A stretch of DNA of 54,203 bases, taken from positions 1 through 54,203 of IMG/VR virus record IMGVR_UViG_3300020428_000014; one strand, 5' to 3'. Position 1 is the first letter of the stretch. The number at the start of each line of letters is the position of its first letter. The notes beneath the pieces were generated by a model, which was given only the letters and a program-made list of their open reading frames with translations, was not told where the DNA came from and did no database searches. The position numbers were made by a program, and so were the translations under genes. This DNA is from a virus. Below are positions 1-54,203 of this stretch, piece after piece.

Positions 1-628
1 GCACCGATTTCTAAAGGATGCATGGGGAGGGGCGTGCGATTGATGAGCCCCGCGCCGCATCGTTTCCAGCGGCAGCAGGGGCAAGCGTCACCCCTTGAGA
101 GATTCGGTTTTCAATGTTCCCCCAAATTGTACACCGTCAAAAGTGCACGGCCGGGCTTTTTTCTTTTCTCTTTTTATTTCAGGGCCGGTGCGCCTATTGG
201 CACAGGCTGCGGCAGATTGGGCCTGTTTCGTGCTCTGCGGCATTGTCTGGCAATGGTGGCCGCGGGGAGAGTGTGAGGTGTGTTGCGGGGTTTACCGCTC
301 AAGCATCACAGGGGAGCAACTATTTTTCAGGGGTTTCCGTAGCCATTCTGCCGGATTACGCGCAGAAATCAACGGTTTAAATATTAAGCTTTGTAAATAT
401 CATTAAGTTTTGTAATTGCATGAGACTGGAGTAGTTGAGAATCGTTCTCAAATACTTTTAGCGTGCGGGCGCAAACTTAAGTCGAAGCCTCGAGCCCAAA
501 TAGCAAATCTCAATCGTGGGCGCTTACTATGCATTAAAGACTGCCGAACGATTTTGCACCCTATTAAAACCGGGTGTCCGCAAGTCTCAGCCTTCATTAA
601 AACCGATCCGCTGCGGGTCTCACACACT
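1..628. other. Left-end region without a convincing gene
   Basis: I see no gene here. Short open frames exist on the + strand but they overlap one another, match no family I recognise and contain many Cys/Trp/Arg residues typical of non-coding translation. A T-rich stretch lies at about 155-178. A 17-bp palindrome lies at 435-451. The open frame of thyX runs back to 416 without a stop, but its first 71 residues look non-homologous, so I treat 416-628 as leader. If the molecule is circularised or cos-ended, this segment would lie upstream of the leftward late operon that begins near 54030. Confidence 0.6.
435..451. promoter_or_regulatory. Fur-box-like palindrome upstream of thyX
   Basis: The sequence TTGAGAATCGTTCTCAA has 7-bp perfect arms around a 3-bp centre. 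Read as a 7-1-7 dyad (TGAGAAT-C-GTTCTCA) it resembles bacterial Fur boxes. It is about 180 bp upstream of the preferred thyX start. Resemblance only; a phage operator or a chance palindrome are equally possible. Confidence 0.3.
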
Positions 629-1291
629 ATGCATTCCGCGAAGTTTGTTCATTGCACTCCAAATGCCGAAGAGCTCATCGTCGATATGGCCAGGGTAAGC
701 AACCCTATCAACCAAGGGCATCCTGAAACCGCGCCTCGACTACTGCGTTATCTCTTGCGTATGGGCCATGTTAGCCCGTTTGAGATGGCTACCCTCGCGG
801 TGGAAATCACCACGACCAGAGCTATTAGCCCGCAGATTCTGCGCCATGGCAAAGGATTTAGTTTTCAAGAGTTCTCGCAGCGATACTCCAATGTGAATCA
901 GTTGGAATTGATCGCCCCTTTCCATCTCCGCTCCCAAGATTCCAAAAACAAGCAGGCCAGTCATGATGACCTACCGGACTGGAAGGTCGAGCGCCTTACC
1001 AAGATGATCGAAAAGCATCTCTGGGATGCTCAAGAGCTTTATAAAAGCTTGATTGAAGAAGGTGTCGCGCTTGAGTGTGCGCGTTCCGTTCTCCCTCAAT
1101 GCCAGCCGACAAAACTCTACATGCATGGAAATTTGCGCTCATGGATCCATTACCTGACCACTCGCTGTGCCCCAGAGACTCAGCTAGAACATCGCAATAT
1201 TGCGAACAGCATTAAACAGATCTTTTCCCAAAACTTTCCTATTATCCATAAAGCAGTTTTTGAGCCCCCACCCACTTGCTCATCTCCTTAG
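629..1291 (+). CDS. thyX: Flavin-dependent thymidylate synthase ThyX
   Basis: It makes dTMP from dUMP using methylenetetrahydrofolate and FADH2, and so feeds phage DNA synthesis. The preferred ATG at 629 gives 220 residues, the usual ThyX length; the frame is open back to 416 but that extension is unlike ThyX. The signature region reads RHGKGFSFQEFSQRY, matching the ThyX motif RHRxxSxNExSxRY except for one extra residue after RH and a Gly in place of the second Arg. The C-terminal helix with CARSVLPQ and RSWIHYLTTRCAPETQLEHR also fits the family. The 3' end overlaps the convergent gene 1242-2102 by 50 bases. ThyX is common in picocyanobacteria and their phages and pairs logically with the dCTP deaminase gene at 17264. 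Confidence 0.93.
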   Translation: MHSAKFVHCTPNAEELIVDMARVSNPINQGHPETAPRLLRYLLRMGHVSPFEMATLAVEITTTRAISPQILRHGKGFSFQEFSQRYSNVNQLELIAPFHLRSQDSKNKQASHDDLPDWKVERLTKMIEKHLWDAQELYKSLIEEGVALECARSVLPQCQPTKLYMHGNLRSWIHYLTTRCAPETQLEHRNIANSIKQIFSQNFPIIHKAVFEPPPTCSSP

Positions 1292-2102
1292 CGAATACTT
1301 CGCTGAAGACTTTCTCTAGATTCTTATTATGCGATGCCTCCACCGCAAATTCAAAATCATATTTTTTAGGCAGTACCGGCGTATCTTCTAGTTGCTGAAT
1401 CATTCGCTTTAGGTACGATTTCTTGCCTCCCATCTTTTTATATGCGCCAGGTGGTAAGGGTTTGTCTGTATAGTCCTTACCGCCTGCCCTTGCTTTGCGC
1501 CGAAACACTAAATTCTTATTGCCGTGCTCTTTAGCATTTGGAACATATAACCAGTCTTCTTCATGACTTCTCACGTCTGGCTTGCCTAGCCTTTTTTTGT
1601 TTGACTCAAGATCCTTAAACGATCCAAACTTCCGAGCCGCCCATAGACCCGCTACCACAGTGTTGCTCCATGCCTGGCTTTTCCCCCGATAAGGCGCCTC
1701 TCTGTCTGGGACCCAGTACCCTCGGGTTACTCCCATTTGTTCCAAACGGCGCATCGCTTTTGTTCGGTAAGCCAACCCTCCGTTGACTTGGGTGAACAAA
1801 TAGAACGCCGCCGGGTTCCCGTCACCTGTATCTTTATGCCCAAACGTAAGTTTTAAATTATCCTTCCTGACCCCTTGAGCTGTTGAAAACAACGAATTAA
1901 GTGTCCATTTTGACCGTCTTTGGAATGAGTCATTCATCTCATGCCGCATGTCAGCCCATACTGGACCGCCCCTAGTACCCTTGCTCGTTACCCAGAACAT
2001 CTTACGCAAAGTCTGCGAAGCCATAAAAGGGAGCTGATACAACTGAAGGATATTAAGATCATCAATCAGCTCGTTAAAGGTAACGCTAATCTTTTCTGTC
2101 AC
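1242..2102 (-). CDS. Possible tail/neck morphogenesis protein (gpZ-like?)
   Basis: 286 residues with a GTG start that overlaps the preceding gene by 17 bases. The N-terminal third (LPFMASQTLRKM followed by a basic stretch and SKWTLNSLF) resembles a widespread siphovirus pattern in which LPFA.S.ALN is followed by F.RPT.WTLxSLF, as I recall it from neck/minor-tail proteins annotated in the lambda Z region. The middle contains GGLAYRTKAMRRLEQMG and a Lys/Arg-rich segment, and the C-terminal EASHNKNLEKVFSEVFAKEM forms a predicted helix. No signal peptide or membrane segment is visible. It is far from the structural operon, which has no gene in the Z position between FII and U. The match is by pattern memory only, so function is tentative. 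Confidence 0.45.
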   Translation of the reverse strand: MTEKISVTFNELIDDLNILQLYQLPFMASQTLRKMFWVTSKGTRGGPVWADMRHEMNDSFQRRSKWTLNSLFSTAQGVRKDNLKLTFGHKDTGDGNPAAFYLFTQVNGGLAYRTKAMRRLEQMGVTRGYWVPDREAPYRGKSQAWSNTVVAGLWAARKFGSFKDLESNKKRLGKPDVRSHEEDWLYVPNAKEHGNKNLVFRRKARAGGKDYTDKPLPPGAYKKMGGKKSYLKRMIQQLEDTPVLPKKYDFEFAVEASHNKNLEKVFSEVFAKEMSKWVGAQKLLYG

Positions 2103-2298
2103 AATTCAATGCTGGCTCTTCCTCTCCATTATCTACACTTTTGGTCGGTGGGAGTTCAGCCTTTCTACTACAAAACAGGCCAGTATAAAAGCCATGAAAC
2201 GGATGCCCCGGATCAGCTCTCCCGTCATCGATGTATGCCCTTTCAAGCTGTTCTTGGATTGCACGCTGTATGAAAACAGTGTTTAGCGGATCAATCAT
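2086..2298 (-). CDS. Small hypothetical protein
   Basis: 70 residues, ATG start. It overlaps the upstream gene by 8 bases and the downstream gene by 17, the tight packing expected in a phage operon. The sequence contains IQRAIQEQLERAYIDDG, a likely amphipathic helix, then a segment rich in Gly, Phe and His and a charged C-terminus. I recognise no domain. Confidence 0.55.
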   Translation of the reverse strand: MIDPLNTVFIQRAIQEQLERAYIDDGRADPGHPFHGFYTGLFCSRKAELPPTKSVDNGEEEPALNCDRKD

Positions 2299-2467
2299 CT
2301 GAGCCGTTTCGTTTGTTTCTTACCTCTAATTGTCGGGCTATCGCATCCCTTAATTGCTTTTCCTTCTCTTCTACTAAATGCATAGAAGACACGTAACAGC
2401 ATGCGGTGATGCCATATTCAGTTATGCAAGCTTTGATCTGTCCATCCGGCATATTCTCCAGGTCCAT
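2291..2467 (-). CDS. Small hypothetical protein
   Basis: 58 residues from ATG 2467; a later ATG at 2452 would reduce the overlap with the preceding gene. The frame is open further upstream to 2527, but that part lies inside the better-supported gene 2418-2684. The C-terminal half (HLVEEKEKQLRDAIARQLE) is a highly charged helix, possibly a short coiled coil. Function unknown. Confidence 0.5.
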   Translation of the reverse strand: MDLENMPDGQIKACITEYGITACCYVSSMHLVEEKEKQLRDAIARQLEVRNKRNGSDD

Positions 2468-2684
2468 CCTTTGCGATCTCCAGTGATTTTGCCTTGACTG
2501 CAGCCATCTCAAGCTTGACCCTACCAAACAAGTAGTTATGCTTTTCTACTACAGTTGGCTCTTTCAACCTTAATTGCATCCAGGACTCTGCAAGGACTTG
2601 ATAGCCCTCTGCAAATGTTGTTAATAGCAATTTCCAGGCCTCATAGTCCTCTTTAGGGACATCGATTGTTTCGGGACTAGTCAT
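2418..2684 (-). CDS. Small hypothetical protein
   Basis: 88 residues from the internal ATG at 2684, chosen because it overlaps the DUF3310 stop by only 8 bases; the frame is open to 2735. The sequence (DVPKEDYEAWKLLLTTFAEGYQVLAESW...) looks all-helical and acidic/aromatic. No known motif is visible. Position in a run of overlapping small leftward genes supports translation. Confidence 0.6.
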   Translation of the reverse strand: MTSPETIDVPKEDYEAWKLLLTTFAEGYQVLAESWMQLRLKEPTVVEKHNYLFGRVKLEMAAVKAKSLEIAKDGPGEYAGWTDQSLHN

Positions 2685-2970
2685 TTGAAGATTCGTCAGA
2701 TGTGAATATCCTGTATGGCTTATTGGCGGCGACATTCTCTATCTCTCTGCGCAGGTAATACATAGCCTTCCCTAGATCTGTATGCTTTCCCTCCCCACTC
2801 TTGAAGCCAGCACGGCTTACATATTTAACGACATTGCCCAAATTAAAACTAAGCCCTTGGTCTTCAATGTAGTCAATGACTTCTATACACCCGCGGCGGT
2901 AATGCTCTGGCCTAAGTTTGCCATCGGCTGGTACTTGCCGAAAGCGGCTGCTTACATCCTGACTTGCCAT
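2677..2970 (-). CDS. DUF3310-family phage protein
   Basis: 97 residues. The core reads PEHYRRGCIEVIDYIEDQGLS, then LGNVVKYVSRAGFK, then DLGKAMYYLRREIE, which is the DUF3310 pattern (P.HY..G.IE.IDfI...l.f..GN.iKYi.Ra..K.....DL.KA.wYL). This small family is common in phages, where it is sometimes annotated as a nucleotide kinase or SaV-like protein; a biochemical role is not firmly established. Neighbours are other small leftward genes, overlapping at 2677-2684. Confidence 0.85.
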   Translation of the reverse strand: MASQDVSSRFRQVPADGKLRPEHYRRGCIEVIDYIEDQGLSFNLGNVVKYVSRAGFKSGEGKHTDLGKAMYYLRREIENVAANKPYRIFTSDESSND

Positions 2971-2991
2971 TAGTGGGGTGTTCTGCTTGCC

Positions 2992-3408
2992 TTACCTTAA
3001 ATACGCTTCCAAGTAAGTCCCAATGATCGGCTCGTTGGTCTGTTGATCCATTCGCCAGAACCCCTTGGCTAGATCATCGTGGATCGCTCTCTGTTCGGTG
3101 GATGCTGCTCCAGTGTTGATCAGGCAGAGCAGGATCATTCTGATTGCGTCGTAGGTAAGCCCAATGTCGCATGTGCTAATCCCTGCAGGAGCCACAAAGG
3201 TCATGAAACGGTTGCGCAGCTTTAGCAGCGCCTGCCAGTCTTTGATTGGCTCCTTGTCGTTACACTCAACCACAGCATTCTTAAGTGCTCGCAGTCCTTC
3301 TGCATTGACCTGCACAATACAGAAGCCTTTTTTTACCTCTGCTTTTAATTGATCACTGAATCTCGTCAGTTTTGGTCCCTTTGTTGAGGAAATTGTCGAG
3401 TGGGTCAT
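2992..3408 (-). CDS. Hypothetical protein, 138 aa
   Basis: Starts at ATG 3408 inside the end of a 55-residue small gene. The N-terminus is polar (Ser/Thr/Lys). The centre has alternating hydrophobic stretches (FMTFVAPAGISTCDIGLTYDAIRMILLCLINTG) that look like buried helices rather than a clear membrane segment, and the C-terminus is HDDLAKGFWRMDQQTNEPIIGTYL. I do not recognise a family. Confidence 0.65.
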   Translation of the reverse strand: MTHSTISSTKGPKLTRFSDQLKAEVKKGFCIVQVNAEGLRALKNAVVECNDKEPIKDWQALLKLRNRFMTFVAPAGISTCDIGLTYDAIRMILLCLINTGAASTEQRAIHDDLAKGFWRMDQQTNEPIIGTYLEAYLR

Positions 3409-3520
3409 GTCCTGAATTGATAATTGAAACTGCTCGTTTGTAATAACTAGTGTTTGTAAATCCCGCTTTTCTTAGCGCTTCTTCGACTCGCCTCCAATTG
3501 TCAAGAGTTTCTTCGTCCAT
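3353..3520 (-). CDS. Small hypothetical protein, 55 aa
   Basis: An ATG at 3520 opens 55 residues beginning MDEETLDNWRRVEEALRKAG and continuing FTNTSYYKRAVSIINSGHDPL. The purine-rich AGAAGG directly abuts the ATG. The composition (charged helices, Trp/Tyr, few rare residues) looks genuine. It overlaps the start of the 138-residue gene by 56 bases. No function can be assigned. Confidence 0.45.
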   Translation of the reverse strand: MDEETLDNWRRVEEALRKAGFTNTSYYKRAVSIINSGHDPLDNFLNKGTKTDEIQ

Positions 3521-3606
3521 CCTTCTTGCTCCGTGTTGCGAAAGGTTTGGTTTGACTTCTTAGCTTCGACGTTATTCATTACTGGTGCTTCTAATCCATG
3601 GCTCAT
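3472..3606 (-). CDS. Very small ORF, 44 aa
   Basis: ATG at 3606 opens 44 residues (MSHGLEAPVMNNVEAKKSNQ...), basic at the C-terminus, overlapping the next small gene by 49 bases. It is the first possible gene after the terminator that closes the sigma A operon, so a promoter may lie between 3607 and 3636. Weak support. Confidence 0.3.
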   Translation of the reverse strand: MSHGLEAPVMNNVEAKKSNQTFRNTEQEGWTKKLLTIGGESKKR

Positions 3607-3635
3607 ACGCCTCGTGAGCGGTAGAGACAATGCTT

Positions 3636-3684
3636 CAAGAAAAAGGCCCCAGGGTTACCCTCGCTTCGGGCAACCACCGGGGGC
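3636..3684 (-). terminator. Rho-independent terminator after the sigma A operon
   Basis: Read on the minus strand, a long GC-rich hairpin (GGCCCC outer stem, then GGTTGCCC pairing with GGGTAACC, loop about CGAAGCGA) is followed directly by TTTTTCTT. It begins 28 bases past the sigma A stop at 3712, so it should separate the replication operon from the small leftward genes. Confidence 0.85.
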
Positions 3685-3711
3685 CAATCGCACCCCCACA
3701 TAATAACCAGT

Positions 3712-4704
3712 TTATCCTGCGATGTCAAACCTCCATTCTTTCGCTTTGCGCCGGAGTTTCTTTAACGCGCCATGGTGAATCTGTCTAATTCCCTCTGTAC
3801 TCAATTTCTTACCAGTATCAAATGCCGCGATTTGTGAAAATGTACGAGCCCTTTGTCCGTTTAAGCCAAAATACGACGCCAAGACACGCTTCTCAATGTC
3901 TTTTAATTTGGTATGCTGAATTAAAGTTTCAAGCCCATTCTCCGGTATCGAGTCCCATATGGTCTCTTCGCTGGCTCGTCTTGAGTCTTGGCATATGAGA
4001 ATATCGGCCATAGATACAGCAGCTTTCCCTTCCCTGGCGTTTTTGAAAGTTGAGTCGAGCGGGAATACTTGTCGACAATAAGCCGTCTCCAAATCTTCCA
4101 AACGCGCACGACTGATGCCTGTCTCTTCAAATATCTCTTCGTGTGTCGGCTCCCTATGTAGCCGGCAATTGTAATCTTTGGTCATTTTTTTAACTTGAAG
4201 GTATTGCTGCCTCGCACCAGAGGGAATCCGAATAGTTTCTAAGACCCCGTAGCCATAGCGCTGGATACCTTGTCTGATCCACCATGTTGCATATGTTGAG
4301 AACTTATAGCCCAATGTGTAGTCGTATCTATCGCAGGCCTTAAGTAAGCCTTCACAGCCGCATTGAATTAAATCCATAATATCGGTCCCTTTTCGATGAG
4401 CAGCGTTGGCCAGGCTTACTACTAAACGCAGATTGCAATTTGCTAATTTGCTGCGTGCTCTTTTGCCTAGCCTCACCTGCTGTGGGGTTGCAGTTTCAGC
4501 TTGCCCCTCCTTCACCTGACGACCGAGAATCAACTCCTGCTCTGCAGTGAGTAAAGAGTAGCGCCCAAGTTTATTTAAGAAGCGAGCATAAGTCTCAGCG
4601 TTCGATGCATTAACAACGCTCCCATATCTGCCACGTCGGTTTTGTGCAGTCATTAAATCGCGACCCCTAAGGGCTTTTCCCATTCGGCTAGTCGTTCTAT
4701 CCAT
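3712..4704 (-). CDS. Sigma-70 family RNA polymerase sigma factor (sigma A)
   Basis: 330 residues; directs host RNA polymerase core to particular promoters. Visible parts in order: region 1.2 (YARFLNKLGRYSLLTAEQELILGRQV, about residues 38-64), region 2 (NLRLVVSLANAAHRKG... DLIQCGCEGLLKACDRYD... FSTYATWWIRQGI, about 92-149), a region 3-like helical part (PTHEEIFEETGISRARLEDL) and region 4 (DIEKRVLASYFGL... TEGIRQIHHGALKKLRRKA). This is the group 1/2 architecture common in cyanobacteria, not an ECF factor. The ATG at 4704 overlaps the preceding gene by 8 bases. It is the last gene of the primase/nuclease/RusA operon and a strong terminator follows. It probably acts on middle or late phage promoters. 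Confidence 0.93.
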   Translation of the reverse strand: MDRTTSRMGKALRGRDLMTAQNRRGRYGSVVNASNAETYARFLNKLGRYSLLTAEQELILGRQVKEGQAETATPQQVRLGKRARSKLANCNLRLVVSLANAAHRKGTDIMDLIQCGCEGLLKACDRYDYTLGYKFSTYATWWIRQGIQRYGYGVLETIRIPSGARQQYLQVKKMTKDYNCRLHREPTHEEIFEETGISRARLEDLETAYCRQVFPLDSTFKNAREGKAAVSMADILICQDSRRASEETIWDSIPENGLETLIQHTKLKDIEKRVLASYFGLNGQRARTFSQIAAFDTGKKLSTEGIRQIHHGALKKLRRKAKEWRFDIAG

Positions 4705-5068
4705 GAGGAATTTGGAATTTGTTACTTGTTGGTTGGTACATGATTACGTAAGCCAATCGCAGTATTAGTTGGTCCTCTTTCCGAAGCTGAAAATATGGCC
4801 GTTCTTCCATGCAGTAAAGAACAGTGTCTACGACTTCCCTCCACTGGGCCCAATTGTCTATGGCGTGGCTAATGATCGTCCCGTCATTGACTAGGAAAGG
4901 CTCTTGGTCTCGAAAGCACAAGACAAGACCAGAGCCCCTCTCCAGACATCCGCGTTCTGACAAAAGAATCTCGTCACCTTCTGTCGCGTTGTCTATCCAA
5001 ACACCGATTGTGACTGTTACTGCCATAAAGGATTGGAGTGAGATCCCCTTAGGTAGTTCGACCGTCAT
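4697..5068 (-). CDS. Hypothetical protein, 123 aa
   Basis: The same frame is open back to 5395, but the ATG at 5068 forms a TAATG junction with the stop of the upstream gene 5068-5403, so I take 5068 as the start. The protein begins MTVELPKGISLQSFMAVTV and looks mostly beta-strand with acidic turns (VWIDNATEGDEILL, VLCFRDQEPFLVNDGT), then a C-terminal helix (EDQLILRLAYVIM). It overlaps sigma A by 8 bases, suggesting coupled translation. Whether it modulates the sigma factor cannot be told from sequence. Confidence 0.65.
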   Translation of the reverse strand: MTVELPKGISLQSFMAVTVTIGVWIDNATEGDEILLSERGCLERGSGLVLCFRDQEPFLVNDGTIISHAIDNWAQWREVVDTVLYCMEERPYFQLRKEDQLILRLAYVIMYQPTSNKFQIPHG

Positions 5069-5403
5069 TAACCACTGTTTGCTAGCCAATTCATCATATC
5101 CACATATAATTTCTGAAGTTCTCTCGCAGCGCTCGATGAAGGATCTAGGTCTACCAAGCGATCCTTGAACAACTGCTCGATACCAGCCTTTAATGGTGTC
5201 CGCGATGCTTCGCTTATAACCTTGGCCAGTCTTTTCGAGGCCGATTCGTTTGATCGCATAACTACAGCTCCAATCTCTGTACTTTTCATACAAGCGGTCT
5301 GTTGCTCGTGTTGCTTCTTTGATCTCGTATAGTCTGGCTTGCAACCAAAATACAAGGGTGACATCAAGTGATGTTCTTTGATGAACTGATTCCATGTCTT
5401 CAT
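5068..5403 (-). CDS. Hypothetical protein, 111 aa
   Basis: Starts ATG 5403, four bases after the stop of the small membrane protein gene, and ends in a TAATG junction with the next gene. This tight spacing on both sides favours this frame over the longer competing frame (4697-5395). The protein is basic and probably helical (SASKRLAKVISEASRTPLKAGIEQLFKDRLVDLD). No family recognised. Confidence 0.65.
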   Translation of the reverse strand: MKTWNQFIKEHHLMSPLYFGCKPDYTRSKKQHEQQTACMKSTEIGAVVMRSNESASKRLAKVISEASRTPLKAGIEQLFKDRLVDLDPSSSAARELQKLYVDMMNWLANSG

Positions 5404-5407
5404 TCCT

Positions 5408-5569
5408 TTAGGATCGCTGGCTGGAGGCTTTAACTACTACTTGATTTGTCAGTAGCGTTTGTGGCTTGAAAATCACGGGCCTGAGGTTTTGCCAGTTCAA
5501 TGCGCCATAAATCATGCACGCTGATCCAATTGCTAGGCTGAAGCCTAGAAACTTGTTCGTTGAGTTCAT
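5408..5569 (-). CDS. Small single-pass membrane protein, 53 aa
   Basis: An ATG at 5569 opens 53 residues. After a short polar N-terminus (MNSTNK) comes one hydrophobic segment (FLGFSLAIGSACMIYGALNW, residues 7-26), then a basic/polar tail (KASSQRS). The stop at 5408 lies four bases before the next start. There is no clear Shine-Dalgarno, as often in cyanobacteria. The AT-rich 5570-5625 stretch upstream may carry a promoter. Function unknown. Confidence 0.6.
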   Translation of the reverse strand: MNSTNKFLGFSLAIGSACMIYGALNWQNLRPVIFKPQTLLTNQVVVKASSQRS

Positions 5570-5629
5570 TGTTTTGGGTTGGCTATAATTTATTTTTTAT
5601 TAGTAAAAGCTATAATCTGCTCTTCAGTG

Positions 5630-6058
5630 CTACAGTGTGAGTATCGTAATCAAAGCGCCGGGTCGTTCATCTGGCATGCAGTAGAACTTTGATATCTCGG
5701 CAGAAGATATCCTGCTGTCGTCAATTAACAGCCCCGCATCTACAATCGCGTCTTCAGTACTCCGCATGATCTTGGATAGATCAGGGATATGTGAATGATA
5801 AATTGGAGCGCTTTCTTTAAGTTGACCATTTGTCCGATAGTGCGATTTCGGACGAGCGAATAGGAATTTTATTTTTATCGCCACCGGATGTGTAATAACC
5901 GGATACCCGGTTTCCGCGGCTGCTGTTTGTACTAATAACCGCCATGGCTTGCACCTCTTAGACGCTTCAATAATGCGTCCCCCACCTACATGGCGCTTAG
6001 AGCCTTGGGGAGCGGGGCTCATCCCTTGGACCCTAAAACTAATCAACTCATGACCCAT
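5630..6058 (-). CDS. rusA: RusA-family Holliday junction resolvase
   Basis: 142 residues. Family features are clear: N-terminal FRVQGMSPAPQGSKR, then GGGRIIEASKRCKPWR, KIKFLFARPKSHYRTNG, the acidic metal-binding motif SHIPDLSKIMRSTEDAIVDAG (PDxxKxxRxxxDAl), and LIDDSRI. RusA is a Mg-dependent dimeric nuclease that cuts four-way junctions; in phages it resolves replication/recombination branches before packaging. Length is normal for the family. It sits between a helical protein gene and the sigma A group in the leftward replication operon. Confidence 0.92.
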   Translation of the reverse strand: MGHELISFRVQGMSPAPQGSKRHVGGGRIIEASKRCKPWRLLVQTAAAETGYPVITHPVAIKIKFLFARPKSHYRTNGQLKESAPIYHSHIPDLSKIMRSTEDAIVDAGLLIDDSRISSAEISKFYCMPDERPGALITILTL

Positions 6059-6067
6059 AGGGCCATG

Positions 6068-6445
6068 TTATTTATCCATTTTCAGACTCCAGTGGGGTTT
6101 GCCTACGACAAGGGTCATGGTGGCTTCCCCTTTCCTTTGCTCCCGTTCCTTTTGTGCAGTTAATTCCATCTCAGCCGTTTCTACAGCTTGGCTGTATTCC
6201 CATTTCTGGGTTTCCCGGCCTTTATTGAGTCGAAATCTCCAATCCCCATGTCTAAAAGAGGCAGGCAACCGGTCCGCAGATGTCTGCTCGCTCAGTTTGG
6301 TAAGAAGCTCCTCGTATTCCGCTTTCCATAACTCGTAATTACTACGGGCTTGGATCACGCTTTCGACAAGTGCTTGCTGCCAGTCGTCTAGGGGCTCAGA
6401 TGTGCTCAATTGGTCGTTGTGCGAAGAAGGCGTTTCCGCCTGCAC
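6068..6445 (-). CDS. Hypothetical protein, 125 aa
   Basis: GTG start at 6445. The N-terminus is polar; residues about 20-55 and 80-110 are long charged helices (WQQALVESVIQARSNYELWKAEYEELL; WEYSQAVETAEMELTAQKEREQ), separated by a short GDWRFRLNKG segment. Probably a coiled-coil or helical-hairpin accessory of the neighbouring nuclease and resolvase. It is the first gene downstream of a palindromic operator (6489-6510) and a promoter-like sequence. Confidence 0.65.
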   Translation of the reverse strand: MQAETPSSHNDQLSTSEPLDDWQQALVESVIQARSNYELWKAEYEELLTKLSEQTSADRLPASFRHGDWRFRLNKGRETQKWEYSQAVETAEMELTAQKEREQRKGEATMTLVVGKPHWSLKMDK

Positions 6446-6448
6446 ATG

Positions 6449-6476
6449 AAATTACTTCAATCGGCACGCCTGTCAA
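6449..6476 (-). promoter_or_regulatory. Sigma-70-like promoter candidate
   Basis: On the minus strand TTGACA (6476-6471) is separated by 16 bases from TAATTT (6454-6449). Transcription would begin close to the GTG at 6445, implying a nearly leaderless mRNA. The palindrome at 6489-6510 lies immediately upstream of the -35, a sensible operator position. Confidence 0.4.
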
Positions 6477-6488
6477 CCCACTACGTGG

Positions 6489-6510
6489 CGCCTATCACTC
6501 GTGAGAGGCG
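6489..6510. promoter_or_regulatory. Palindromic operator, copy 1
   Basis: 10-bp arms with one mismatch (CGCCTaTCAC and GTGAgAGGCG) around a central TC. It lies between the nuclease stop and the start of the 6445 gene. The two-base spacer and absence of a T-run argue against a terminator. The core recurs at 9729 and 13819. Confidence 0.65.
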
Positions 6511-6516
6511 ATCTGG

Positions 6517-7206
6517 CTAGACCGTGCGCTCCTGCTTGCAGTAGTCGCTCCACTTATTCCGCCATGCCGTTAGGCACTCATCTGCTGTCAGGGACTGCAG
6601 CCTCGTCTCGTTTGGCCGTGACCAGATAACCATTGCGTTATCAAATCGGACGCCACATTCGCTACATAGAGAAATGTAACATCCCAGTTGCGCTTTCACT
6701 GAATAGGGCCTGCCTCCCTTCTTCTGCGTCTTTAAGTCGAAGATCGTATAACTGTATCCGTCGCTACTGTTTTTGTCTTCCTCTCGGAAGGCTCCGTCAA
6801 ACGTTCCCGCCAAATTGAGCTCCCTTGAGGCGACCATGTATTCAGTGGCAATAACCTCTACTTCGCTCCAAAGCGGGTGGGTTACTAATGGTGCAATGTG
6901 CTCCCTGAACTGAGCGAAGGCCTCTGCGTTTTCAATTCGCTGCTCTGCTGCCTTCTGACGTGCCCCATAAGACGGGTGGAATCTTGCTTCTAGTTCCAGT
7001 TGCAGCGCCAGGTGTGTATTGACCCCACGGGGCTCCCACTCGTGGCGTGTGACCTCGATCTGCTGACGCCTGAAGTCGGTCATGTCATGCCCGCATACCC
7101 CGGTAGTGCTCACCGCAATGACTTCATCCCCAACCCAATATCGATGATTCTCATCTCGTCTTAAATTCGGGTTTTGACCCAACCAAGTGGGTGTTTTTGG
7201 GTGCAT
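6517..7206 (-). CDS. PD-(D/E)XK superfamily nuclease
   Basis: 229 residues. The nuclease core is visible in the C-terminal half: a Glu-containing strand (EVEVIATEYMVASRELNLAGTFDGAF), where the Asp of GTFD is a likely metal ligand, then YTIFDLKTQKKG (D-x-K form of the motif) and the motif IV helix with Gln (SVKAQLGCYISL). This matches the RecB/Cas4-like exonuclease family found in many phages, which process ends or recombination intermediates. It lies just downstream of the primase/helicase gene, with the CGGGTA repeat region between them, and upstream of RusA. Exact substrate cannot be inferred. Confidence 0.85.
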   Translation of the reverse strand: MHPKTPTWLGQNPNLRRDENHRYWVGDEVIAVSTTGVCGHDMTDFRRQQIEVTRHEWEPRGVNTHLALQLELEARFHPSYGARQKAAEQRIENAEAFAQFREHIAPLVTHPLWSEVEVIATEYMVASRELNLAGTFDGAFREEDKNSSDGYSYTIFDLKTQKKGGRPYSVKAQLGCYISLCSECGVRFDNAMVIWSRPNETRLQSLTADECLTAWRNKWSDYCKQERTV

Positions 7207-7232
7207 TGGACAGAGTCGGTCAAAAAGTGCTT

Positions 7233-7441
7233 GGGGGCGTCCATACCCGCGTCGGGTATAACTGACTAAACCCTAGTCATACCAATTGATTGCAAAGTAC
7301 CCGACCCTTTTGAAAATTCGGGTACTTACCGAATCTTAACCATGTAACAAGTACCTTAACATAAATACCATCGGGTATTTCACTTCCCAGTTATAGATTA
7401 AAAAACACCCCTTTTATACCCGAACTTTTATGGACGCCCCC
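7233..7441. repeat. 13-bp inverted repeat bracketing the iterons
   Basis: GGGGGCGTCCATA at 7233-7245 has an exact inverted copy TATGGACGCCCCC at 7429-7441, with a CGGGTA/TACCCG hexamer adjoining each arm. The arms enclose nearly the whole iteron region. Confidence 0.7.
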
Positions 7442-7460
7442 CACCACTATTTTCGGGTAC
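7233..7460. other. Iteron-like region, candidate replication origin
   Basis: Seven copies of the hexamer CGGGTA or its complement TACCCG occur at 7244, 7253, 7298, 7319, 7372, 7417 and 7454. Copies at 7295-7304 and 7318-7327 form a perfect 10-bp inverted repeat (AAGTACCCGA / TCGGGTACTT). The tract is AT-rich between the copies and abuts the primase-helicase gene. Chance would give about 0.1 copy. The pattern resembles iteron origins bound by a phage initiator; an operator array is the alternative. Confidence 0.6.
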
Positions 7461-7461
7461 T

Positions 7462-9591
7462 TTATGAAGCTAAAGACTGTCTTGTTTCGAGACTTTGCTG
7501 AGACAGCTTGTAGGCTCCACGTACGTTCGCTACTGGCTCAATCTCTGGCTCTTTTGCCCTCACCGCCAGCGTCAACGTATTGCTAAGGGTCTTCCTTTTG
7601 ATGTCACCTGTCGTGCATAAGCGCTCATATAGCTGCTTGCGTGTCAAGTATTTCAGCCCCTCCTCACACTGCGCTTGCATTAAGCAATAGACGATTTTGT
7701 CTAGGCAGTTGTTGATCCTCTCCTGCCCCATGCACAATCCCAATTGGCCGTCGATCATCTCGTACTCAAAACTCCGCAGCCCGCCGATCCGGTTCTTCAA
7801 TGTGATCCATCGCCTGCGGTCTGTTGGGCGGCCGTCCTCTTCAATCGACTGGATCTCGTGCACGCTTGACGGGATCTCGGCCCATGCCTTGGCCCCAGCC
7901 GCGGCCCCCCTCGCTACGCCGTCATGGTTGATCAGTACTAAGCAGCAATGCGGGGCCAGGACCTCCTTCATGAACGTGAGCATCGCCGTGACCCACTGGT
8001 TTGATGTGTAGTCAGCTGACTCCCCAGAGCAGATACTCTTGCAGCTATCGATCATTACTAGTCCGATGCCCTCCTCCTTAACGAACGACAGGAGCTGAAT
8101 ACACCCCTTCAGGTCAGCAACCCATTTCTCCTGCCCTTGGCCCTCATCCGCGGCCCATACGTGAAACATCTTCCTTCCGCCCTCAGATGTCTCTGGGATC
8201 CCTATTAGGCCCATGTCCTGGAGGCATGCCTTCAATGGTGCAGCTCCAGAATCAGACGCAATGAACAACGTCTTGCGCTTTGCGGAGGGCTGCGTGTGAT
8301 CGAGGAATCCAGTGCCCCTGATGGAGCTGAATGCTGCGCCGAGTGCTGCTGTGGTTTTACCGGAACCGGCTTTCCCGAAAAATAGGTTTAGATCATTGTC
8401 GACGAGAAAGCCTTCAACCAAGTAATTCAACCCCTGGATCCGGCTCAGATCGAGCGAGAGACGCTTGCTCTTCGCTTTGACGCCGATCTGCTGCTGCATG
8501 AAGCGGTTAAATAATTTGGCCTCGATCGTTGCATTGGTCTGCTTCCAGCGAGACATGATCTCAGCCCGCTTGTCCATCTGTTTGTCATCGTCGTTATTCA
8601 CTACAGCTTTCAGCATCTCGTCGATCGCTTCTGTATACCTCTGGTCTCGGATGACGCTTGTGGTTGTCCCATCCGCATTCTCTACCTTCACCTCAACCTG
8701 AGTTGGTCTAACTACCTCAATACTGTCCGGGCTCGTCCAGCCTCCCTTCTTCGCGTAGTGAAATAGGGTGCCCAGATGAATCTCACCCCCTTTAAATGAC
8801 TTCCACTTCCGTTGACAGGTCTTCTCGTTAAACTTTGAAGACTTTCTTGAATACTCGATCCATAGATCCAGCCACTCAGGATTAGCCCATTTCATTGCCA
8901 TCCCGACTTTTAGCCAGTCGTCATAGTCGTTCCATACTTCAATCGGGATGAACTCCAGTGCATCTATAGCCCTCTCCATATCACGAATCTCTGCCTTGCC
9001 CGGCATCTCCTCGCCATTATCTGTCGCCTCCTGGTAGGTCCTGAGCAGCGGGTGCAGCAACCAATCAGGTGCATCTGCAACCTCAACATCAATAGGGCTG
9101 CAACCCTCCACCCATCTGTACCCTTCTGTTTCCGGGTGGTGTCCAGCTACAACTGATTGGTGATTAGCCCAGCGAAGCTCTAAAACGCCGTCATAATGCT
9201 TGCGGTTTACGAGGCTGTCCCACCACTCGTCTGCCACTCGGAAGGCAACCTGCCTCCTCTCCTCTTTGCCACTAGTCCAAGAGATTGACTTGGGCAGTTC
9301 GCAGCTGTCACGCCCACATATCTGTAAGAACTTCTCCTCAGATCCAGGTCCATCAAAATCAACAGCTAATACACCGCCGGAGGCAGGCCCGGTCAATAGA
9401 CCTACAGCCCAAACATATTGACTGGGTAGATCCTTGATCTGGTCAATGTCATAACCCCCGGAACTTTGCCATTTGGCTACATTGTCCCCGGTATCAGCAT
9501 TTATCGGCTTTTTGTTTCTGCCAACTGGCACAAATCGCCAGTCAGAATCTGCAGCTTCAAGAGCACCCCAAATGGTTTCATCAAGTGGCAT
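7462..9591 (-). CDS. Primase-polymerase with C-terminal RecA-like helicase
   Basis: 709 residues. The N-terminal part is a bifunctional primase-polymerase (Prim-Pol) domain: FVPVGRNKKPI, then the catalytic LAVDFDGPG at about 75-83, then RQVAFRV and a SVVAGHHP segment with the conserved His. A middle PriCT-like helical region (ALEFIPIEVWNDYDDWLKVGMAMKWA... YSRKSSKFNEKTCQRKWKSF) follows. The C-terminal half is an AAA_25/RepA-type hexameric helicase with Walker A FFGKAGSGKTTAA at about 405 and Walker B GIGLVMIDSCKS. Such fused proteins prime and unwind at phage and plasmid origins. No DNA polymerase gene is visible, so elongation probably uses host Pol III. The operator at 9729 lies 138 bases upstream of the start. 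Confidence 0.92.
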   Translation of the reverse strand: MPLDETIWGALEAADSDWRFVPVGRNKKPINADTGDNVAKWQSSGGYDIDQIKDLPSQYVWAVGLLTGPASGGVLAVDFDGPGSEEKFLQICGRDSCELPKSISWTSGKEERRQVAFRVADEWWDSLVNRKHYDGVLELRWANHQSVVAGHHPETEGYRWVEGCSPIDVEVADAPDWLLHPLLRTYQEATDNGEEMPGKAEIRDMERAIDALEFIPIEVWNDYDDWLKVGMAMKWANPEWLDLWIEYSRKSSKFNEKTCQRKWKSFKGGEIHLGTLFHYAKKGGWTSPDSIEVVRPTQVEVKVENADGTTTSVIRDQRYTEAIDEMLKAVVNNDDDKQMDKRAEIMSRWKQTNATIEAKLFNRFMQQQIGVKAKSKRLSLDLSRIQGLNYLVEGFLVDNDLNLFFGKAGSGKTTAALGAAFSSIRGTGFLDHTQPSAKRKTLFIASDSGAAPLKACLQDMGLIGIPETSEGGRKMFHVWAADEGQGQEKWVADLKGCIQLLSFVKEEGIGLVMIDSCKSICSGESADYTSNQWVTAMLTFMKEVLAPHCCLVLINHDGVARGAAAGAKAWAEIPSSVHEIQSIEEDGRPTDRRRWITLKNRIGGLRSFEYEMIDGQLGLCMGQERINNCLDKIVYCLMQAQCEEGLKYLTRKQLYERLCTTGDIKRKTLSNTLTLAVRAKEPEIEPVANVRGAYKLSQQSLETRQSLAS

Positions 9592-9728
9592 CCCACCTCT
9601 GTCATTGTTTCTGTTGCTAACTCCTCTCGCCTAAGAGGCTTATCTATTCTTGTTGTCGCCCGGGGGCGCAAAGCGCCTAAAAAGAACCCGCGTGCGATTT
9701 AAGCGGAATCAACAGAATAAAAGCATCT

Positions 9729-9740
9729 CTCACTCGTGAG
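9729..9740. promoter_or_regulatory. Palindromic operator, copy 2
   Basis: CTCACTCGTGAG, 5-bp perfect arms with a central TC, identical to the core of copy 3. It lies between the leftward primase gene (138 bp) and a short rightward ORF (38 bp), so it could control either. Confidence 0.65.
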
Positions 9741-9777
9741 TGCTATGGCCTAACGCCTGGCTTCACAAACTCTTCCG

Positions 9778-9933
9778 ATGCCCAAGATCACAGACGAGCA
9801 CTTGACAGAGCTAAGGCGGGCCGCTGCTGAGCACCCTGAATGGCACCCTTACACCTTGTCATTGCATATGTCTGTGGTAGTTGGTGTGATCTACAAGCCC
9901 CAACAAATCAGAAAGGCACTTAGCGATCTTTAG
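9778..9933 (+). CDS. Small ORF, 51 aa
   Basis: ATG at 9778 opens 51 residues: an acidic/basic helix (KITDEHLTELRRAAAEHPEW), a hydrophobic centre (MSVVVGVIY) and a short helical end. It starts 38 bases after an operator copy and overlaps the convergent zinc-ribbon gene by 14 bases. No recognised domain; it could be a small regulator or spurious. Confidence 0.35.
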   Translation: MPKITDEHLTELRRAAAEHPEWHPYTLSLHMSVVVGVIYKPQQIRKALSDL

Positions 9934-10168
9934 CAACCTTCACCCCCATCATCACCGAGTGCCTAAGTACTGGAACTGATTTCTTGCTCTCGCCTGTCCC
10001 TGTGGTCATTCGTCGCCAAGTAACACTTTCATCATCAATGATCATTTCTATTGTGTAAAACTTATGCCCGCATGCCTTGCATGTGCGCCTTCTAATATTC
10101 ATTTCGGGCTCATAGGTGTTGGTGTTTGGGACCTTTTGGTCGAGGCAATCACACTTTGGGCACTTCAT
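9920..10168 (-). CDS. Zinc-ribbon protein (NrdR-like N-terminal domain)
   Basis: 82 residues beginning MKCPKCDCLDQKV, followed by RRRTCKACGHKFYTIE. The two CxxC pairs and the spacing (CPxC...RRRxCxxCxxxFxTxE) closely resemble the zinc ribbon of NrdR, but the ATP-cone domain is missing and the C-terminal 40 residues are unrelated. A DNA-binding or protein-binding role in early regulation is plausible. It lies between attP and the primase gene, on the primase strand. Confidence 0.7.
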   Translation of the reverse strand: MKCPKCDCLDQKVPNTNTYEPEMNIRRRTCKACGHKFYTIEMIIDDESVTWRRMTTGTGESKKSVPVLRHSVMMGVKVAKDR

Positions 10169-10182
10169 GGCTTGGCCTGTTT

Positions 10183-10265
10183 GGTGGCACTATATGCGGT
10201 GCCACCCTACCTGTTTTGCACTTTTCTTGCACAACCCCTGCTCGACCCCGTACACTGCAGGGGTT
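10183..10265. repeat. Two perfect inverted repeats next to attP
   Basis: GGTGGCAC (10183-10190) pairs with GTGCCACC (10199-10206), and AACCCCTGC (10233-10241) pairs with GCAGGGGTT (10257-10265). Both lie in the 100 bases left of the tRNA-derived core and could be binding sites for integrase accessory factors or regulators. Confidence 0.5.
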
Positions 10266-10482
10266 CTCATCGATTGACCGTTGGCTTTTAACCGATTGGT
10301 CCTGAGTTCGATTCTCAGGCGACCCATAGCTTTTCATGGCAGCTCCGCTCTGGTTTCTCAGCTGAAACCCGTTCTGCCACTTGTGTTCTCAGGTCCGGTC
10401 TTACGGGTATTGCACCTGACACAATCGGACACAATCGGACGCTCTCAGACCCCTTTAGACAGGTTTTTGCACAAAAGTGCAA
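10216..10482. promoter_or_regulatory. Putative integrase arm-type sites (TTGCAC)
   Basis: The hexamer TTGCAC occurs at 10216, 10227, 10410 and 10467, and inverted as GTGCAA at 10477-10482. Two copies are left of the attP core and three are right of it. A decamer ACAATCGGAC is repeated in tandem at 10421-10440. This two-sided layout resembles the arm-type integrase sites of tyrosine-recombinase phages. Confidence 0.5.
10280..10326 (+). other. attP core: 3' part of a tRNA-Lys(UUU) gene
   Basis: Anticodon stem GTTGG/CCGAT encloses loop CTTTTAA (anticodon TTT at 10287-10289), followed by a variable loop, a T-arm (CTGAG-TTCGATT-CTCAG) and the 3' acceptor strand GCGACCC plus A. No 5' acceptor or D-arm precedes it, so it is not a functional tRNA. 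Phages using a tRNA gene as attB carry this 3' half so that integration restores the gene. It is undivided and 186 bases upstream of integrase. Confidence 0.85.
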
Positions 10483-10512
10483 GGACTCTCAGCCGCGGGC
10501 AAGCTGGCTTAC

Positions 10513-11994
10513 ATGCATAAGCTCAACCTCGTCAGCGCCAAACTGCTCCAACTCAGGCACGCCGCTTGCCCTTATCGCTTCCGCGTCGTCTCGCGTACTA
10601 ATAAGCGCGGCGGCGTCGTCACCCTTCAAGAAACGATCCGCGTCTACAGCACAGCAGATGGCGCCAAAAAATCAAAAGTGGTCAAAGGCTGCTCTGTCGA
10701 AAACGAACAGCACTTAACTCTCCTGACTGATCACTTGCTCGCTGCTGGTAAAGAACTAGCGGCAGGTGGCCGCGGCCTTGACTGGGATGAACTCGGTCAT
10801 GTCCTCACACGCCCAGATGGCTCCATCACCATCAAGGATCAAACCTGGGGGGAGGTCAGGGCCATCGTTAAGAACCTGCTTAAACCTGGAGGCATCAAAT
10901 CGAAAGACAGCAGTCAGCTCACCTGCTTCAAAGACGGTGGCTACTTCGCGGTCTACTTCGATGACGACGCCATCGTGACCACTGAAGACCTCCGACTATT
11001 CGCCACCTCTGAAATCCATAGCCTTAAGGCGCACAAGAAAAATCGAGCCCTACCCATCACGACTGTCGATTTCTCTTCACGCGGCTATCACGGGAAGGTT
11101 GAAATGATTAGCTGCATTCGTAAGAACGGAGTCAAGGCGGCTACCAAAGAACTCCATGAAAGCCTGAAAGATCTTAAAAGGAGTCGTAAACCGCCGGAGG
11201 CGAAATTCATTCCCCGCGATGATGACATAGAGGAATGGCTGGACGCGCTCCAAAGTCATTGCCCCTTAAAGGCTTGGTGCGCGGCAATGCTTGCTACGTA
11301 TCCTCTTAGGCCTCATGAGTTATGGCACATCCAATCGCTACCTGGGCAAGACCCTGCAAACCCCAGTTGGATTGAAATCACAGAGAACACTAAAACTGGT
11401 GCTCGCGCCGCGTTGCCATGCCCAGAGAAATGGGTTTGGCGTTACAAGCTCAACGACATCAGCAATGCAGAAGTCATGCTGCAGCGCCTCAAGGAGAAGC
11501 ACCCAATCCAAATTGCTGAAAACTCAGAGACTGGAGAGCTGATGGTGGTGAACAACAAGACACTGGGCGGGTACGTAAGCCACTGGTTCAGCAGCTCAAG
11601 AGCCTGCGATCAATTTGCTGTGACCTTGCAAGGCTGGCGTATCCCTAAGAAGCCGCCAGGAGCTTTGGTTGAACCAGATCCCGTATCGGGCCGCTGCACC
11701 GCTTATTGCCTACGCCATCGGTGGGCCTTACGCGCTAAGCAGCTGGAGCCTTGGTCGGACGAGCTCAAGGCGGCGGCTATGGGCCATGATGCGGCTATTC
11801 ATCGGTCGACGTATTTGTCAAACAAGACGCTGGCGATCCAAAAGCAATGGATGCAACGCCAGAAGGGGCTAGACGAAAACAAGCCCACCCCATTGGTTCA
11901 AGAGGTTCGCCCCGCCCCAGAGGATCAGACCATCAGAGAGCTGGAGCGCAAACTGGCAAAGACGCAGGCAGCCCTACAAGCTGCTTTGGCCTAG
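10513..11994 (+). CDS. int: Tyrosine-family phage integrase
   Basis: 493 residues from ATG 10513; a GTG at 10477 in the same frame is possible but lies within a TTGCAC-type repeat. The catalytic C-terminal domain shows the first Arg in ATYPLRPHELWHIQ, the H-x-x-R motif as CLRHRWALRA, the later His in MGHDAAIH and the nucleophilic Tyr in RSTYLSN. The N-terminal part carries a basic arm-binding-like region (CPYRFRVVSRTNKRGGVVTLQETIRVY) and a SAM-like domain before the catalytic part. The C-terminus adds a short coiled coil (IRELERKLAKTQAALQAAL). With attP upstream and excisionase convergent, it forms a standard integration module targeting tRNA-Lys. Confidence 0.92.
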   Translation: MHKLNLVSAKLLQLRHAACPYRFRVVSRTNKRGGVVTLQETIRVYSTADGAKKSKVVKGCSVENEQHLTLLTDHLLAAGKELAAGGRGLDWDELGHVLTRPDGSITIKDQTWGEVRAIVKNLLKPGGIKSKDSSQLTCFKDGGYFAVYFDDDAIVTTEDLRLFATSEIHSLKAHKKNRALPITTVDFSSRGYHGKVEMISCIRKNGVKAATKELHESLKDLKRSRKPPEAKFIPRDDDIEEWLDALQSHCPLKAWCAAMLATYPLRPHELWHIQSLPGQDPANPSWIEITENTKTGARAALPCPEKWVWRYKLNDISNAEVMLQRLKEKHPIQIAENSETGELMVVNNKTLGGYVSHWFSSSRACDQFAVTLQGWRIPKKPPGALVEPDPVSGRCTAYCLRHRWALRAKQLEPWSDELKAAAMGHDAAIHRSTYLSNKTLAIQKQWMQRQKGLDENKPTPLVQEVRPAPEDQTIRELERKLAKTQAALQAALA

Positions 11995-12182
11995 CGGGAT
12001 CGGCCCAGGGCCTCCTCCACCTTCTTGGCATTCCAAAGGATGGGCCCCGAACGGTGCAGTGGGTTCTTCCTGACGAAGTGCCTCCCCTCTTGGAGCAGTC
12101 CTTGGGCACGGCACCTAAACAGCGTCCGTTCACTTATTGAAAGGTGCTTGGCCATCTCTGCGTTGGGTATCCAGGGCCACAT
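11991..12182 (-). CDS. xis: Excisionase-like recombination directionality factor
   Basis: 63 residues. NAEMAKHLSISERTLFRCRAQGLL is a winged-helix/MerR-like DNA-binding segment, and the following EGRHFVRKN...WNAKKVEEAL matches small excisionases encoded beside cyanobacterial and phage integrases. It is convergent with integrase and overlaps it by four bases, a layout that would let transcription of one interfere with the other. Length is typical. Confidence 0.75.
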   Translation of the reverse strand: MWPWIPNAEMAKHLSISERTLFRCRAQGLLQEGRHFVRKNPLHRSGPILWNAKKVEEALGRSR

Positions 12183-12201
12183 AGCGGTCTATCAAACCAC
12201 C

Positions 12202-12222
12202 TTCTTAACGAGTGATAAGCGC
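12202..12222. promoter_or_regulatory. Degenerate operator/half-site before the repressor
   Basis: On the minus strand GCGCTTATCACTCGTTAAG resembles the left half of copy 1 (GCGCCTATCACTCGTGAG); the right half is degraded. It lies 111 bases upstream of the HTH gene and just upstream of xis, a place where autoregulation would be expected. Confidence 0.4.
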
Positions 12223-12332
12223 CCTTGATCGATATCACCTGATGTCTTACCAAGGATTATGCTTGCGTTAAGGGGGTAGACAGACCAAGACAGAGCACAT
12301 ATCGTTCACGATACAGCTCAATCATTTTTTAC

Positions 12333-13139
12333 ATGTCGCCGGTAACTGACTTGCGTTGGGAAGGCATCCGCTCAGTCTTAGTGCCGCAACCGACTCAAGA
12401 TCCAGTTAGCCTGCCCCTCGTTGGCTACAAGAAGCAGCAAGAATTGGAGTCCTTTGATGCGTTCAAAAAAGCTTTCCACGAATACCGTGCCAATTTTGGC
12501 ATTGGCCTAGAGCGCTGGAGACGTTCTAATGGCTGGACCCAGGACACTTGTCAAGATATAGGGAAGCTAACTGGGACACCCCATGTGTACGGATCTAAGT
12601 GGTCGCAGCTAGAGCGCGGCACAGCCTTAAATCCTGGTCCAATGGTTTTCCATGCCTTGGGTTTTGTCAACAAGGCAATTGCGTTGAAGTTGTTTTTAGA
12701 TCCTGGCGTCCTTACTAGTCAGAATTTGCGTGAAAAACTGAAAGACGCCAAGCCAATCTTACATGAAGATGGTTCCCATTGGGAGGGGAAAGATTTTTTT
12801 GCTGCATTTACTGGCCAGTTGCCCTGGCCTAACTTAATTGAGGGGAAGAGCCTTACTGCCCCACAAGCTGAAGAATATTCACATGGATTGCACCACAGGT
12901 TTGCCCGACTAAAAACTGCCTACAATCTGAGTTTGTCAGATGCGTTAGAACTAGCGCTTGGCGAATCGTCAGTTGGAGAGACACTATCTAACGAACAGAA
13001 AGAGCATTATTCCGACATCCTCGTTGGAATGACCACATTCAAGCCCGCGGAGCTGAAGGAACTTTGGCAGGAAGACAAGCAAGTATTTTTACCTACTGCA
13101 TGGCTTAATAAAATGCAAGCTACCTGCCAACGTTCTTAA
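12333..13139 (+). CDS. HTH regulator, candidate phage repressor
   Basis: 268 residues. Residues about 57-95 (LERWRRSNGWTQDTCQDIGKLTGTP...YGSKWSQLERG) form an XRE-like helix-turn-helix with a Trp-rich recognition helix. The rest has no LexA-type Ser/Lys protease signature that I can see, so SOS cleavage is not indicated; the C-terminal part (QAEEYSHGLHHRFARLKTAYNLSLSDALELALGES) may be a second helical DNA-binding or dimer domain. Its position beside int/xis and the presence of shared operators upstream of replication genes make it the best lysogeny repressor candidate. Function is inferred. Confidence 0.65.
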   Translation: MSPVTDLRWEGIRSVLVPQPTQDPVSLPLVGYKKQQELESFDAFKKAFHEYRANFGIGLERWRRSNGWTQDTCQDIGKLTGTPHVYGSKWSQLERGTALNPGPMVFHALGFVNKAIALKLFLDPGVLTSQNLREKLKDAKPILHEDGSHWEGKDFFAAFTGQLPWPNLIEGKSLTAPQAEEYSHGLHHRFARLKTAYNLSLSDALELALGESSVGETLSNEQKEHYSDILVGMTTFKPAELKELWQEDKQVFLPTAWLNKMQATCQRS

Positions 13140-13263
13140 CTAAATCTTTACCCGTTATGGGGTGGAGCGATAGCCATTCCCGTTTATACTGTTCGGTAGT
13201 TGATCATACGTAGTCATCACCAACGATCTTGAGAAGTACTCGCAGGCAGAACTTGTAGCCGCA

Positions 13264-13797
13264 TTGATTGAGTGGAAGAGAGCTGGCTGCGACTGTAAGG
13301 ATTTAGACAAGCACAATCTCCTGCTTAACTTCCTACTGAATGAGTCCGGCTGTGTGTCTTGCCGGATAATGCACACTTCGGGTGGGACCATAATAAGTGG
13401 ATTTACTCAAACTAAATCTGCTGCTGTGTCAGCTGTTTTAGGTCTTAATGAACGGCTAATTGATGTCAACCTATTTATGGCGGCGGCCTCCAATCCCACT
13501 CCTATCAATTCGGATCCCCCTCCTCTGACCAATGGTTTCGACACGACGGCAGACCCTGAAGAGAGAAGCCATGGACTGCAGCCACTGACTCGTGATCGTC
13601 AGCGTGAACTCAGGGGTTGCCTTAAAGAGCTCCCGGAAGAGATGTACCAAAATGCTGTAGTTGGTTTTAAGCGGGCATTTAGCCTGCCTCCCAAACTTGA
13701 GAAAATCGGAGACAGGATCACACAGGAACGCCATGCTGCCTGGCTCGAAGACTTCATTGCGAAGGTGACAACGGATTCAGGAGAAATCCTAAAATAA
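13264..13797 (+). CDS. Hypothetical protein, 177 aa
   Basis: The TTG at 13264 is the first usable start, but the frame is open back to 13204 and reads like protein there too (NDLEKYSQAELVAALIEWKRAG), so the true start may be a non-standard codon upstream. An internal ATG at 13477 would give a shorter form. The N-terminal half contains CDCKDLDKHNLLLNFLLNESGC, the middle is Pro/Asn-rich, and the C-terminal 70 residues are helical (DRQRELRGCLKELPEEMYQNAVVGFKRAF). No family recognised. It lies between the repressor candidate and operator copy 3. Confidence 0.55.
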   Translation: MIEWKRAGCDCKDLDKHNLLLNFLLNESGCVSCRIMHTSGGTIISGFTQTKSAAVSAVLGLNERLIDVNLFMAAASNPTPINSDPPPLTNGFDTTADPEERSHGLQPLTRDRQRELRGCLKELPEEMYQNAVVGFKRAFSLPPKLEKIGDRITQERHAAWLEDFIAKVTTDSGEILK

Positions 13798-13818
13798 AAA
13801 AATTTAGCAGTAGCGCCT

Positions 13819-13830
13819 CTCACTCGTGAG
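13819..13830. promoter_or_regulatory. Palindromic operator, copy 3
   Basis: CTCACTCGTGAG core; on the left it shares CGCCT with copy 1 in nearly the same arrangement, and the imperfect dyad extends to CCTCTCAC/GTGAGGGG. It lies 63 bases upstream of the first gene of the clamp/sigma B operon. Confidence 0.65.
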
Positions 13831-13892
13831 GGGTAAAGTCTCTGCAACGGGGTGAGGAGCCCCATTCCACTGGCCCTTTAATTACAAATTTC

Positions 13893-14513
13893 ATGATCGC
13901 AGGCATTGAGCTGACCGAAAATGGCATTCAGCAGAAACGGACCCCCGTTTTCAAGAAGCGGAACATTGGCGAATCCGCCAAAATGGCACTAATACGAACA
14001 GAAAAAAGGAAAGTCAAAAAGGAGAATGCTCAAGGCGAACTAGTCGATGACCTCAAGGAAAATGGTGCTCCGAAGTGGGAATTGGTGCTCCATGGTATTG
14101 CGTTGAAGGGCAACACAATGCGAGCTTCACTTTCTGGCGAGATGGTTACGCTCACTGATGGAGATGAAGTCCGCATGATCTGCCGCGGCGGGCAATACAA
14201 GGATTGGATTGATGCTGTAAAGGCGTTCCCTGGGTCAGTACGAGCTGGAGATGTTGTCAAGGTTGATATCACCATGGCGATTCCATACATCAGCAAAACA
14301 AACAAGGGAGCCAAGCTAACAACAAAGGAACAAGTAGATCAGCACCGGGAAAACAAACCCGGTCAAAACTTGGGGTTATATGGATCAATGGAAATTGCAA
14401 GGCAGACAGATGCCAATATCATCACTAAGTGCTGTGATTTGCATGCCGAATTTAATGCAATCAACCTTGATAATGGCCCAACGGTTGGAGATGATGATTT
14501 AGCTGATGTGTGA
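13893..14513 (+). CDS. Replication-associated protein, SSB candidate
   Basis: 206 residues, ATG start. I do not recognise a family with certainty. The centre is beta-rich with alternating hydrophobics (PKWELVLHGIALKGNTMRASLSGEMVTLTDGDEVRMICRGGQYKDW), which could be an OB fold, and the chain ends in an acidic tail (GPTVGDDDLADV) like those phage and bacterial single-strand DNA-binding proteins use to recruit partners. First gene of a unit containing clamp, sigma B and dCTP deaminase, directly behind an operator. An ssDNA-binding role is inference. Confidence 0.55.
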   Translation: MIAGIELTENGIQQKRTPVFKKRNIGESAKMALIRTEKRKVKKENAQGELVDDLKENGAPKWELVLHGIALKGNTMRASLSGEMVTLTDGDEVRMICRGGQYKDWIDAVKAFPGSVRAGDVVKVDITMAIPYISKTNKGAKLTTKEQVDQHRENKPGQNLGLYGSMEIARQTDANIITKCCDLHAEFNAINLDNGPTVGDDDLADV

Positions 14514-14745
14514 TGTGTTTTCATATGACACATGGACTGTTCGTATCCATTCAAGGGAAAGCCTTTATCTTGTTCGATTCACCAACAAAGTAAATGGTGA
14601 ATTCCTCCTTGATGAATACGTCACTTGGTGTCCACTCAAGAAAATATGGGGGCCGCTCATGGGGCGGCCTTTCCCTTTCTCTGTATCTACCGATCTCTTA
14701 AACGAAGTTGAGTATGAATTGTGTTCTCGCTCAAGCCTGCCTTAG
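14506..14745 (+). CDS. Small hypothetical protein, 79 aa
   Basis: ATG at 14506 overlaps the upstream stop by 8 bases; the 3' end overlaps dnaN by 32 bases. The sequence (TWTVRIHSRESLYLVRFTNKVNGEFLLDEYVTW) looks like a small beta protein. A terminator-like hairpin lies inside its 3' half, so the last 25 residues may not be functionally constrained. No homologue recognised. Confidence 0.5.
   Translation: MCDVFSYDTWTVRIHSRESLYLVRFTNKVNGEFLLDEYVTWCPLKKIWGPLMGRPFPFSVSTDLLNEVEYELCSRSSLP
14651..14680 (+). terminator. Terminator-like hairpin before dnaN
   Basis: GGCCGC (14651-14656) pairs with GCGGCC (14664-14669) around a seven-base loop and is followed by TTTCCCTTTCT. The stem is short and the U-tract interrupted, so it would be an attenuator or partial terminator 34 bases before the clamp start. 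Confidence 0.4.
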
Positions 14746-15862
14746 CAAAGCGCTAAAGATTGCAAGCAAGGCTGTCACCAACAAACCAAGTCACCCAATT
14801 CTGGCCTGTGTCCAACTAAGCGCTGGCTCTGATGAGGATAACCCAGGCTCCTTTTCTATTGAGGCCAGCGATTTATCTACTAGCATCCACCGAAATATCG
14901 AAGCAGAGGTTAAAGACGTAGGGAGGCTATGCGTACCTTTCCGCCCACTCCATGACCTCATCTCTCGTCTTGATAGTGGGCAATCCTTGATGCTTGGCTC
15001 GCAAGGTTCTGATCTTTGCGTAACTACTCAGACGGGAGGCACTTACAAGATCGCTGGCTACCCTGGTGCCGATTGGATCAGCATGCCAGTTAAAGAAGAT
15101 GCTCTGCAGATCCAAGCGAATGTAGTCAAAGCGTGTCATACGGTATCAAAGGCAATCGCGAAGGATCGTCCAGACATCAACGGAATCAACATTAGGGTCA
15201 TTGACGGTAGATTAACATTCGCCGCGACAGATGGTCATAGGCTACATACATATAGTCACTCCATTGAGCATTCCGACCCGATCCCCGATGGAGCAGTAAA
15301 TGTAACAGTGCCAGAAGCGGCACTAGAAATAGCCGAATCCAGTAAGGGTGAAATCACCTTTACAAGCGGAGCCAAGGTCGTGGAGTTTAGAGATGGAAAG
15401 GACTGGGTATCGGCGAGGATCTACGAGAAGCCCTACCCCGATTATCCACAATTAGTTCCATCGGACTACAGAATTAGTGTCACTGTTGATCGGGTTAAGC
15501 TCCTCAAGCTCGTCGAAACAGTAGGGACTGTGGCTGCCGACGCCGAAAACATCATGCATCTAGGTAAAAGCACAGAGCGAAAAAACAACTTAGTCTTAAA
15601 CGCAATGCACACAATGGGCTTCGCTAAGGATTTTATCGATGCTGAATTTGAATACAATTACGATCCTGTAGCGGATCCAACTAGTGACGACTTTGATTGT
15701 TACTTAAACAGTCGCTTCTTTGCTGAAGCCCTGCGATCATTAGAAGGCGATCAGGTCTATATCAATTGGCTTGGTAGAGTCCAGCCCCTTGTCCTTAAGT
15801 CAGACGACAGCGAGCAACTTTGCTTAGTAATGCCCATACAGGGCAGGGCGAAAGATGAGTGA
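14714..15862 (+). CDS. dnaN: Beta sliding clamp (DNA polymerase III beta subunit)
   Basis: 382 residues from ATG 14714 (a TTG two codons earlier is possible). The protein is a ring-forming processivity clamp of the bacterial type, not a PCNA/gp45 type: it has full beta-clamp length and three-domain periodicity, begins [35 protein letters not shown], which closely follows cyanobacterial DnaN, carries [12 protein letters not shown], the conserved clamp-pocket segment, and ends LVMPIQGR. Residues of the hydrophobic peptide-binding pocket (TDGHRL and VMP near the C-terminus in E. coli numbering 172-177 and 361-363) are kept. The window encodes no DNA polymerase, so it serves host Pol III or another partner. 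Sigma B starts within its last 8 bases. Confidence 0.93.
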
Positions 15863-16745
15863 CGCTACTGGAGAGTACCTTGCTCGCATTGGCAAGATCA
15901 GCATGCTGGTGCCAAGTGAAGAGCTTGAACTTGGACGTATTGTCCAGGCCAATATTCATCTGGAAAATAGGAGCAGAGCTCAAGAGCGACAGCTTCAAAA
16001 GGCAAAAGATCGGATGGTCGAGAGTAATCTCCGCCTAGTAGTTTCCATAGCAAAAAAGTTCGCTAAGTATGTACCCCCATCGGAGTTGCTTGACCTCATT
16101 CAAGCTGGCAACACTGGCTTGATCAGGGCTGTTGAAAAGTTTAATCCAAGTCTTGGTTATCGTTTCAGCACTTATTCCTACTGGTGGATACAGCAAGCTA
16201 TCACATTTTATTTAAACACCTATAAGCACCCAATACGCTTGCCAACTTCTCAGCATGAGCGCCTTCGCAAGCTAGAAAAATACTATTCGATGTACGAACA
16301 AGGTCGAGTTGACGACCACTTTGATGACATTCTTTCCGATCTTAAGCTTACAAAAGATGAAGCAGCGAGGCTACTTCGATTTAAGACCTCCTTGAGGAGT
16401 CTTGATGCTTTAGCTGTTGAAGATGGCACTCCTTTAGTTGAGCTTATTGCAGCACGAGAGGAGCCAGAAGAAGATGATCAGGTCACACGGCTTAAGGAAA
16501 CCTATTCCAGCCTTGCACCAGAGCAAAGAGAAGTGATCGATTTGTATTACATCAATCGCCTTTCCATAAAGGAAGTGGCCAACATGCTGGGCAAATCTTG
16601 TGAAGTGATTAACCGGATAAAAGCAAGCGCTGATTTCAAGATCAGCCTTATCGTCAACGGAATCGTTCCAGCTACTGAATACATCGTGCAAAACGATATT
16701 CAAGGTATCGATAACACTTCCTATGAACAAATCAAGCTCTTCTAA
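15855..16745 (+). CDS. Sigma-70 factor with C-terminal clamp-binding motif (sigma B)
   Basis: 296 residues. Regions in order: 1.2 ([24 protein letters not shown], about 7-30), 2 ([62 protein letters not shown], about 54-115), 3 ([17 protein letters not shown]), and 4 ([37 protein letters not shown], about 222-258). About 30 further residues follow, ending [13 protein letters not shown] (292-296) fits the beta-clamp-binding consensus QL[SD]LF. The ATG lies in the last codons of dnaN (8-base overlap), implying coupled synthesis. It differs clearly from sigma A. I infer that it is the late-promoter sigma and is tethered to the phage clamp. Confidence 0.9.
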
Positions 16746-16942
16746 TGCCAGCCAAAAAGACTTACTATCAGTACACTGTGTGGATGCCATTGCATACACC
16801 TTGTAACGGCACTATTTCAGCAAGATCCCGAGCTGATGCAGAAAAGTACCTGACCACAAGGTTTCAATATTCTGATGCCAAGTTTAAGGTTCACGGGCGA
16901 GCCAAGAATGCCGCCGACGTTAGTAGGCGGAACTTAAAATGA
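16745..16942 (+). CDS. Small basic protein, 65 aa
   Basis: The ATG shares its A with the sigma B stop (TAATG), so it is probably translationally coupled. The chain begins [17 protein letters not shown] and contains SARSRADAEKYLTTRFQYSDAKFKVHGR, a beta-alpha-beta-like pattern, with a high Lys/Arg content. Its place directly after sigma B makes a role with the transcription module possible, but nothing in the sequence proves it. Confidence 0.6.
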   Translation: MPAKKTYYQYTVWMPLHTPCNGTISARSRADAEKYLTTRFQYSDAKFKVHGRAKNAADVSRRNLK

Positions 16943-17226
16943 TTACTTACACACGCAAAATGGTTGACCTCCCATCCATCAAGTGGAAACTTGAACAAGT
17001 GTCTAAATCACTTGCGCAAGCGAAAGATATGTACGAAAAAGCAAAGTGCCAGCTGGGTGATGCGATGTGTCCCTCAGAGGCAAGACACGCTATGTTCAGT
17101 GTTCACAACCTCGCGCAGGTCGTGGGAAGCCTTGAGTCAGAAAAAGAGAAACTAGTATCTACATTACAAGCTGAGTCTAAGTTGAATGAGATTTCATTAG
17201 CTGAGGGCAATGATGTTAATTACTGA
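16939..17226 (+). CDS. Helical protein, 95 aa
   Basis: Overlaps the previous stop by four bases (ATGA). The protein is almost entirely helical: KWKLEQVSKSLAQAKDMYEKAKCQL and HNLAQVVGSLESEKEKLVSTLQAESKLNEI have heptad spacing, suggesting a coiled-coil dimer. A second Met (MVDLPSI) seven residues in could be the start. Last gene of the tightly overlapping clamp/sigma B group. Function unknown. Confidence 0.6.
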   Translation: MITYTRKMVDLPSIKWKLEQVSKSLAQAKDMYEKAKCQLGDAMCPSEARHAMFSVHNLAQVVGSLESEKEKLVSTLQAESKLNEISLAEGNDVNY

Positions 17227-17263
17227 TCAATTTAACTAAACTTAAGCACCATGTTTGTTAGCG

Positions 17264-17779
17264 ATGATTCTTTGCGATACGGAAATCTCTGAGATATGTA
17301 GAGCTGGTGCGATAACACCATTTCTGCCTGAGTTGGTCAACCCTGCTTCGCTTGATGTGAGGCTAGGTCATGAGTTGATGATCGAGAGTGCTGAGTCCGA
17401 TGAATACAAGCGATATCCCCTTGCTGGCCATACAGAAGCCGACCCTTACGAACTTGTCCCGGGTCAGTTTGTTCTAGCCCCTACGATCGAAGTCTTTCAG
17501 CTGCCTAACAACGTGGCTTGTGAGTTTCGGCTAAAAAGCAGCAGAGCTAGAGAAGGGCTTGACAATGCCCTTGCAATGTGGATTGACCCTGGATTCTCGG
17601 GGTCTGTACTCACAATGGAATTACGGAATAACCGTCAGTTACGGACCATTAAAGTCTGGCCTGGTATGCGAATTGGGCAGCTTGTGTTTCACCGAATGAG
17701 CAAACTCCCTTCAATCGCTTACAACGTTATCGGACGCTATAACAACGACCTTAGAGTCACACAAAGTAAAGGTCATTAA
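17264..17779 (+). CDS. dcd: dCTP deaminase (Dcd/DUT family)
   Basis: 171 residues from ATG 17264. It deaminates dCTP to dUTP, supplying dUMP for ThyX. Family features: ILCDTEISEICRAGAITPF at the N-terminus, VNPASLDVRLGHEL, YELVPGQFVLAPTIEVFQLP, the active-site strand FRLKSSRAREGL, and the trimer/nucleotide segment WIDPGFSGSVLTMELRN. The C-terminal SKLPSIAYNVIGRYNNDLRVTQSKGH is consistent with Dcd. Length is slightly below the E. coli enzyme, as common in phages. A bifunctional deaminase/dUTPase cannot be excluded. It lies 37 bases after the clamp/sigma B group. Confidence 0.88.
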   Translation: MILCDTEISEICRAGAITPFLPELVNPASLDVRLGHELMIESAESDEYKRYPLAGHTEADPYELVPGQFVLAPTIEVFQLPNNVACEFRLKSSRAREGLDNALAMWIDPGFSGSVLTMELRNNRQLRTIKVWPGMRIGQLVFHRMSKLPSIAYNVIGRYNNDLRVTQSKGH

Positions 17780-17805
17780 ATTTATCAAACTCGCAAAACT
17801 CCAAC

Positions 17806-18051
17806 TTGTCAACTAAAGATTTCGCCTATCAGCTCTCGACTGAAGAACAGTTTGAAAAAGAGATAATGACTCGTGTAATTGATGAATGCACAGATGTCGA
17901 AAGACTCCAAGAGGTTGCAAAGATACAACTAAACCATGCTTTCCAGCTGCAAGCAGCTCTAGACGAAGTGACAGTTTTTGCCCGGAAAGCGGTAACACAT
18001 GCCGGGAAAGCGATAGCAACACTCAAAGCCAACCAACGCAAGTGTAACTGA
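17806..18051 (+). CDS. Small helical protein, possible NblA-like paralogue 1
   Basis: 81 residues from a TTG start; no earlier ATG exists in frame. The segment QLSTEEQFEKEIMTRVIDECTDVERLQEVAKIQLNHAFQLQAAL aligns with the next gene product, so the two are tandem paralogues. Two helices with a Q-F-E start and a central (D/E)C(T)-x(4)-L(Q)E pattern resemble in layout the phycobilisome-degradation adaptor NblA (LEQxF...QV...EQAQ..L..LY.QMM.RE) that some cyanophages carry. The similarity is weak and the name is only a suggestion. Confidence 0.5.
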   Translation: MSTKDFAYQLSTEEQFEKEIMTRVIDECTDVERLQEVAKIQLNHAFQLQAALDEVTVFARKAVTHAGKAIATLKANQRKCN

Positions 18052-18083
18052 CTTTATTAGCCTTGGAAAAACACAACTTCTCA

Positions 18084-18266
18084 ATGGAAAAGAATCCTCT
18101 TCAGATGTCTACTAGTCAACAGTTTGAGCTGGAGAGGTATTGTCGTGCAATTGATGATTGCACAAGTGTCAACATGCTCCAAGAGACTGCGAAGGAATGC
18201 CTCAAGGGGTTCTTCATGCAGCGAGCAGCAGTGCAATGGATACTTCGAGATGTCATGCCGGAATGA
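18084..18266 (+). CDS. Small helical protein, possible NblA-like paralogue 2
   Basis: 60 residues from ATG 18084 (a TTG at 18063 is alternative). STSQQFELERYCRAIDDC, then TSVNMLQETAKECLKGFFMQRAAVQWILRD, matches the preceding protein residue by residue over the two-helix core, with the same spacing between the Q-F-E element, the Asp-Cys-Thr turn and the second helix. NblA-like, or a cyanophage-specific helical-hairpin family; not decidable without a profile search. Confidence 0.55.
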   Translation: MEKNPLQMSTSQQFELERYCRAIDDCTSVNMLQETAKECLKGFFMQRAAVQWILRDVMPE

Positions 18267-18439
18267 TGATTGACGATAACTTAAGACCAACACTTGTTGT
18301 CGTTATTGACGAGGATGGAACGCCAGTGTTTGAGTGCTCAGGGGCGGGGCTCAGAGTGCGGCACCCACAGGAATGGCAGGCCATAGCTATACTCCGTCAG
18401 CTTTATGTCTCCAAAGGCCTCCGGTGGCCTTGCCCATAG
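18263..18439 (+). CDS. Small hypothetical protein, 58 aa
   Basis: Begins with ATGATG overlapping the previous stop. The chain MMIDDNLRPTLVVVIDEDGTPVFECSG has strand-turn-strand character, then a helix (HPQEWQAIAILRQLYV). Its 3' 102 bases overlap the convergent HNH gene, so one of the two ends may be wrong, though such overlaps occur at operon junctions in compact phages. Confidence 0.45.
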   Translation: MMIDDNLRPTLVVVIDEDGTPVFECSGAGLRVRHPQEWQAIAILRQLYVSKGLRWPCP

Positions 18440-18757
18440 CTCTTCTAGGGAGACGTTCAACATATATCGCATTAGCTTTTTCGCACGCTCAACGTCCCAG
18501 CAAGGGTGTTGTGTCCAGAACTCCCACAGTTCTCGGTGACCCTTCTGCCTGTTATGAAGCGAGCAACAAGGCGCAAGGTTGTAATCGATGGTGAGGCCCC
18601 CATTCTTTTTTGCTACTAGGTGGTCTAATGTTATGTGTTCAAACTTCTCTCCGCATATGTAACACCTGCTGTCCCAGGTCTCGATAATCTTCTTTCGGAA
18701 GCGCTGCTTTGTAATTTTGCGTGTAACTAGTTCGCTGCCCTCAATGTGATGCTTCAC
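18338..18757 (-). CDS. HNH endonuclease
   Basis: 139 residues if the GTG at 18757 is used; the frame is open to a TTG at 18829 but that overlaps the upstream gene by 89 bases. The HNH/McrA-type zinc fold is visible: CYICGEKF, then the catalytic ITLDHLVAKKNGG (DH pair), then NLAPCCSLHNRQKGH with the second cysteine/His/Asn part. A His-Me finger nuclease at the end of the late operon may be a free-standing homing-type gene or a packaging helper; TerS has its own separate HNH neighbour at 53425. Confidence 0.82.
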   Translation of the reverse strand: MKHHIEGSELVTRKITKQRFRKKIIETWDSRCYICGEKFEHITLDHLVAKKNGGLTIDYNLAPCCSLHNRQKGHRELWEFWTQHPCWDVERAKKLMRYMLNVSLEELWARPPEAFGDIKLTEYSYGLPFLWVPHSEPRP

Positions 18758-18938
18758 TGGCTTCTGGGAGAAAGTATGGAGTAATGGAGTAATCAAGGAG
18801 ATATTCAGATGAGCGAGCCATCTCTTCAACCCTTGAAGCCATGTTTTGTGCCACCTGATCTATATCGCCAGGACCTTTTTCGTGTACATCTCCGTCAACG
18901 ATGACGATGGCATGCATATGCACCACATATCGACTCAC
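18741..18938 (-). CDS. Small protein after the endolysin, 65 aa
   Basis: The GTG at 18938 is chosen because AAGGAG lies 6 bases upstream; it begins (M)SRYVVHMHAIVIVDGDVHEKG. A strand-rich N-terminus is followed by an acidic helix (GDIDQVAQNMASRVEEMARSSEYLL). It overlaps neither the endolysin (stop at 18941) nor seriously the HNH gene. Not recognisably a spanin: no signal peptide or membrane segment is visible. Confidence 0.6.
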   Translation of the reverse strand: MSRYVVHMHAIVIVDGDVHEKGPGDIDQVAQNMASRVEEMARSSEYLLDYSITPYFLPEASEASH

Positions 18939-18940
18939 TG

Positions 18941-20089
18941 TTATCTCCTTACCGAAATCATCCAGCCAGTCCTGGGGCCATCTGGCATCCACCTAGCCAA
19001 GAAGTTCTTTTTAGTGTATTGAATACCACAACCATTAGTGTGATTTAAATACCCGCCATTGACCATATCCGCTTCGCCATATGGATCATGCATGACGTAG
19101 GAACCTGTCTCCTCATCTATTCCAATACAGGCACACCAGTGGCCGAAGCCCCGTGGGAGGCCCACATGCCCCTTGTGGAGCCATCCAAGTGCTACAGGGT
19201 GCCCTGACCTGAGTTCAGCCTCCAGGGTTCTCTGATACGCCGCTGAGTCGAATCTGGCGGTAAGACCAAGGGAACGGAGTGCTTCAAGGTGTGCATTGAC
19301 TTCAACAGTGTCGCCGAATTGCTCGCGAACTAAGTTGTAGTCTTCGTCATTAGCTACTTTCCCGTGATAACGAGCCAACATACCGCAAGAACTCGACAGA
19401 CATTCCCGATACGACTCTGGCCCGTTGTCGTGTTGTGTTTCATAGGCTACCTTCAGGAGCACACTGTTTGCTGGGTAACCCCAAAGCTGCCCCTCTGCTT
19501 TTCGACGGCGCCGCAGGCCAACTTCGGCTGAGCTCCCTGGATTTACATAGAGACCCATGATTCGCGGCATTGCGTCATAGTCTTTCTCTCTCAAAGCGCG
19601 ACTAATAGTTTCAAAACCTTCTCGGTCGTAAAAGTGCCACCCGACGTTGTAAGCAAAGCTGACGAGTGCTGCCTTACGTTCAGGCGTCAACTTTCTCCAA
19701 TGCGGGATGTTTCCTGATAGCGACCTGACTACATGCGTTTCAATCGTATTAGCTAAAAGCGTTTCTGCCTGCGGCTTGGTGATTCTGTCACCTCTGCGTA
19801 CTTTGCTGTTGTCATCCCAGTGGGTTGACCCAAATCCAATCGCGTATGGCTCAGACTTTGTGATCGGGTCTACATAAGCCTCGCTGCTAAATCCTTCCCA
19901 CTCCTTGATCAGCTCAATAGCTTTGTCTAAGGAATACCCTTGCTTGGGTTCTGGCCCTGCGTTGAAGATGCTATAAAACTCCTTCTGTTGTTCGCCTGTT
20001 AGCTGTTGCCAGGCCCAACTCCAAGCTGCTGACTGATGTGGCGTTGCTTCGCGGTTGGTTGCCTTGGCCGCGGCCAAAAAATCTTTCAT
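18941..20089 (-). CDS. Endolysin: GH24 lysozyme fused to a C39-like peptidase
   Basis: 382 residues from ATG 20089, which overlaps the upstream stop by ATGA; the frame runs back to 20446 but through other lysis genes. Residues 53-205 form a T4-type lysozyme (GH24): catalytic Glu65 in KEWEGF, Asp74 in AYVDPIT, AIGFGST, and AALVSFAYNVG. Residues 225-382 resemble a papain-like C39 peptidase: Cys235 in LSSSCGML, His317 in GFGHWCACIGID and Asp335 in VMHDPYG. One chain would cut both glycan and peptide bonds of peptidoglycan, if the second domain is an amidase/endopeptidase. No signal peptide is visible in the first 30 residues, so a holin is needed. Two candidate membrane genes precede it. Confidence 0.9.
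   Translation of the reverse strand: MKDFLAAAKATNREATPHQSAAWSWAWQQLTGEQQKEFYSIFNAGPEPKQGYSLDKAIELIKEWEGFSSEAYVDPITKSEPYAIGFGSTHWDDNSKVRRGDRITKPQAETLLANTIETHVVRSLSGNIPHWRKLTPERKAALVSFAYNVGWHFYDREGFETISRALREKDYDAMPRIMGLYVNPGSSAEVGLRRRRKAEGQLWGYPANSVLLKVAYETQHDNGPESYRECLSSSCGMLARYHGKVANDEDYNLVREQFGDTVEVNAHLEALRSLGLTARFDSAAYQRTLEAELRSGHPVALGWLHKGHVGLPRGFGHWCACIGIDEETGSYVMHDPYGEADMVNGGYLNHTNGCGIQYTKKNFLARWMPDGPRTGWMISVRR
18945..18950 (-). promoter_or_regulatory. Shine-Dalgarno fixing the start at 18938
   Basis: AAGGAG, six bases before GTG 18938. It is unusually strong for this genome and decides the GTG start over the ATG at 18917. Confidence 0.75.
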
Positions 20090-20343
20090 GTTTTGCGTTG
20101 ATTCGCACTGACTCTTGGCTGCGAGGCTGGAGCCTTTGAAGGCAATTTGCCCGATGGGTAGAACAGGGCTGTTACGACGTACCAACGCTCGATGCATGTG
20201 TTGTGTTGTCGTGGCCCTAGCCACCAGTTGGGTATCTCGCAGCTCCCAACAAACCCTACTGAGAAAACTATCTGCCCTAAGAGCATCATCCCGCTTCCAG
20301 TTGCAATTACCGACTGCGGATTCGCTTTTGATCGACTTGTCAT
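20086..20343 (-). CDS. Small membrane protein in the lysis cassette
   Basis: 85 residues. SVIATGSGMMLLGQIVFSVGFVG (11-33) is a membrane segment, followed by CEIPNWWLGP and a basic, Pro/Ser-rich tail. Both ends overlap the neighbours by ATGA. The N-terminus with Ser/Lys/Arg before the helix suggests an N-in orientation or an uncleaved signal anchor, as in i-spanin or pinholin-like proteins. Candidate holin, antiholin or spanin; the sequence does not decide. Confidence 0.6.
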   Translation of the reverse strand: MTSRSKANPQSVIATGSGMMLLGQIVFSVGFVGSCEIPNWWLGPRQHNTCIERWYVVTALFYPSGKLPSKAPASQPRVSANQRKT

Positions 20344-20582
20344 TGCCTGCCTTCAATAGATGCCAGTCGTTGCTCAAGATGGCTGATACGACCAAACAAT
20401 TCAGCGCGATCCTCACGCATCTCTGTCCGCATAAGGGAAACTTCACCCGCTATGTGCTCAACTGCTGCTGTAAGCCTGATTACAGACTCGGACGACTTGT
20501 TGTTTTTATTCAGAAGCGCCCCAGCTCCAGTAGACGCGATACCTACAGCCGCGCCAATTGTGGCAGCAATGATTTCAACCAA
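20340..20582 (-). CDS. Holin-like protein with membrane helix and coiled coil
   Basis: 80 residues from TTG 20582, which has AGGAGG five bases upstream. EIIAATIGAAVGIASTGAGALLNK is a Gly/Ala-rich N-terminal membrane helix. The rest is a heptad-patterned coil (VIRLTAAVEHIAGEVSLMRTEMREDRAELFGRISHLEQRLASIE). This arrangement is typical of small phage lysis-cassette membrane proteins in cyanophages. With the adjacent membrane protein and endolysin it completes a plausible holin-endolysin set. Confidence 0.65.
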   Translation of the reverse strand: MVEIIAATIGAAVGIASTGAGALLNKNNKSSESVIRLTAAVEHIAGEVSLMRTEMREDRAELFGRISHLEQRLASIEGRQ

Positions 20583-20587
20583 TGCTG

Positions 20588-20593
20588 CCTCCT
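20588..20593 (-). promoter_or_regulatory. Shine-Dalgarno fixing the TTG start at 20582
   Basis: Minus-strand AGGAGG five bases ahead of TTG 20582. No ATG follows in the first 50 codons, so this motif supports the unusual start codon. Confidence 0.75.
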
Positions 20594-20607
20594 ACGTACA
20601 AACTAGT

Positions 20608-20865
20608 CTATGCAGGCTGTGTTTCGTTAAATCCGACTGGTCCTTTGCTCGCCTCCAGTTCTCTGTAAAATTCTGGATTGGACTCTTCGTCTGGATATTC
20701 GGCCTCATTGATTTTGATCGTTATATTCTCAACTTCTGACAATTCACGATCGTCATTGAGCAGAAAATATCTGCGGCCTAGGGGAACAGTGTATTCCGGG
20801 TTAGCAATACCCTTTCCCCACCAGAGGTCTTCTCCGGTCAGCTCGTAGCGATAGAGTGTTTTCAT
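20608..20865 (-). CDS. Hypothetical protein, 85 aa
   Basis: Starts with ATG overlapping the RCC1 protein stop (TAATG). Tyr/Trp- and acidic-rich: MKTLYRYELTGEDLWWGKG, then TVPLGRRYFLLNDDRELSEVENITIKINEAEYPDEESNPEFY. Probably a small beta protein made together with the tail protein; a fibre assembly helper or exposed tail component is possible. Confidence 0.65.
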   Translation of the reverse strand: MKTLYRYELTGEDLWWGKGIANPEYTVPLGRRYFLLNDDRELSEVENITIKINEAEYPDEESNPEFYRELEASKGPVGFNETQPA

Positions 20866-23621
20866 TAGCCGAAGTTGACGTATCTCGTCATAGGGTACAT
20901 ATAAACATAATTATTGTAATTGTTGTCGATGTAAGACATACTGCCAGTTTCGCCTGTCCAGTAGCTCATCCCTGATGTTCCAACGTAGACGTAATTAATC
21001 CCGCCGTGTACATCTCCACTGTTCGCCCATTGCCAATCCATGCAGGGCTCTGGCAAAGACATGATGGGCGTGAACAAATCAGAAACTCCGATGCCGCCGC
21101 CAAATTTTTGGATTGCAACATCACCATCTGGCACAATGCCTGGGCCCATCCCACCGGGGTCGTAGCCCGTGTAATACACCGCCCCCTCACCAGTTACCAG
21201 TACGACCGTGCCTTGCGTGCCATTCATGGACACATTGCCACTGATTGACCTGACGTTGAAATGGAATCTTGCCTTGGTTGTATTCTGACCTGCAGAGAGA
21301 GGTGGGTCTATGTTTGCGCCTGTAAGTTCCTCATACGTAACGTCCGATAATGCCTGGTGGCTAGTGATCCCATAGTCTCTGAACTGGATCTCAGCGGGAG
21401 TGTAATCATTGAGTCCGCTAGCGTCAGGGATTGTTGTCGTTTGACGGCCTAGCAATCCATTTGTGTTGTTCCCCCAGCTAAATACCTTACTAGGTCCATT
21501 CAATGCCTGGGTAATAACGCCGCCATCGGCCTCTGGAGTAGCATTAGACCACACTTTTGTGACTGCAAAAACGGATGAGTTCCGCCCACCTGTTACAAAC
21601 AGCTGTATGACTTTTCGAGGGATACTACCGTTAGACTCATAGTCGTTAATTCCCGTTCCGCCAGTAGTTGGGCTTGAGCCATTTTGGTATGTATTAGTAA
21701 CGAGAGTCGGATAAAGGAGTTTACTGCTCGCCGTTGCGCTATGAACACCTGTGAATTTGCCGTATTCACGGTTGTCCCCTGACGAATAGACAAAACCATC
21801 TCCAGTCAAGTAATAAGTATGCCCATGGAGAATACCGTGAGTATGCTCGTGGCTTGCATTACCTGAGCCTATGACATGTACGATAGGCTTGTTATAAAGT
21901 GGATTGTTTGAGTCGGTCGTGAGGCAGACTGGAGTAGCCTTATCAACCTGGGTTCCATCCCCTAGCTCACCACTTGCATTGTATCCCCACACCCAAAGCC
22001 TGCCTTGATCGTCAATCGCAAATGCTGATGCTTGAGCGCCGCCGTACGAATGTACATAGGTGATTTTGACGTTTAGCGCACTTGGGAAAGAAATCTTTAG
22101 CGGCTTATAGCTACTCGTTGTGGACCCATTGCCTAGTTGCCCGTTAGCATTGTAGCCCCATGTCCACAGGTCACCGTCTACAGTAAGGGCATAATATGAT
22201 CTACGCCCATAGTTATTAGTTGAAGCATACCAGGTCGTGCTAGTGGTATGCCCATCACTTATCCGTGAATTGGTGATGAACGTAAATCTGGGGTATGAGG
22301 CAGGTGATAATGCGATACTGACACTTGGGTTGTTTGGGTCTAGTTCCCAAAGCTTTACAGGCCTAGCCGCACGGGTCTCTACAGCCCCCTGGGAGCCATA
22401 CCCTGATCCGCCATTATCATCATTGCCTGCGTAGTATAAACGCCCGCTGTTGGTTATAAAGTGCCAATCAAACCCGTTATATGCAACTTCTACAATCTTT
22501 TCATCAGTGAAGGCGAAGCCAGCTGACCACGGCTCAGGATATGTATTTAAATACTGCTGGCCCTCATATAGTAAATCCCGTTGAAGTGCAGCAGTAGGCT
22601 CTTCGGAGTAGTTAAGGTCATTTAGGGTATCGGTGTTTATTGAATCAAAGGGGTTAGTGTGAGCGACCCCTGAAAGATACCTATTGACATTGCGTTCACG
22701 CCGGATAACAGCGCGGACATTTTGGGATGCAGTCGTATTCTGAACTGAGCCATGGGGGAACCATGCAGCTGCTTGTCCATATCCAGCATGGTCTTCGCCA
22801 CTCATAAATACGTCGCCAGAACGAGTCAAGATTGGAGTCGGTCCGCTCCACATACACGCGGAAATGTATCTGTTCCCAACACCGATGCTTCCTTTGACCT
22901 CACCACTTAATACCTCTGACCACCATGATTGATGGGTCTGGTATAAAGTTTGCCCACCGGGAGTTCCTGACGGGCATTCACTAAACGGTCCATAGCGGTA
23001 CGGATTAATCGTCCTGTAATTCATGGCGCTAGCGCCGATGCCATACCAAATCCGATAGTCAAGCTTGTTGATGTCTTGGCTTAGCTTTGCTGGGGTGATT
23101 GCCCCATCTTGAATGTGGACGGTCTGAATGGAATTATCAGCTACTGATGCCGTTGCAGTTTCACCCCAGACTGTGCCGTCATAGATTTCAAGTCGACTGA
23201 GCTGGTTATTAAAACGCAACTGCCCTGTCGCCAAGTCTGCCCCTGTAGGCCGTTGCGCTGTGGTCCCGGTAGGCACAGTCAGCGCCCCAGTCCCTACGAC
23301 TTTGAAGTAGTCGCCATTATGCGTATACACACCTCGCGACTTAGGGCTGTTGTCGTACTCTTCAATTGAGCGTACTTTTTGCCAGGCAGCCCCGTCGTAA
23401 ATACGCAAGACAGCTGGTGTAGCACTGTTGTCAGCCCAGAACTGATTAATGGCCGGCGTTGTTGGTGCTGTTCCACCGACAGTAGCTCCCCAAACAGGAG
23501 AAGTAGGGCCTGTATTGTTTTTCGCTATTGCCTCAAAGGCATCATTGATTTGTGTCCTAACAACAAAACCTGAACCGTTGTCAACATGCAATTGATGCTG
23601 TTTGTCAGTGTTGCTGCTCAT
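20865..23621 (-). CDS. Tail protein with RCC1 beta-propeller
   Basis: 918 residues from ATG 23621, five bases after the J stop (TTG 23630 is alternative). Residues 1-150 look like a fibre base (FVVRTQINDAFEAIAKNNTGPTSPVWGATVGGTAPTTPAINQFWADN, YDGAAWQKVRS, RLEIYDGTVWG). From about 200 to the end come repeated units with the RCC1 signature, for example LTVDGDLWTWGYNANGQLGNGST, IDDQGRLWVWGYNASGELGDGT and VFSWGNNTNGLLGRQ. An RCC1 propeller at the tail tip, directly downstream of J, suggests receptor binding or attachment to an envelope structure. Confidence 0.82.
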   Translation of the reverse strand: MSSNTDKQHQLHVDNGSGFVVRTQINDAFEAIAKNNTGPTSPVWGATVGGTAPTTPAINQFWADNSATPAVLRIYDGAAWQKVRSIEEYDNSPKSRGVYTHNGDYFKVVGTGALTVPTGTTAQRPTGADLATGQLRFNNQLSRLEIYDGTVWGETATASVADNSIQTVHIQDGAITPAKLSQDINKLDYRIWYGIGASAMNYRTINPYRYGPFSECPSGTPGGQTLYQTHQSWWSEVLSGEVKGSIGVGNRYISACMWSGPTPILTRSGDVFMSGEDHAGYGQAAAWFPHGSVQNTTASQNVRAVIRRERNVNRYLSGVAHTNPFDSINTDTLNDLNYSEEPTAALQRDLLYEGQQYLNTYPEPWSAGFAFTDEKIVEVAYNGFDWHFITNSGRLYYAGNDDNGGSGYGSQGAVETRAARPVKLWELDPNNPSVSIALSPASYPRFTFITNSRISDGHTTSTTWYASTNNYGRRSYYALTVDGDLWTWGYNANGQLGNGSTTSSYKPLKISFPSALNVKITYVHSYGGAQASAFAIDDQGRLWVWGYNASGELGDGTQVDKATPVCLTTDSNNPLYNKPIVHVIGSGNASHEHTHGILHGHTYYLTGDGFVYSSGDNREYGKFTGVHSATASSKLLYPTLVTNTYQNGSSPTTGGTGINDYESNGSIPRKVIQLFVTGGRNSSVFAVTKVWSNATPEADGGVITQALNGPSKVFSWGNNTNGLLGRQTTTIPDASGLNDYTPAEIQFRDYGITSHQALSDVTYEELTGANIDPPLSAGQNTTKARFHFNVRSISGNVSMNGTQGTVVLVTGEGAVYYTGYDPGGMGPGIVPDGDVAIQKFGGGIGVSDLFTPIMSLPEPCMDWQWANSGDVHGGINYVYVGTSGMSYWTGETGSMSYIDNNYNNYVYMYPMTRYVNFG

Positions 23622-23626
23622 GGCGC

Positions 23627-26600
23627 TCAAGCTTTGTTTTTCCCGTAACCCGATGCTACATATCTAATTTCTGCTGTGGCTGAAGAAGCGGTAACCATGA
23701 AGCGACCACGCTCAACACTTGTCAATGTCACGGTGCTTGAGTCAAGCAGAATTACTGTTGGTGGTATGTAGAATCCATAACTAAAGTCTAGCCATTGTGT
23801 CGCTCCAGCTGTTAATCCTGGAGTCTGAACTACTACTACACCTGTTTCCCTTCTCGCTAGTTTCAGCTTGATAGTGCATTCATTTACCGTTGTCCGACTG
23901 GACCCGACTCCATCCTTTCGGATTAGCTGAAGTAATGTTGGGTATCCCCGTTGTGCTAACTGACGGTCTATCCTCCCTTGAAGCGTATCGTAGGAATCGA
24001 TCTCCAGCCATAAGTAATATGTATGACCTGAAACAAGTGTTGTAATTCCACTTCTCTGTGCCCCTGTTATGCCTTGAAATCCTATATTCACAAGGGAGTC
24101 CAACTTATGTAAGCCTGTTTCAATCCTTGATTTTTGGGTATCCTTGCTATCGAAATACATCCAATTATCTATCGCCAACTCCGGGTCGATGTTGTCGACC
24201 TCGATAGCGCCATGCTGTCCTGTCGTTACCGTTTGCTCAAACGCGAAATCCCAGGTTCCTGCTGTTGGTTCAAATGTAAGGTCGCTAGTAAACAATCCGG
24301 TTTTTGGAGAGGCTCCCATGAGATCAATGTTCCCATTGGAATCCATTGTGCCGTTTGTATCAAATATTTTAGCCTGCCCTACAATCATCAGTCCTCCACT
24401 TGGCGCCTTAGAAGGATCAACCCCAAGCCTCCAGTACTTTCCACTCCATTTCCTAGCTAAAGGCGTGTCTACGACCTCCAGGGTTGGGTGGCCGGGAAAC
24501 AACTTCTTGGTTCCATTTGGTAAGTCGAATTCAGCAACAGTCAGCAGGCGCTCGTCCATCCTGGCGAGTGTCTCGATCGTCGCCACGGCTGGATTGGCAC
24601 TTACTCTTCCGCCGTCATCTTCAAAACATACTAAGTACGTTTGTGCATCAGCGCTTGCAGGAATTTGAATTGTAGTCGCCGCTCCATTAGCCGTTGCAAC
24701 CAATACTGATTCTTCCCAGACGTTTGCGGCTGACGTAGCCTTGTGGATACGTACATGACCGCCATTAATTACATCGAGATCAATACTTTCGTCCCAGCTT
24801 AGTTCGACTATTCTTATGGCTGTTGCGTCGCTATCTTCGGTTACCCTGTCAGTCACTACAACTGCTGCCGAAAGTTTCTCTACATCGAGCGGTGGTTCTG
24901 TTTTGCCGTAAGTCGTTATCGTAGCTGATGCATAGTTTGCCGACTGGAACAGCCCAGAACTAACAGCAAATACTCTTATCTCATATATCTCCCCTACCGC
25001 TATTTCTGTGATCTCACATGAAGGGCTCGCGACTTCAGTTAAGTCCCAATTGGCACCTTCCTGCCTATACATGACTCGATATCGCTGAGCTCCCTCCACT
25101 GCTTCCCAACTCGCGCAAATCTTCGTTTTAACTCGATTCTCATTACCTATGTAAAACTTCTCAACTAGTGTTAACCCACTTGGAGACTCAGGCTCCGGTG
25201 ACATCGTAAATACCACTCTCTCCTGTAGAGGTTCACTTGCTTCTATATGTGCGTATTTTGAAGAGTCATGGGCCATCGCTGTGATCCCATAGACGCCGTC
25301 ATCTTCCTCAATTACGGACAGCACACGCCATTTTGAACCCTCGGTAACTCCGCCTGCCTCCTCAAGTGCGTACGGGACTCCTACGACTGGCCATTCTTCA
25401 GATTCCAAATCTTGGATGTCAACGACTACCGTCGCCGCCCTATTTGCTTCTGCATGAGGGAATGTCATTGGTGGGCACATGACACCTCTTACAGGCCGAC
25501 TCCTTACCATCCCGCCTCTAGTTACGTAGGTAAACTTATCAAACGTGGCATCCTGCGGAATGTCCCCAGAAATAGAGACTAAAGCGCTCACAGGTAGAGA
25601 GTTCATAATTGTGCCCTGATCCTCCCCTCTTGCTATCATTAGCACTCGCCCGCTGCTGACTTGCCCTGTTTTGGTTTGATCGGCAATCGTAATTATTGAG
25701 CCAGGTCGCACGACAGTACCTGGCCCAATTGATGTTTTGAACTCACAGATTTCTGACTCTGCGGATTCCGTATAGAGTAACCACCTAGCCAGCCTCCTGG
25801 CTTGTGTACGAGATGTGCAGCAAAATGCCTTGATCTCTGTCTGGATGACTCCCCACTTTCTTACTCCGTCTTGGTCCTCTGCTACTACATAATCGACCTG
25901 ACGTAAATCCATATTGAAGTAACTAACGGTTACTACCGTATGGCGTGTCTTCTGACTGGCGTTTCTATAGAGAAATCCCTCTTGTAATACGTTGTCACTA
26001 TTGAATAGAAAGGTCGAGTCTCTCGGTCGATCCTGACTTATCTGAATGCTGCCAGTTGACCAGTAGGCCATGCAGCGGAATACTGATGACAGATCATTGA
26101 TGAGTTTGTAAGCAGAGTCTGCATTCCTGAGCACACCATTACAGGAGAACCTGGGTTCCGTCTCAGTGCTGCCATCGCCTTTGTTTATTAGCTCGCAACA
26201 GTATTTGCTGGCCTCAAAAAAGCTCCAGCGGTCTAACTGCGCCAACTGGATGTGATCGCCAAATCCGAATGTCCTGTTGGTAAGCAGCTCCAGCAATAGC
26301 ATGCTTGGGCATGTTGTCCATTGTGGAACTTGAAAAGTACCGTCCCAAATGAAGTTTTCTGGATAGATTATCCTGCCATTGTCCTGGTCAACAGTTGTGC
26401 CAGTGGGGATTGGTACTTTGATCCCACGGATTTTGAATGACCGATTCGGTACTGCCCCGAATTCACTTGCATCTACTCTTGTCGCTACTAAAGCTGAGTT
26501 TGGGTATCGCAGCCGCTGATTGACGATATGGGTGATAACAGTCCAAAAAAACTCATCCTGTGTATTCTCGTCTGTTGCGTCATCTGTTACCCTCTCGACC

Positions 26601-27367
26601 CTTATGTCTACCGGAAAGGCCCCGTCAAGTTTGATTAGGTAGTCTCTAACGTATAGATCAGCTGTCCGGCCCTCATATTTGTCTTCAATGACAGTTGTGT
26701 ATTCTGTCTCGTTTGCATACTTGCGTAAGATCTTTACGTCTACCGAAGTAGCATAGATGTCCCCATACGTTGTGAACATCTGCAGCCTTGGGAAGCTAAG
26801 TGAAACCCGAACTGTGTCAACGTCATCGTCATAAATTCTGCGAGTCTTTGGCTCATTCTTTCTAACAGGTACGGTGCTGTCGACACTAATATCTGATTCG
26901 ATATCTCCAAAATCGTCGAATACCGCCTGGTCCTGGCTCCCTGCTCTCCAATCAATTTCAAAGCCGGAGTAGTTATAATCTGAAGCCTGCAGGCTTTCGA
27001 CATCAGCCCCGTCTTGTAGGATTGGGGAATCATTCAAATAAATATCTTTTAGCATCGCCGTGTTGTACTTGGCTACCCTCTCAGCCTCCTGCGCTGCCGA
27101 CTCAGCAATGGGTTCCCCGTTGCTATCAACTGGTGCATCCTTGTAACTCCTAGCGCTGGGGAATCCTTCAATCTCCCCTTCTGATATAAGGTCTAAAAAT
27201 GTTGCATATTGCTTTGACGCCAGGCTGTCAGGTGTCCTTACTGGAGCACGAGGGGGTGGGGCGCTTGGCGCTTGCTGGATGATTGTTTGGTGAACAACCG
27301 GTGCTGGTCTTTTTGTCTTTTTCTTTTTCTTGTTACCGCCAGAACCTGCAGGAAATACTTTGGTCAT
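23627..27367 (-). CDS. Lambda J-like tail tip / host specificity protein
   Basis: 1246 residues, close to lambda J (1132). The N-terminal tail is basic and Pro-rich, then LASKQYATFLDLISEGEIEGFP begins the conserved J core. Recognisable elements include FEIDWRAGSQDQ, FPVDIRVERVTDDA, and around residues 700-800 fibronectin-III-like segments (PESPSGLTLVEKF... KICASWEAVEGAQRYRVMYRQEGANW... YEIRVFAVSS). The C-terminal third differs from other J proteins (IDRQLAQRGYPTLLQLIRKDG; WLDFSYGFYIPPTVILLD) and probably faces the host. J forms the tip of lambda-like tails and commits infection. It overlaps gpI by four bases. Confidence 0.92.
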   Translation of the reverse strand: MTKVFPAGSGGNKKKKKTKRPAPVVHQTIIQQAPSAPPPRAPVRTPDSLASKQYATFLDLISEGEIEGFPSARSYKDAPVDSNGEPIAESAAQEAERVAKYNTAMLKDIYLNDSPILQDGADVESLQASDYNYSGFEIDWRAGSQDQAVFDDFGDIESDISVDSTVPVRKNEPKTRRIYDDDVDTVRVSLSFPRLQMFTTYGDIYATSVDVKILRKYANETEYTTVIEDKYEGRTADLYVRDYLIKLDGAFPVDIRVERVTDDATDENTQDEFFWTVITHIVNQRLRYPNSALVATRVDASEFGAVPNRSFKIRGIKVPIPTGTTVDQDNGRIIYPENFIWDGTFQVPQWTTCPSMLLLELLTNRTFGFGDHIQLAQLDRWSFFEASKYCCELINKGDGSTETEPRFSCNGVLRNADSAYKLINDLSSVFRCMAYWSTGSIQISQDRPRDSTFLFNSDNVLQEGFLYRNASQKTRHTVVTVSYFNMDLRQVDYVVAEDQDGVRKWGVIQTEIKAFCCTSRTQARRLARWLLYTESAESEICEFKTSIGPGTVVRPGSIITIADQTKTGQVSSGRVLMIARGEDQGTIMNSLPVSALVSISGDIPQDATFDKFTYVTRGGMVRSRPVRGVMCPPMTFPHAEANRAATVVVDIQDLESEEWPVVGVPYALEEAGGVTEGSKWRVLSVIEEDDGVYGITAMAHDSSKYAHIEASEPLQERVVFTMSPEPESPSGLTLVEKFYIGNENRVKTKICASWEAVEGAQRYRVMYRQEGANWDLTEVASPSCEITEIAVGEIYEIRVFAVSSGLFQSANYASATITTYGKTEPPLDVEKLSAAVVVTDRVTEDSDATAIRIVELSWDESIDLDVINGGHVRIHKATSAANVWEESVLVATANGAATTIQIPASADAQTYLVCFEDDGGRVSANPAVATIETLARMDERLLTVAEFDLPNGTKKLFPGHPTLEVVDTPLARKWSGKYWRLGVDPSKAPSGGLMIVGQAKIFDTNGTMDSNGNIDLMGASPKTGLFTSDLTFEPTAGTWDFAFEQTVTTGQHGAIEVDNIDPELAIDNWMYFDSKDTQKSRIETGLHKLDSLVNIGFQGITGAQRSGITTLVSGHTYYLWLEIDSYDTLQGRIDRQLAQRGYPTLLQLIRKDGVGSSRTTVNECTIKLKLARRETGVVVVQTPGLTAGATQWLDFSYGFYIPPTVILLDSSTVTLTSVERGRFMVTASSATAEIRYVASGYGKNKA

Positions 27368-28050
27368 TTTTTCATTTGATAAGTGTCCAAGCCAGCGCTG
27401 ATGGTTACACTGCCCACTACCATTTCCCCTAATACAACAGGAATTGGAACTCCAGCTTTAGATGTATTGTTTAAGCCTGAGAAGTTATAACTTTCTTCGT
27501 CTGGATCAAGCTCAGTCCCTCGAGTTGAATTGTATCCACCTGCAGTGCCAGAGGCCGGCAATCCGGCCAATGATGACCCCGATGAACCTATAGATGGAAC
27601 CGGACTGACTAATTGCGCGACACCACCCAGGACTAATGAGGCTCCAATGGAGCCGATCATCCCAGCTACTGTCCCCCCAAAGAACGCTGATTGGAGACCT
27701 GCTGCAGCAAATCCAAGGGGTCCCAGGAACACTGCTGCTGCAACGAGCACTACTCCGGCGATGATTGATCCTACGGAGCCGAAGAAGTCGCCAACGTCAC
27801 CCCCATGCCCTGTCTGAACAGGAATGATTTTGAATACATCAGCTGCTGTTGGATGGTGCAGCCCTTCTTCCTCTGTCGCTCTATCCCCTGCAACGACTGT
27901 GAACCACCCAGTGTTAAACCTCCCCTCCAGTTGAGGGAAGTTACTCAGCAAGAAACGAACAGCCTCCGCGGCTGTACTTACAGAAGCATAAAAAGACCTT
28001 TGCCCGCACAGCCGTTTTAAATAACCATAAAGCCTTATCTCCTTCAGCAT
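27364..28050 (-). CDS. Lambda I-like tail assembly protein
   Basis: 228 residues. LKEIRLYGYLKRLCGQRSFYASVSTAAEAVRFLLSNFPQL is the characteristic ubiquitin-like start of gpI, followed by WFTVVAGD and a Gly/Ala-rich hydrophobic middle (GDFFGSVGSIIAGVVLVAAAVFLGPLGFAAAGLQSAFFGGTVAGM). The end (GVPIPVVLGEMVVGSVTISAG) is strongly conserved in the family. It lies between K and J as in lambda, overlapping both. Required for tail tip assembly but not found in the virion. Confidence 0.9.
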   Translation of the reverse strand: MLKEIRLYGYLKRLCGQRSFYASVSTAAEAVRFLLSNFPQLEGRFNTGWFTVVAGDRATEEEGLHHPTAADVFKIIPVQTGHGGDVGDFFGSVGSIIAGVVLVAAAVFLGPLGFAAAGLQSAFFGGTVAGMIGSIGASLVLGGVAQLVSPVPSIGSSGSSLAGLPASGTAGGYNSTRGTELDPDEESYNFSGLNNTSKAGVPIPVVLGEMVVGSVTISAGLDTYQMKK

Positions 28051-28769
28051 TTCCTACTAGCGGACTTATCTATATCGTAATGTCTAATTCTGCGTATCGT
28101 TCGCTTCTGTAAATATCCACTGTACACATCTCTACTGCTAAGTCTTGCACGTAAATGGTGCAAAATATCTCCATTGCCTAAATACACTGCCATATGATCT
28201 GGCTTCACCCCTGTCAATCCCATCAATAGACAGTCACCCTTTTGCAGCTGTTCGTCCTCTTCTAATTCATAAAAACCTGTCTCTTTCCAGCAGTCGTCAA
28301 AGTATGGCCTGCGCTCAAATTCCTCTGGTGTTGTGGTTCTCTCCCAATCTCTAAGCTTGATACCCTGCTCTCCGAACCAATCCCTCACCAAAGTCCAACA
28401 GTCCGTAACATTCCATACCCACTGCCTGCCTATCAATGGCGCGGAATACCCGCACGGCTTGTAAGATGCCCAGCTCTTTTTGAACGGGTTAACCACTCTC
28501 CATTCAAGATCTCCTTTCTCGCAGCATACTTTATCGGCGATACTTAGTTCAGGCCCTGTTGTTGGATGTGAATGGACAACATATCTAATCTCACCTTCGT
28601 CTTCACACCTGGCCCAATGCTCTGGATTCAGCGTGAACTCTTCCTCGTCGTCAGACATGTTTTCACATGGGAAGTACTGCAATCGACCGCTAATTACTAC
28701 AACTAACCCGCAGCTTTCTCTGGGGGCTTCTTCTAATGCATGAACAATTGCGTCGTCTTCCCAGGTCAT
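28044..28769 (-). CDS. Lambda K-like tail protein (JAMM plus NlpC/P60)
   Basis: 241 residues with two domains. Residues 1-110 are a JAMM/MPN metallopeptidase-like fold: Glu18 in PRESCGLVV, then VVHSHPTTGPELSIADK (H-x-H...D). Residues 125-235 are an NlpC/P60 cysteine peptidase: Cys in NVTDCWTLVRDW, His in PDHMAVYLGNGDILHHL. This fusion is the standard gpK layout. It acts with gpL and gpI at the tail tip; peptidoglycan cleavage at entry is suspected. Overlaps I by 7 bases and shares one base with L. Confidence 0.92.
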   Translation of the reverse strand: MTWEDDAIVHALEEAPRESCGLVVVISGRLQYFPCENMSDDEEEFTLNPEHWARCEDEGEIRYVVHSHPTTGPELSIADKVCCEKGDLEWRVVNPFKKSWASYKPCGYSAPLIGRQWVWNVTDCWTLVRDWFGEQGIKLRDWERTTTPEEFERRPYFDDCWKETGFYELEEDEQLQKGDCLLMGLTGVKPDHMAVYLGNGDILHHLRARLSSRDVYSGYLQKRTIRRIRHYDIDKSASRKC

Positions 28770-31600
28770 TAAACGAGGAATGTGCCTACCCCAGGATAAG
28801 AGCCAAATGGTAGTTCACCTACACGATCTTGAGGCCCAATTAATACGTTTCCATCTGAATCCTTAAAACGCAACTTGCAGCTAGACAATAGCTTTCCGCA
28901 TTTGTCTCCACTTGTTTTTACGTCTGCAGCATAGGTGGCTGAGGCTTGCCAGGCTTGCAATGCTGCATCACGAGCTGCTACCGCTGGCTGCCATGATTGC
29001 GTGATATGAGCGTCATAGGCAGCTTGCGCTTGATTGTAATTATTAGCAGCCTGAATACTTCCGACCGCTTGATACTTATCTAACTTGTACTTCTTCTCCC
29101 CTGGCTTGTAAAATCCGTCATCATCTTGTCCCTCCACTGTCTCCTCTACTAAATCTCCTTTCCTGTAGATCTGGCTTAGGCTTACCATGTTACCTGCTTC
29201 ATAAGCTGTTAGCTCTTCGTACTCATCCTCTATCACATATGTATCATTATCAATAAACGAACTACTTGCAAGTGCCCATGTCGTCGCCTCAGCAGCATTC
29301 ATAAGGTCAACCTTCTCTTGTACGATATCTCTTAATTGAACAAGTTGTTGCTTGGATGTTGCGAGTGCTGCCTTGGCGTTGTAATAATTATTAGCCAGCT
29401 GATTGCCCGGGATGCTAGTGATCAGTTGATCGTCTTCGTCAGCACATGGTGCGCCACTGTACGAGCATTCCCCCGATCGATAGGTCCACTGGCATATGTT
29501 TGGAACGCACTGTCTCTTGGGGCTTCGGATCCCATGGAGATCGAGTTTGGCAGATAGCTCAAACTGAACATAATCTCGTGTCTCTGCTGCTTTTCTGTCT
29601 ATTACATATGACTCCATTGGGAATTCCGTGTCAGGTGATGGTGAGTTCCAACTGGGGGCCTGTCCTGCTGGCCAAGTAGCCGCATCCAGGAACTCGGCCA
29701 TTGTCCGTCGTCGTATAAACTTTGCGCCGTTTAAGTCGTTATTTGGTGTCGTCAGGCGGGAAGCATTCATTAATGCCGTAATGGCCCCATCTAAATTATT
29801 AATTGTTACGCTAGGGCGTGGTAGTTGTGTATTTGTGTACTCAAAACCTTCAGCCTTTACAGGTAGAGGCACATACGAAACACCCCGCCACATGATTGGC
29901 CTGTCATCATTTGTCTGCCCTGGGTAAAAGTAAAATGCTTGATTGCTTCCATGGATGTCTTCTACTAATGTCAACTCATAGAGTTCAATGATCGCGCTAG
30001 GCGATGAATCGACTAAAGCCTCAAATACCGCACTTTCTGCCGCCCACAACGCCCCTCTCTTGAGTTCTACGGTTCCGCTATTTGCTGTTGTTACCTCAAC
30101 TGAGACTGAATATGTATTGCCGTCGATTGCTGTAAGCGTTATGCCGGAGACTGTTGGATTGAATCCCCCGATATATGTAAACCCTGTCTGAAACTTGCTA
30201 GTGTGGCCTCCAGCATTAGCGGCTGCGACCAAGTCGGCAGCGATATCTGGAAATCCTGTCCTACTACTAGCTACTGTGACTTCAAAGCTATCAGAAGCGG
30301 CAATGGTGTAGTAATTTATTTTGATTTTATCGCCAACGTCAAATATCCCATCAAATGGCATTTCATAGTGACTTCGTCCCTGCGAATCGGCCGGCGTTTC
30401 TTCTACAAATCCTTCTAAAGGGATTCCGTTGTCTTCCCTGTAGGCAATAGTTGGCCAGGCAGGTTCCGTTGCCCCGGTGTAGCCCGACCGTTTACAAACA
30501 AACACTAGGCCGAGTCTTGAATCAATGGTGTTCGTCTTAATCTTTGAACCAGCTGCAACATTGGTTCCAGCCGCCCAAGTGCTCAGCGATCCAGTGCCTT
30601 GGTAGTTTGAACCTCCATACATGAAGGCTGTGGAGCCAAGGCCAAGAGTGAAATTATTGTAGAGGATGCAATTTGCGTTATCAGAAAGCGCTGGGAGAAA
30701 GTTCTGTGGTGGCCCTACTTGTCGCCAGTTATATTGTGCGCCCCAGATGTGCAGAGCTTTTCGGTATGTGTAATCACGATCTAGTGTTGGTTCGTTGTTG
30801 ACGTGCCACACCCATGTGTTTTGTGTCCTGTTATGCTCCAGCATGTAGTTGCCAGGATTCGTGACGACCATCGTCTTTTCGTTCGGTCTTGATGAGTTAT
30901 CACCCTGAGCGACTCCGATCACTGGGAATTTGTCGGTAAAGCTACTTGGCATCCCATAAGGCAATGAGATATCCGCAGCCTCTTCAAAATTGGGGCTAGA
31001 GCCAATTAGGAAATAGTAATAAGTAATGTGGTCTTGGTCACTACAACTGATCGTTTCTCCGTCTTCTTCATATGTTTGCCCTGTCAGGTCTTCGTCAACA
31101 ATAAATACCTCTCTGACACAGTCTGGCCCTATCGCTTCTTGCCTTGTTCGTGTCTCTATCCTCAACCACAGAAACTTAAAAGGTAAGTCTGTCCCTTCGC
31201 TCCTGTATCGATATACCTTCGTCGCTTCTGAGCTGTTGTTGCCCGTATACACATGGAGAGAGTCAGAGTTTGGGCCAGCCTGTGGCCCGAAATAAACCTT
31301 CTCGCCTTCTACCTTGTAGCTTGATAATTGAGCACTTCCTGTAATATTCTCTACGTTAAATCCCAGGGTTTCGTAGTCTGGTGATGTTATCTCTACGATC
31401 TGGCCAGTCCAAGTGCTGCCAATGTAGTTGCCGGTGTTGTTCCAGCTATCAGCAGGTGGAATACTTTTTAGCTCGCCATATCCATACTTGGGGAATCGTC
31501 TTGCCGCCAGTGGTACTGGACTAAAGTACCTGTTGCATGGGGAATATGTATCTCCTTCCCAAGCCGAGTTGGAAGTACCGCCAGGTGGGATTACAATCAT
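28769..31600 (-). CDS. Lambda L-like minor tail protein, greatly enlarged
   Basis: 943 residues against about 230 in lambda L. The L core appears only from about residue 540: IIELYELTLVEDIHGSNQAFYFYPGQ, MWRGVSYVPLPVKAEGFEYTNTQLPRPSVTINNLDG and EFPMESYVIDRKAAETRDYVQFEL. The Fe-S cysteines of the family are present: RQCVPNICQWTYRSGECSY and, much later, DKCGKLLSSCKLRF. Between them is an insertion of about 170 residues rich in Ala, Gln and charged helices (AKAALATSKQQLVQLRDIVQEKVDLMNAAEA). The first 530 residues are an unknown extension with beta-rich modules. L carries a [4Fe-4S] cluster in lambda, so a metal-bound tip is likely here too. Confidence 0.82.
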   Translation of the reverse strand: MIVIPPGGTSNSAWEGDTYSPCNRYFSPVPLAARRFPKYGYGELKSIPPADSWNNTGNYIGSTWTGQIVEITSPDYETLGFNVENITGSAQLSSYKVEGEKVYFGPQAGPNSDSLHVYTGNNSSEATKVYRYRSEGTDLPFKFLWLRIETRTRQEAIGPDCVREVFIVDEDLTGQTYEEDGETISCSDQDHITYYYFLIGSSPNFEEAADISLPYGMPSSFTDKFPVIGVAQGDNSSRPNEKTMVVTNPGNYMLEHNRTQNTWVWHVNNEPTLDRDYTYRKALHIWGAQYNWRQVGPPQNFLPALSDNANCILYNNFTLGLGSTAFMYGGSNYQGTGSLSTWAAGTNVAAGSKIKTNTIDSRLGLVFVCKRSGYTGATEPAWPTIAYREDNGIPLEGFVEETPADSQGRSHYEMPFDGIFDVGDKIKINYYTIAASDSFEVTVASSRTGFPDIAADLVAAANAGGHTSKFQTGFTYIGGFNPTVSGITLTAIDGNTYSVSVEVTTANSGTVELKRGALWAAESAVFEALVDSSPSAIIELYELTLVEDIHGSNQAFYFYPGQTNDDRPIMWRGVSYVPLPVKAEGFEYTNTQLPRPSVTINNLDGAITALMNASRLTTPNNDLNGAKFIRRRTMAEFLDAATWPAGQAPSWNSPSPDTEFPMESYVIDRKAAETRDYVQFELSAKLDLHGIRSPKRQCVPNICQWTYRSGECSYSGAPCADEDDQLITSIPGNQLANNYYNAKAALATSKQQLVQLRDIVQEKVDLMNAAEATTWALASSSFIDNDTYVIEDEYEELTAYEAGNMVSLSQIYRKGDLVEETVEGQDDDGFYKPGEKKYKLDKYQAVGSIQAANNYNQAQAAYDAHITQSWQPAVAARDAALQAWQASATYAADVKTSGDKCGKLLSSCKLRFKDSDGNVLIGPQDRVGELPFGSYPGVGTFLV

Positions 31601-32025
31601 TACTCTTTCACCTCCCTAAATACGGCTGTAACGGTATTGTTGTTATATGAGGAGAATGTCCTGTTCCATTCGTCACATACAAATTTCTTGTATACAAATG
31701 TACCTGAGGCTAAGTCAGCAGTACTGAACGGTGTGTTTGGTTCTCTCCATGTAAATGCTGTTACTCCATTGCGATCTGACAGGAACCCTTCGATATAGTC
31801 CGCCTCATTATCTGACCTGCTGCCAAATGTCAGGTTGTAACGCTTAAGGTCATTATTCAGGCCAAACCTAAGCCGCTGTTCAGCTCCGGGGTTCTGGAAC
31901 TGCACTTTCTTGACAACTGGCTTGCTGGTTTTGCCAACGTTGTAATCAGGCAGGACATCAAAATCAAAGTAAGCATGATGCTGGTCTCGATGTCTTGTTT
32001 CGTCTGGCGTATTTGGCCAAGTCAT
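31600..32025 (-). CDS. Lambda M-like minor tail protein
   Basis: 141 residues. FDVLPDYNVGKTSKPVVKKVQFQNPGAEQRLRFGLNNDLKRYNLTF, then EADYIEGFLSDRNGVTAFTWREP and FVCDEWNRTFSSYNNNTVTAVFREV match the phage minor tail protein M family (beta-barrel hub-like fold). It connects the tail tube and tape measure to the tip. Shares four bases with H and one with L, in lambda order. Confidence 0.9.
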   Translation of the reverse strand: MTWPNTPDETRHRDQHHAYFDFDVLPDYNVGKTSKPVVKKVQFQNPGAEQRLRFGLNNDLKRYNLTFGSRSDNEADYIEGFLSDRNGVTAFTWREPNTPFSTADLASGTFVYKKFVCDEWNRTFSSYNNNTVTAVFREVKE

Positions 32026-35000
32026 GCGAGGAGGCCCCCTGCTCTTTTCTGCTTGATAATTTCTTGGTTTACTGCCTTCGCGATAAACCTACCAAGCTGG
32101 TTCGCTTTTGGATCATCACCACTGACCTTGCTTCCAGTGGCATCAACATTCACGTTAATCACGGTCGGTCCACTGCCGGAAGTCTCAACCCCTAGTCGCC
32201 CTCCTTTACCTCTTTTAAGTGGCAGGATCCCCTCAGGGCCTGCTTCACCAGCTACGCCGCTTTCAAGGATGCCGCCATTTTTGTAGCGGAAGAACGTTGG
32301 CGAATTAACGATGCCACCTTTTGCGTAAGGAACAATCTTGTTACCTGCAAATGCATTGCCCATTGCGCTGCCTTTAGGTACTCCAAACAAACTCCCCAAT
32401 CCGCCAGACATTGATTCCACCAACGGCTTGATCACCATGATCTGCATGATTTGCTTGGCGATGTCTTTTAGGACCGTTGCCCCAATTTCGCGCAAACTTT
32501 CACCCCAATTGTCCGTTCCTTCAATCAGTGCATCCATCGCCTGGCCCATGCCGTTGCCAATAGCATTTGCGATGCCGTTAGCCAGTTCGGCATTTCGTTC
32601 GTTGAGTCGATTTATCTCTTCTTGAGCGAACTTAGTATTTTCAAGTTCTGCATTCATTTTTAATGTTGTATTATAGTTGTTGTCAATTTTCATAAGCCTC
32701 TCGTCGTGAAGTCTGTTTATTGCTTCTTCTACTTCCTTCCTCTTTTCTGTAGTTTGAATTAGCGCTGCCTCCTTAAGCAATAACGTCTTGTCTTCATTTG
32801 CACTAGAAGTTGCCTCAGTCTTCTGCTCACCAAGATCAAATTTGAATCCCTCCTCTCGGCGTTGGCGGGCGCCCTGCAATGTATCTACCTGTCGATAACG
32901 TCTTAAGCTCCTATCACTATCCTCGACTGCTCCCCTTAATACATCTCCACGAGACATCGCCTCTGTCAAAAGTCTTGCTAGCGCTAGCATCCTTTCTTTA
33001 TCTAAGGCTTCCAACCGGGTTGCCCTTTGAGCTTGTCGCGCATTCGCATTGGGACCTGGAGCGATTGCTGTAATTAATTCGCTTACAGGCCTCGCCACAG
33101 AAATAGCGATTTCATCCCCAACATCTTTAGGGAGCCCGCCCAGAAGATTCTCAATGATCTTTTCGCCCTTCAGCCTCTTCTGGTCATATTCTCTCATCTT
33201 GTCTATATCTTCTTGCGAAGCAGTTCCTCCATAAACCAATCCCCCACCAGAACGTACGGTGGGTTCTGGTATCGGGCTTTTGCCTTTGCCTTCTCTTATC
33301 TTGTTAAACCACTCCCTGTTCGCTCTGCCCAGATATTTTTCATAAAAAGCCTCTTCAAGTTGGTTTCTTTCAATAACACCTTCTTTTAGGATTTTTCTTA
33401 TCTTCTCAGCCGACTTCTGCCTTGCTTCACTCTCCCGTTCAACTTGGTTAGCGTTCGCCTCCATTATTTGCATTTGTGTGTTCTTCGCGATATTTGCAAG
33501 CTCCTTGGCGAGTACCCTCTCCTCGTCATTAAATTGCTGCTCGATCTGTTTCCGTTCATCCTCAAACTGACGCTTAAGTTGTAGCACCTCACGCTCAAGT
33601 GCATAATTAGATCCCTCCGGGTCTTGAAGCTCACGCAGGCGAATCTCTGAATCTTCTCTAGCTCTTACGCCCCTCAAACGCAACTCCTGAAGAGCCCTTT
33701 CGCCTTGGATGATTTTCTCTTTTAAGCCTTCCTCAAGTCTTTCTATCGCTCTAAATTCAGACTTTCTGATGTTTGCAATTTCACGTTCTGTGCTTTTCCT
33801 AATGTTTTTAAGTGATTCCTCCGCCATCTTTTGTACGTCAGCGACTTGTTCTGCTGCCTTTTTCGCTTTAACGTCCGAATCGCCTACGAGATCTTTTTCA
33901 CGCTCAGCGCCAGGGAACATCAGCATGAGCTCCCTATTCGCTGCAGTCATAACCTTCGTTTCCTCTTTCAGTCTCGCAATTGCCGCACTCAGCTTGTCAA
34001 TATTACCTTTCGCCTTCTTAGCTGTGTAATTATTGTCCTCAGCAACCGCGGCCTCTACTGAGCTCAGAGCCCCTCTCAAGCCCTTGAGTGCCGCCATCCT
34101 CTGCTTGTAGGTCTCTAGTGCGTCATCCCCATCTTCGATCTTTGAGCCTTCTATGAGCTTGTCAACCTTTCCACCTAAGCCTCCAGATCTTAACTCCGCT
34201 AGGTCCCTATATGTTTGGACTGCCATCCTCGCGGCCTTCACATTAGTTCCCGATATAAAGTCCAAGAGCACATTATTAACTCTTTCCTGTGACTTAGCCC
34301 TTTCTGGCTTTGTCAACTGATCGAGTTCCTTGTTTAGTGCTATTACTTCATTTTTTGTGTTGAAGATCCTGCGCTCTAAATCACTGCCAAACACAGTGTC
34401 TTCTATGAGCCCCAAGGCCTGCAGCGCATCGGTCGTTTTCACGATGGCGTTTGTGTTTAAATCTTGCAGCTCGGCACCTATTGGCCCAATAGATCTACCA
34501 ATCGCAACCTTGGCAGATTCCATCGCTGCTGTCATTCTCGCGCCCGCCTCCTCTGTGGAAGCCGCCATCTTGTAGGCTGTCCCGGTGAACTTCTCGTCAA
34601 GCAGCTGAAGAAAACGTACATACTCATTCAGCCCTACCGTTCCCAATCTGAGATTCTTTTGTAGCTCTTGAAGATCTCCCCCATAGTTTGCTTCGGCAAA
34701 CAAAGTAACTGCGCCTGAAATCCTTTCAGCGGTTTGGCCTTGAAGTTCTTCTGCGCTGACGCGCCCTTTCGAGAAGACTTGGCTGGCAGCCAATAGTGCT
34801 CCAGCGGCATCTTCAGCGGTGCCGCCTGTTGCTTTCACAGCAGCATTGATTGACTCGAATGCCAACGCACCAACTTCATCAGCTCCACCAGCCCCTTTGA
34901 CAGCAGCAAGTAGCCGTGTGTAGCTCTTTGTTGCCTGAACAATAGGCGCATTCGCCTCAACCGCTGCCTTCCTTACAGTGTCAAGTGCGTTGCTAAATGA

Positions 35001-36428
35001 TATCTGCCCTTCCTCTGCTGACACCCCGGTTGTCGTTAGATCTCGAAGAGCGAGCTCTAGTCTTGAGACCTCAGCAGATAGTGTCGCCGTTTCTGCAATA
35101 ACCTTCCTGGCCTGCCCAAGTGTTGCGCCGACTGCTGCACCAGTGATGGCGGCCCCAGGTCCCATGATCCCAGCAAGCTCTAGTCCGCCTCCAATGGCGC
35201 CCCCTAGGAAGCCTTCAGCGCCGCCGAACACGCCGGCAGCCAGAGCTGTTCCCACTACAGAGCTTATTTGCTGTCCCCTCTGCCCCCTGCTCCGCGTACC
35301 CTTTTCCAGAGTCTTGTCATATAACTCGATCTGCCTTCTTGTTTTTTTGTAAGCCTTGCTGTTTACATCTAATGTGCGACTAATTTTTTCAAGCTCATTC
35401 CTTTGGAAGCTAATTGAGTCAACAGTCTGTTTACTACTCTTTCCTAGTTGATTTATCTCCTTGACTACATCATCAGCAGTGATCTGCATCTGCGCGTTAG
35501 ATGCGGCGGCCTTCCTTTGTTCTCTTGCAAAACCTTGTACTGCTTGTCTTGATTCATTCAACTGGTTCTTGTAACCCGTAAGATCAACCTCTCCTGGCGT
35601 CACTGTCTTCCGCGGCCAGGGTGATGCTGGCCCCTGCCCACTTGCTGTACGAGCCGCTACCTCTTCACTTTTCAGTCCCTGTACTGCAAGATTATATTCT
35701 CTCCCGGCCAGTGATCGCCCACCTGTGTATCCGTAGTAGGTCTGTCCTGCCCTTCGATACTCCCTCCCGCCGCGCTCGTTTGGGATGTTGAAGGTTGTTT
35801 GTCCTTTTCTATAAGCCCCTTTGTACGAACTTTCACCAGCAGCTGGCAACGCCAGTGTGCGATTCAGCTCACCAGATGTTCGTGCGCCTTGAGGGTAAAT
35901 CCCGGCTGCCCTCATGAAGTCAGCTCCGCCAGGTGTCCCCTGGTTTGCCATCATCATTTGCCTTCGGGCCAGCTGCCCTCTCCCTCCGTGCAGATAAGAG
36001 CTAAATCGGGCTTGGAAATCAACTGCTGCTGCGCTAGCAGCTGCTGCGTTTTTCTGGGCTATTGTTAGGTCTCGTACAGCCTTAGTGTGCGCCCTGGTCC
36101 TCTCCGTCGCTCGACTTAGCGAATCAGACTGAGGCTTAAGCCTTTTTGTGACATCACTAATTACACGCCCTAGCTCTGTATATTCCTTGCTACCTCTTGC
36201 TACGTGATCCCTTACATTCTCTAGTACTGCTAACGATCCACGGAGTTCAGCTGTAGTTGCCTTGCTGTTGGCAGCCATCCTTGACGCGGCGGCCCTTAAG
36301 TCGTCAAGGCTTTTCTGCGCTGGTACAACACTATTTTTTAATGCGCCTAGTGCCTTGCTTAGGCTCGCTACTTTCTCCTGGCCAAGAACCTCGGCCCTTA
36401 TATCAACTTTTACTTCTCTTTTTGCCAC
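32022..36428 (-). CDS. Tape measure protein (lambda H-like)
   Basis: 1468 residues from GTG 36428; at about 1.5 angstrom per residue this suggests a tail of roughly 200 nm, longer than lambda's. Long helical heptad blocks occupy the N-terminal third (ALGALKNSVVPAQKSLDDLRAAASRMA) and the 930-1080 region (KIIQGERALQELRLRGVRAREDSEIRLRELQD). A Gly/Ala-rich hydrophobic stretch (VVGTALAAGVFGGAEGFLGGAIGGGLELAGIMGPGAAITGAAVGATLGQA) may insert in membranes. The C-terminus has the conserved YAKGGIVNSPTFFRYKNGGILESGVAGEAGPEGILPLKRGKGG motif of lambda-H-type tape measures. Preceded by the G/GT chaperone genes. Confidence 0.92.
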   Translation of the reverse strand: MAKREVKVDIRAEVLGQEKVASLSKALGALKNSVVPAQKSLDDLRAAASRMAANSKATTAELRGSLAVLENVRDHVARGSKEYTELGRVISDVTKRLKPQSDSLSRATERTRAHTKAVRDLTIAQKNAAAASAAAVDFQARFSSYLHGGRGQLARRQMMMANQGTPGGADFMRAAGIYPQGARTSGELNRTLALPAAGESSYKGAYRKGQTTFNIPNERGGREYRRAGQTYYGYTGGRSLAGREYNLAVQGLKSEEVAARTASGQGPASPWPRKTVTPGEVDLTGYKNQLNESRQAVQGFAREQRKAAASNAQMQITADDVVKEINQLGKSSKQTVDSISFQRNELEKISRTLDVNSKAYKKTRRQIELYDKTLEKGTRSRGQRGQQISSVVGTALAAGVFGGAEGFLGGAIGGGLELAGIMGPGAAITGAAVGATLGQARKVIAETATLSAEVSRLELALRDLTTTGVSAEEGQISFSNALDTVRKAAVEANAPIVQATKSYTRLLAAVKGAGGADEVGALAFESINAAVKATGGTAEDAAGALLAASQVFSKGRVSAEELQGQTAERISGAVTLFAEANYGGDLQELQKNLRLGTVGLNEYVRFLQLLDEKFTGTAYKMAASTEEAGARMTAAMESAKVAIGRSIGPIGAELQDLNTNAIVKTTDALQALGLIEDTVFGSDLERRIFNTKNEVIALNKELDQLTKPERAKSQERVNNVLLDFISGTNVKAARMAVQTYRDLAELRSGGLGGKVDKLIEGSKIEDGDDALETYKQRMAALKGLRGALSSVEAAVAEDNNYTAKKAKGNIDKLSAAIARLKEETKVMTAANRELMLMFPGAEREKDLVGDSDVKAKKAAEQVADVQKMAEESLKNIRKSTEREIANIRKSEFRAIERLEEGLKEKIIQGERALQELRLRGVRAREDSEIRLRELQDPEGSNYALEREVLQLKRQFEDERKQIEQQFNDEERVLAKELANIAKNTQMQIMEANANQVERESEARQKSAEKIRKILKEGVIERNQLEEAFYEKYLGRANREWFNKIREGKGKSPIPEPTVRSGGGLVYGGTASQEDIDKMREYDQKRLKGEKIIENLLGGLPKDVGDEIAISVARPVSELITAIAPGPNANARQAQRATRLEALDKERMLALARLLTEAMSRGDVLRGAVEDSDRSLRRYRQVDTLQGARQRREEGFKFDLGEQKTEATSSANEDKTLLLKEAALIQTTEKRKEVEEAINRLHDERLMKIDNNYNTTLKMNAELENTKFAQEEINRLNERNAELANGIANAIGNGMGQAMDALIEGTDNWGESLREIGATVLKDIAKQIMQIMVIKPLVESMSGGLGSLFGVPKGSAMGNAFAGNKIVPYAKGGIVNSPTFFRYKNGGILESGVAGEAGPEGILPLKRGKGGRLGVETSGSGPTVINVNVDATGSKVSGDDPKANQLGRFIAKAVNQEIIKQKRAGGLLA

Positions 36429-36433
36429 CTTGT

Positions 36434-36765
36434 TTACTCCGAAGAGTTCATAATGCCAAGAGCAGCTGCCTCCATTGTCTGTATTCCTTCAAATACAGAA
36501 CGGGCATTCTCCCCCTTAATTGAGTATAAACGGCACAGCCATTCTAAGGATTGATAATTCAATCCAACGTATGCGCCCATTTCGACTAACCACTGGGTTT
36601 GCATTCGTAGAAACATTATGACAATGTCCCAGTTATCATCTAAGACTTCGTATTCCTTTTCGCTGCTAGAGATTACGACATTAAACACTGCCGCGTCGCC
36701 TTCTAAGCTTTTCTGGGCCGCAGAACCACCACGGGCCCAATACTTAGCGGCGCCCTCTAGGTTTG
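36434..36765 (-). CDS. gpT-like frameshifted part of tail chaperone GT
   Basis: In the -1 frame relative to gene G, this sequence is open from the slip site to the stop at 36434 without interruption (ANLEGAAKYWARGGSAAQKSLEGDAAVFNVV...). It probably is not translated alone: the only in-frame start, GTG 36688, lacks a Shine-Dalgarno and would omit the joining segment. Fused to G it gives a product of about 215 residues. The pairing of a short G with a longer GT made by -1 frameshifting is the rule in lambda-like tail modules, where they guide tape-measure assembly. Function is from context; the sequence itself is helical and acidic with Trp-rich turns. Confidence 0.8.
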
Positions 36766-37083
36766 CTTTTTTTCATCGTCAAGGCTGTTCAAATAAGCCC
36801 GGATCACCCCTCGCGTAAAGCAAGGATCCTCAATTAGTGCCCGAAGCTCACGCGAATTAAATGGCAGCTCCTTGCCTGCTTCATCAGCAACTTTTTCCCA
36901 ACCAACCAAAACAGCCTCGATCAACTCAGTGTCACCTGAGTCAGCGAGGCGTTGGAATTCTGAACGTCCAATCCGCTTAAAGACCGCATCAAACGTGTCT
37001 ACTTCAAACCGGCCTTCGTCAACTGGATAGCTGACCTTGACTGGCCACTTATATGTGCTGGACTTTTTGCGGATGAACGTCAT
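36757..37083 (-). CDS. Tail assembly chaperone G
   Basis: 108 residues. It starts MTFIRKKSSTYKWPVKVSYPVDEGRFEVDTFDAVFKRI, then RLADSGDTELIEAVLVGWEKVADEAGKELPFNSRELRALIEDPCFTRGVIRAYLNSL, which is typical of short tail chaperones between the tube protein and tape measure (a beta start, then helices with GW and LPF motifs). The stop lies 7 bases after a run of seven A residues in the coding strand, where ribosomes should slip into the GT frame. Confidence 0.85.
   Translation of the reverse strand: MTFIRKKSSTYKWPVKVSYPVDEGRFEVDTFDAVFKRIGRSEFQRLADSGDTELIEAVLVGWEKVADEAGKELPFNSRELRALIEDPCFTRGVIRAYLNSLDDEKKQT
36766..36773 (-). promoter_or_regulatory. -1 ribosomal frameshift site (A AAA AAG)
   Basis: The G frame reads GAA AAA AAG CAA ACC TAG. 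A -1 slip on the heptamer A-AAA-AAG continues as GCA AAC CTA GAG with no stop until 36434. A7 followed by G is among the most efficient bacterial slip sites. Confidence 0.85.
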
Positions 37084-37114
37084 AGAGAACCTAGATTCTC
37101 TATTATTCTATTGA

Positions 37115-38059
37115 TCAGGTGTACACCAAATCAAAATCATCATTTCCAGATGTCGGTGTCGCCTGGTATGGCATATTCAGCATCTGGACTGAGTTATCCT
37201 CGCTATAGCTTGGAGCCCCCAGGCTGCAGCGTGCTGCAGTCATCGTGACGATATTGCCAGCAGTTTGGCCGTGCTGGAATGTCAGATTACCTGTACCCGC
37301 ATCTTTTGCGATTGCAAAGTAGTCTTTGTCTGACAAGACGGGTGCCTCGATGACCACATCACCAGCAGGTGCGCGATCAAGGATCATCACCTCACCTGTC
37401 GCATCGCCAATCAGCTGTCGATAAGTCACTTCGTTAGAAAGTGCCATTGACAGGCTGCTTAGACGACCTGCGAAGCTATGGAATTGGAATGAACTTGTGT
37501 TCCCCTGTTGGAATAGTTCTGGCTGCTCCTGATTTGAGTAGGCAACTGTGTAGCCACTTTGTGCCGTATCGGTTGGATCAACGTAAATCCCAGTCATCTC
37601 AAAATCGATGGTTGGAATCTCATTGTTAGAGCAGGAAAGAGTGAATGTGCCCCTAGCCCCCTTCACTTTGTGCTGTACACCATCCACGTTGTAAACCAAC
37701 GTCACAGAGTCATTTCCAGTGAATGACGAGATGGGATCGTATGTCACCGACGTTGAGGCGACGATGGTTTGCGTCATTCCACAGGCACGAAGTACGTCCC
37801 CATATTGAGGAGCAGTGCCTGCCGTGCCTGATCCGGCAAGTTCAACAGAGAATGTACACCGCACACGCTTATTCGCCAGCAATACATCTGACGTGCCGAA
37901 ATACGGACGAACCAAATCGCGTGAAACGCTATCACTCTCAAACGGAGTGACTTCTAGGCTGCGGACGAGGAGTGCATCTGAACCCGTAGGGGTTACTGTA
38001 GCTGCATAAGTAGGTTCAATCTTCGCCAACAGGATCTTCTTCCGACCCAGCAGTGCCAT
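37115..38059 (-). CDS. Major tail tube protein (gpV-like)
   Basis: 314 residues, ATG start. MALLGRKKILLAKIEPTYAATVTPTGSDALLVRSLEVTPFESDSVSRDLVRPYFG and the Thr/Ser/Gly-rich beta pattern (CTFSVELAGSGTAGTAPQYGDVLRACGM... KGARGTFTLSCSNNEIPTIDFEMTGIY) match the long phage tail tube family, which includes a duplicated tube/N fold. Its position between the terminator-like gene and the tail chaperones is that of lambda V. Expected to be the most abundant tail protein. The C-terminal part lacks an obvious Ig-like domain. Confidence 0.88.
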   Translation of the reverse strand: MALLGRKKILLAKIEPTYAATVTPTGSDALLVRSLEVTPFESDSVSRDLVRPYFGTSDVLLANKRVRCTFSVELAGSGTAGTAPQYGDVLRACGMTQTIVASTSVTYDPISSFTGNDSVTLVYNVDGVQHKVKGARGTFTLSCSNNEIPTIDFEMTGIYVDPTDTAQSGYTVAYSNQEQPELFQQGNTSSFQFHSFAGRLSSLSMALSNEVTYRQLIGDATGEVMILDRAPAGDVVIEAPVLSDKDYFAIAKDAGTGNLTFQHGQTAGNIVTMTAARCSLGAPSYSEDNSVQMLNMPYQATPTSGNDDFDLVYT

Positions 38060-38231
38060 TGTCTGTTACCTCAATAGGTGTTTCATGGACGGGGTGACGA
38101 CGGCCGCTCTCTGGGTCATAAATGTACTGACCAGAAACGCCCCAGTATTCGTCATATGCCCACGGCTTAGACTCCTGGTTGGAAGTCATCAGGGTATACC
38201 CTCCCGTGTACTCTTTAATGTTAACTATCAC
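38016..38231 (-). CDS. Small hypothetical protein, 71 aa
   Basis: GTG start overlapping the upstream stop (GTGA); the 3' end overlaps the tail tube gene by 44 bases. Acidic, with YTGGYTLMTSNQESKPWAYDEYWGVSGQYIYDPESGRR. It occupies a place where some siphoviruses have a short tail-completion adjunct. No domain recognised. Confidence 0.55.
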   Translation of the reverse strand: MIVNIKEYTGGYTLMTSNQESKPWAYDEYWGVSGQYIYDPESGRRHPVHETPIEVTDNGTAGSEEDPVGED

Positions 38232-38650
38232 GCCGACAGACTATTAACTTGGGTTCTGTAGGTGATCGTATATCGGCTTGACACTATTCCTGCGGGCATG
38301 TCTGCTTCAATAAAATCAAACTTTGTTGGCCCAGCATTTAGATCTAACGCCAGTCCGCCAAGCGTGGTATCCGCCATGATCTTGCTATGCATTGACTCGA
38401 CCACTGGGTCTGCTAGTGACTCTGGACTATTGCCTCGTACAAACACACTCAGAGTGAAATCTAGCTCCCGTGTATGGATGCCCAGGACATGTTCCTCTGG
38501 TGTGTCTAACTCGCTAGTCACCATTAACGCGGGTGTCTCATTCCTGGCGAGAGGCTCGCTTCTATTCCTGTAAATTCTTGTTCCGACGCCAGTTGTCCCC
38601 GTCAGCGCATTCATCACGGCCTGAAGAATACTTTCTCTTTTGGTCGCCAT
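38228..38650 (-). CDS. Tail terminator protein (gpU-like)
   Basis: 140 residues. RESILQAVMNALTGTTGVGTRIYRNRSEPLARNETPALMVTSELDTPEEHVLGIHTRELDFTLSVFVRG... ESMHSKIMADTTLGG resembles the phage minor-tail-U/tail terminator fold (helix, small beta sheet, helix). It should cap the tail tube and allow head attachment. The order terminator then tube is the lambda one. Confidence 0.75.
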   Translation of the reverse strand: MATKRESILQAVMNALTGTTGVGTRIYRNRSEPLARNETPALMVTSELDTPEEHVLGIHTRELDFTLSVFVRGNSPESLADPVVESMHSKIMADTTLGGLALDLNAGPTKFDFIEADMPAGIVSSRYTITYRTQVNSLSA

Positions 38651-38652
38651 AT

Positions 38653-38733
38653 TCAGCTTTTTGGCGGGGTCATATTGTTTGCTGCGAAAATCACAGCAGT
38701 CATCACCAAGACGACAACAATCAAGTAGGCCAT
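38653..38733 (-). CDS. Very short membrane peptide, 26 aa
   Basis: ATG at 38733 gives MAYLIVVVLVMTAVIFAANN followed by MTPPKS, a single hydrophobic helix with a short polar end, finishing two bases before the gpU start. A purine-rich AAGAGGA lies upstream of an overlapping ATG (38746 region). No function assignable; it may be a leader peptide or a tiny membrane protein. Confidence 0.4.
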   Translation of the reverse strand: MAYLIVVVLVMTAVIFAANNMTPPKS

Positions 38734-38781
38734 TTGTCTGTCATCTTGTCCTCTTGATTATATCTATATCCTTTGTCTCCC

Positions 38782-39534
38782 CTATGATTCAGCAGCTTCC
38801 ATCAATGCTCTTACAAGACTGGGCGGGGGCTCGGCGATTTGATCCAGGTGGCCGATTATCATCGTGTTCACAAGCAGACCGCCGTGAATGTAGGCAAGAT
38901 CAGTGCTCTGGTATTGATCAGGCGAGATTTTTTGCTTAAGCCCTGCACCGCAGACTCGAAATTCTTTCTCACCTAAAGCAATTGTGTTTTTGGCTAGGTG
39001 TAAATCGCTTGGTGATTTATAGAAGAAGAGTTGACTTTGAGGATATTCTTCATTCTGTCGAATAAAACCTGAGTCCAACGCATCAGGATAGTACTCGTCC
39101 AAGTAGTCCCCTTGCTCTTCAGTATCAACATGTAGGCCTACGAAGCCAGCTTTATTCATGTCAATCGCTAGCCGAGTCACTAATACACCAACTGTTGTTT
39201 GTTGACGAAAAGGAGCGAGCTTATTGGGTTCGCGTTTCTCGCGAAATGCTATGTAACCCTCATTTGAATGAAAGTTCATTTGAAGCGTCAACAATCTATC
39301 TAGCGCTTCATCAAGAGTGAAAGACTGAGGCGTTACGATGTCATCTTCTATGTCGCCAATAGTGCCAAAGTCGTCACTTACTTCACCGCCGAGGCAATAC
39401 GAAACGCCGTCGTCGATACACTCTTTCAATAATTCAAGTTCATTGTTGTAGCGATCGAATGCTTCACGAACAAAAAGTTGATGCAGGTCGAGTACACCAA
39501 AATCATAGGTGGGTATATGATTGTGAAGTTTCAT
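38782..39534 (-). CDS. Hypothetical protein behind the fibre genes, 250 aa
   Basis: ATG 39534 lies one base past the upstream stop (a TTG at 39546 is possible). Acidic, globular: MKLHNHIPTYDFGVLDLHQLFVREAFDRYNNELELLKECIDDG, then LDEALDRLLTLQMNFHSNEGYIAFREKREPNK and a C-terminal IHGGLLVNTMIIGHLDQIAEPPPSLVRAL. No transmembrane segment. Because it ends the fibre block and lacks repeats, a fibre chaperone or base-plate adaptor is a reasonable guess. Not recognised. Confidence 0.6.
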   Translation of the reverse strand: MKLHNHIPTYDFGVLDLHQLFVREAFDRYNNELELLKECIDDGVSYCLGGEVSDDFGTIGDIEDDIVTPQSFTLDEALDRLLTLQMNFHSNEGYIAFREKREPNKLAPFRQQTTVGVLVTRLAIDMNKAGFVGLHVDTEEQGDYLDEYYPDALDSGFIRQNEEYPQSQLFFYKSPSDLHLAKNTIALGEKEFRVCGAGLKQKISPDQYQSTDLAYIHGGLLVNTMIIGHLDQIAEPPPSLVRALMEAAES

Positions 39535-39535
39535 G

Positions 39536-42112
39536 TTACGAGACAATCACTTGGCAAGTGTAGGTGTGCCACAACGGTCCTGTTGAGGCATTCCCAGATC
39601 TAATGTCGATATAATGCGGTCCCCAAGTACTACTTGCGGTGTTATATCCATTTGAGAAATATGCATAAACCCTATAGTCATTGCCTGAGTCAAAATGCAC
39701 CCATTGAGATGCAACGTATTGGGAGGTGCTGTTGCTAGGGCTGTTGAGAATACTGTGAATCATTTCCACATCGGTGTTGCCATTGGACTGTATCTCGATG
39801 ACTTTGAAGTAGAAATAGTCTTGTGATGCCGTCCAGTTGCCGGTGCCTTTTCTGAAGATGGCATTTAGTAAAACCCAGCCACTCGTCGCAGCTGTAAAGT
39901 TCAGCGCTTGGCCTACGTAATTCGTGGACCAGCCTCCAGCAGCTCGATTAATCGTTACGGCGATTGTTGTACCGAGCTCGTGAGGAGTTGAAGTGTAGGT
40001 TTGCGAGCCGCTATATGCAGTGACTGTGGGATTGTTTCCTGATCTCGTATTGTAGCTGGAGGTATCGTAGAAGTTACGGTAGATATATCCGGCCGAGCTT
40101 GACTGGCCTGGGATTACCCAGGCGTGTAGTTCAACGCCATAGTAATCTGATACACCAGTAGCTGTTACGAATGACGAATAGTAATTTGTGTCACCCCTAA
40201 GCACTATTCTTTTGTCCCGGCTCTGATTAGGCCCATTCGCAATATTGTTGTGATTGTCGCTGATCCCCATGCCATGGGGTGTTGAATCTCGGAAATTGCT
40301 CGCGGAACTATGCCATGACGCAGAGCCGGTGGTGATAGTTACGTCATACACCTTCCCGACGATAAATGATGCCCTATCTAGATTTAGCTCGCCCACGCCA
40401 TCACCCACACTAGTCCAACCACCAGTTATACGTGAACCGAGGGTCGGCGATGTGATGATGTTCGTGGAAGCAACAGTACTGATTGCCAATGTCGCAGTCT
40501 TTGGACTATCAGTCGCCGTGGCACTAGTCACAACGCAGCCAACTGAGTAAGTCCCCGTAGAACTCGGCCAGGTCAGGGTGATTGATGTTGTTCCTTGACC
40601 AGTAAAGGAGATCGGCGCCGCTGCTGCAGCACCATAGAAATCGTCGAGCGAAATTACTCCACTCGTAGGCACACCGCTATTAATACTGATGTTCGGTACG
40701 AGCGTCCCACCTTTAAAGTACTCATTCAATGCGTGCGGAGCTGAACCCCCGAACTCGGTTGCGAGATCGTTGATTGAGATTGCCCCAGATGATTGCAAGG
40801 CAGAGCCGCCTGATGTCCCGCCTGTACCTGTAATTGACCATGAGTAGGTCTCGTCAGTCAGTACTGCGGCGTCTGTAATATTGCCTACCGTGTACGTTTC
40901 TTGAGTGGATATGACTGGGCCGGCATTGCCTGTAACTGTTGGGGTGCCGAGATACAGCGTACCGACACTCACACTCACACTCTTTGTTTGAGTAACGGGC
41001 GAGTCGCTTGCCGAGCTATCACTTACGACCACTTGCACTGTTCGACTGCCAGCGCTTGTGAAACTAAAATTGCCTGTATTTCCACTAGACGAAACTAGTG
41101 TTCCTCCCGAAGGGATACTCCAGGTATAGACCGGGCTCGAGGAGGTGCCTCCGATGGCAGCTGTATATGTGTAGGGACCATATGATGCACCTACATTTGC
41201 AGTTGCGGGTCCACTAATTGTCACGCTCCCAATCGTTGCTGGTGCCGTTACCGTTACCGACTTTGTGGCCGTAACAGGCGAGTCAGTTGCCGCACTGTCG
41301 CTGACCACACAAATGACACTCTGACTGCCAGCTGTCGACCAATTAACGGTTGCTGTGTTCCCACTAGACGAAATCGTTCCTGCCGAAAAACTGCCGAGAG
41401 CCCATGTGTAGACCGGGCTAGAGGCGTTGCCTCCAATTGCAGCGGTATATGCACTAGACGTACCGGTTTGAGCACTCGTCGGCCCACTAATTGTTACTGT
41501 CCCAATCGTTGTGGATGTGGAGCCTGACAGCGTGTAATCCTGAGCCATTGCTGCCCAAAGATATTTGCCGGACCCGTAATTAGGACTGCTTGATTCTGCG
41601 TAGAGATAATACCCAGTGGTGGAACCATCCGAATCTCTTGTGCCACCAGTTGCACTTGATGGTGTCCCGCCCCGGTCGTAGTTCCAACGCCCAGATGTGC
41701 TTGTCGTTGTTGTACAAGCCGTCCAACCAGATGAAAAAGATGGCAATGACGAGCTATTGTTCGACGAGTTTTTAATCCAATGAGGGTTTGATGAACCACC
41801 CTGTAGTCTTGTGGTATGGGGATCAAAATCTAGGTCTCCTCCAGTTGTCCCCTTGAGCTCCATATCGTCTAGCTGAATATCAGCTCTCCAGTACGACATC
41901 CCTGTATATTTAAGAACAATCCTGCCTGTGGTTCCGGCGTATGAGGCTAGGTTTTCTGTGTATGAAAGCCAAGTGCTGGAGCTATTCGTGTGTTGTTGAC
42001 CTGAAACAGATCTCAGTAGATTTAAGGTGCCATTAGACTCGCGCCAATAAACACTAAGCGTTCCGATGTTTGCGCCGTATGCATAGTATTTCCAGGTAAA
42101 TTGGGTAGTCAT
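39536..42112 (-). CDS. Large fibre-like protein with PKD/Ig-like repeats
   Basis: 858 residues. The first 100 look like a jelly-roll or MAM-like sugar-binding module (TWKYYAYGANIGTLSVYWRESNGTL... YSGMSYWRADIQLDDMEL type). Two near-identical PKD/Ig-like repeats of about 85 residues follow (IGTVTISGPTSAQTG... AAIGGNASSPVYTWALG... VVSDSAATDSPVTATKSVTVTAP; IGSVTISGPATANVG... AAIGGTSSSPVYTWSIP). Further beta-rich Ser/Thr/Gly segments extend to the end. Low charge and repeat content are typical of virion-decorating fibres that bind cell-surface polysaccharide. It shares N-terminal order with neighbouring fibre genes but no S74 domain. Confidence 0.75.
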   Translation of the reverse strand: MTTQFTWKYYAYGANIGTLSVYWRESNGTLNLLRSVSGQQHTNSSSTWLSYTENLASYAGTTGRIVLKYTGMSYWRADIQLDDMELKGTTGGDLDFDPHTTRLQGGSSNPHWIKNSSNNSSSLPSFSSGWTACTTTTSTSGRWNYDRGGTPSSATGGTRDSDGSTTGYYLYAESSSPNYGSGKYLWAAMAQDYTLSGSTSTTIGTVTISGPTSAQTGTSSAYTAAIGGNASSPVYTWALGSFSAGTISSSGNTATVNWSTAGSQSVICVVSDSAATDSPVTATKSVTVTAPATIGSVTISGPATANVGASYGPYTYTAAIGGTSSSPVYTWSIPSGGTLVSSSGNTGNFSFTSAGSRTVQVVVSDSSASDSPVTQTKSVSVSVGTLYLGTPTVTGNAGPVISTQETYTVGNITDAAVLTDETYSWSITGTGGTSGGSALQSSGAISINDLATEFGGSAPHALNEYFKGGTLVPNISINSGVPTSGVISLDDFYGAAAAAPISFTGQGTTSITLTWPSSTGTYSVGCVVTSATATDSPKTATLAISTVASTNIITSPTLGSRITGGWTSVGDGVGELNLDRASFIVGKVYDVTITTGSASWHSSASNFRDSTPHGMGISDNHNNIANGPNQSRDKRIVLRGDTNYYSSFVTATGVSDYYGVELHAWVIPGQSSSAGYIYRNFYDTSSYNTRSGNNPTVTAYSGSQTYTSTPHELGTTIAVTINRAAGGWSTNYVGQALNFTAATSGWVLLNAIFRKGTGNWTASQDYFYFKVIEIQSNGNTDVEMIHSILNSPSNSTSQYVASQWVHFDSGNDYRVYAYFSNGYNTASSTWGPHYIDIRSGNASTGPLWHTYTCQVIVS

Positions 42113-42115
42113 CTT

Positions 42116-44578
42116 TTATTTGCCTTGATCGTAGACGTGAGCTTTTAATTCATCGATCTCGGCTTGTTGTTCCTTAATAGCCTCGACAAGTAGTCCGACG
42201 AGGTTCCCATATGCAACAGATTTGAAACCCTGCTCATCTGTGCTTACGACCTCGGGCAGGACCTGTTCAACCTCTTGAGCGATAACACCTGCAAATCGGG
42301 ATTGCGTTTCCAGATCAGCTCGCTGAAAGGTAACGCCGTTAATCTTACAAACTTTATCTAGAGCATTTTTAATAGGCTTGATTTCTTTCTTTAAGTTGAT
42401 ATCGGAATATGCGGTTACGTTGCCAGTTGCAGTCAGATTTCCTGTAGCCCTTGCGAAAGTGAAGCGTGTCGTGGTGCCGTCTCGAATCAACAAGTTATCA
42501 GCGCCACTACTGTTCATGTCCATATGCATGCTTCCTGACCCATCGCAGTGCATTTCAAAATCTGCACCGGTTCCAAAATTAATATTGACGCTGTCATTCA
42601 TCGTGATGGCGGAGGCCCCACCGGCACTGCCCCCACTCACCGTGGTCCAACTACATACGCCTGAGCCATTCGTGGTTAGCAGTTGACCGTTAGTGCCTGC
42701 ACTGCCTGGAAGAGTCATGCTCCAACTGGAGCTGAAGTTTGCGTGAGCTGGTGCTTGTAGAGTTACGTTGTGAGAGTTATTTTCACAATTTAAAATACAT
42801 TTTCCCTGGTTAGATGATCCGTCGCCCTCAATAGTGACAGAGCCACTGGAGTTTATTACAACCGTGCCCGTGGAATCAGGCAGCGTAATTGTATTGTCCT
42901 GGGTAGGATCAACAACCGTTAATTCGGTTTCAAAGCTATTATCAGTAGCACCTTCAAATCGTAAGTTGACACCGTCAGCTAAGTAAACGTTTTTGTGGTA
43001 AAAACACGTACTGCCGGCACCATTGAACTGCAGCCTAGTGCTGCTTACGCCGTTGCTCCTTACAGCGAAAAACAGTTCACCGTCTTGTGTTCCACTGGTT
43101 TCATCATTTATTTGGGCATAAATACTGGCATACTGCAATGAACCACTGTTACTGTCTTCACCGTAGAACCGAATCCTCCCTAGCCAATCATCAACAGCAG
43201 GTGATGCAGAGTTCCTGTAGAGAGTGATCTCAGGGCCGACACCCGATCCGGCGTCAGTTGATCGAACAGTGAGATTTCCAGTGATATCGATCCCGCCCGT
43301 TCCGGTGATGTCGTTGCTGTTTAGGTCTAAATTACCACCTAGTTGTGGGGTTGTATCCTCTACAACATTTAAAAGAACCGTACCCGTGGCATCAGGTAGT
43401 GTGATGGTATTGTCTTGGGTGGGATCAACAACAGTAAGAGTGGTTTCATTAGTATTATCAGATGCACCTTCAAAAACTAAATTAACACTTTGACCGAGAA
43501 GAACGTTTTTATTAACAAATTTAGTACTTGAATTACCTGTTAAAACCAATCTACCAGACCACTGGGTTCCATTTTCTGCTACATAAAAATCTATCCTACC
43601 GTCTTCTGTTCCGTCAGTTTCATCATTTATTCTGCCATTGATCTGACCATACAATATTTTTTCATCGGCATCATTTTCACCATAAAAACGAATGGAACCT
43701 ATAGTATCATTTGTGGCAGGTGATTCACTGTTCCGATAAAGATCAATACTAGGATTTGCACTATTTCCTGCATCAGTTGATGTGACGCTAATGGTTCCAG
43801 TGATATCGATCCCACCCGTTCCGGTGATGTCGTTGCTGTTTAGATCTAAATTACCGCCTAGTTGTGGGGTTGTATCCTCTACAACATTTAACAGAACCGT
43901 ACCCGTGGAATCGGGGATAGTAATTGTATTGTCTTGGGTAGGGTTAACAACAGTAATCTTAGTTTCATTGGGATTAGCAGCAGTACCTTCAAAAGTTATT
44001 TCAACATTGGTATTGAAATGGACATCTCTGCCTACGAATTTAGTGCTTCCATTACCCGCGAATTCAAGTCTTTTTGAAAGATTGCCATTTTGCAGTACAT
44101 AAAATTCTAATTTGCCGTCTTCTGTGCCATCAGTTTCGTCCGATATTCTGCTCGAAATGTATGCATACTCTGTCTTTTCATTGGCATCGTTTTCACCATA
44201 AAACCGAATTTTGCCTAACAAATCATCTGGTGCAGGCGATGCACTGTTCCGGTATAGATCAATGTAGGGAGCATGGGCTGACCCGGCATCAGCCGATGTG
44301 ACGCCAATGGTCCCAGTGATATCGATATTACCAGTTCCGGTGATGTCGTTGCTGTTTAGATCAAAGTCTCCACCAAGTTGTGGGGTGGTGTCTGCGACAA
44401 CCGAGGCGATTCCACCGCTGCTTGCTCCGATCTCGACAACAGCTGCTGTGCCATCGTCTTTCTTTCCGTAGAGCTTGCCGTCATACGAATTCCAAGCTAG
44501 CTCCCCGAGATCGAGATCACTTGTTGTGGGAACTCTGTTCTGAACGCTAGAACGCTTCAGTTTAAAAGTGTTTGCCAT
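42116..44578 (-). CDS. Tail fibre with S74 intramolecular chaperone
   Basis: 820 residues. The N-terminus (MANTFKLKRSSVQNRVPTTSDLDLGELAWNSYDGKLYGKK) is a common cyanophage fibre attachment module, shared in style with the 44635 gene. Three repeats of about 172 residues follow, each with DTTPQLGG(D/N)(F/L)DLNSNDITG and PTQDNTITxPD(S/A)TGTV. The C-terminal 100 residues (DINLKKEIKPIKNALDKVCKINGVTFQ... FAGVIAQEVEQVLPEVV... AYGNLVGLLVEAIKEQQAEIDEL) are a peptidase S74 chaperone, with the Ser in SDINLKK expected to carry out self-cleavage after trimerisation. Confidence 0.9.
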   Translation of the reverse strand: MANTFKLKRSSVQNRVPTTSDLDLGELAWNSYDGKLYGKKDDGTAAVVEIGASSGGIASVVADTTPQLGGDFDLNSNDITGTGNIDITGTIGVTSADAGSAHAPYIDLYRNSASPAPDDLLGKIRFYGENDANEKTEYAYISSRISDETDGTEDGKLEFYVLQNGNLSKRLEFAGNGSTKFVGRDVHFNTNVEITFEGTAANPNETKITVVNPTQDNTITIPDSTGTVLLNVVEDTTPQLGGNLDLNSNDITGTGGIDITGTISVTSTDAGNSANPSIDLYRNSESPATNDTIGSIRFYGENDADEKILYGQINGRINDETDGTEDGRIDFYVAENGTQWSGRLVLTGNSSTKFVNKNVLLGQSVNLVFEGASDNTNETTLTVVDPTQDNTITLPDATGTVLLNVVEDTTPQLGGNLDLNSNDITGTGGIDITGNLTVRSTDAGSGVGPEITLYRNSASPAVDDWLGRIRFYGEDSNSGSLQYASIYAQINDETSGTQDGELFFAVRSNGVSSTRLQFNGAGSTCFYHKNVYLADGVNLRFEGATDNSFETELTVVDPTQDNTITLPDSTGTVVINSSGSVTIEGDGSSNQGKCILNCENNSHNVTLQAPAHANFSSSWSMTLPGSAGTNGQLLTTNGSGVCSWTTVSGGSAGGASAITMNDSVNINFGTGADFEMHCDGSGSMHMDMNSSGADNLLIRDGTTTRFTFARATGNLTATGNVTAYSDINLKKEIKPIKNALDKVCKINGVTFQRADLETQSRFAGVIAQEVEQVLPEVVSTDEQGFKSVAYGNLVGLLVEAIKEQQAEIDELKAHVYDQGK
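42850..44401 (-). repeat. Three tandem coding repeats of about 516-522 bp
   Basis: Units begin near 44401, 43885 and 43363 and share DNA blocks such as the segment encoding PQLGGNLDLNSNDITG almost unchanged. The sequence between the blocks has diverged. This indicates duplication followed by selection on the spacer parts. Confidence 0.75.
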
Positions 44579-44634
44579 CTGGCTGTCCTATACCTGTGGC
44601 TATCTAGCCGGACCTATTACAAGCTTAAGTAGGT

Positions 44635-45948
44635 CTAGAACGTTCCTCCATCGAGAGTGACTCCGTCTATCGTGCCCCCATCAATATTCACGGACGTATG
44701 TGCCTGTGTCGCCATACTTCCCAGGCCCAAGGTGGTGCGTCCTGCGGCTGCGTCTGCATCATCAAGCAGGCTGCGACCGAATGCAGTCAGGGTCGTCAAT
44801 GCTGCACTAGTTGCTGAATCGAAGTATGCAAGCTTGCCACTGGCAGCGGTAAGGCTTGCGATATAGCTCAGCGGAGCTGCAACAAGTACTTGGCTTCCAT
44901 TTACTGCAATACCCGTACCGGCACCTACATTGAAGGCAGTTCCAGCCTGGGACATTCCGTTCCCAGCAGTGATATCACCTGCTTTTGAGAACTGTGTAAA
45001 GGTTAAATCAGTGGTCCCAACCGTGATATCATCATTGGTTGTTAAGACAAAACCTTTGTCCGCATTATCCGTTCCTTCTTCAATGAAGGTAAACATCCCA
45101 GCGGTAACTTCAGCATCAGCATTAGCATCTGCTGTTCTATGAAAAACGGGTGAACCCTCGACCGATATGTATCTGTATATCCCGTTATAGGAAGCATCTG
45201 TCTGGTCCTTAACTAGAACGCGGTCTGCGTTAGTTGTGCTTAGCGTTACGCCATCAATGCTTGTCGGCACGCTCCCACCCGACAGTGCGATGTTCGCAGT
45301 TGTTGCAACGCGGCAGGACGCTTTAATGTCTAGGCCATTAACAACGCTGTCTGTGTAGCCCTTGGTGCAGGCGTCGCTATCTGAAACGGGTGTGGCCAGA
45401 TTTGTGATCTTCTGGCTGTTCATCGACACGGAACCGGTCGGAGCAGCCATCTGGTCCAGCCTGCTGAGGCGAACCGATGTATCAAAATCCGAGATCTTGC
45501 TGCTGCTCAGGCTCGGAATGTCGCCAGCGGTCAGATCCGCCCCAGCTGTTACGAGTCCATCGGCGTCATACGTGATTTTGGCCTTAGTTGCCCCTGTGAT
45601 CGCTGTATTGGCTTCTAAGTAGCCCTGGGCCTGTACATACGCCGTTGTGGCAATTTTCGTCGAATCATCCGACGTTGCAGCAGTGGTTGCTGTGGCAGCA
45701 CCTACGTTTACAGCACCAGTGAACGTTTTATCGCCAGAGATCGAGGTTTGGTTAGTGGTGATCGTGACGAATGCACCTGAGCCACCAATTGCTTCTACGG
45801 TAGTGGCACTACCTCCTGCCCCTCCAGAACCTTTCCCGTAATACAAAGTGTCATCAACTTCATTAAAAGCAAGTTCCGCATTCTCGAGCGAACTTGGGCT
45901 TCCAGTATTACCTGCAGCACGCCTCTTAATTCGGAGTGTATTAGCCAT
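44635..45948 (-). CDS. Fibre protein, 437 aa
   Basis: N-terminus MANTLRIKRRAAGNTGSPSSLENAELAFNEVDDTLYYGKG matches the fibre-base pattern of its neighbour. The centre contains VSDSDACTKGYTDSVVNGLDIKASCRVATTANIALSGG and ERTADANADAEVTAGMFTFIEEGTDN-like segments known from cyanophage and pelagiphage fibres (DKGFVLTTNDDITVGTTDLTFTQFS). The C-terminus ends IDGGTIDGVTLDGGTF, a terminal DGGTF tag also seen (DGGNF) in the next upstream product. Probably a trimeric side fibre or its shaft. Confidence 0.8.
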   Translation of the reverse strand: MANTLRIKRRAAGNTGSPSSLENAELAFNEVDDTLYYGKGSGGAGGSATTVEAIGGSGAFVTITTNQTSISGDKTFTGAVNVGAATATTAATSDDSTKIATTAYVQAQGYLEANTAITGATKAKITYDADGLVTAGADLTAGDIPSLSSSKISDFDTSVRLSRLDQMAAPTGSVSMNSQKITNLATPVSDSDACTKGYTDSVVNGLDIKASCRVATTANIALSGGSVPTSIDGVTLSTTNADRVLVKDQTDASYNGIYRYISVEGSPVFHRTADANADAEVTAGMFTFIEEGTDNADKGFVLTTNDDITVGTTDLTFTQFSKAGDITAGNGMSQAGTAFNVGAGTGIAVNGSQVLVAAPLSYIASLTAASGKLAYFDSATSAALTTLTAFGRSLLDDADAAAGRTTLGLGSMATQAHTSVNIDGGTIDGVTLDGGTF

Positions 45949-45962
45949 GTGAACCTAGCTCC

Positions 45963-46253
45963 TCAGAAGTTGCCGCCATCGGTTAATGTCGTTGTAGACC
46001 ATGTGTTGTCCGCTTTGAATATCCCAGCGGTTTGGTCATAGTACACAACGCTCTCATCTATTTTACTATCTGTCTCTGCGCGTACCTCATTCCCTTCTAC
46101 TACATATGGCAAGCTATTAAAGCTTGTTGTGCCATCCCCGATCTTCAATGCTTGACTGTCGCTGATATACCCAATCTCCCCCTGCTTTAAGACTGGGTTC
46201 GATGCTTGCCACTCCGATGCCGTAGCGTTTCTGATCGCAATTACTACACCCAT
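45963..46253 (-). CDS. Short fibre/adaptor protein, 96 aa
   Basis: ATG 46253 overlaps the upstream stop by one base (TGATG). MGVVIAIRNATASEWQASNPVLKQGEIGYISDSQALKIGDGTTSFNSLPYV is the N-terminal module found at the start of many phage fibres (major-tropism-determinant N-terminal-like). The chain then runs SVVYYDQTAGIFKADNTWSTTTLTDGGNF and stops. It therefore looks like a fibre base without a shaft, sharing the terminal DGG(N/T)F tag with the 437-residue fibre. Confidence 0.75.
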   Translation of the reverse strand: MGVVIAIRNATASEWQASNPVLKQGEIGYISDSQALKIGDGTTSFNSLPYVVEGNEVRAETDSKIDESVVYYDQTAGIFKADNTWSTTTLTDGGNF

Positions 46254-46702
46254 CAGGCACCTCCACCACCAATAACGTTGGTGCCGTCGTCTCCTTCCGA
46301 GTCGACCCACTTATCTCCATCATAAGTTAAGAAATCGCCGCTTTCGGGATTTCTGATCGTTACATCCTGCAGATCACCAATGTTGTAGTTACGCGGTGTG
46401 ACCCCTGGGACCGTTTCATCGAACGGTAGACGTTGCAAGCCAATCTGTACAAACTTGCCGTCGTCTAGGCGCATTACCTCTCTCACTTGGTAGCCAATGC
46501 CGTCAACTACCATTCCGTCTCCATAAGTAAGCGTCCCAAAGTCAGACCACTTCGCTGTTAGGGCGTAGTCAGTCGTCACTACCGCGCCATCTGCGATTAT
46601 GTCTGCAGGCATATCGAGAAGCCCCTTCCCGCTTGTAGATCCAGCCGTGCAGGTGACTCCGAACTCTCCAAAAAATACGTCTAGCGGTTCAGCAAAAGCC
46701 AT
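46253..46702 (-). CDS. Head-tail joining protein (gpFII-like) with fibre-like tail
   Basis: 149 residues. The first 100 (EPLDVFFGEFGVTCTAG... DMPADIIADGAVVTTDYALTAKWSDFGTLTYGDGMVVDGIGYQVREVMRLDDGKFVQIGLQRL) match gpFII-type head-tail connectors in size and beta pattern. After that comes NIGDLQDVTIRNPESGDFLTYDGDKWVDSEGDDG, which resembles the module used in phage fibres (L.DV...P..G..L.YDG..WV), followed by Gly repeats. The fused tail suggests that fibres attach at the neck. Located just after capsid genes, as in lambda. Confidence 0.75.
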   Translation of the reverse strand: MAFAEPLDVFFGEFGVTCTAGSTSGKGLLDMPADIIADGAVVTTDYALTAKWSDFGTLTYGDGMVVDGIGYQVREVMRLDDGKFVQIGLQRLPFDETVPGVTPRNYNIGDLQDVTIRNPESGDFLTYDGDKWVDSEGDDGTNVIGGGGA

Positions 46703-46717
46703 TTCTCTAATAGAAAG

Positions 46718-46738
46718 CGCCCCAGCTTTTGCCGGGGC
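46718..46738 (-). terminator. Hairpin terminator between capsid and FII genes
   Basis: Minus strand GCCCCGGC-AAAA-GCTGGGGC (one G-U pair) followed by GCTTTCTATT. The modest U-tract suggests partial termination, which would raise capsid over distal tail transcripts. Confidence 0.6.
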
Positions 46739-46752
46739 ATTGTTCTAGCTCG

Positions 46753-46977
46753 CTACTCCGCCTTAGGTGGAGCCTTCTTTCGCGCAGGAGGCTTTGGCGG
46801 CAGCTGAGGCGGGCATGAAGGGAAGTCTTCCTCCCCATCAATATCGAACTCGATGGCGAGTTCAGCCTTGCCCATGCCGAGGAGGAGATTGGCCTCCCCG
46901 GTGGCAAGATCCAGGACAGCGCCTGTGGAGACCTTTTGGCCCCCAACAAACACCTCCTTAATGAACTTGAGCTTCAT
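46753..46977 (-). CDS. Small protein after the major capsid protein, 74 aa
   Basis: MKLKFIKEVFVGGQKVSTGAVLDLATGEANLLLGMGKAELA reads as a small beta domain (commonly found beside capsid genes in siphoviruses), then an acidic linker and a Pro/Lys-rich end (PPQLPPKPPARKKAPPKAE). It occupies the lambda FI position. Possibly a packaging helper or head decoration; not firmly identified. Confidence 0.6.
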   Translation of the reverse strand: MKLKFIKEVFVGGQKVSTGAVLDLATGEANLLLGMGKAELAIEFDIDGEEDFPSCPPQLPPKPPARKKAPPKAE

Positions 46978-46979
46978 AA

Positions 46980-48854
46980 TCAGACGCTCATGACGCAGAA
47001 CGCTTCGGGATATCGGACCGCAAAGTCCATGTCCTGGAGCGCAATGATTCGCGTGTTACCAGCAGTTGCACCCGTGTATGGATCCGTGGCGAGATCCAGG
47101 CCAGACCACATGCCAACCATGAGTTGGTCGATGGCGCCGAAAATTACGTCCGAGTTGCCCAACTGGTTGGATACGAGCGCTTCGTAGCCATTGATCCGAT
47201 TGTCGTCGTAGACGAACATGCCAGTATTTGTCGCTTTCTCGGTCGACTTCAACGCGCCCCTGGCATTTGCGTTGATGATGTACTTCATCGCGCCAACCTC
47301 TGCGTTTGCCGCTGCAACATTCGTTTCCGCAAGTATGTACTCGGCGAATGTCCCATACGTGCCCGCACCACCGGCAATCGTGACTGAGCCGACTCCAGTG
47401 GTGTTCTTAATGCCCTTGGGCTGGTTTGAGCTGCCAGTTCCATAGATCGCTGCACGATCAATTTCCAGGGCGATCACGCGAGCCAGATCGTTGCGGATCA
47501 TGTTCTCGACACCAATCGAGGATTGGAGCAGAAGACGCCGCGAGTAGTCGACAAATGCGCCAATGGTTTTTGGCGCCATATTGATCTGCTCGAAGGACTG
47601 CTGAGACTCCGTGGGGGAGCTGCCTTCGCCGACCCAGTAGGCCGTACTGGTCCCGACCATCTTGGGAATGGCAATCATCCCTTCCAGGCCCTGGAGCAGC
47701 GTTGCTCCACCTTGTCCCATGATCGCGCTCTTATTGCGCAGCTTATCAATAAAGGATCCGCTGTCCAGTTCTGTCTCAACCAAGAATCCACCGTCAGCGT
47801 TAGTACCAACAGTCAGATCACGATTAAGTACCTCGTTGGGTACAAGGAAACCAGACGGGGAACGCCCGTATCGCTTAGATGTCGCGTCACTGACTTCACG
47901 CTCAAAGGATGCAGCCTCTTGAGCGCTACGGTCAGATGGATTTGCTAGTGCGTTCAGTGCCCGCACAAATGAGTATTTGCGAACGTCCTCTTGGTGATTA
48001 AGGACGACTGGGGCTTGTTGAGCTGTGATGGGTTGCTCCACGACTTCGTTACGGGTTTCGAGTTTGGACATGATTGCCTCACGGGCTTCGTCAACGGAAC
48101 GACCTCCGTCAACAAGTTCACGGGTGAGGTCGGGCATGCCGAACTTCTCGCCCATTGCGGAGATAGAAGCGATACGGGAGCGTTCTGCCTCGACGGCTTC
48201 CGACCGAATCACCTCCAGATCAGGGGTGTTTTCCATTTCTACCGGTTCAGGTTGTTGATCAGGTGATGCGGCAGGTGCCGCTTCTTCAGCTACAAGTGAT
48301 CGGCCGAAACCAATCGTATTGTCACTCGGAATGACAGCAACAGTAAGTTCGTAGGGTGACCAATTAGTCGCTACGACGTTGTCGCCTCGCTCTTCCATGT
48401 TATTAATCATGTAGCCGACGCTAATTCCTCTTAGGATTCCATCTTTTACGTCGCGCCTTACTTCTTGAGCGAACGGATTAGAGGAAAAACGGACTTGTGC
48501 ATAGCCACGTTTCTTCTTGTCGTCTACCCATGCACGCTCCACTACGCCAATCGGTTTGTCTGGATCGTGATTGAACAGAAGAGGCGCCCCATCGTTCAGT
48601 CGAGAAAGGTCAACATCTTCTTGACGATGGCTAAGAACTTCGTTGCCAAAGTATCTCTTGACTGGCGTCTCCGAGCTAAAAGGGAATTCAAAAGAGTTTT
48701 CATCGACTGAGCGGAAGGCTGTGGTATCCATCCGCATGAGGACTTTACGCTCTTCCTCCTTCCGCTCTTCCAAATGTTCCTCAGCAGTGGAGACTTCAAC
48801 AGCTCCATCCTCAGCAGGTAGTTTTTCTGCATTAACCTCTTGTTCGGTAGACAT
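46980..48854 (-). CDS. Prohead protease fused to HK97-type major capsid protein
   Basis: 624 residues. Residues 35-185 are an S78-type prohead protease: FNHDPDKPIGVVERAW with catalytic His96 and GILRGISVGYMI with Ser145. Residues 185-285 form an acidic, helical linker/delta-like region (PAASPDQQPEPVEMENTPDLEVIRSEAVEAERSRIASIS). From about 290 comes the HK97-fold capsid (RYGRSPSGFLVPNEVLNRDLTVGTNADGGFLVETELDSGSFIDKLRNKSAIMGQGG... IPKMVGTSTAYWVGEGSSPTESQQSFEQINMAPKTIGAFVDYSRRLLLQSS). The protease would act on its own polyprotein during head maturation. One gene replaces lambda C, Nu3 and E. Confidence 0.92.
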   Translation of the reverse strand: MSTEQEVNAEKLPAEDGAVEVSTAEEHLEERKEEERKVLMRMDTTAFRSVDENSFEFPFSSETPVKRYFGNEVLSHRQEDVDLSRLNDGAPLLFNHDPDKPIGVVERAWVDDKKKRGYAQVRFSSNPFAQEVRRDVKDGILRGISVGYMINNMEERGDNVVATNWSPYELTVAVIPSDNTIGFGRSLVAEEAAPAASPDQQPEPVEMENTPDLEVIRSEAVEAERSRIASISAMGEKFGMPDLTRELVDGGRSVDEAREAIMSKLETRNEVVEQPITAQQAPVVLNHQEDVRKYSFVRALNALANPSDRSAQEAASFEREVSDATSKRYGRSPSGFLVPNEVLNRDLTVGTNADGGFLVETELDSGSFIDKLRNKSAIMGQGGATLLQGLEGMIAIPKMVGTSTAYWVGEGSSPTESQQSFEQINMAPKTIGAFVDYSRRLLLQSSIGVENMIRNDLARVIALEIDRAAIYGTGSSNQPKGIKNTTGVGSVTIAGGAGTYGTFAEYILAETNVAAANAEVGAMKYIINANARGALKSTEKATNTGMFVYDDNRINGYEALVSNQLGNSDVIFGAIDQLMVGMWSGLDLATDPYTGATAGNTRIIALQDMDFAVRYPEAFCVMSV

Positions 48855-48889
48855 GGCGACTCACGATTGGCCTAGGCTAAATATAAGTA

Positions 48890-50392
48890 TTATTGTTCCT
48901 CTTGTTCTTCTGTTTCCTCTACTTCGCTCGCAAGATTCAACCCTAGTTCTTGGGCTAATTTCTTTTCCCGTGAAATCTGCTGGAAATTGTCCTCAAGGTC
49001 TGTTCCTATCTGTGAGCATATTTGTGCTTTTGTCATATATCCACGGTCCTCCATCAATGCATATGCATTGGCTTCCTTCAGTGGGTCTACCCATGCGTAC
49101 CCTCTACACATGAATACTGGCGTGTCATACCTTTCAGGCCGTATCTCGTAATCAGCTAGCTTTACTTCACCTCCTAGAACTGCCAGGTCTAACCATTCCC
49201 TGAATACGCGCATATGGAAATGCTCAATCATGTATTGCTGCATCTTCTTGTAATGGTCTCTGTCTTCAAGTAGGCTCAGCCGGGCGCTTGAATAATTAGT
49301 CTCCGAAAAATCCTTTGAGCAGCTCTGATAGCTGATGCCCATGCCAGCCGCAAACCTTCGTGTTTTTGCCCTGGTGAACATCTCGTACTGTTGATCGGGA
49401 CTGCCTAGATCTGGCACCGTTATCCCTTCTCCACTATTTAAATAATGGAACTTCCCAGGCTCGAATGATGTAATCCGCTGCTCTCCCTCTACATCGTCAT
49501 ATTCCGAGATCTCCCCGGCGTCGCTAGTTACGAAGCCCATAAGGCTTGCCGCAGAACGTGCACGAATCGTCGCCGCCTCGTCGTAACCACTTAACTGATG
49601 CAGGTCGGCCATTACCGAAGCAAACCAAGGTACCCCGCGGCTTTGCAATGGGCGTTCTATCGGGCCTGTGAGGTGAATAACATCTTCCGCAGGTACTAGC
49701 AGGTGTCTCTTCGTTGCATGTACCTTGTTCCCCGTTACCCACTGATCCCCAGGGTGACGGTTGAACATTGCATATCGAATTGGGCGCCCTTCCGGTGACG
49801 TTTCAATCCCCATACGCCATTCGTTTTCTACTCCAAGAACTTGCCCGCTATAGTTTTCATCGATTTGGTCACCTTCGATTGGCTCAAGGCTTAGCTTGAC
49901 TTTGCTTTTGCCAACTGCCTTTCGATGGATTCGGAAGAATATCTCCCCACTAGTGGGCACCGCTCCTGCGATTAGATATTCAAGATCGTGGAAGCTAAGT
50001 CGGCCGGAAACTTCGCAATTACCAAGTCGACACCAATGGTCCCATGACTTCTCGATCATTGTGTTGATCGTGTTCGCACGCTTGCTGCCGCGGGCGTTCA
50101 TTACTTGCGCTTGTAACCGCATCCCTGCGCCGACCACATTTAGTCGGATCACTCGGACCGCGTTCGCTGCGTGCGGGTTGTCCCGTACAAGCTGCCTGCT
50201 CCTGTCTCTTAGACGGCTAAGGCTGTTTTTGATTTCAGCGTCAGCTGATGTGGATTGACTGATCCAGTCGGCACTTAATCGATTGATTACAGCGCCCGCG
50301 TATGCACGACGCATTTTGCGTGGCTGTGCCTTTTTCTCCTCCTCAATCCTCTTGAGGCCAAGAGCAGTCAGAATTCGTGTTCGGAGTCCCAT
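48890..50392 (-). CDS. Portal protein (lambda B family)
   Basis: 500 residues. RAYAGAVINRLSADWISQSTSADAEIKNSLSRLRDRSRQLVRDNPHAANAVRVIRLNVVGAGMRLQAQV is the standard start of lambda-type portals; further conserved parts are SGEIFFRIHRKAVG, SLEPIEGDQIDENY, RSAASLMGFVTS and GISYQSCSKDFSETNYSSARLSLLEDRDHYKKMQQYMIEHFH. It forms the dodecameric ring for DNA entry. It shares one base with the gpW-like gene. The Glu-rich C-terminus (EVEETEEQEEQ) is unusual but probably only an exposed tail. Confidence 0.93.
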   Translation of the reverse strand: MGLRTRILTALGLKRIEEEKKAQPRKMRRAYAGAVINRLSADWISQSTSADAEIKNSLSRLRDRSRQLVRDNPHAANAVRVIRLNVVGAGMRLQAQVMNARGSKRANTINTMIEKSWDHWCRLGNCEVSGRLSFHDLEYLIAGAVPTSGEIFFRIHRKAVGKSKVKLSLEPIEGDQIDENYSGQVLGVENEWRMGIETSPEGRPIRYAMFNRHPGDQWVTGNKVHATKRHLLVPAEDVIHLTGPIERPLQSRGVPWFASVMADLHQLSGYDEAATIRARSAASLMGFVTSDAGEISEYDDVEGEQRITSFEPGKFHYLNSGEGITVPDLGSPDQQYEMFTRAKTRRFAAGMGISYQSCSKDFSETNYSSARLSLLEDRDHYKKMQQYMIEHFHMRVFREWLDLAVLGGEVKLADYEIRPERYDTPVFMCRGYAWVDPLKEANAYALMEDRGYMTKAQICSQIGTDLEDNFQQISREKKLAQELGLNLASEVEETEEQEEQ

Positions 50393-50976
50393 TACTTCCC
50401 AAATCGGATGAAGAGGTTGTGCGGATTGCCCAGCCCATTTCTAATTGTTTCTTGCTTCTTCTCTCTTACGATCTCTGCTTTTAGCTGTGCCTTTAATACA
50501 AGCAATTCGCCCATGTCATATCGCTTGAGCTGGCGGCCACCAATTCGGTACTCTTTGCTTGCTCCTCCTTGGGCAATTGCCCTAATGGCTGCCTCTACAT
50601 CTGCAAGGTCTCTTTCTGCTTGGCTCCGCCCGTCATATGCTGCGGCTGTTCCCGTGAAGTGTAGGTTTGGCAGAACTTTTGTCTGTCCCGATCCTAGCGT
50701 TATGGTCTCAGTTCCTTTTGTCGCAGTAGCCTGCCAATACCAGATCCCATCCGTCATTATTGCTGTCGTCCCGCTCGATATCGTCGTTTCCCAGTCAGTT
50801 CCATATTGACTGGCTGTAACCTCTACCCCGGATCCGGCGTTATTTGTTCGTATCGCGTATTTCAGCGTCCATGAGCTGCTGTCTATCGTGTTGCCTAGGC
50901 TGTCCTGCGTTGCGCTATCTCGAAATTTAATCGTATCGCCCTGCCTGATTTCACTCGGGATTTTCACAAGTTTCAC
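50392..50976 (-). CDS. gpW-like head completion protein with N-terminal Ig-like domain
   Basis: 194 residues from GTG 50976, overlapping TerL by GTGA. The C-terminal 75 residues (RSQAERDLADVEAAIRAIAQGGASKEYRIGGRQLKRYDMGELLVLKAQLKAEIVREKK) match the gpW head-tail joiner. The N-terminal 105 residues (QGDTIKFRDSATQDSLGNTIDSSSWTLKYAIRTNN... MTDGIWYWQATATKGTETITLGSGQTKVLP) form a separate beta sandwich, similar to the base-plate-upper-protein-like/Ig modules of some phages. Lambda W is only 68 residues, so the fusion is notable. Located between terminase and portal, as in lambda. Confidence 0.8.
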   Translation of the reverse strand: MKLVKIPSEIRQGDTIKFRDSATQDSLGNTIDSSSWTLKYAIRTNNAGSGVEVTASQYGTDWETTISSGTTAIMTDGIWYWQATATKGTETITLGSGQTKVLPNLHFTGTAAAYDGRSQAERDLADVEAAIRAIAQGGASKEYRIGGRQLKRYDMGELLVLKAQLKAEIVREKKQETIRNGLGNPHNLFIRFGK

Positions 50977-52886
50977 CAATTAGTGACAAAGCCCGGTTTC
51001 TGGGCTTTTCTTGATTTTACTTTCATCTCCGTACTCTTTTTCCCAAGTTTTTCCAGTCTGTGCGCCATTTGCTCCCAAAATGTCTTCTTATCGTACTTGC
51101 TAAGCATTAGCTCTAGTCCTGCTCTGCTGTACACCAAGCAATCCAACGCTTCGTTTCTTGCTCCCGGCTTCTTTACATATTCACGCACTACAAATCCCCT
51201 GACAAATCTGATTGCCTGCTTTTCAGCCGTTAACTCCTCAAAGTACTTTTCCCCTGTCTGGCCATGGAAATGCAGTGTTCCTGGCCCCTCCTCATTGTTT
51301 TTCAGGCGCCCAAATATCGTGTCTTTGAGTGTATCAGTACCAACAATATGCACGAGCCCTGCTCTTTTGAGGCGTTTATTCTTAAAAGCAATGTCTACTC
51401 GTGATGGCTTACCTATTGGCGGCTTACCTTTCTGTGACGACCCCTTCACTGCTATTACCCCAAGCCCTGCCCTTTCTCTCGCGAACTGGTACGTCTCATG
51501 GGTTGCCCAGCCGCCAGAGTCAATTGCTACAACATCTGCGCGTTGAGATGTGCCGTTCTGATGTTCCCACTCCTTCGTAATCAAAGCGTCTAGTTGGCGC
51601 CACACCTCTGGTCGCTGTGGGTCTCCCATTAGCTCCTGGTGGTCGATCAGCCAGCCTTCCTCTGGACCTTTGTCTGCAGGGTTCTGCTTGCCCCACGCCC
51701 ACGTCGACACCACAAGCCTGTCTCCTGTCGTTCCTCCTCCTCCTTGTACGTCTACCCCCATCGTCACAACTAAGGCTCCATTGGGTAGCTTTCCTGGCGT
51801 GTATGGCTCGCAACGCTTTAGCAGCCCTTCTGCATTGACTTTTGATGCGTAGTCGTCCGCGTATGTTTCCCCCAGTCTCGTGTTTACAAATACGCGCAGC
51901 AGTGTTTGATCTTCTCTGGACTTGATGAATTCATCAACCAAGTCTTCCCATGTAATCCAACCTGCCGGCGCATACAGCGTGCTCAGTTGAAAGCCAGCTG
52001 TTTTGCCATCCCCAGGAGCTGTCGCACGCCATTCGCCTGCTCTCAACATCTTTGTCTTATGCGAATCAGTAAACGTTTCTCCACACGCTTCACACTCATA
52101 TCGTGCTGTCTTTGGGTCGTCGCCATCCCAGCGCATCTGAGACCATTTCAAATATTGCATTGCCCCGCATTTTGGACACGGCAAGTAATATCTCCTTTGG
52201 TCGCTAAGAAGGAACTCCTTCTCAATTCGTGAAAAATCTTTTACCGTAGGTGTACTAGTCATCACTATCTTTCTCTTGCTCCCGAACGTACTTGTTCGCT
52301 TTTCTGCTAGTGACAGTGGATCACCTTCTGAATCTCCACTCCCAGCTCCTACAGCCAATGGGTAGGCGTCTAGTTCGTCTGCCAGAACAAACCGGCAGGG
52401 CATCGATCTGAGATTGCTCCCACTGTTCGCTCCGCAAAGTATGAATAGCCCATTAGGGTATTCCACGCTGAACATTGTCCGCGAAGAGTCTCTTGACCTC
52501 GCAGCAGGTACTTTCTCCCTCAACCTGGGTGTTTCTTCAAGCAATGGTGTAATGCGCTGCTTGCTGAAGCGTTTAGCAAGCTCCACCGTTGGTTGGATGA
52601 TCATGCATGGTCCGCCTGAAATATCGATCTGCCATCCCAGATGGTTCGCTATCAGTTCTGACTTCCCTAACTGTGCGCCACACATCAGTACAATCCTTTG
52701 AATCCGAGGGTCGGTAAGTACCCTCATTGGCTCGCGCAAATATGGCGTAGTGTCCGTTTTCCATTTACCTGGCAAGCTAGAGGCCTTCGCTGACAACATT
52801 CGATATTTATCTGCCCACTCATCTACGGTTAGGTCTTCGTCAGGCAATAACCCTGCATTGAATCCTTTCGTGTATACGTCAGTCAT
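50973..52886 (-). CDS. terL: Terminase large subunit (lambda GpA family)
   Basis: 637 residues, like lambda A (641). Motor: Walker A-like MCGAQLGKSELI (68-79), Walker B region around PCRFVLADELDAYP. A zinc-finger insert YLPCPKCGAMQYLKW... ARYECEACGETF is typical of the GpA family. The nuclease half has VVTMGVDVQGGG and VVAIDSGGWAT, whose Asp residues bind metal, and ends ARNEALDCLVYSRAGLELM. It packages DNA into proheads and cuts at cos, so the phage probably has cohesive ends. Confidence 0.95.
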   Translation of the reverse strand: MTDVYTKGFNAGLLPDEDLTVDEWADKYRMLSAKASSLPGKWKTDTTPYLREPMRVLTDPRIQRIVLMCGAQLGKSELIANHLGWQIDISGGPCMIIQPTVELAKRFSKQRITPLLEETPRLREKVPAARSRDSSRTMFSVEYPNGLFILCGANSGSNLRSMPCRFVLADELDAYPLAVGAGSGDSEGDPLSLAEKRTSTFGSKRKIVMTSTPTVKDFSRIEKEFLLSDQRRYYLPCPKCGAMQYLKWSQMRWDGDDPKTARYECEACGETFTDSHKTKMLRAGEWRATAPGDGKTAGFQLSTLYAPAGWITWEDLVDEFIKSREDQTLLRVFVNTRLGETYADDYASKVNAEGLLKRCEPYTPGKLPNGALVVTMGVDVQGGGGTTGDRLVVSTWAWGKQNPADKGPEEGWLIDHQELMGDPQRPEVWRQLDALITKEWEHQNGTSQRADVVAIDSGGWATHETYQFARERAGLGVIAVKGSSQKGKPPIGKPSRVDIAFKNKRLKRAGLVHIVGTDTLKDTIFGRLKNNEEGPGTLHFHGQTGEKYFEELTAEKQAIRFVRGFVVREYVKKPGARNEALDCLVYSRAGLELMLSKYDKKTFWEQMAHRLEKLGKKSTEMKVKSRKAQKPGFVTNW

Positions 52887-53391
52887 CTCTTGCCGCCAAT
52901 TCTTTAAGCACGTTCCTATGCTCCCTTTCCAATATCTCTCTGACAGTAATTGGATCAGCTTCTGCTGCTACCTCATGGCAGATCCGATCAGCCAATGTCA
53001 TTAGCGCGTCTCGAACGATACGGCCCATTCCATAGGCCTTCTTTTTGACCTCATCCGCTGGTACTAGTAACCCTTTTTGTTCCTCTACCTGGAGCTTTGC
53101 CAGCTCGGCAAGATAGTGCTCCCTTTTTGCCCTCGACTCATTTAGGTCCGGTATATGCTCAACATCTTCTTGGACTGGTAGTTCAATAACTTTCAAACTT
53201 CCAGAAATTTTTGAATTATGAGTAGGCCTTGTGTTTTTATCCCACAGTTCCAGCGCCATTTCTTTGTCTAGGAACTTCTTCCCGTCTTGCTCTACTACCG
53301 CCTTGCCAATCCGATCTGTTCGGATTGCGGCAGTCACCGCTCCTTTGGTGACTCCCTTAATCGTCGCAAATTGTGCAAAGGTAACTAGCAA
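52879..53391 (-). CDS. terS: Terminase small subunit (Nu1-like)
   Basis: 170 residues from TTG 53391 with AGGGA just upstream; no ATG lies near. MLVTFAQFATIKGVTKGAVTAAIRTDRIGKAVVEQDGKKFLDKEMALELW is a winged-helix DNA-binding start like lambda Nu1. A coiled region (SRAKREHYLAELAKLQVEEQKGLLVPADEVKKKAYGMGRIVRDALMTLADRI) follows, and the end HRNVLKELAARDD would interact with TerL. Overlaps terL by 8 bases. Confidence 0.88.
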   Translation of the reverse strand: MLVTFAQFATIKGVTKGAVTAAIRTDRIGKAVVEQDGKKFLDKEMALELWDKNTRPTHNSKISGSLKVIELPVQEDVEHIPDLNESRAKREHYLAELAKLQVEEQKGLLVPADEVKKKAYGMGRIVRDALMTLADRICHEVAAEADPITVREILEREHRNVLKELAARDD

Positions 53392-53424
53392 CTTGTCCCT
53401 TCGCCTCAGGTAACACTACTCATA

Positions 53425-54030
53425 TCAACAGATCTGCAATTGGTTCCCCTGTATTGAACACAAACGCTTTATTCTTTTCCACCGCCTCTTATTAAAAAAG
53501 CTCTGCTCTCTATACCAATCCCATACGTTTCGATGTTGCTTTGAGCTATTGCATGCTTTGCAACTTGGGACAATATTACCCAATACATGTGGCCCCGCCT
53601 TGACTACAGGGTTTACATGATCAATAGTCAAGTGACTATCGGCTCCACAATATGCGCAGGCGTGCCCAAACGCCTTCCAGCGCTCTTCCAGCTCTGGCGG
53701 TGATGGCTTGTAGTGGTGATTCCCCTTTTGAGCACTCCGCCGCCTTTGGTTCTTCTGGCTGAGGGTGCCCACATGGAACTTTGGGTCGTTCTTTCGCGCC
53801 TCGTAATGCCGTCTGCTGTTCTCGTTTTTTCTTCGACGGTACTCGTCATACATCTCTGGATCGCGCTTCATCAGAATCATCTGATCGTCATAAGTCTGCC
53901 GTGCCCTTAAAAGTTCACATCGCACACACCTCCCTGTACTGACATACCTGAGGGATTGGTTCGCTTCGCCGAATTTATGCCCCTTGCTACATAGCTGGCC
54001 GAGGAAATAAGTCCTCTTGTCAAACTCCAC
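53425..54030 (-). CDS. HNH endonuclease beside terminase
   Basis: 201 residues from GTG 54030. The N-terminal part is a zinc-binding segment (LCSKGHKFGEANQSLRYVSTGRCVRCELLRAR) plus a long basic helix (EMYDEYRRRKNENSRRHYEARKND). The C-terminal HNH fold is complete: CAYCGADSHLTIDHVNPVVKAG... NIVPSCKACNSSKQHR. HNH genes at this site, next to the terminase of cos-type phages, assist cos cleavage and packaging (known for HK97-like and related phages). It is the first gene of the late leftward operon. Confidence 0.88.
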   Translation of the reverse strand: MEFDKRTYFLGQLCSKGHKFGEANQSLRYVSTGRCVRCELLRARQTYDDQMILMKRDPEMYDEYRRRKNENSRRHYEARKNDPKFHVGTLSQKNQRRRSAQKGNHHYKPSPPELEERWKAFGHACAYCGADSHLTIDHVNPVVKAGPHVLGNIVPSCKACNSSKQHRNVWDWYREQSFFNKRRWKRIKRLCSIQGNQLQIC

Positions 54031-54203
54031 TGGCCTTCCCCCCCCTACGTTGACTGTGCTCTATCCACTTAGTAGGATAAGCAGTTTGCCTTTCAAGGAT
54101 GAGACTGAGTAGATAGATTTATCGACTTTTAGGGTTAACTATAATGAGGAGTTTAATACTCTCAGCCCCTGCATCTAGAGAAAAAGCGTGGTGTGAAGTC
54201 CCC
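54031..54203. other. Right end: late-operon leader or cos-proximal DNA
   Basis: No open frame of note. The minus strand here must carry or receive the promoter for 35 kb of late genes. AT-rich minus-strand blocks (GATAAATCTATC near 54115-54125 and ATTATAG near 54136-54142) are candidates for a -10 region, but none matches a complete consensus. A G-tract (minus GGGGGGGAAGG) precedes the HNH start. Whether the molecule ends here or is circularly permuted cannot be told. Confidence 0.45.

Follow-up and report, generated by a model that had tools for sequence, protein, structure and literature searches.

A phage sigma-70 factor with a putative clamp-binding tail, encoded next to a DnaN-type sliding clamp

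Background

To our knowledge, late transcription that is coupled to replication through a clamp-tethered sigma factor is known in detail only in T4-type phages. The locus described here, in which the gene for a DnaN-type sliding clamp runs into that of a sigma-70 factor with a clamp-ligand-like C-terminus, raises the question of whether another phage could use a bacterial-type clamp and a full sigma-70 for the same purpose. It lies in the window, the whole stretch of DNA that was analysed, which is the 54,203-base IMG/VR virus record IMGVR_UViG_3300020428_000014, taken entire. An earlier note on this DNA read the gene pair as a replication-coupled switch for late transcription and knew of no previous account of a clamp-binding sigma that contains region 4. 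A literature search, mostly of open papers, likewise gave T4-type cases only and found no sigma-clamp coupling outside those phages. The features under discussion are given in Table 1.

Table 1. Positions of the clamp-sigma features in the window
Feature	Position	Strand	Basis
Sigma A, second phage sigma, no clamp motif	3712..4704	-	phrog_351 8.8e-49; ends EWRFDIAG
Terminator-like hairpin immediately upstream of clamp gene	14648..14672	+	11-pair stem, T-rich tail
DnaN-type sliding clamp, 382 aa	14714..15862	+	Pfam, phrog_947, AF2, Foldseek; ORF call (ATG 14714, stop 15862)
TDGHRL, clamp residues 172-177, predicted peptide-pocket wall	15227..15244	+	invariant across 50 aligned phage clamps
VMPI, clamp residues 372-375, predicted other pocket wall	15827..15838	+	M373 and P374 invariant
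Clamp/sigma B gene overlap, 8 bases	15855..15862	+	ORF calls
Sigma B, sigma-70 family, 296 aa	15855..16745	+	PF04542, PF04545, phrog_351 6.8e-54
Disordered sigma B tail, residues 271-296	16665..16742	+	AF2 pLDDT <50
C-terminal QIKLF, predicted clamp-binding motif	16728..16742	+	QL(S/D)LF consensus match; recurs in relatives

Results

The product of the upstream gene matched all three DNA_pol3_beta domains in Pfam (PF00712, PF02767 and PF02768), the third at 25.0 bits, slightly below the 27-bit cut-off, and it also matched phrog_947 (1.8e-45). Its AlphaFold2 (AF2) model has a mean pLDDT of 88.8, and the top Foldseek matches of that model are beta clamps from the PDB, peptide complexes among them, with a TM-score of about 0.84, an E-value of about 1e-29 and 17-21% identity. 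A short additional tail is modelled with low confidence. By domains and by fold the product is a DnaN-type clamp, and the ORF calls and family searches bear out the earlier description of such a clamp overlapping a sigma-70 gene by eight bases. The pocket segments TDGHRL and VMPI were also rightly named in it. Residues A171-L177, P242, P249, M373 and P374 are invariant across the 50 aligned phage clamps, and the window clamp keeps the conserved peptide-binding pocket (TDGHRL, P242 and the MP near the C-terminus). Compared with the E. coli pocket, two positions are changed, R246 to Q and M364 to I.

The terminator-like hairpin that precedes the clamp gene is a strong one, and clamp and sigma B may be transcribed from a promoter of their own, judging by a consensus scan. 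Replication and nucleotide genes elsewhere in the window include those for ThyX (416-1291), a Prim-Pol/AAA protein (7462-9591) and a dCTP deaminase (17255-17779). Neither the window nor any of the 33 other records searched yielded a PolA and, since the Prim-Pol/AAA protein is present, the window clamp probably works with the host polymerase.

Sigma B contains both region 2 (residues 54-119) and region 4 (residues 219-259) in Pfam and is a sigma-70 family member; the overlap of its gene with that of the clamp suggests coupled translation. The translation ends in YEQIKLF, as had been claimed for the last five residues, and the choice of frame does not account for this terminus, because the next ORF starts at the sigma stop (ATG at 16745). 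The AF2 model of sigma B (pLDDT 85.5) places the end of the last region 4 helix at residue 267, and from residue 271 onwards pLDDT is below 50, so that QIKLF lies at the extreme end of a stretch predicted to be disordered. The extension past region 4, put at about 30 residues in the earlier note, measures 29-37, counted from the last model helix (267) or from the Pfam end (259). The consensus of bacterial clamp ligands is QL(S/D)LF (PMC9690074), and E. coli examples are QLGLF in Pol II, QLNLF in UmuC and QLVLGL in Pol IV (PMC3716654). Position 2 of the window motif is Ile and position 3 is Lys. Sigma B therefore has a QLxLF-like peptide in a terminus predicted to be disordered, and its binding to a clamp is a prediction from sequence and model. 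It is the sole plausible gene of the window that ends in Q[LI]xLF.

The frequency of such tails was determined among sigma relatives collected in four scans of viral contigs, mainly by region-2 peptides such as FSTYAYW, so that the tails themselves did not drive retrieval. Window sigma B served as the seed of the first scan, which was run before the pattern was noticed; with cultured phages added and the window excluded, 5 of 13 families had QLxL, where shuffling predicts 0.85. The full set comprised 212 phage sigmas in 37 families (50% single linkage), the window's own two sigmas being left out. Near the C-terminus QLxL was present in 11 of the 37 families (3.2 expected) and Q[LI]xLF in three (0.10 expected), counts that are not fully blind because some of the later seed families were picked for clamp-like tails. 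False QLxL matches do exist, some of them falling in the region 4 helix (L016, L472). In these phage loci, of 3272 further ORF tails only 5 had Q[LI]xLF within the last 30 residues, and the motif was absent from all 80 sigmas of cyanobacterial genomes.

Sigmas with Q[LI]xLF end in GEQLRLF (L305), TEQLSLFAA (L253, L254 and L427) or TQLALFGPLE (L252). Other clamp-like tails are GQLVLPLT (L063), DQLGLPGIGDP (L284), PVQLSLPSLN (L415) and a variant, QPTLPLML (L262), and those of two cultured phages are MLQLPLIP in KBS-S-2A and LQLVLVEAP in S-LBS1. Overall identity to the L305 sigma is about 40% for the sigmas of L252, L262 and L284; the position of the motif is kept and the linkers have diverged. 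Because unrelated relatives carry QLRLF, QLSLF, QLALF or QLVLPL at this place, the most fitting reading of QIKLF is that of a bacterial clamp-binding motif carried on a disordered tail. Tandem overlapping sigma genes were also seen, for example in L253 and L254 (2914-3972 and 3941-4927), where QLSLFAA ends the second sigma only, and in L490-L493.

The S-LBS1-type family has the motif in 20 of its 26 members. Across 16 distinct tails of the S-LBS1 group Q, L and L have zero entropy, an invariance that stems in part from how the tails were chosen since they were aligned on the motif, and the linker and position 3 are variable. A putative clamp epitope on a divergent linker, as in gp55, thus appears in the aligned sequences of relatives, none of them a close sigma B homologue. 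Tails of the L005 family (for instance L290, L306 and L315) have two QLVLV-like repeats around an Arg-rich linker; there the double repeat may form a beta-hairpin or amount to two clamp motifs, and the second QLVLV repeat of S-LBS1-type tails could likewise make a beta-hairpin.

The terminase of the window is closest to those of Synechococcus phages S-CBS3 and S-CBS1 (42%), which makes a Synechococcus-like host likely. Searches of IMG/VR with exact peptides gave no close homologue of sigma B or of the clamp, and a DNA pattern for the sigma B peptide YWWIQQAI returned distant tandem sigmas only. Placement of sigma B in a motif-rich clade was weak in one tree (SH-aLRT 86) and not recovered in another, and AU tests excluded neither of the placements tried; its motif may have been inherited or separately gained. 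Elsewhere in the window, the tail gene region encodes a 921-aa protein (20865-23630, minus strand) with RCC1-like WGxNxxGQLG repeats, recognised by eye, and there are HNH-type endonuclease genes at 18338-18829 and 53425-54030 (minus strand), the latter identified by eye only.

The earlier note proposed to check conservation of the motif and synteny with dnaN. The motif does recur, as described above; a clamp directly adjoining a sigma does not, in the loci examined. A record-wide search found a phage clamp together with a sigma relative in eight records (L179, L223, L070, L482, L308, L309, L324 and L052), in none of which a sigma has the motif. The motif is present in 32 of 79 scorable records that lack a clamp and, conversely, no clamp gene was found in the 32 motif-bearing records searched; records of either kind may be fragments. 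The difference between 0/8 and 32/79 has a Fisher p of 0.024 when related records are counted as independent. The idea of a phage clamp and the motif as a travelling pair is thereby rejected, the two being mutually exclusive in relatives, and the window is the only case found with both. In L482 (904-4918) the clamp, dCTP deaminase (dcd), sigma and HNH genes stand almost in the order of the window, the sigma lying beyond dcd from the clamp and being without the motif. The earlier note held that a sigma homologue beside a clamp gene and without QxxLF would count against its reading, and L482 is in part such a case. A 383-aa protein near the S-CBS1/KBS sigma was considered as a clamp and rejected, as it is phosphatase-type by eye and those genomes have no clamp family match.

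Since clamp-bearing records occur without the motif and motif-bearing records without a clamp, the motif is independent of a phage clamp, and motif-bearing sigmas in clamp-less records could dock only on the clamp of the host. Of the reading as a replication-coupled clamp and sigma, then, QIKLF as a clamp-binding motif is supported, and its pairing with a phage clamp, in the form given, is not. In general form the sigma is likely tethered to whichever bacterial-type clamp sits on the DNA, usually that of the host; in the window the partner is probably the phage's own clamp, translated just upstream.

Discussion

Taking the genes, the modelled folds, the disordered tail, the motif and its recurrence and constraint in relatives together, sigma B is most likely a gp55-like clamp-tethered phage sigma that evolved on the bacterial clamp system. 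In the mechanism that we infer, down to binding, activation, the genes that come under control, any late role and the choice of clamp, sigma B would guide the host's RNA polymerase to promoters of the phage, and its flexible tail of about 30 residues would dock the terminal QIKLF in the peptide pocket of a DNA-loaded DnaN-type clamp. The polymerase complex would thus be held to the clamp on replicating DNA, much as gp55 and gp33 are with gp45 in T4. Because it is replication that loads clamps, the arrangement would favour transcription of phage DNA that is being copied. The host clamp would serve as partner in relatives that lack a clamp gene. We put the probability that sigma B docks its tail in a DnaN-type clamp in this way, favouring transcription of replicating phage DNA, at roughly 0.6.

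An alternative explanation is that the clamp and sigma B are ordinary neighbours, sharing an operon for the sake of timing, and that QIKLF is a chance ending which makes no clamp contact. The eight records with a sigma, a clamp and no motif agree with this, as does L482 with its similar gene set, and in the loci examined elsewhere the clamp adjoins no sigma. We nevertheless regard it as unlikely, because Q[LI]xLF near a terminus is rare in ORF tails, because here it sits at the very tip of a disordered tail in a gene beside a clamp, and because its recurrence in unrelated phage sigmas far exceeds chance. It is also rather improbable that the tail motif is real and serves a different partner, or forms a beta-strand such as a hairpin on RNA polymerase or an anti-sigma factor, its likeness to clamp ligands being coincidental. 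S-LBS1-type tails, with two VQLVLV-like repeats round an Arg-rich loop, could indeed be beta-hairpins, and some QLxL matches, those in the region 4 helix, are false. Other families, however, have a single QLRLF, QLALF, QLGLP or QLSLP in a Pro-rich context, and the tail of sigma B carries just one motif and is modelled at low pLDDT.

The tail could instead make sigma B a competitor that fills clamp pockets, displaces host polymerase or repair proteins and slows host replication with no activation of transcription. Pocket competition by a small protein has a precedent in SocB, which uses this site to block replication (PMC9690074), and a phage clamp is missing from most motif-bearing relatives. 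Such a role is very improbable, however, for the carriers of the motif are complete sigma factors, proteins that work in association with RNA polymerase, and the phage itself seems to need the host polymerase. The broader proposition is evenly balanced in our judgement: that a wide and so far unrecognised class of cyanophage sigma-70 factors with bacterial clamp-binding C-termini couples transcription to replication via a DnaN-type clamp, mostly that of the host and here that of the phage itself, so that the T4 principle evolved twice.

If a full sigma-70 does act through a QLxLF tail on a DnaN-type clamp, the principle would be older or more easily evolved than thought, replication-coupled transcription would work with a host clamp, and small cyanophages would gain a simple means of timing their genes. 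The reading predicts clamp-dependent promoters in the cultured phages S-LBS1 and KBS-S-2A.

Comparison with known systems

The window clamp shares fold and family, at about 20-30% identity, with the DnaN-type clamps of other phages (phrog_947; Synechococcus phage S-H1, Nodularia and Rhizobium phages), none of which directly adjoins a sigma gene in the loci examined, unlike that of the window. The cyanosiphoviruses S-LBS1, KBS-S-2A, S-CBS1 and S-CBS3 have homologous sigma-70 factors, with clamp-like tails in the first two; the sigmas of S-CBS1 and S-CBS3, unlike sigma B, are without the motif. A clamp family search found no clamp gene in any of these four genomes, and the S-LBS1 paper does not mention one. 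With the E. coli ligands Pol II, UmuC and Pol IV, sigma B shares a flexible tail in which Q, L and L/F have the same spacing, at the C-terminus or close to it, and the pocket residues of the clamp are the same. Those ligands are polymerase or repair proteins, whereas here the ligand would be a sigma factor.

Several features separate the window from T4. The gp45 clamp is a trimer with an LDFL-type ligand, and the window clamp is DnaN-type with a predicted QLxLF-type ligand; T4 has its own clamp, whereas most motif-bearing relatives of sigma B have none. T4 gp55 has the region 2 fold only and needs gp33 at the flap, whereas sigma B has region 4, and the T4-like late promoter word TATAAATA has no exact match in the window. 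Sigma B is thus not a gp55 by membership, and the resemblance lies in its predicted function. At the C-terminus of T4 gp55 the clamp epitope is conserved, and the flexible linker that bears it is divergent (PMC2988020; PMC7892883). The T4 gp55/gp33/gp45 system and the window have in common a sigma-family factor, a C-terminal clamp peptide, predicted for sigma B, on a variable flexible linker, and a phage-encoded clamp.
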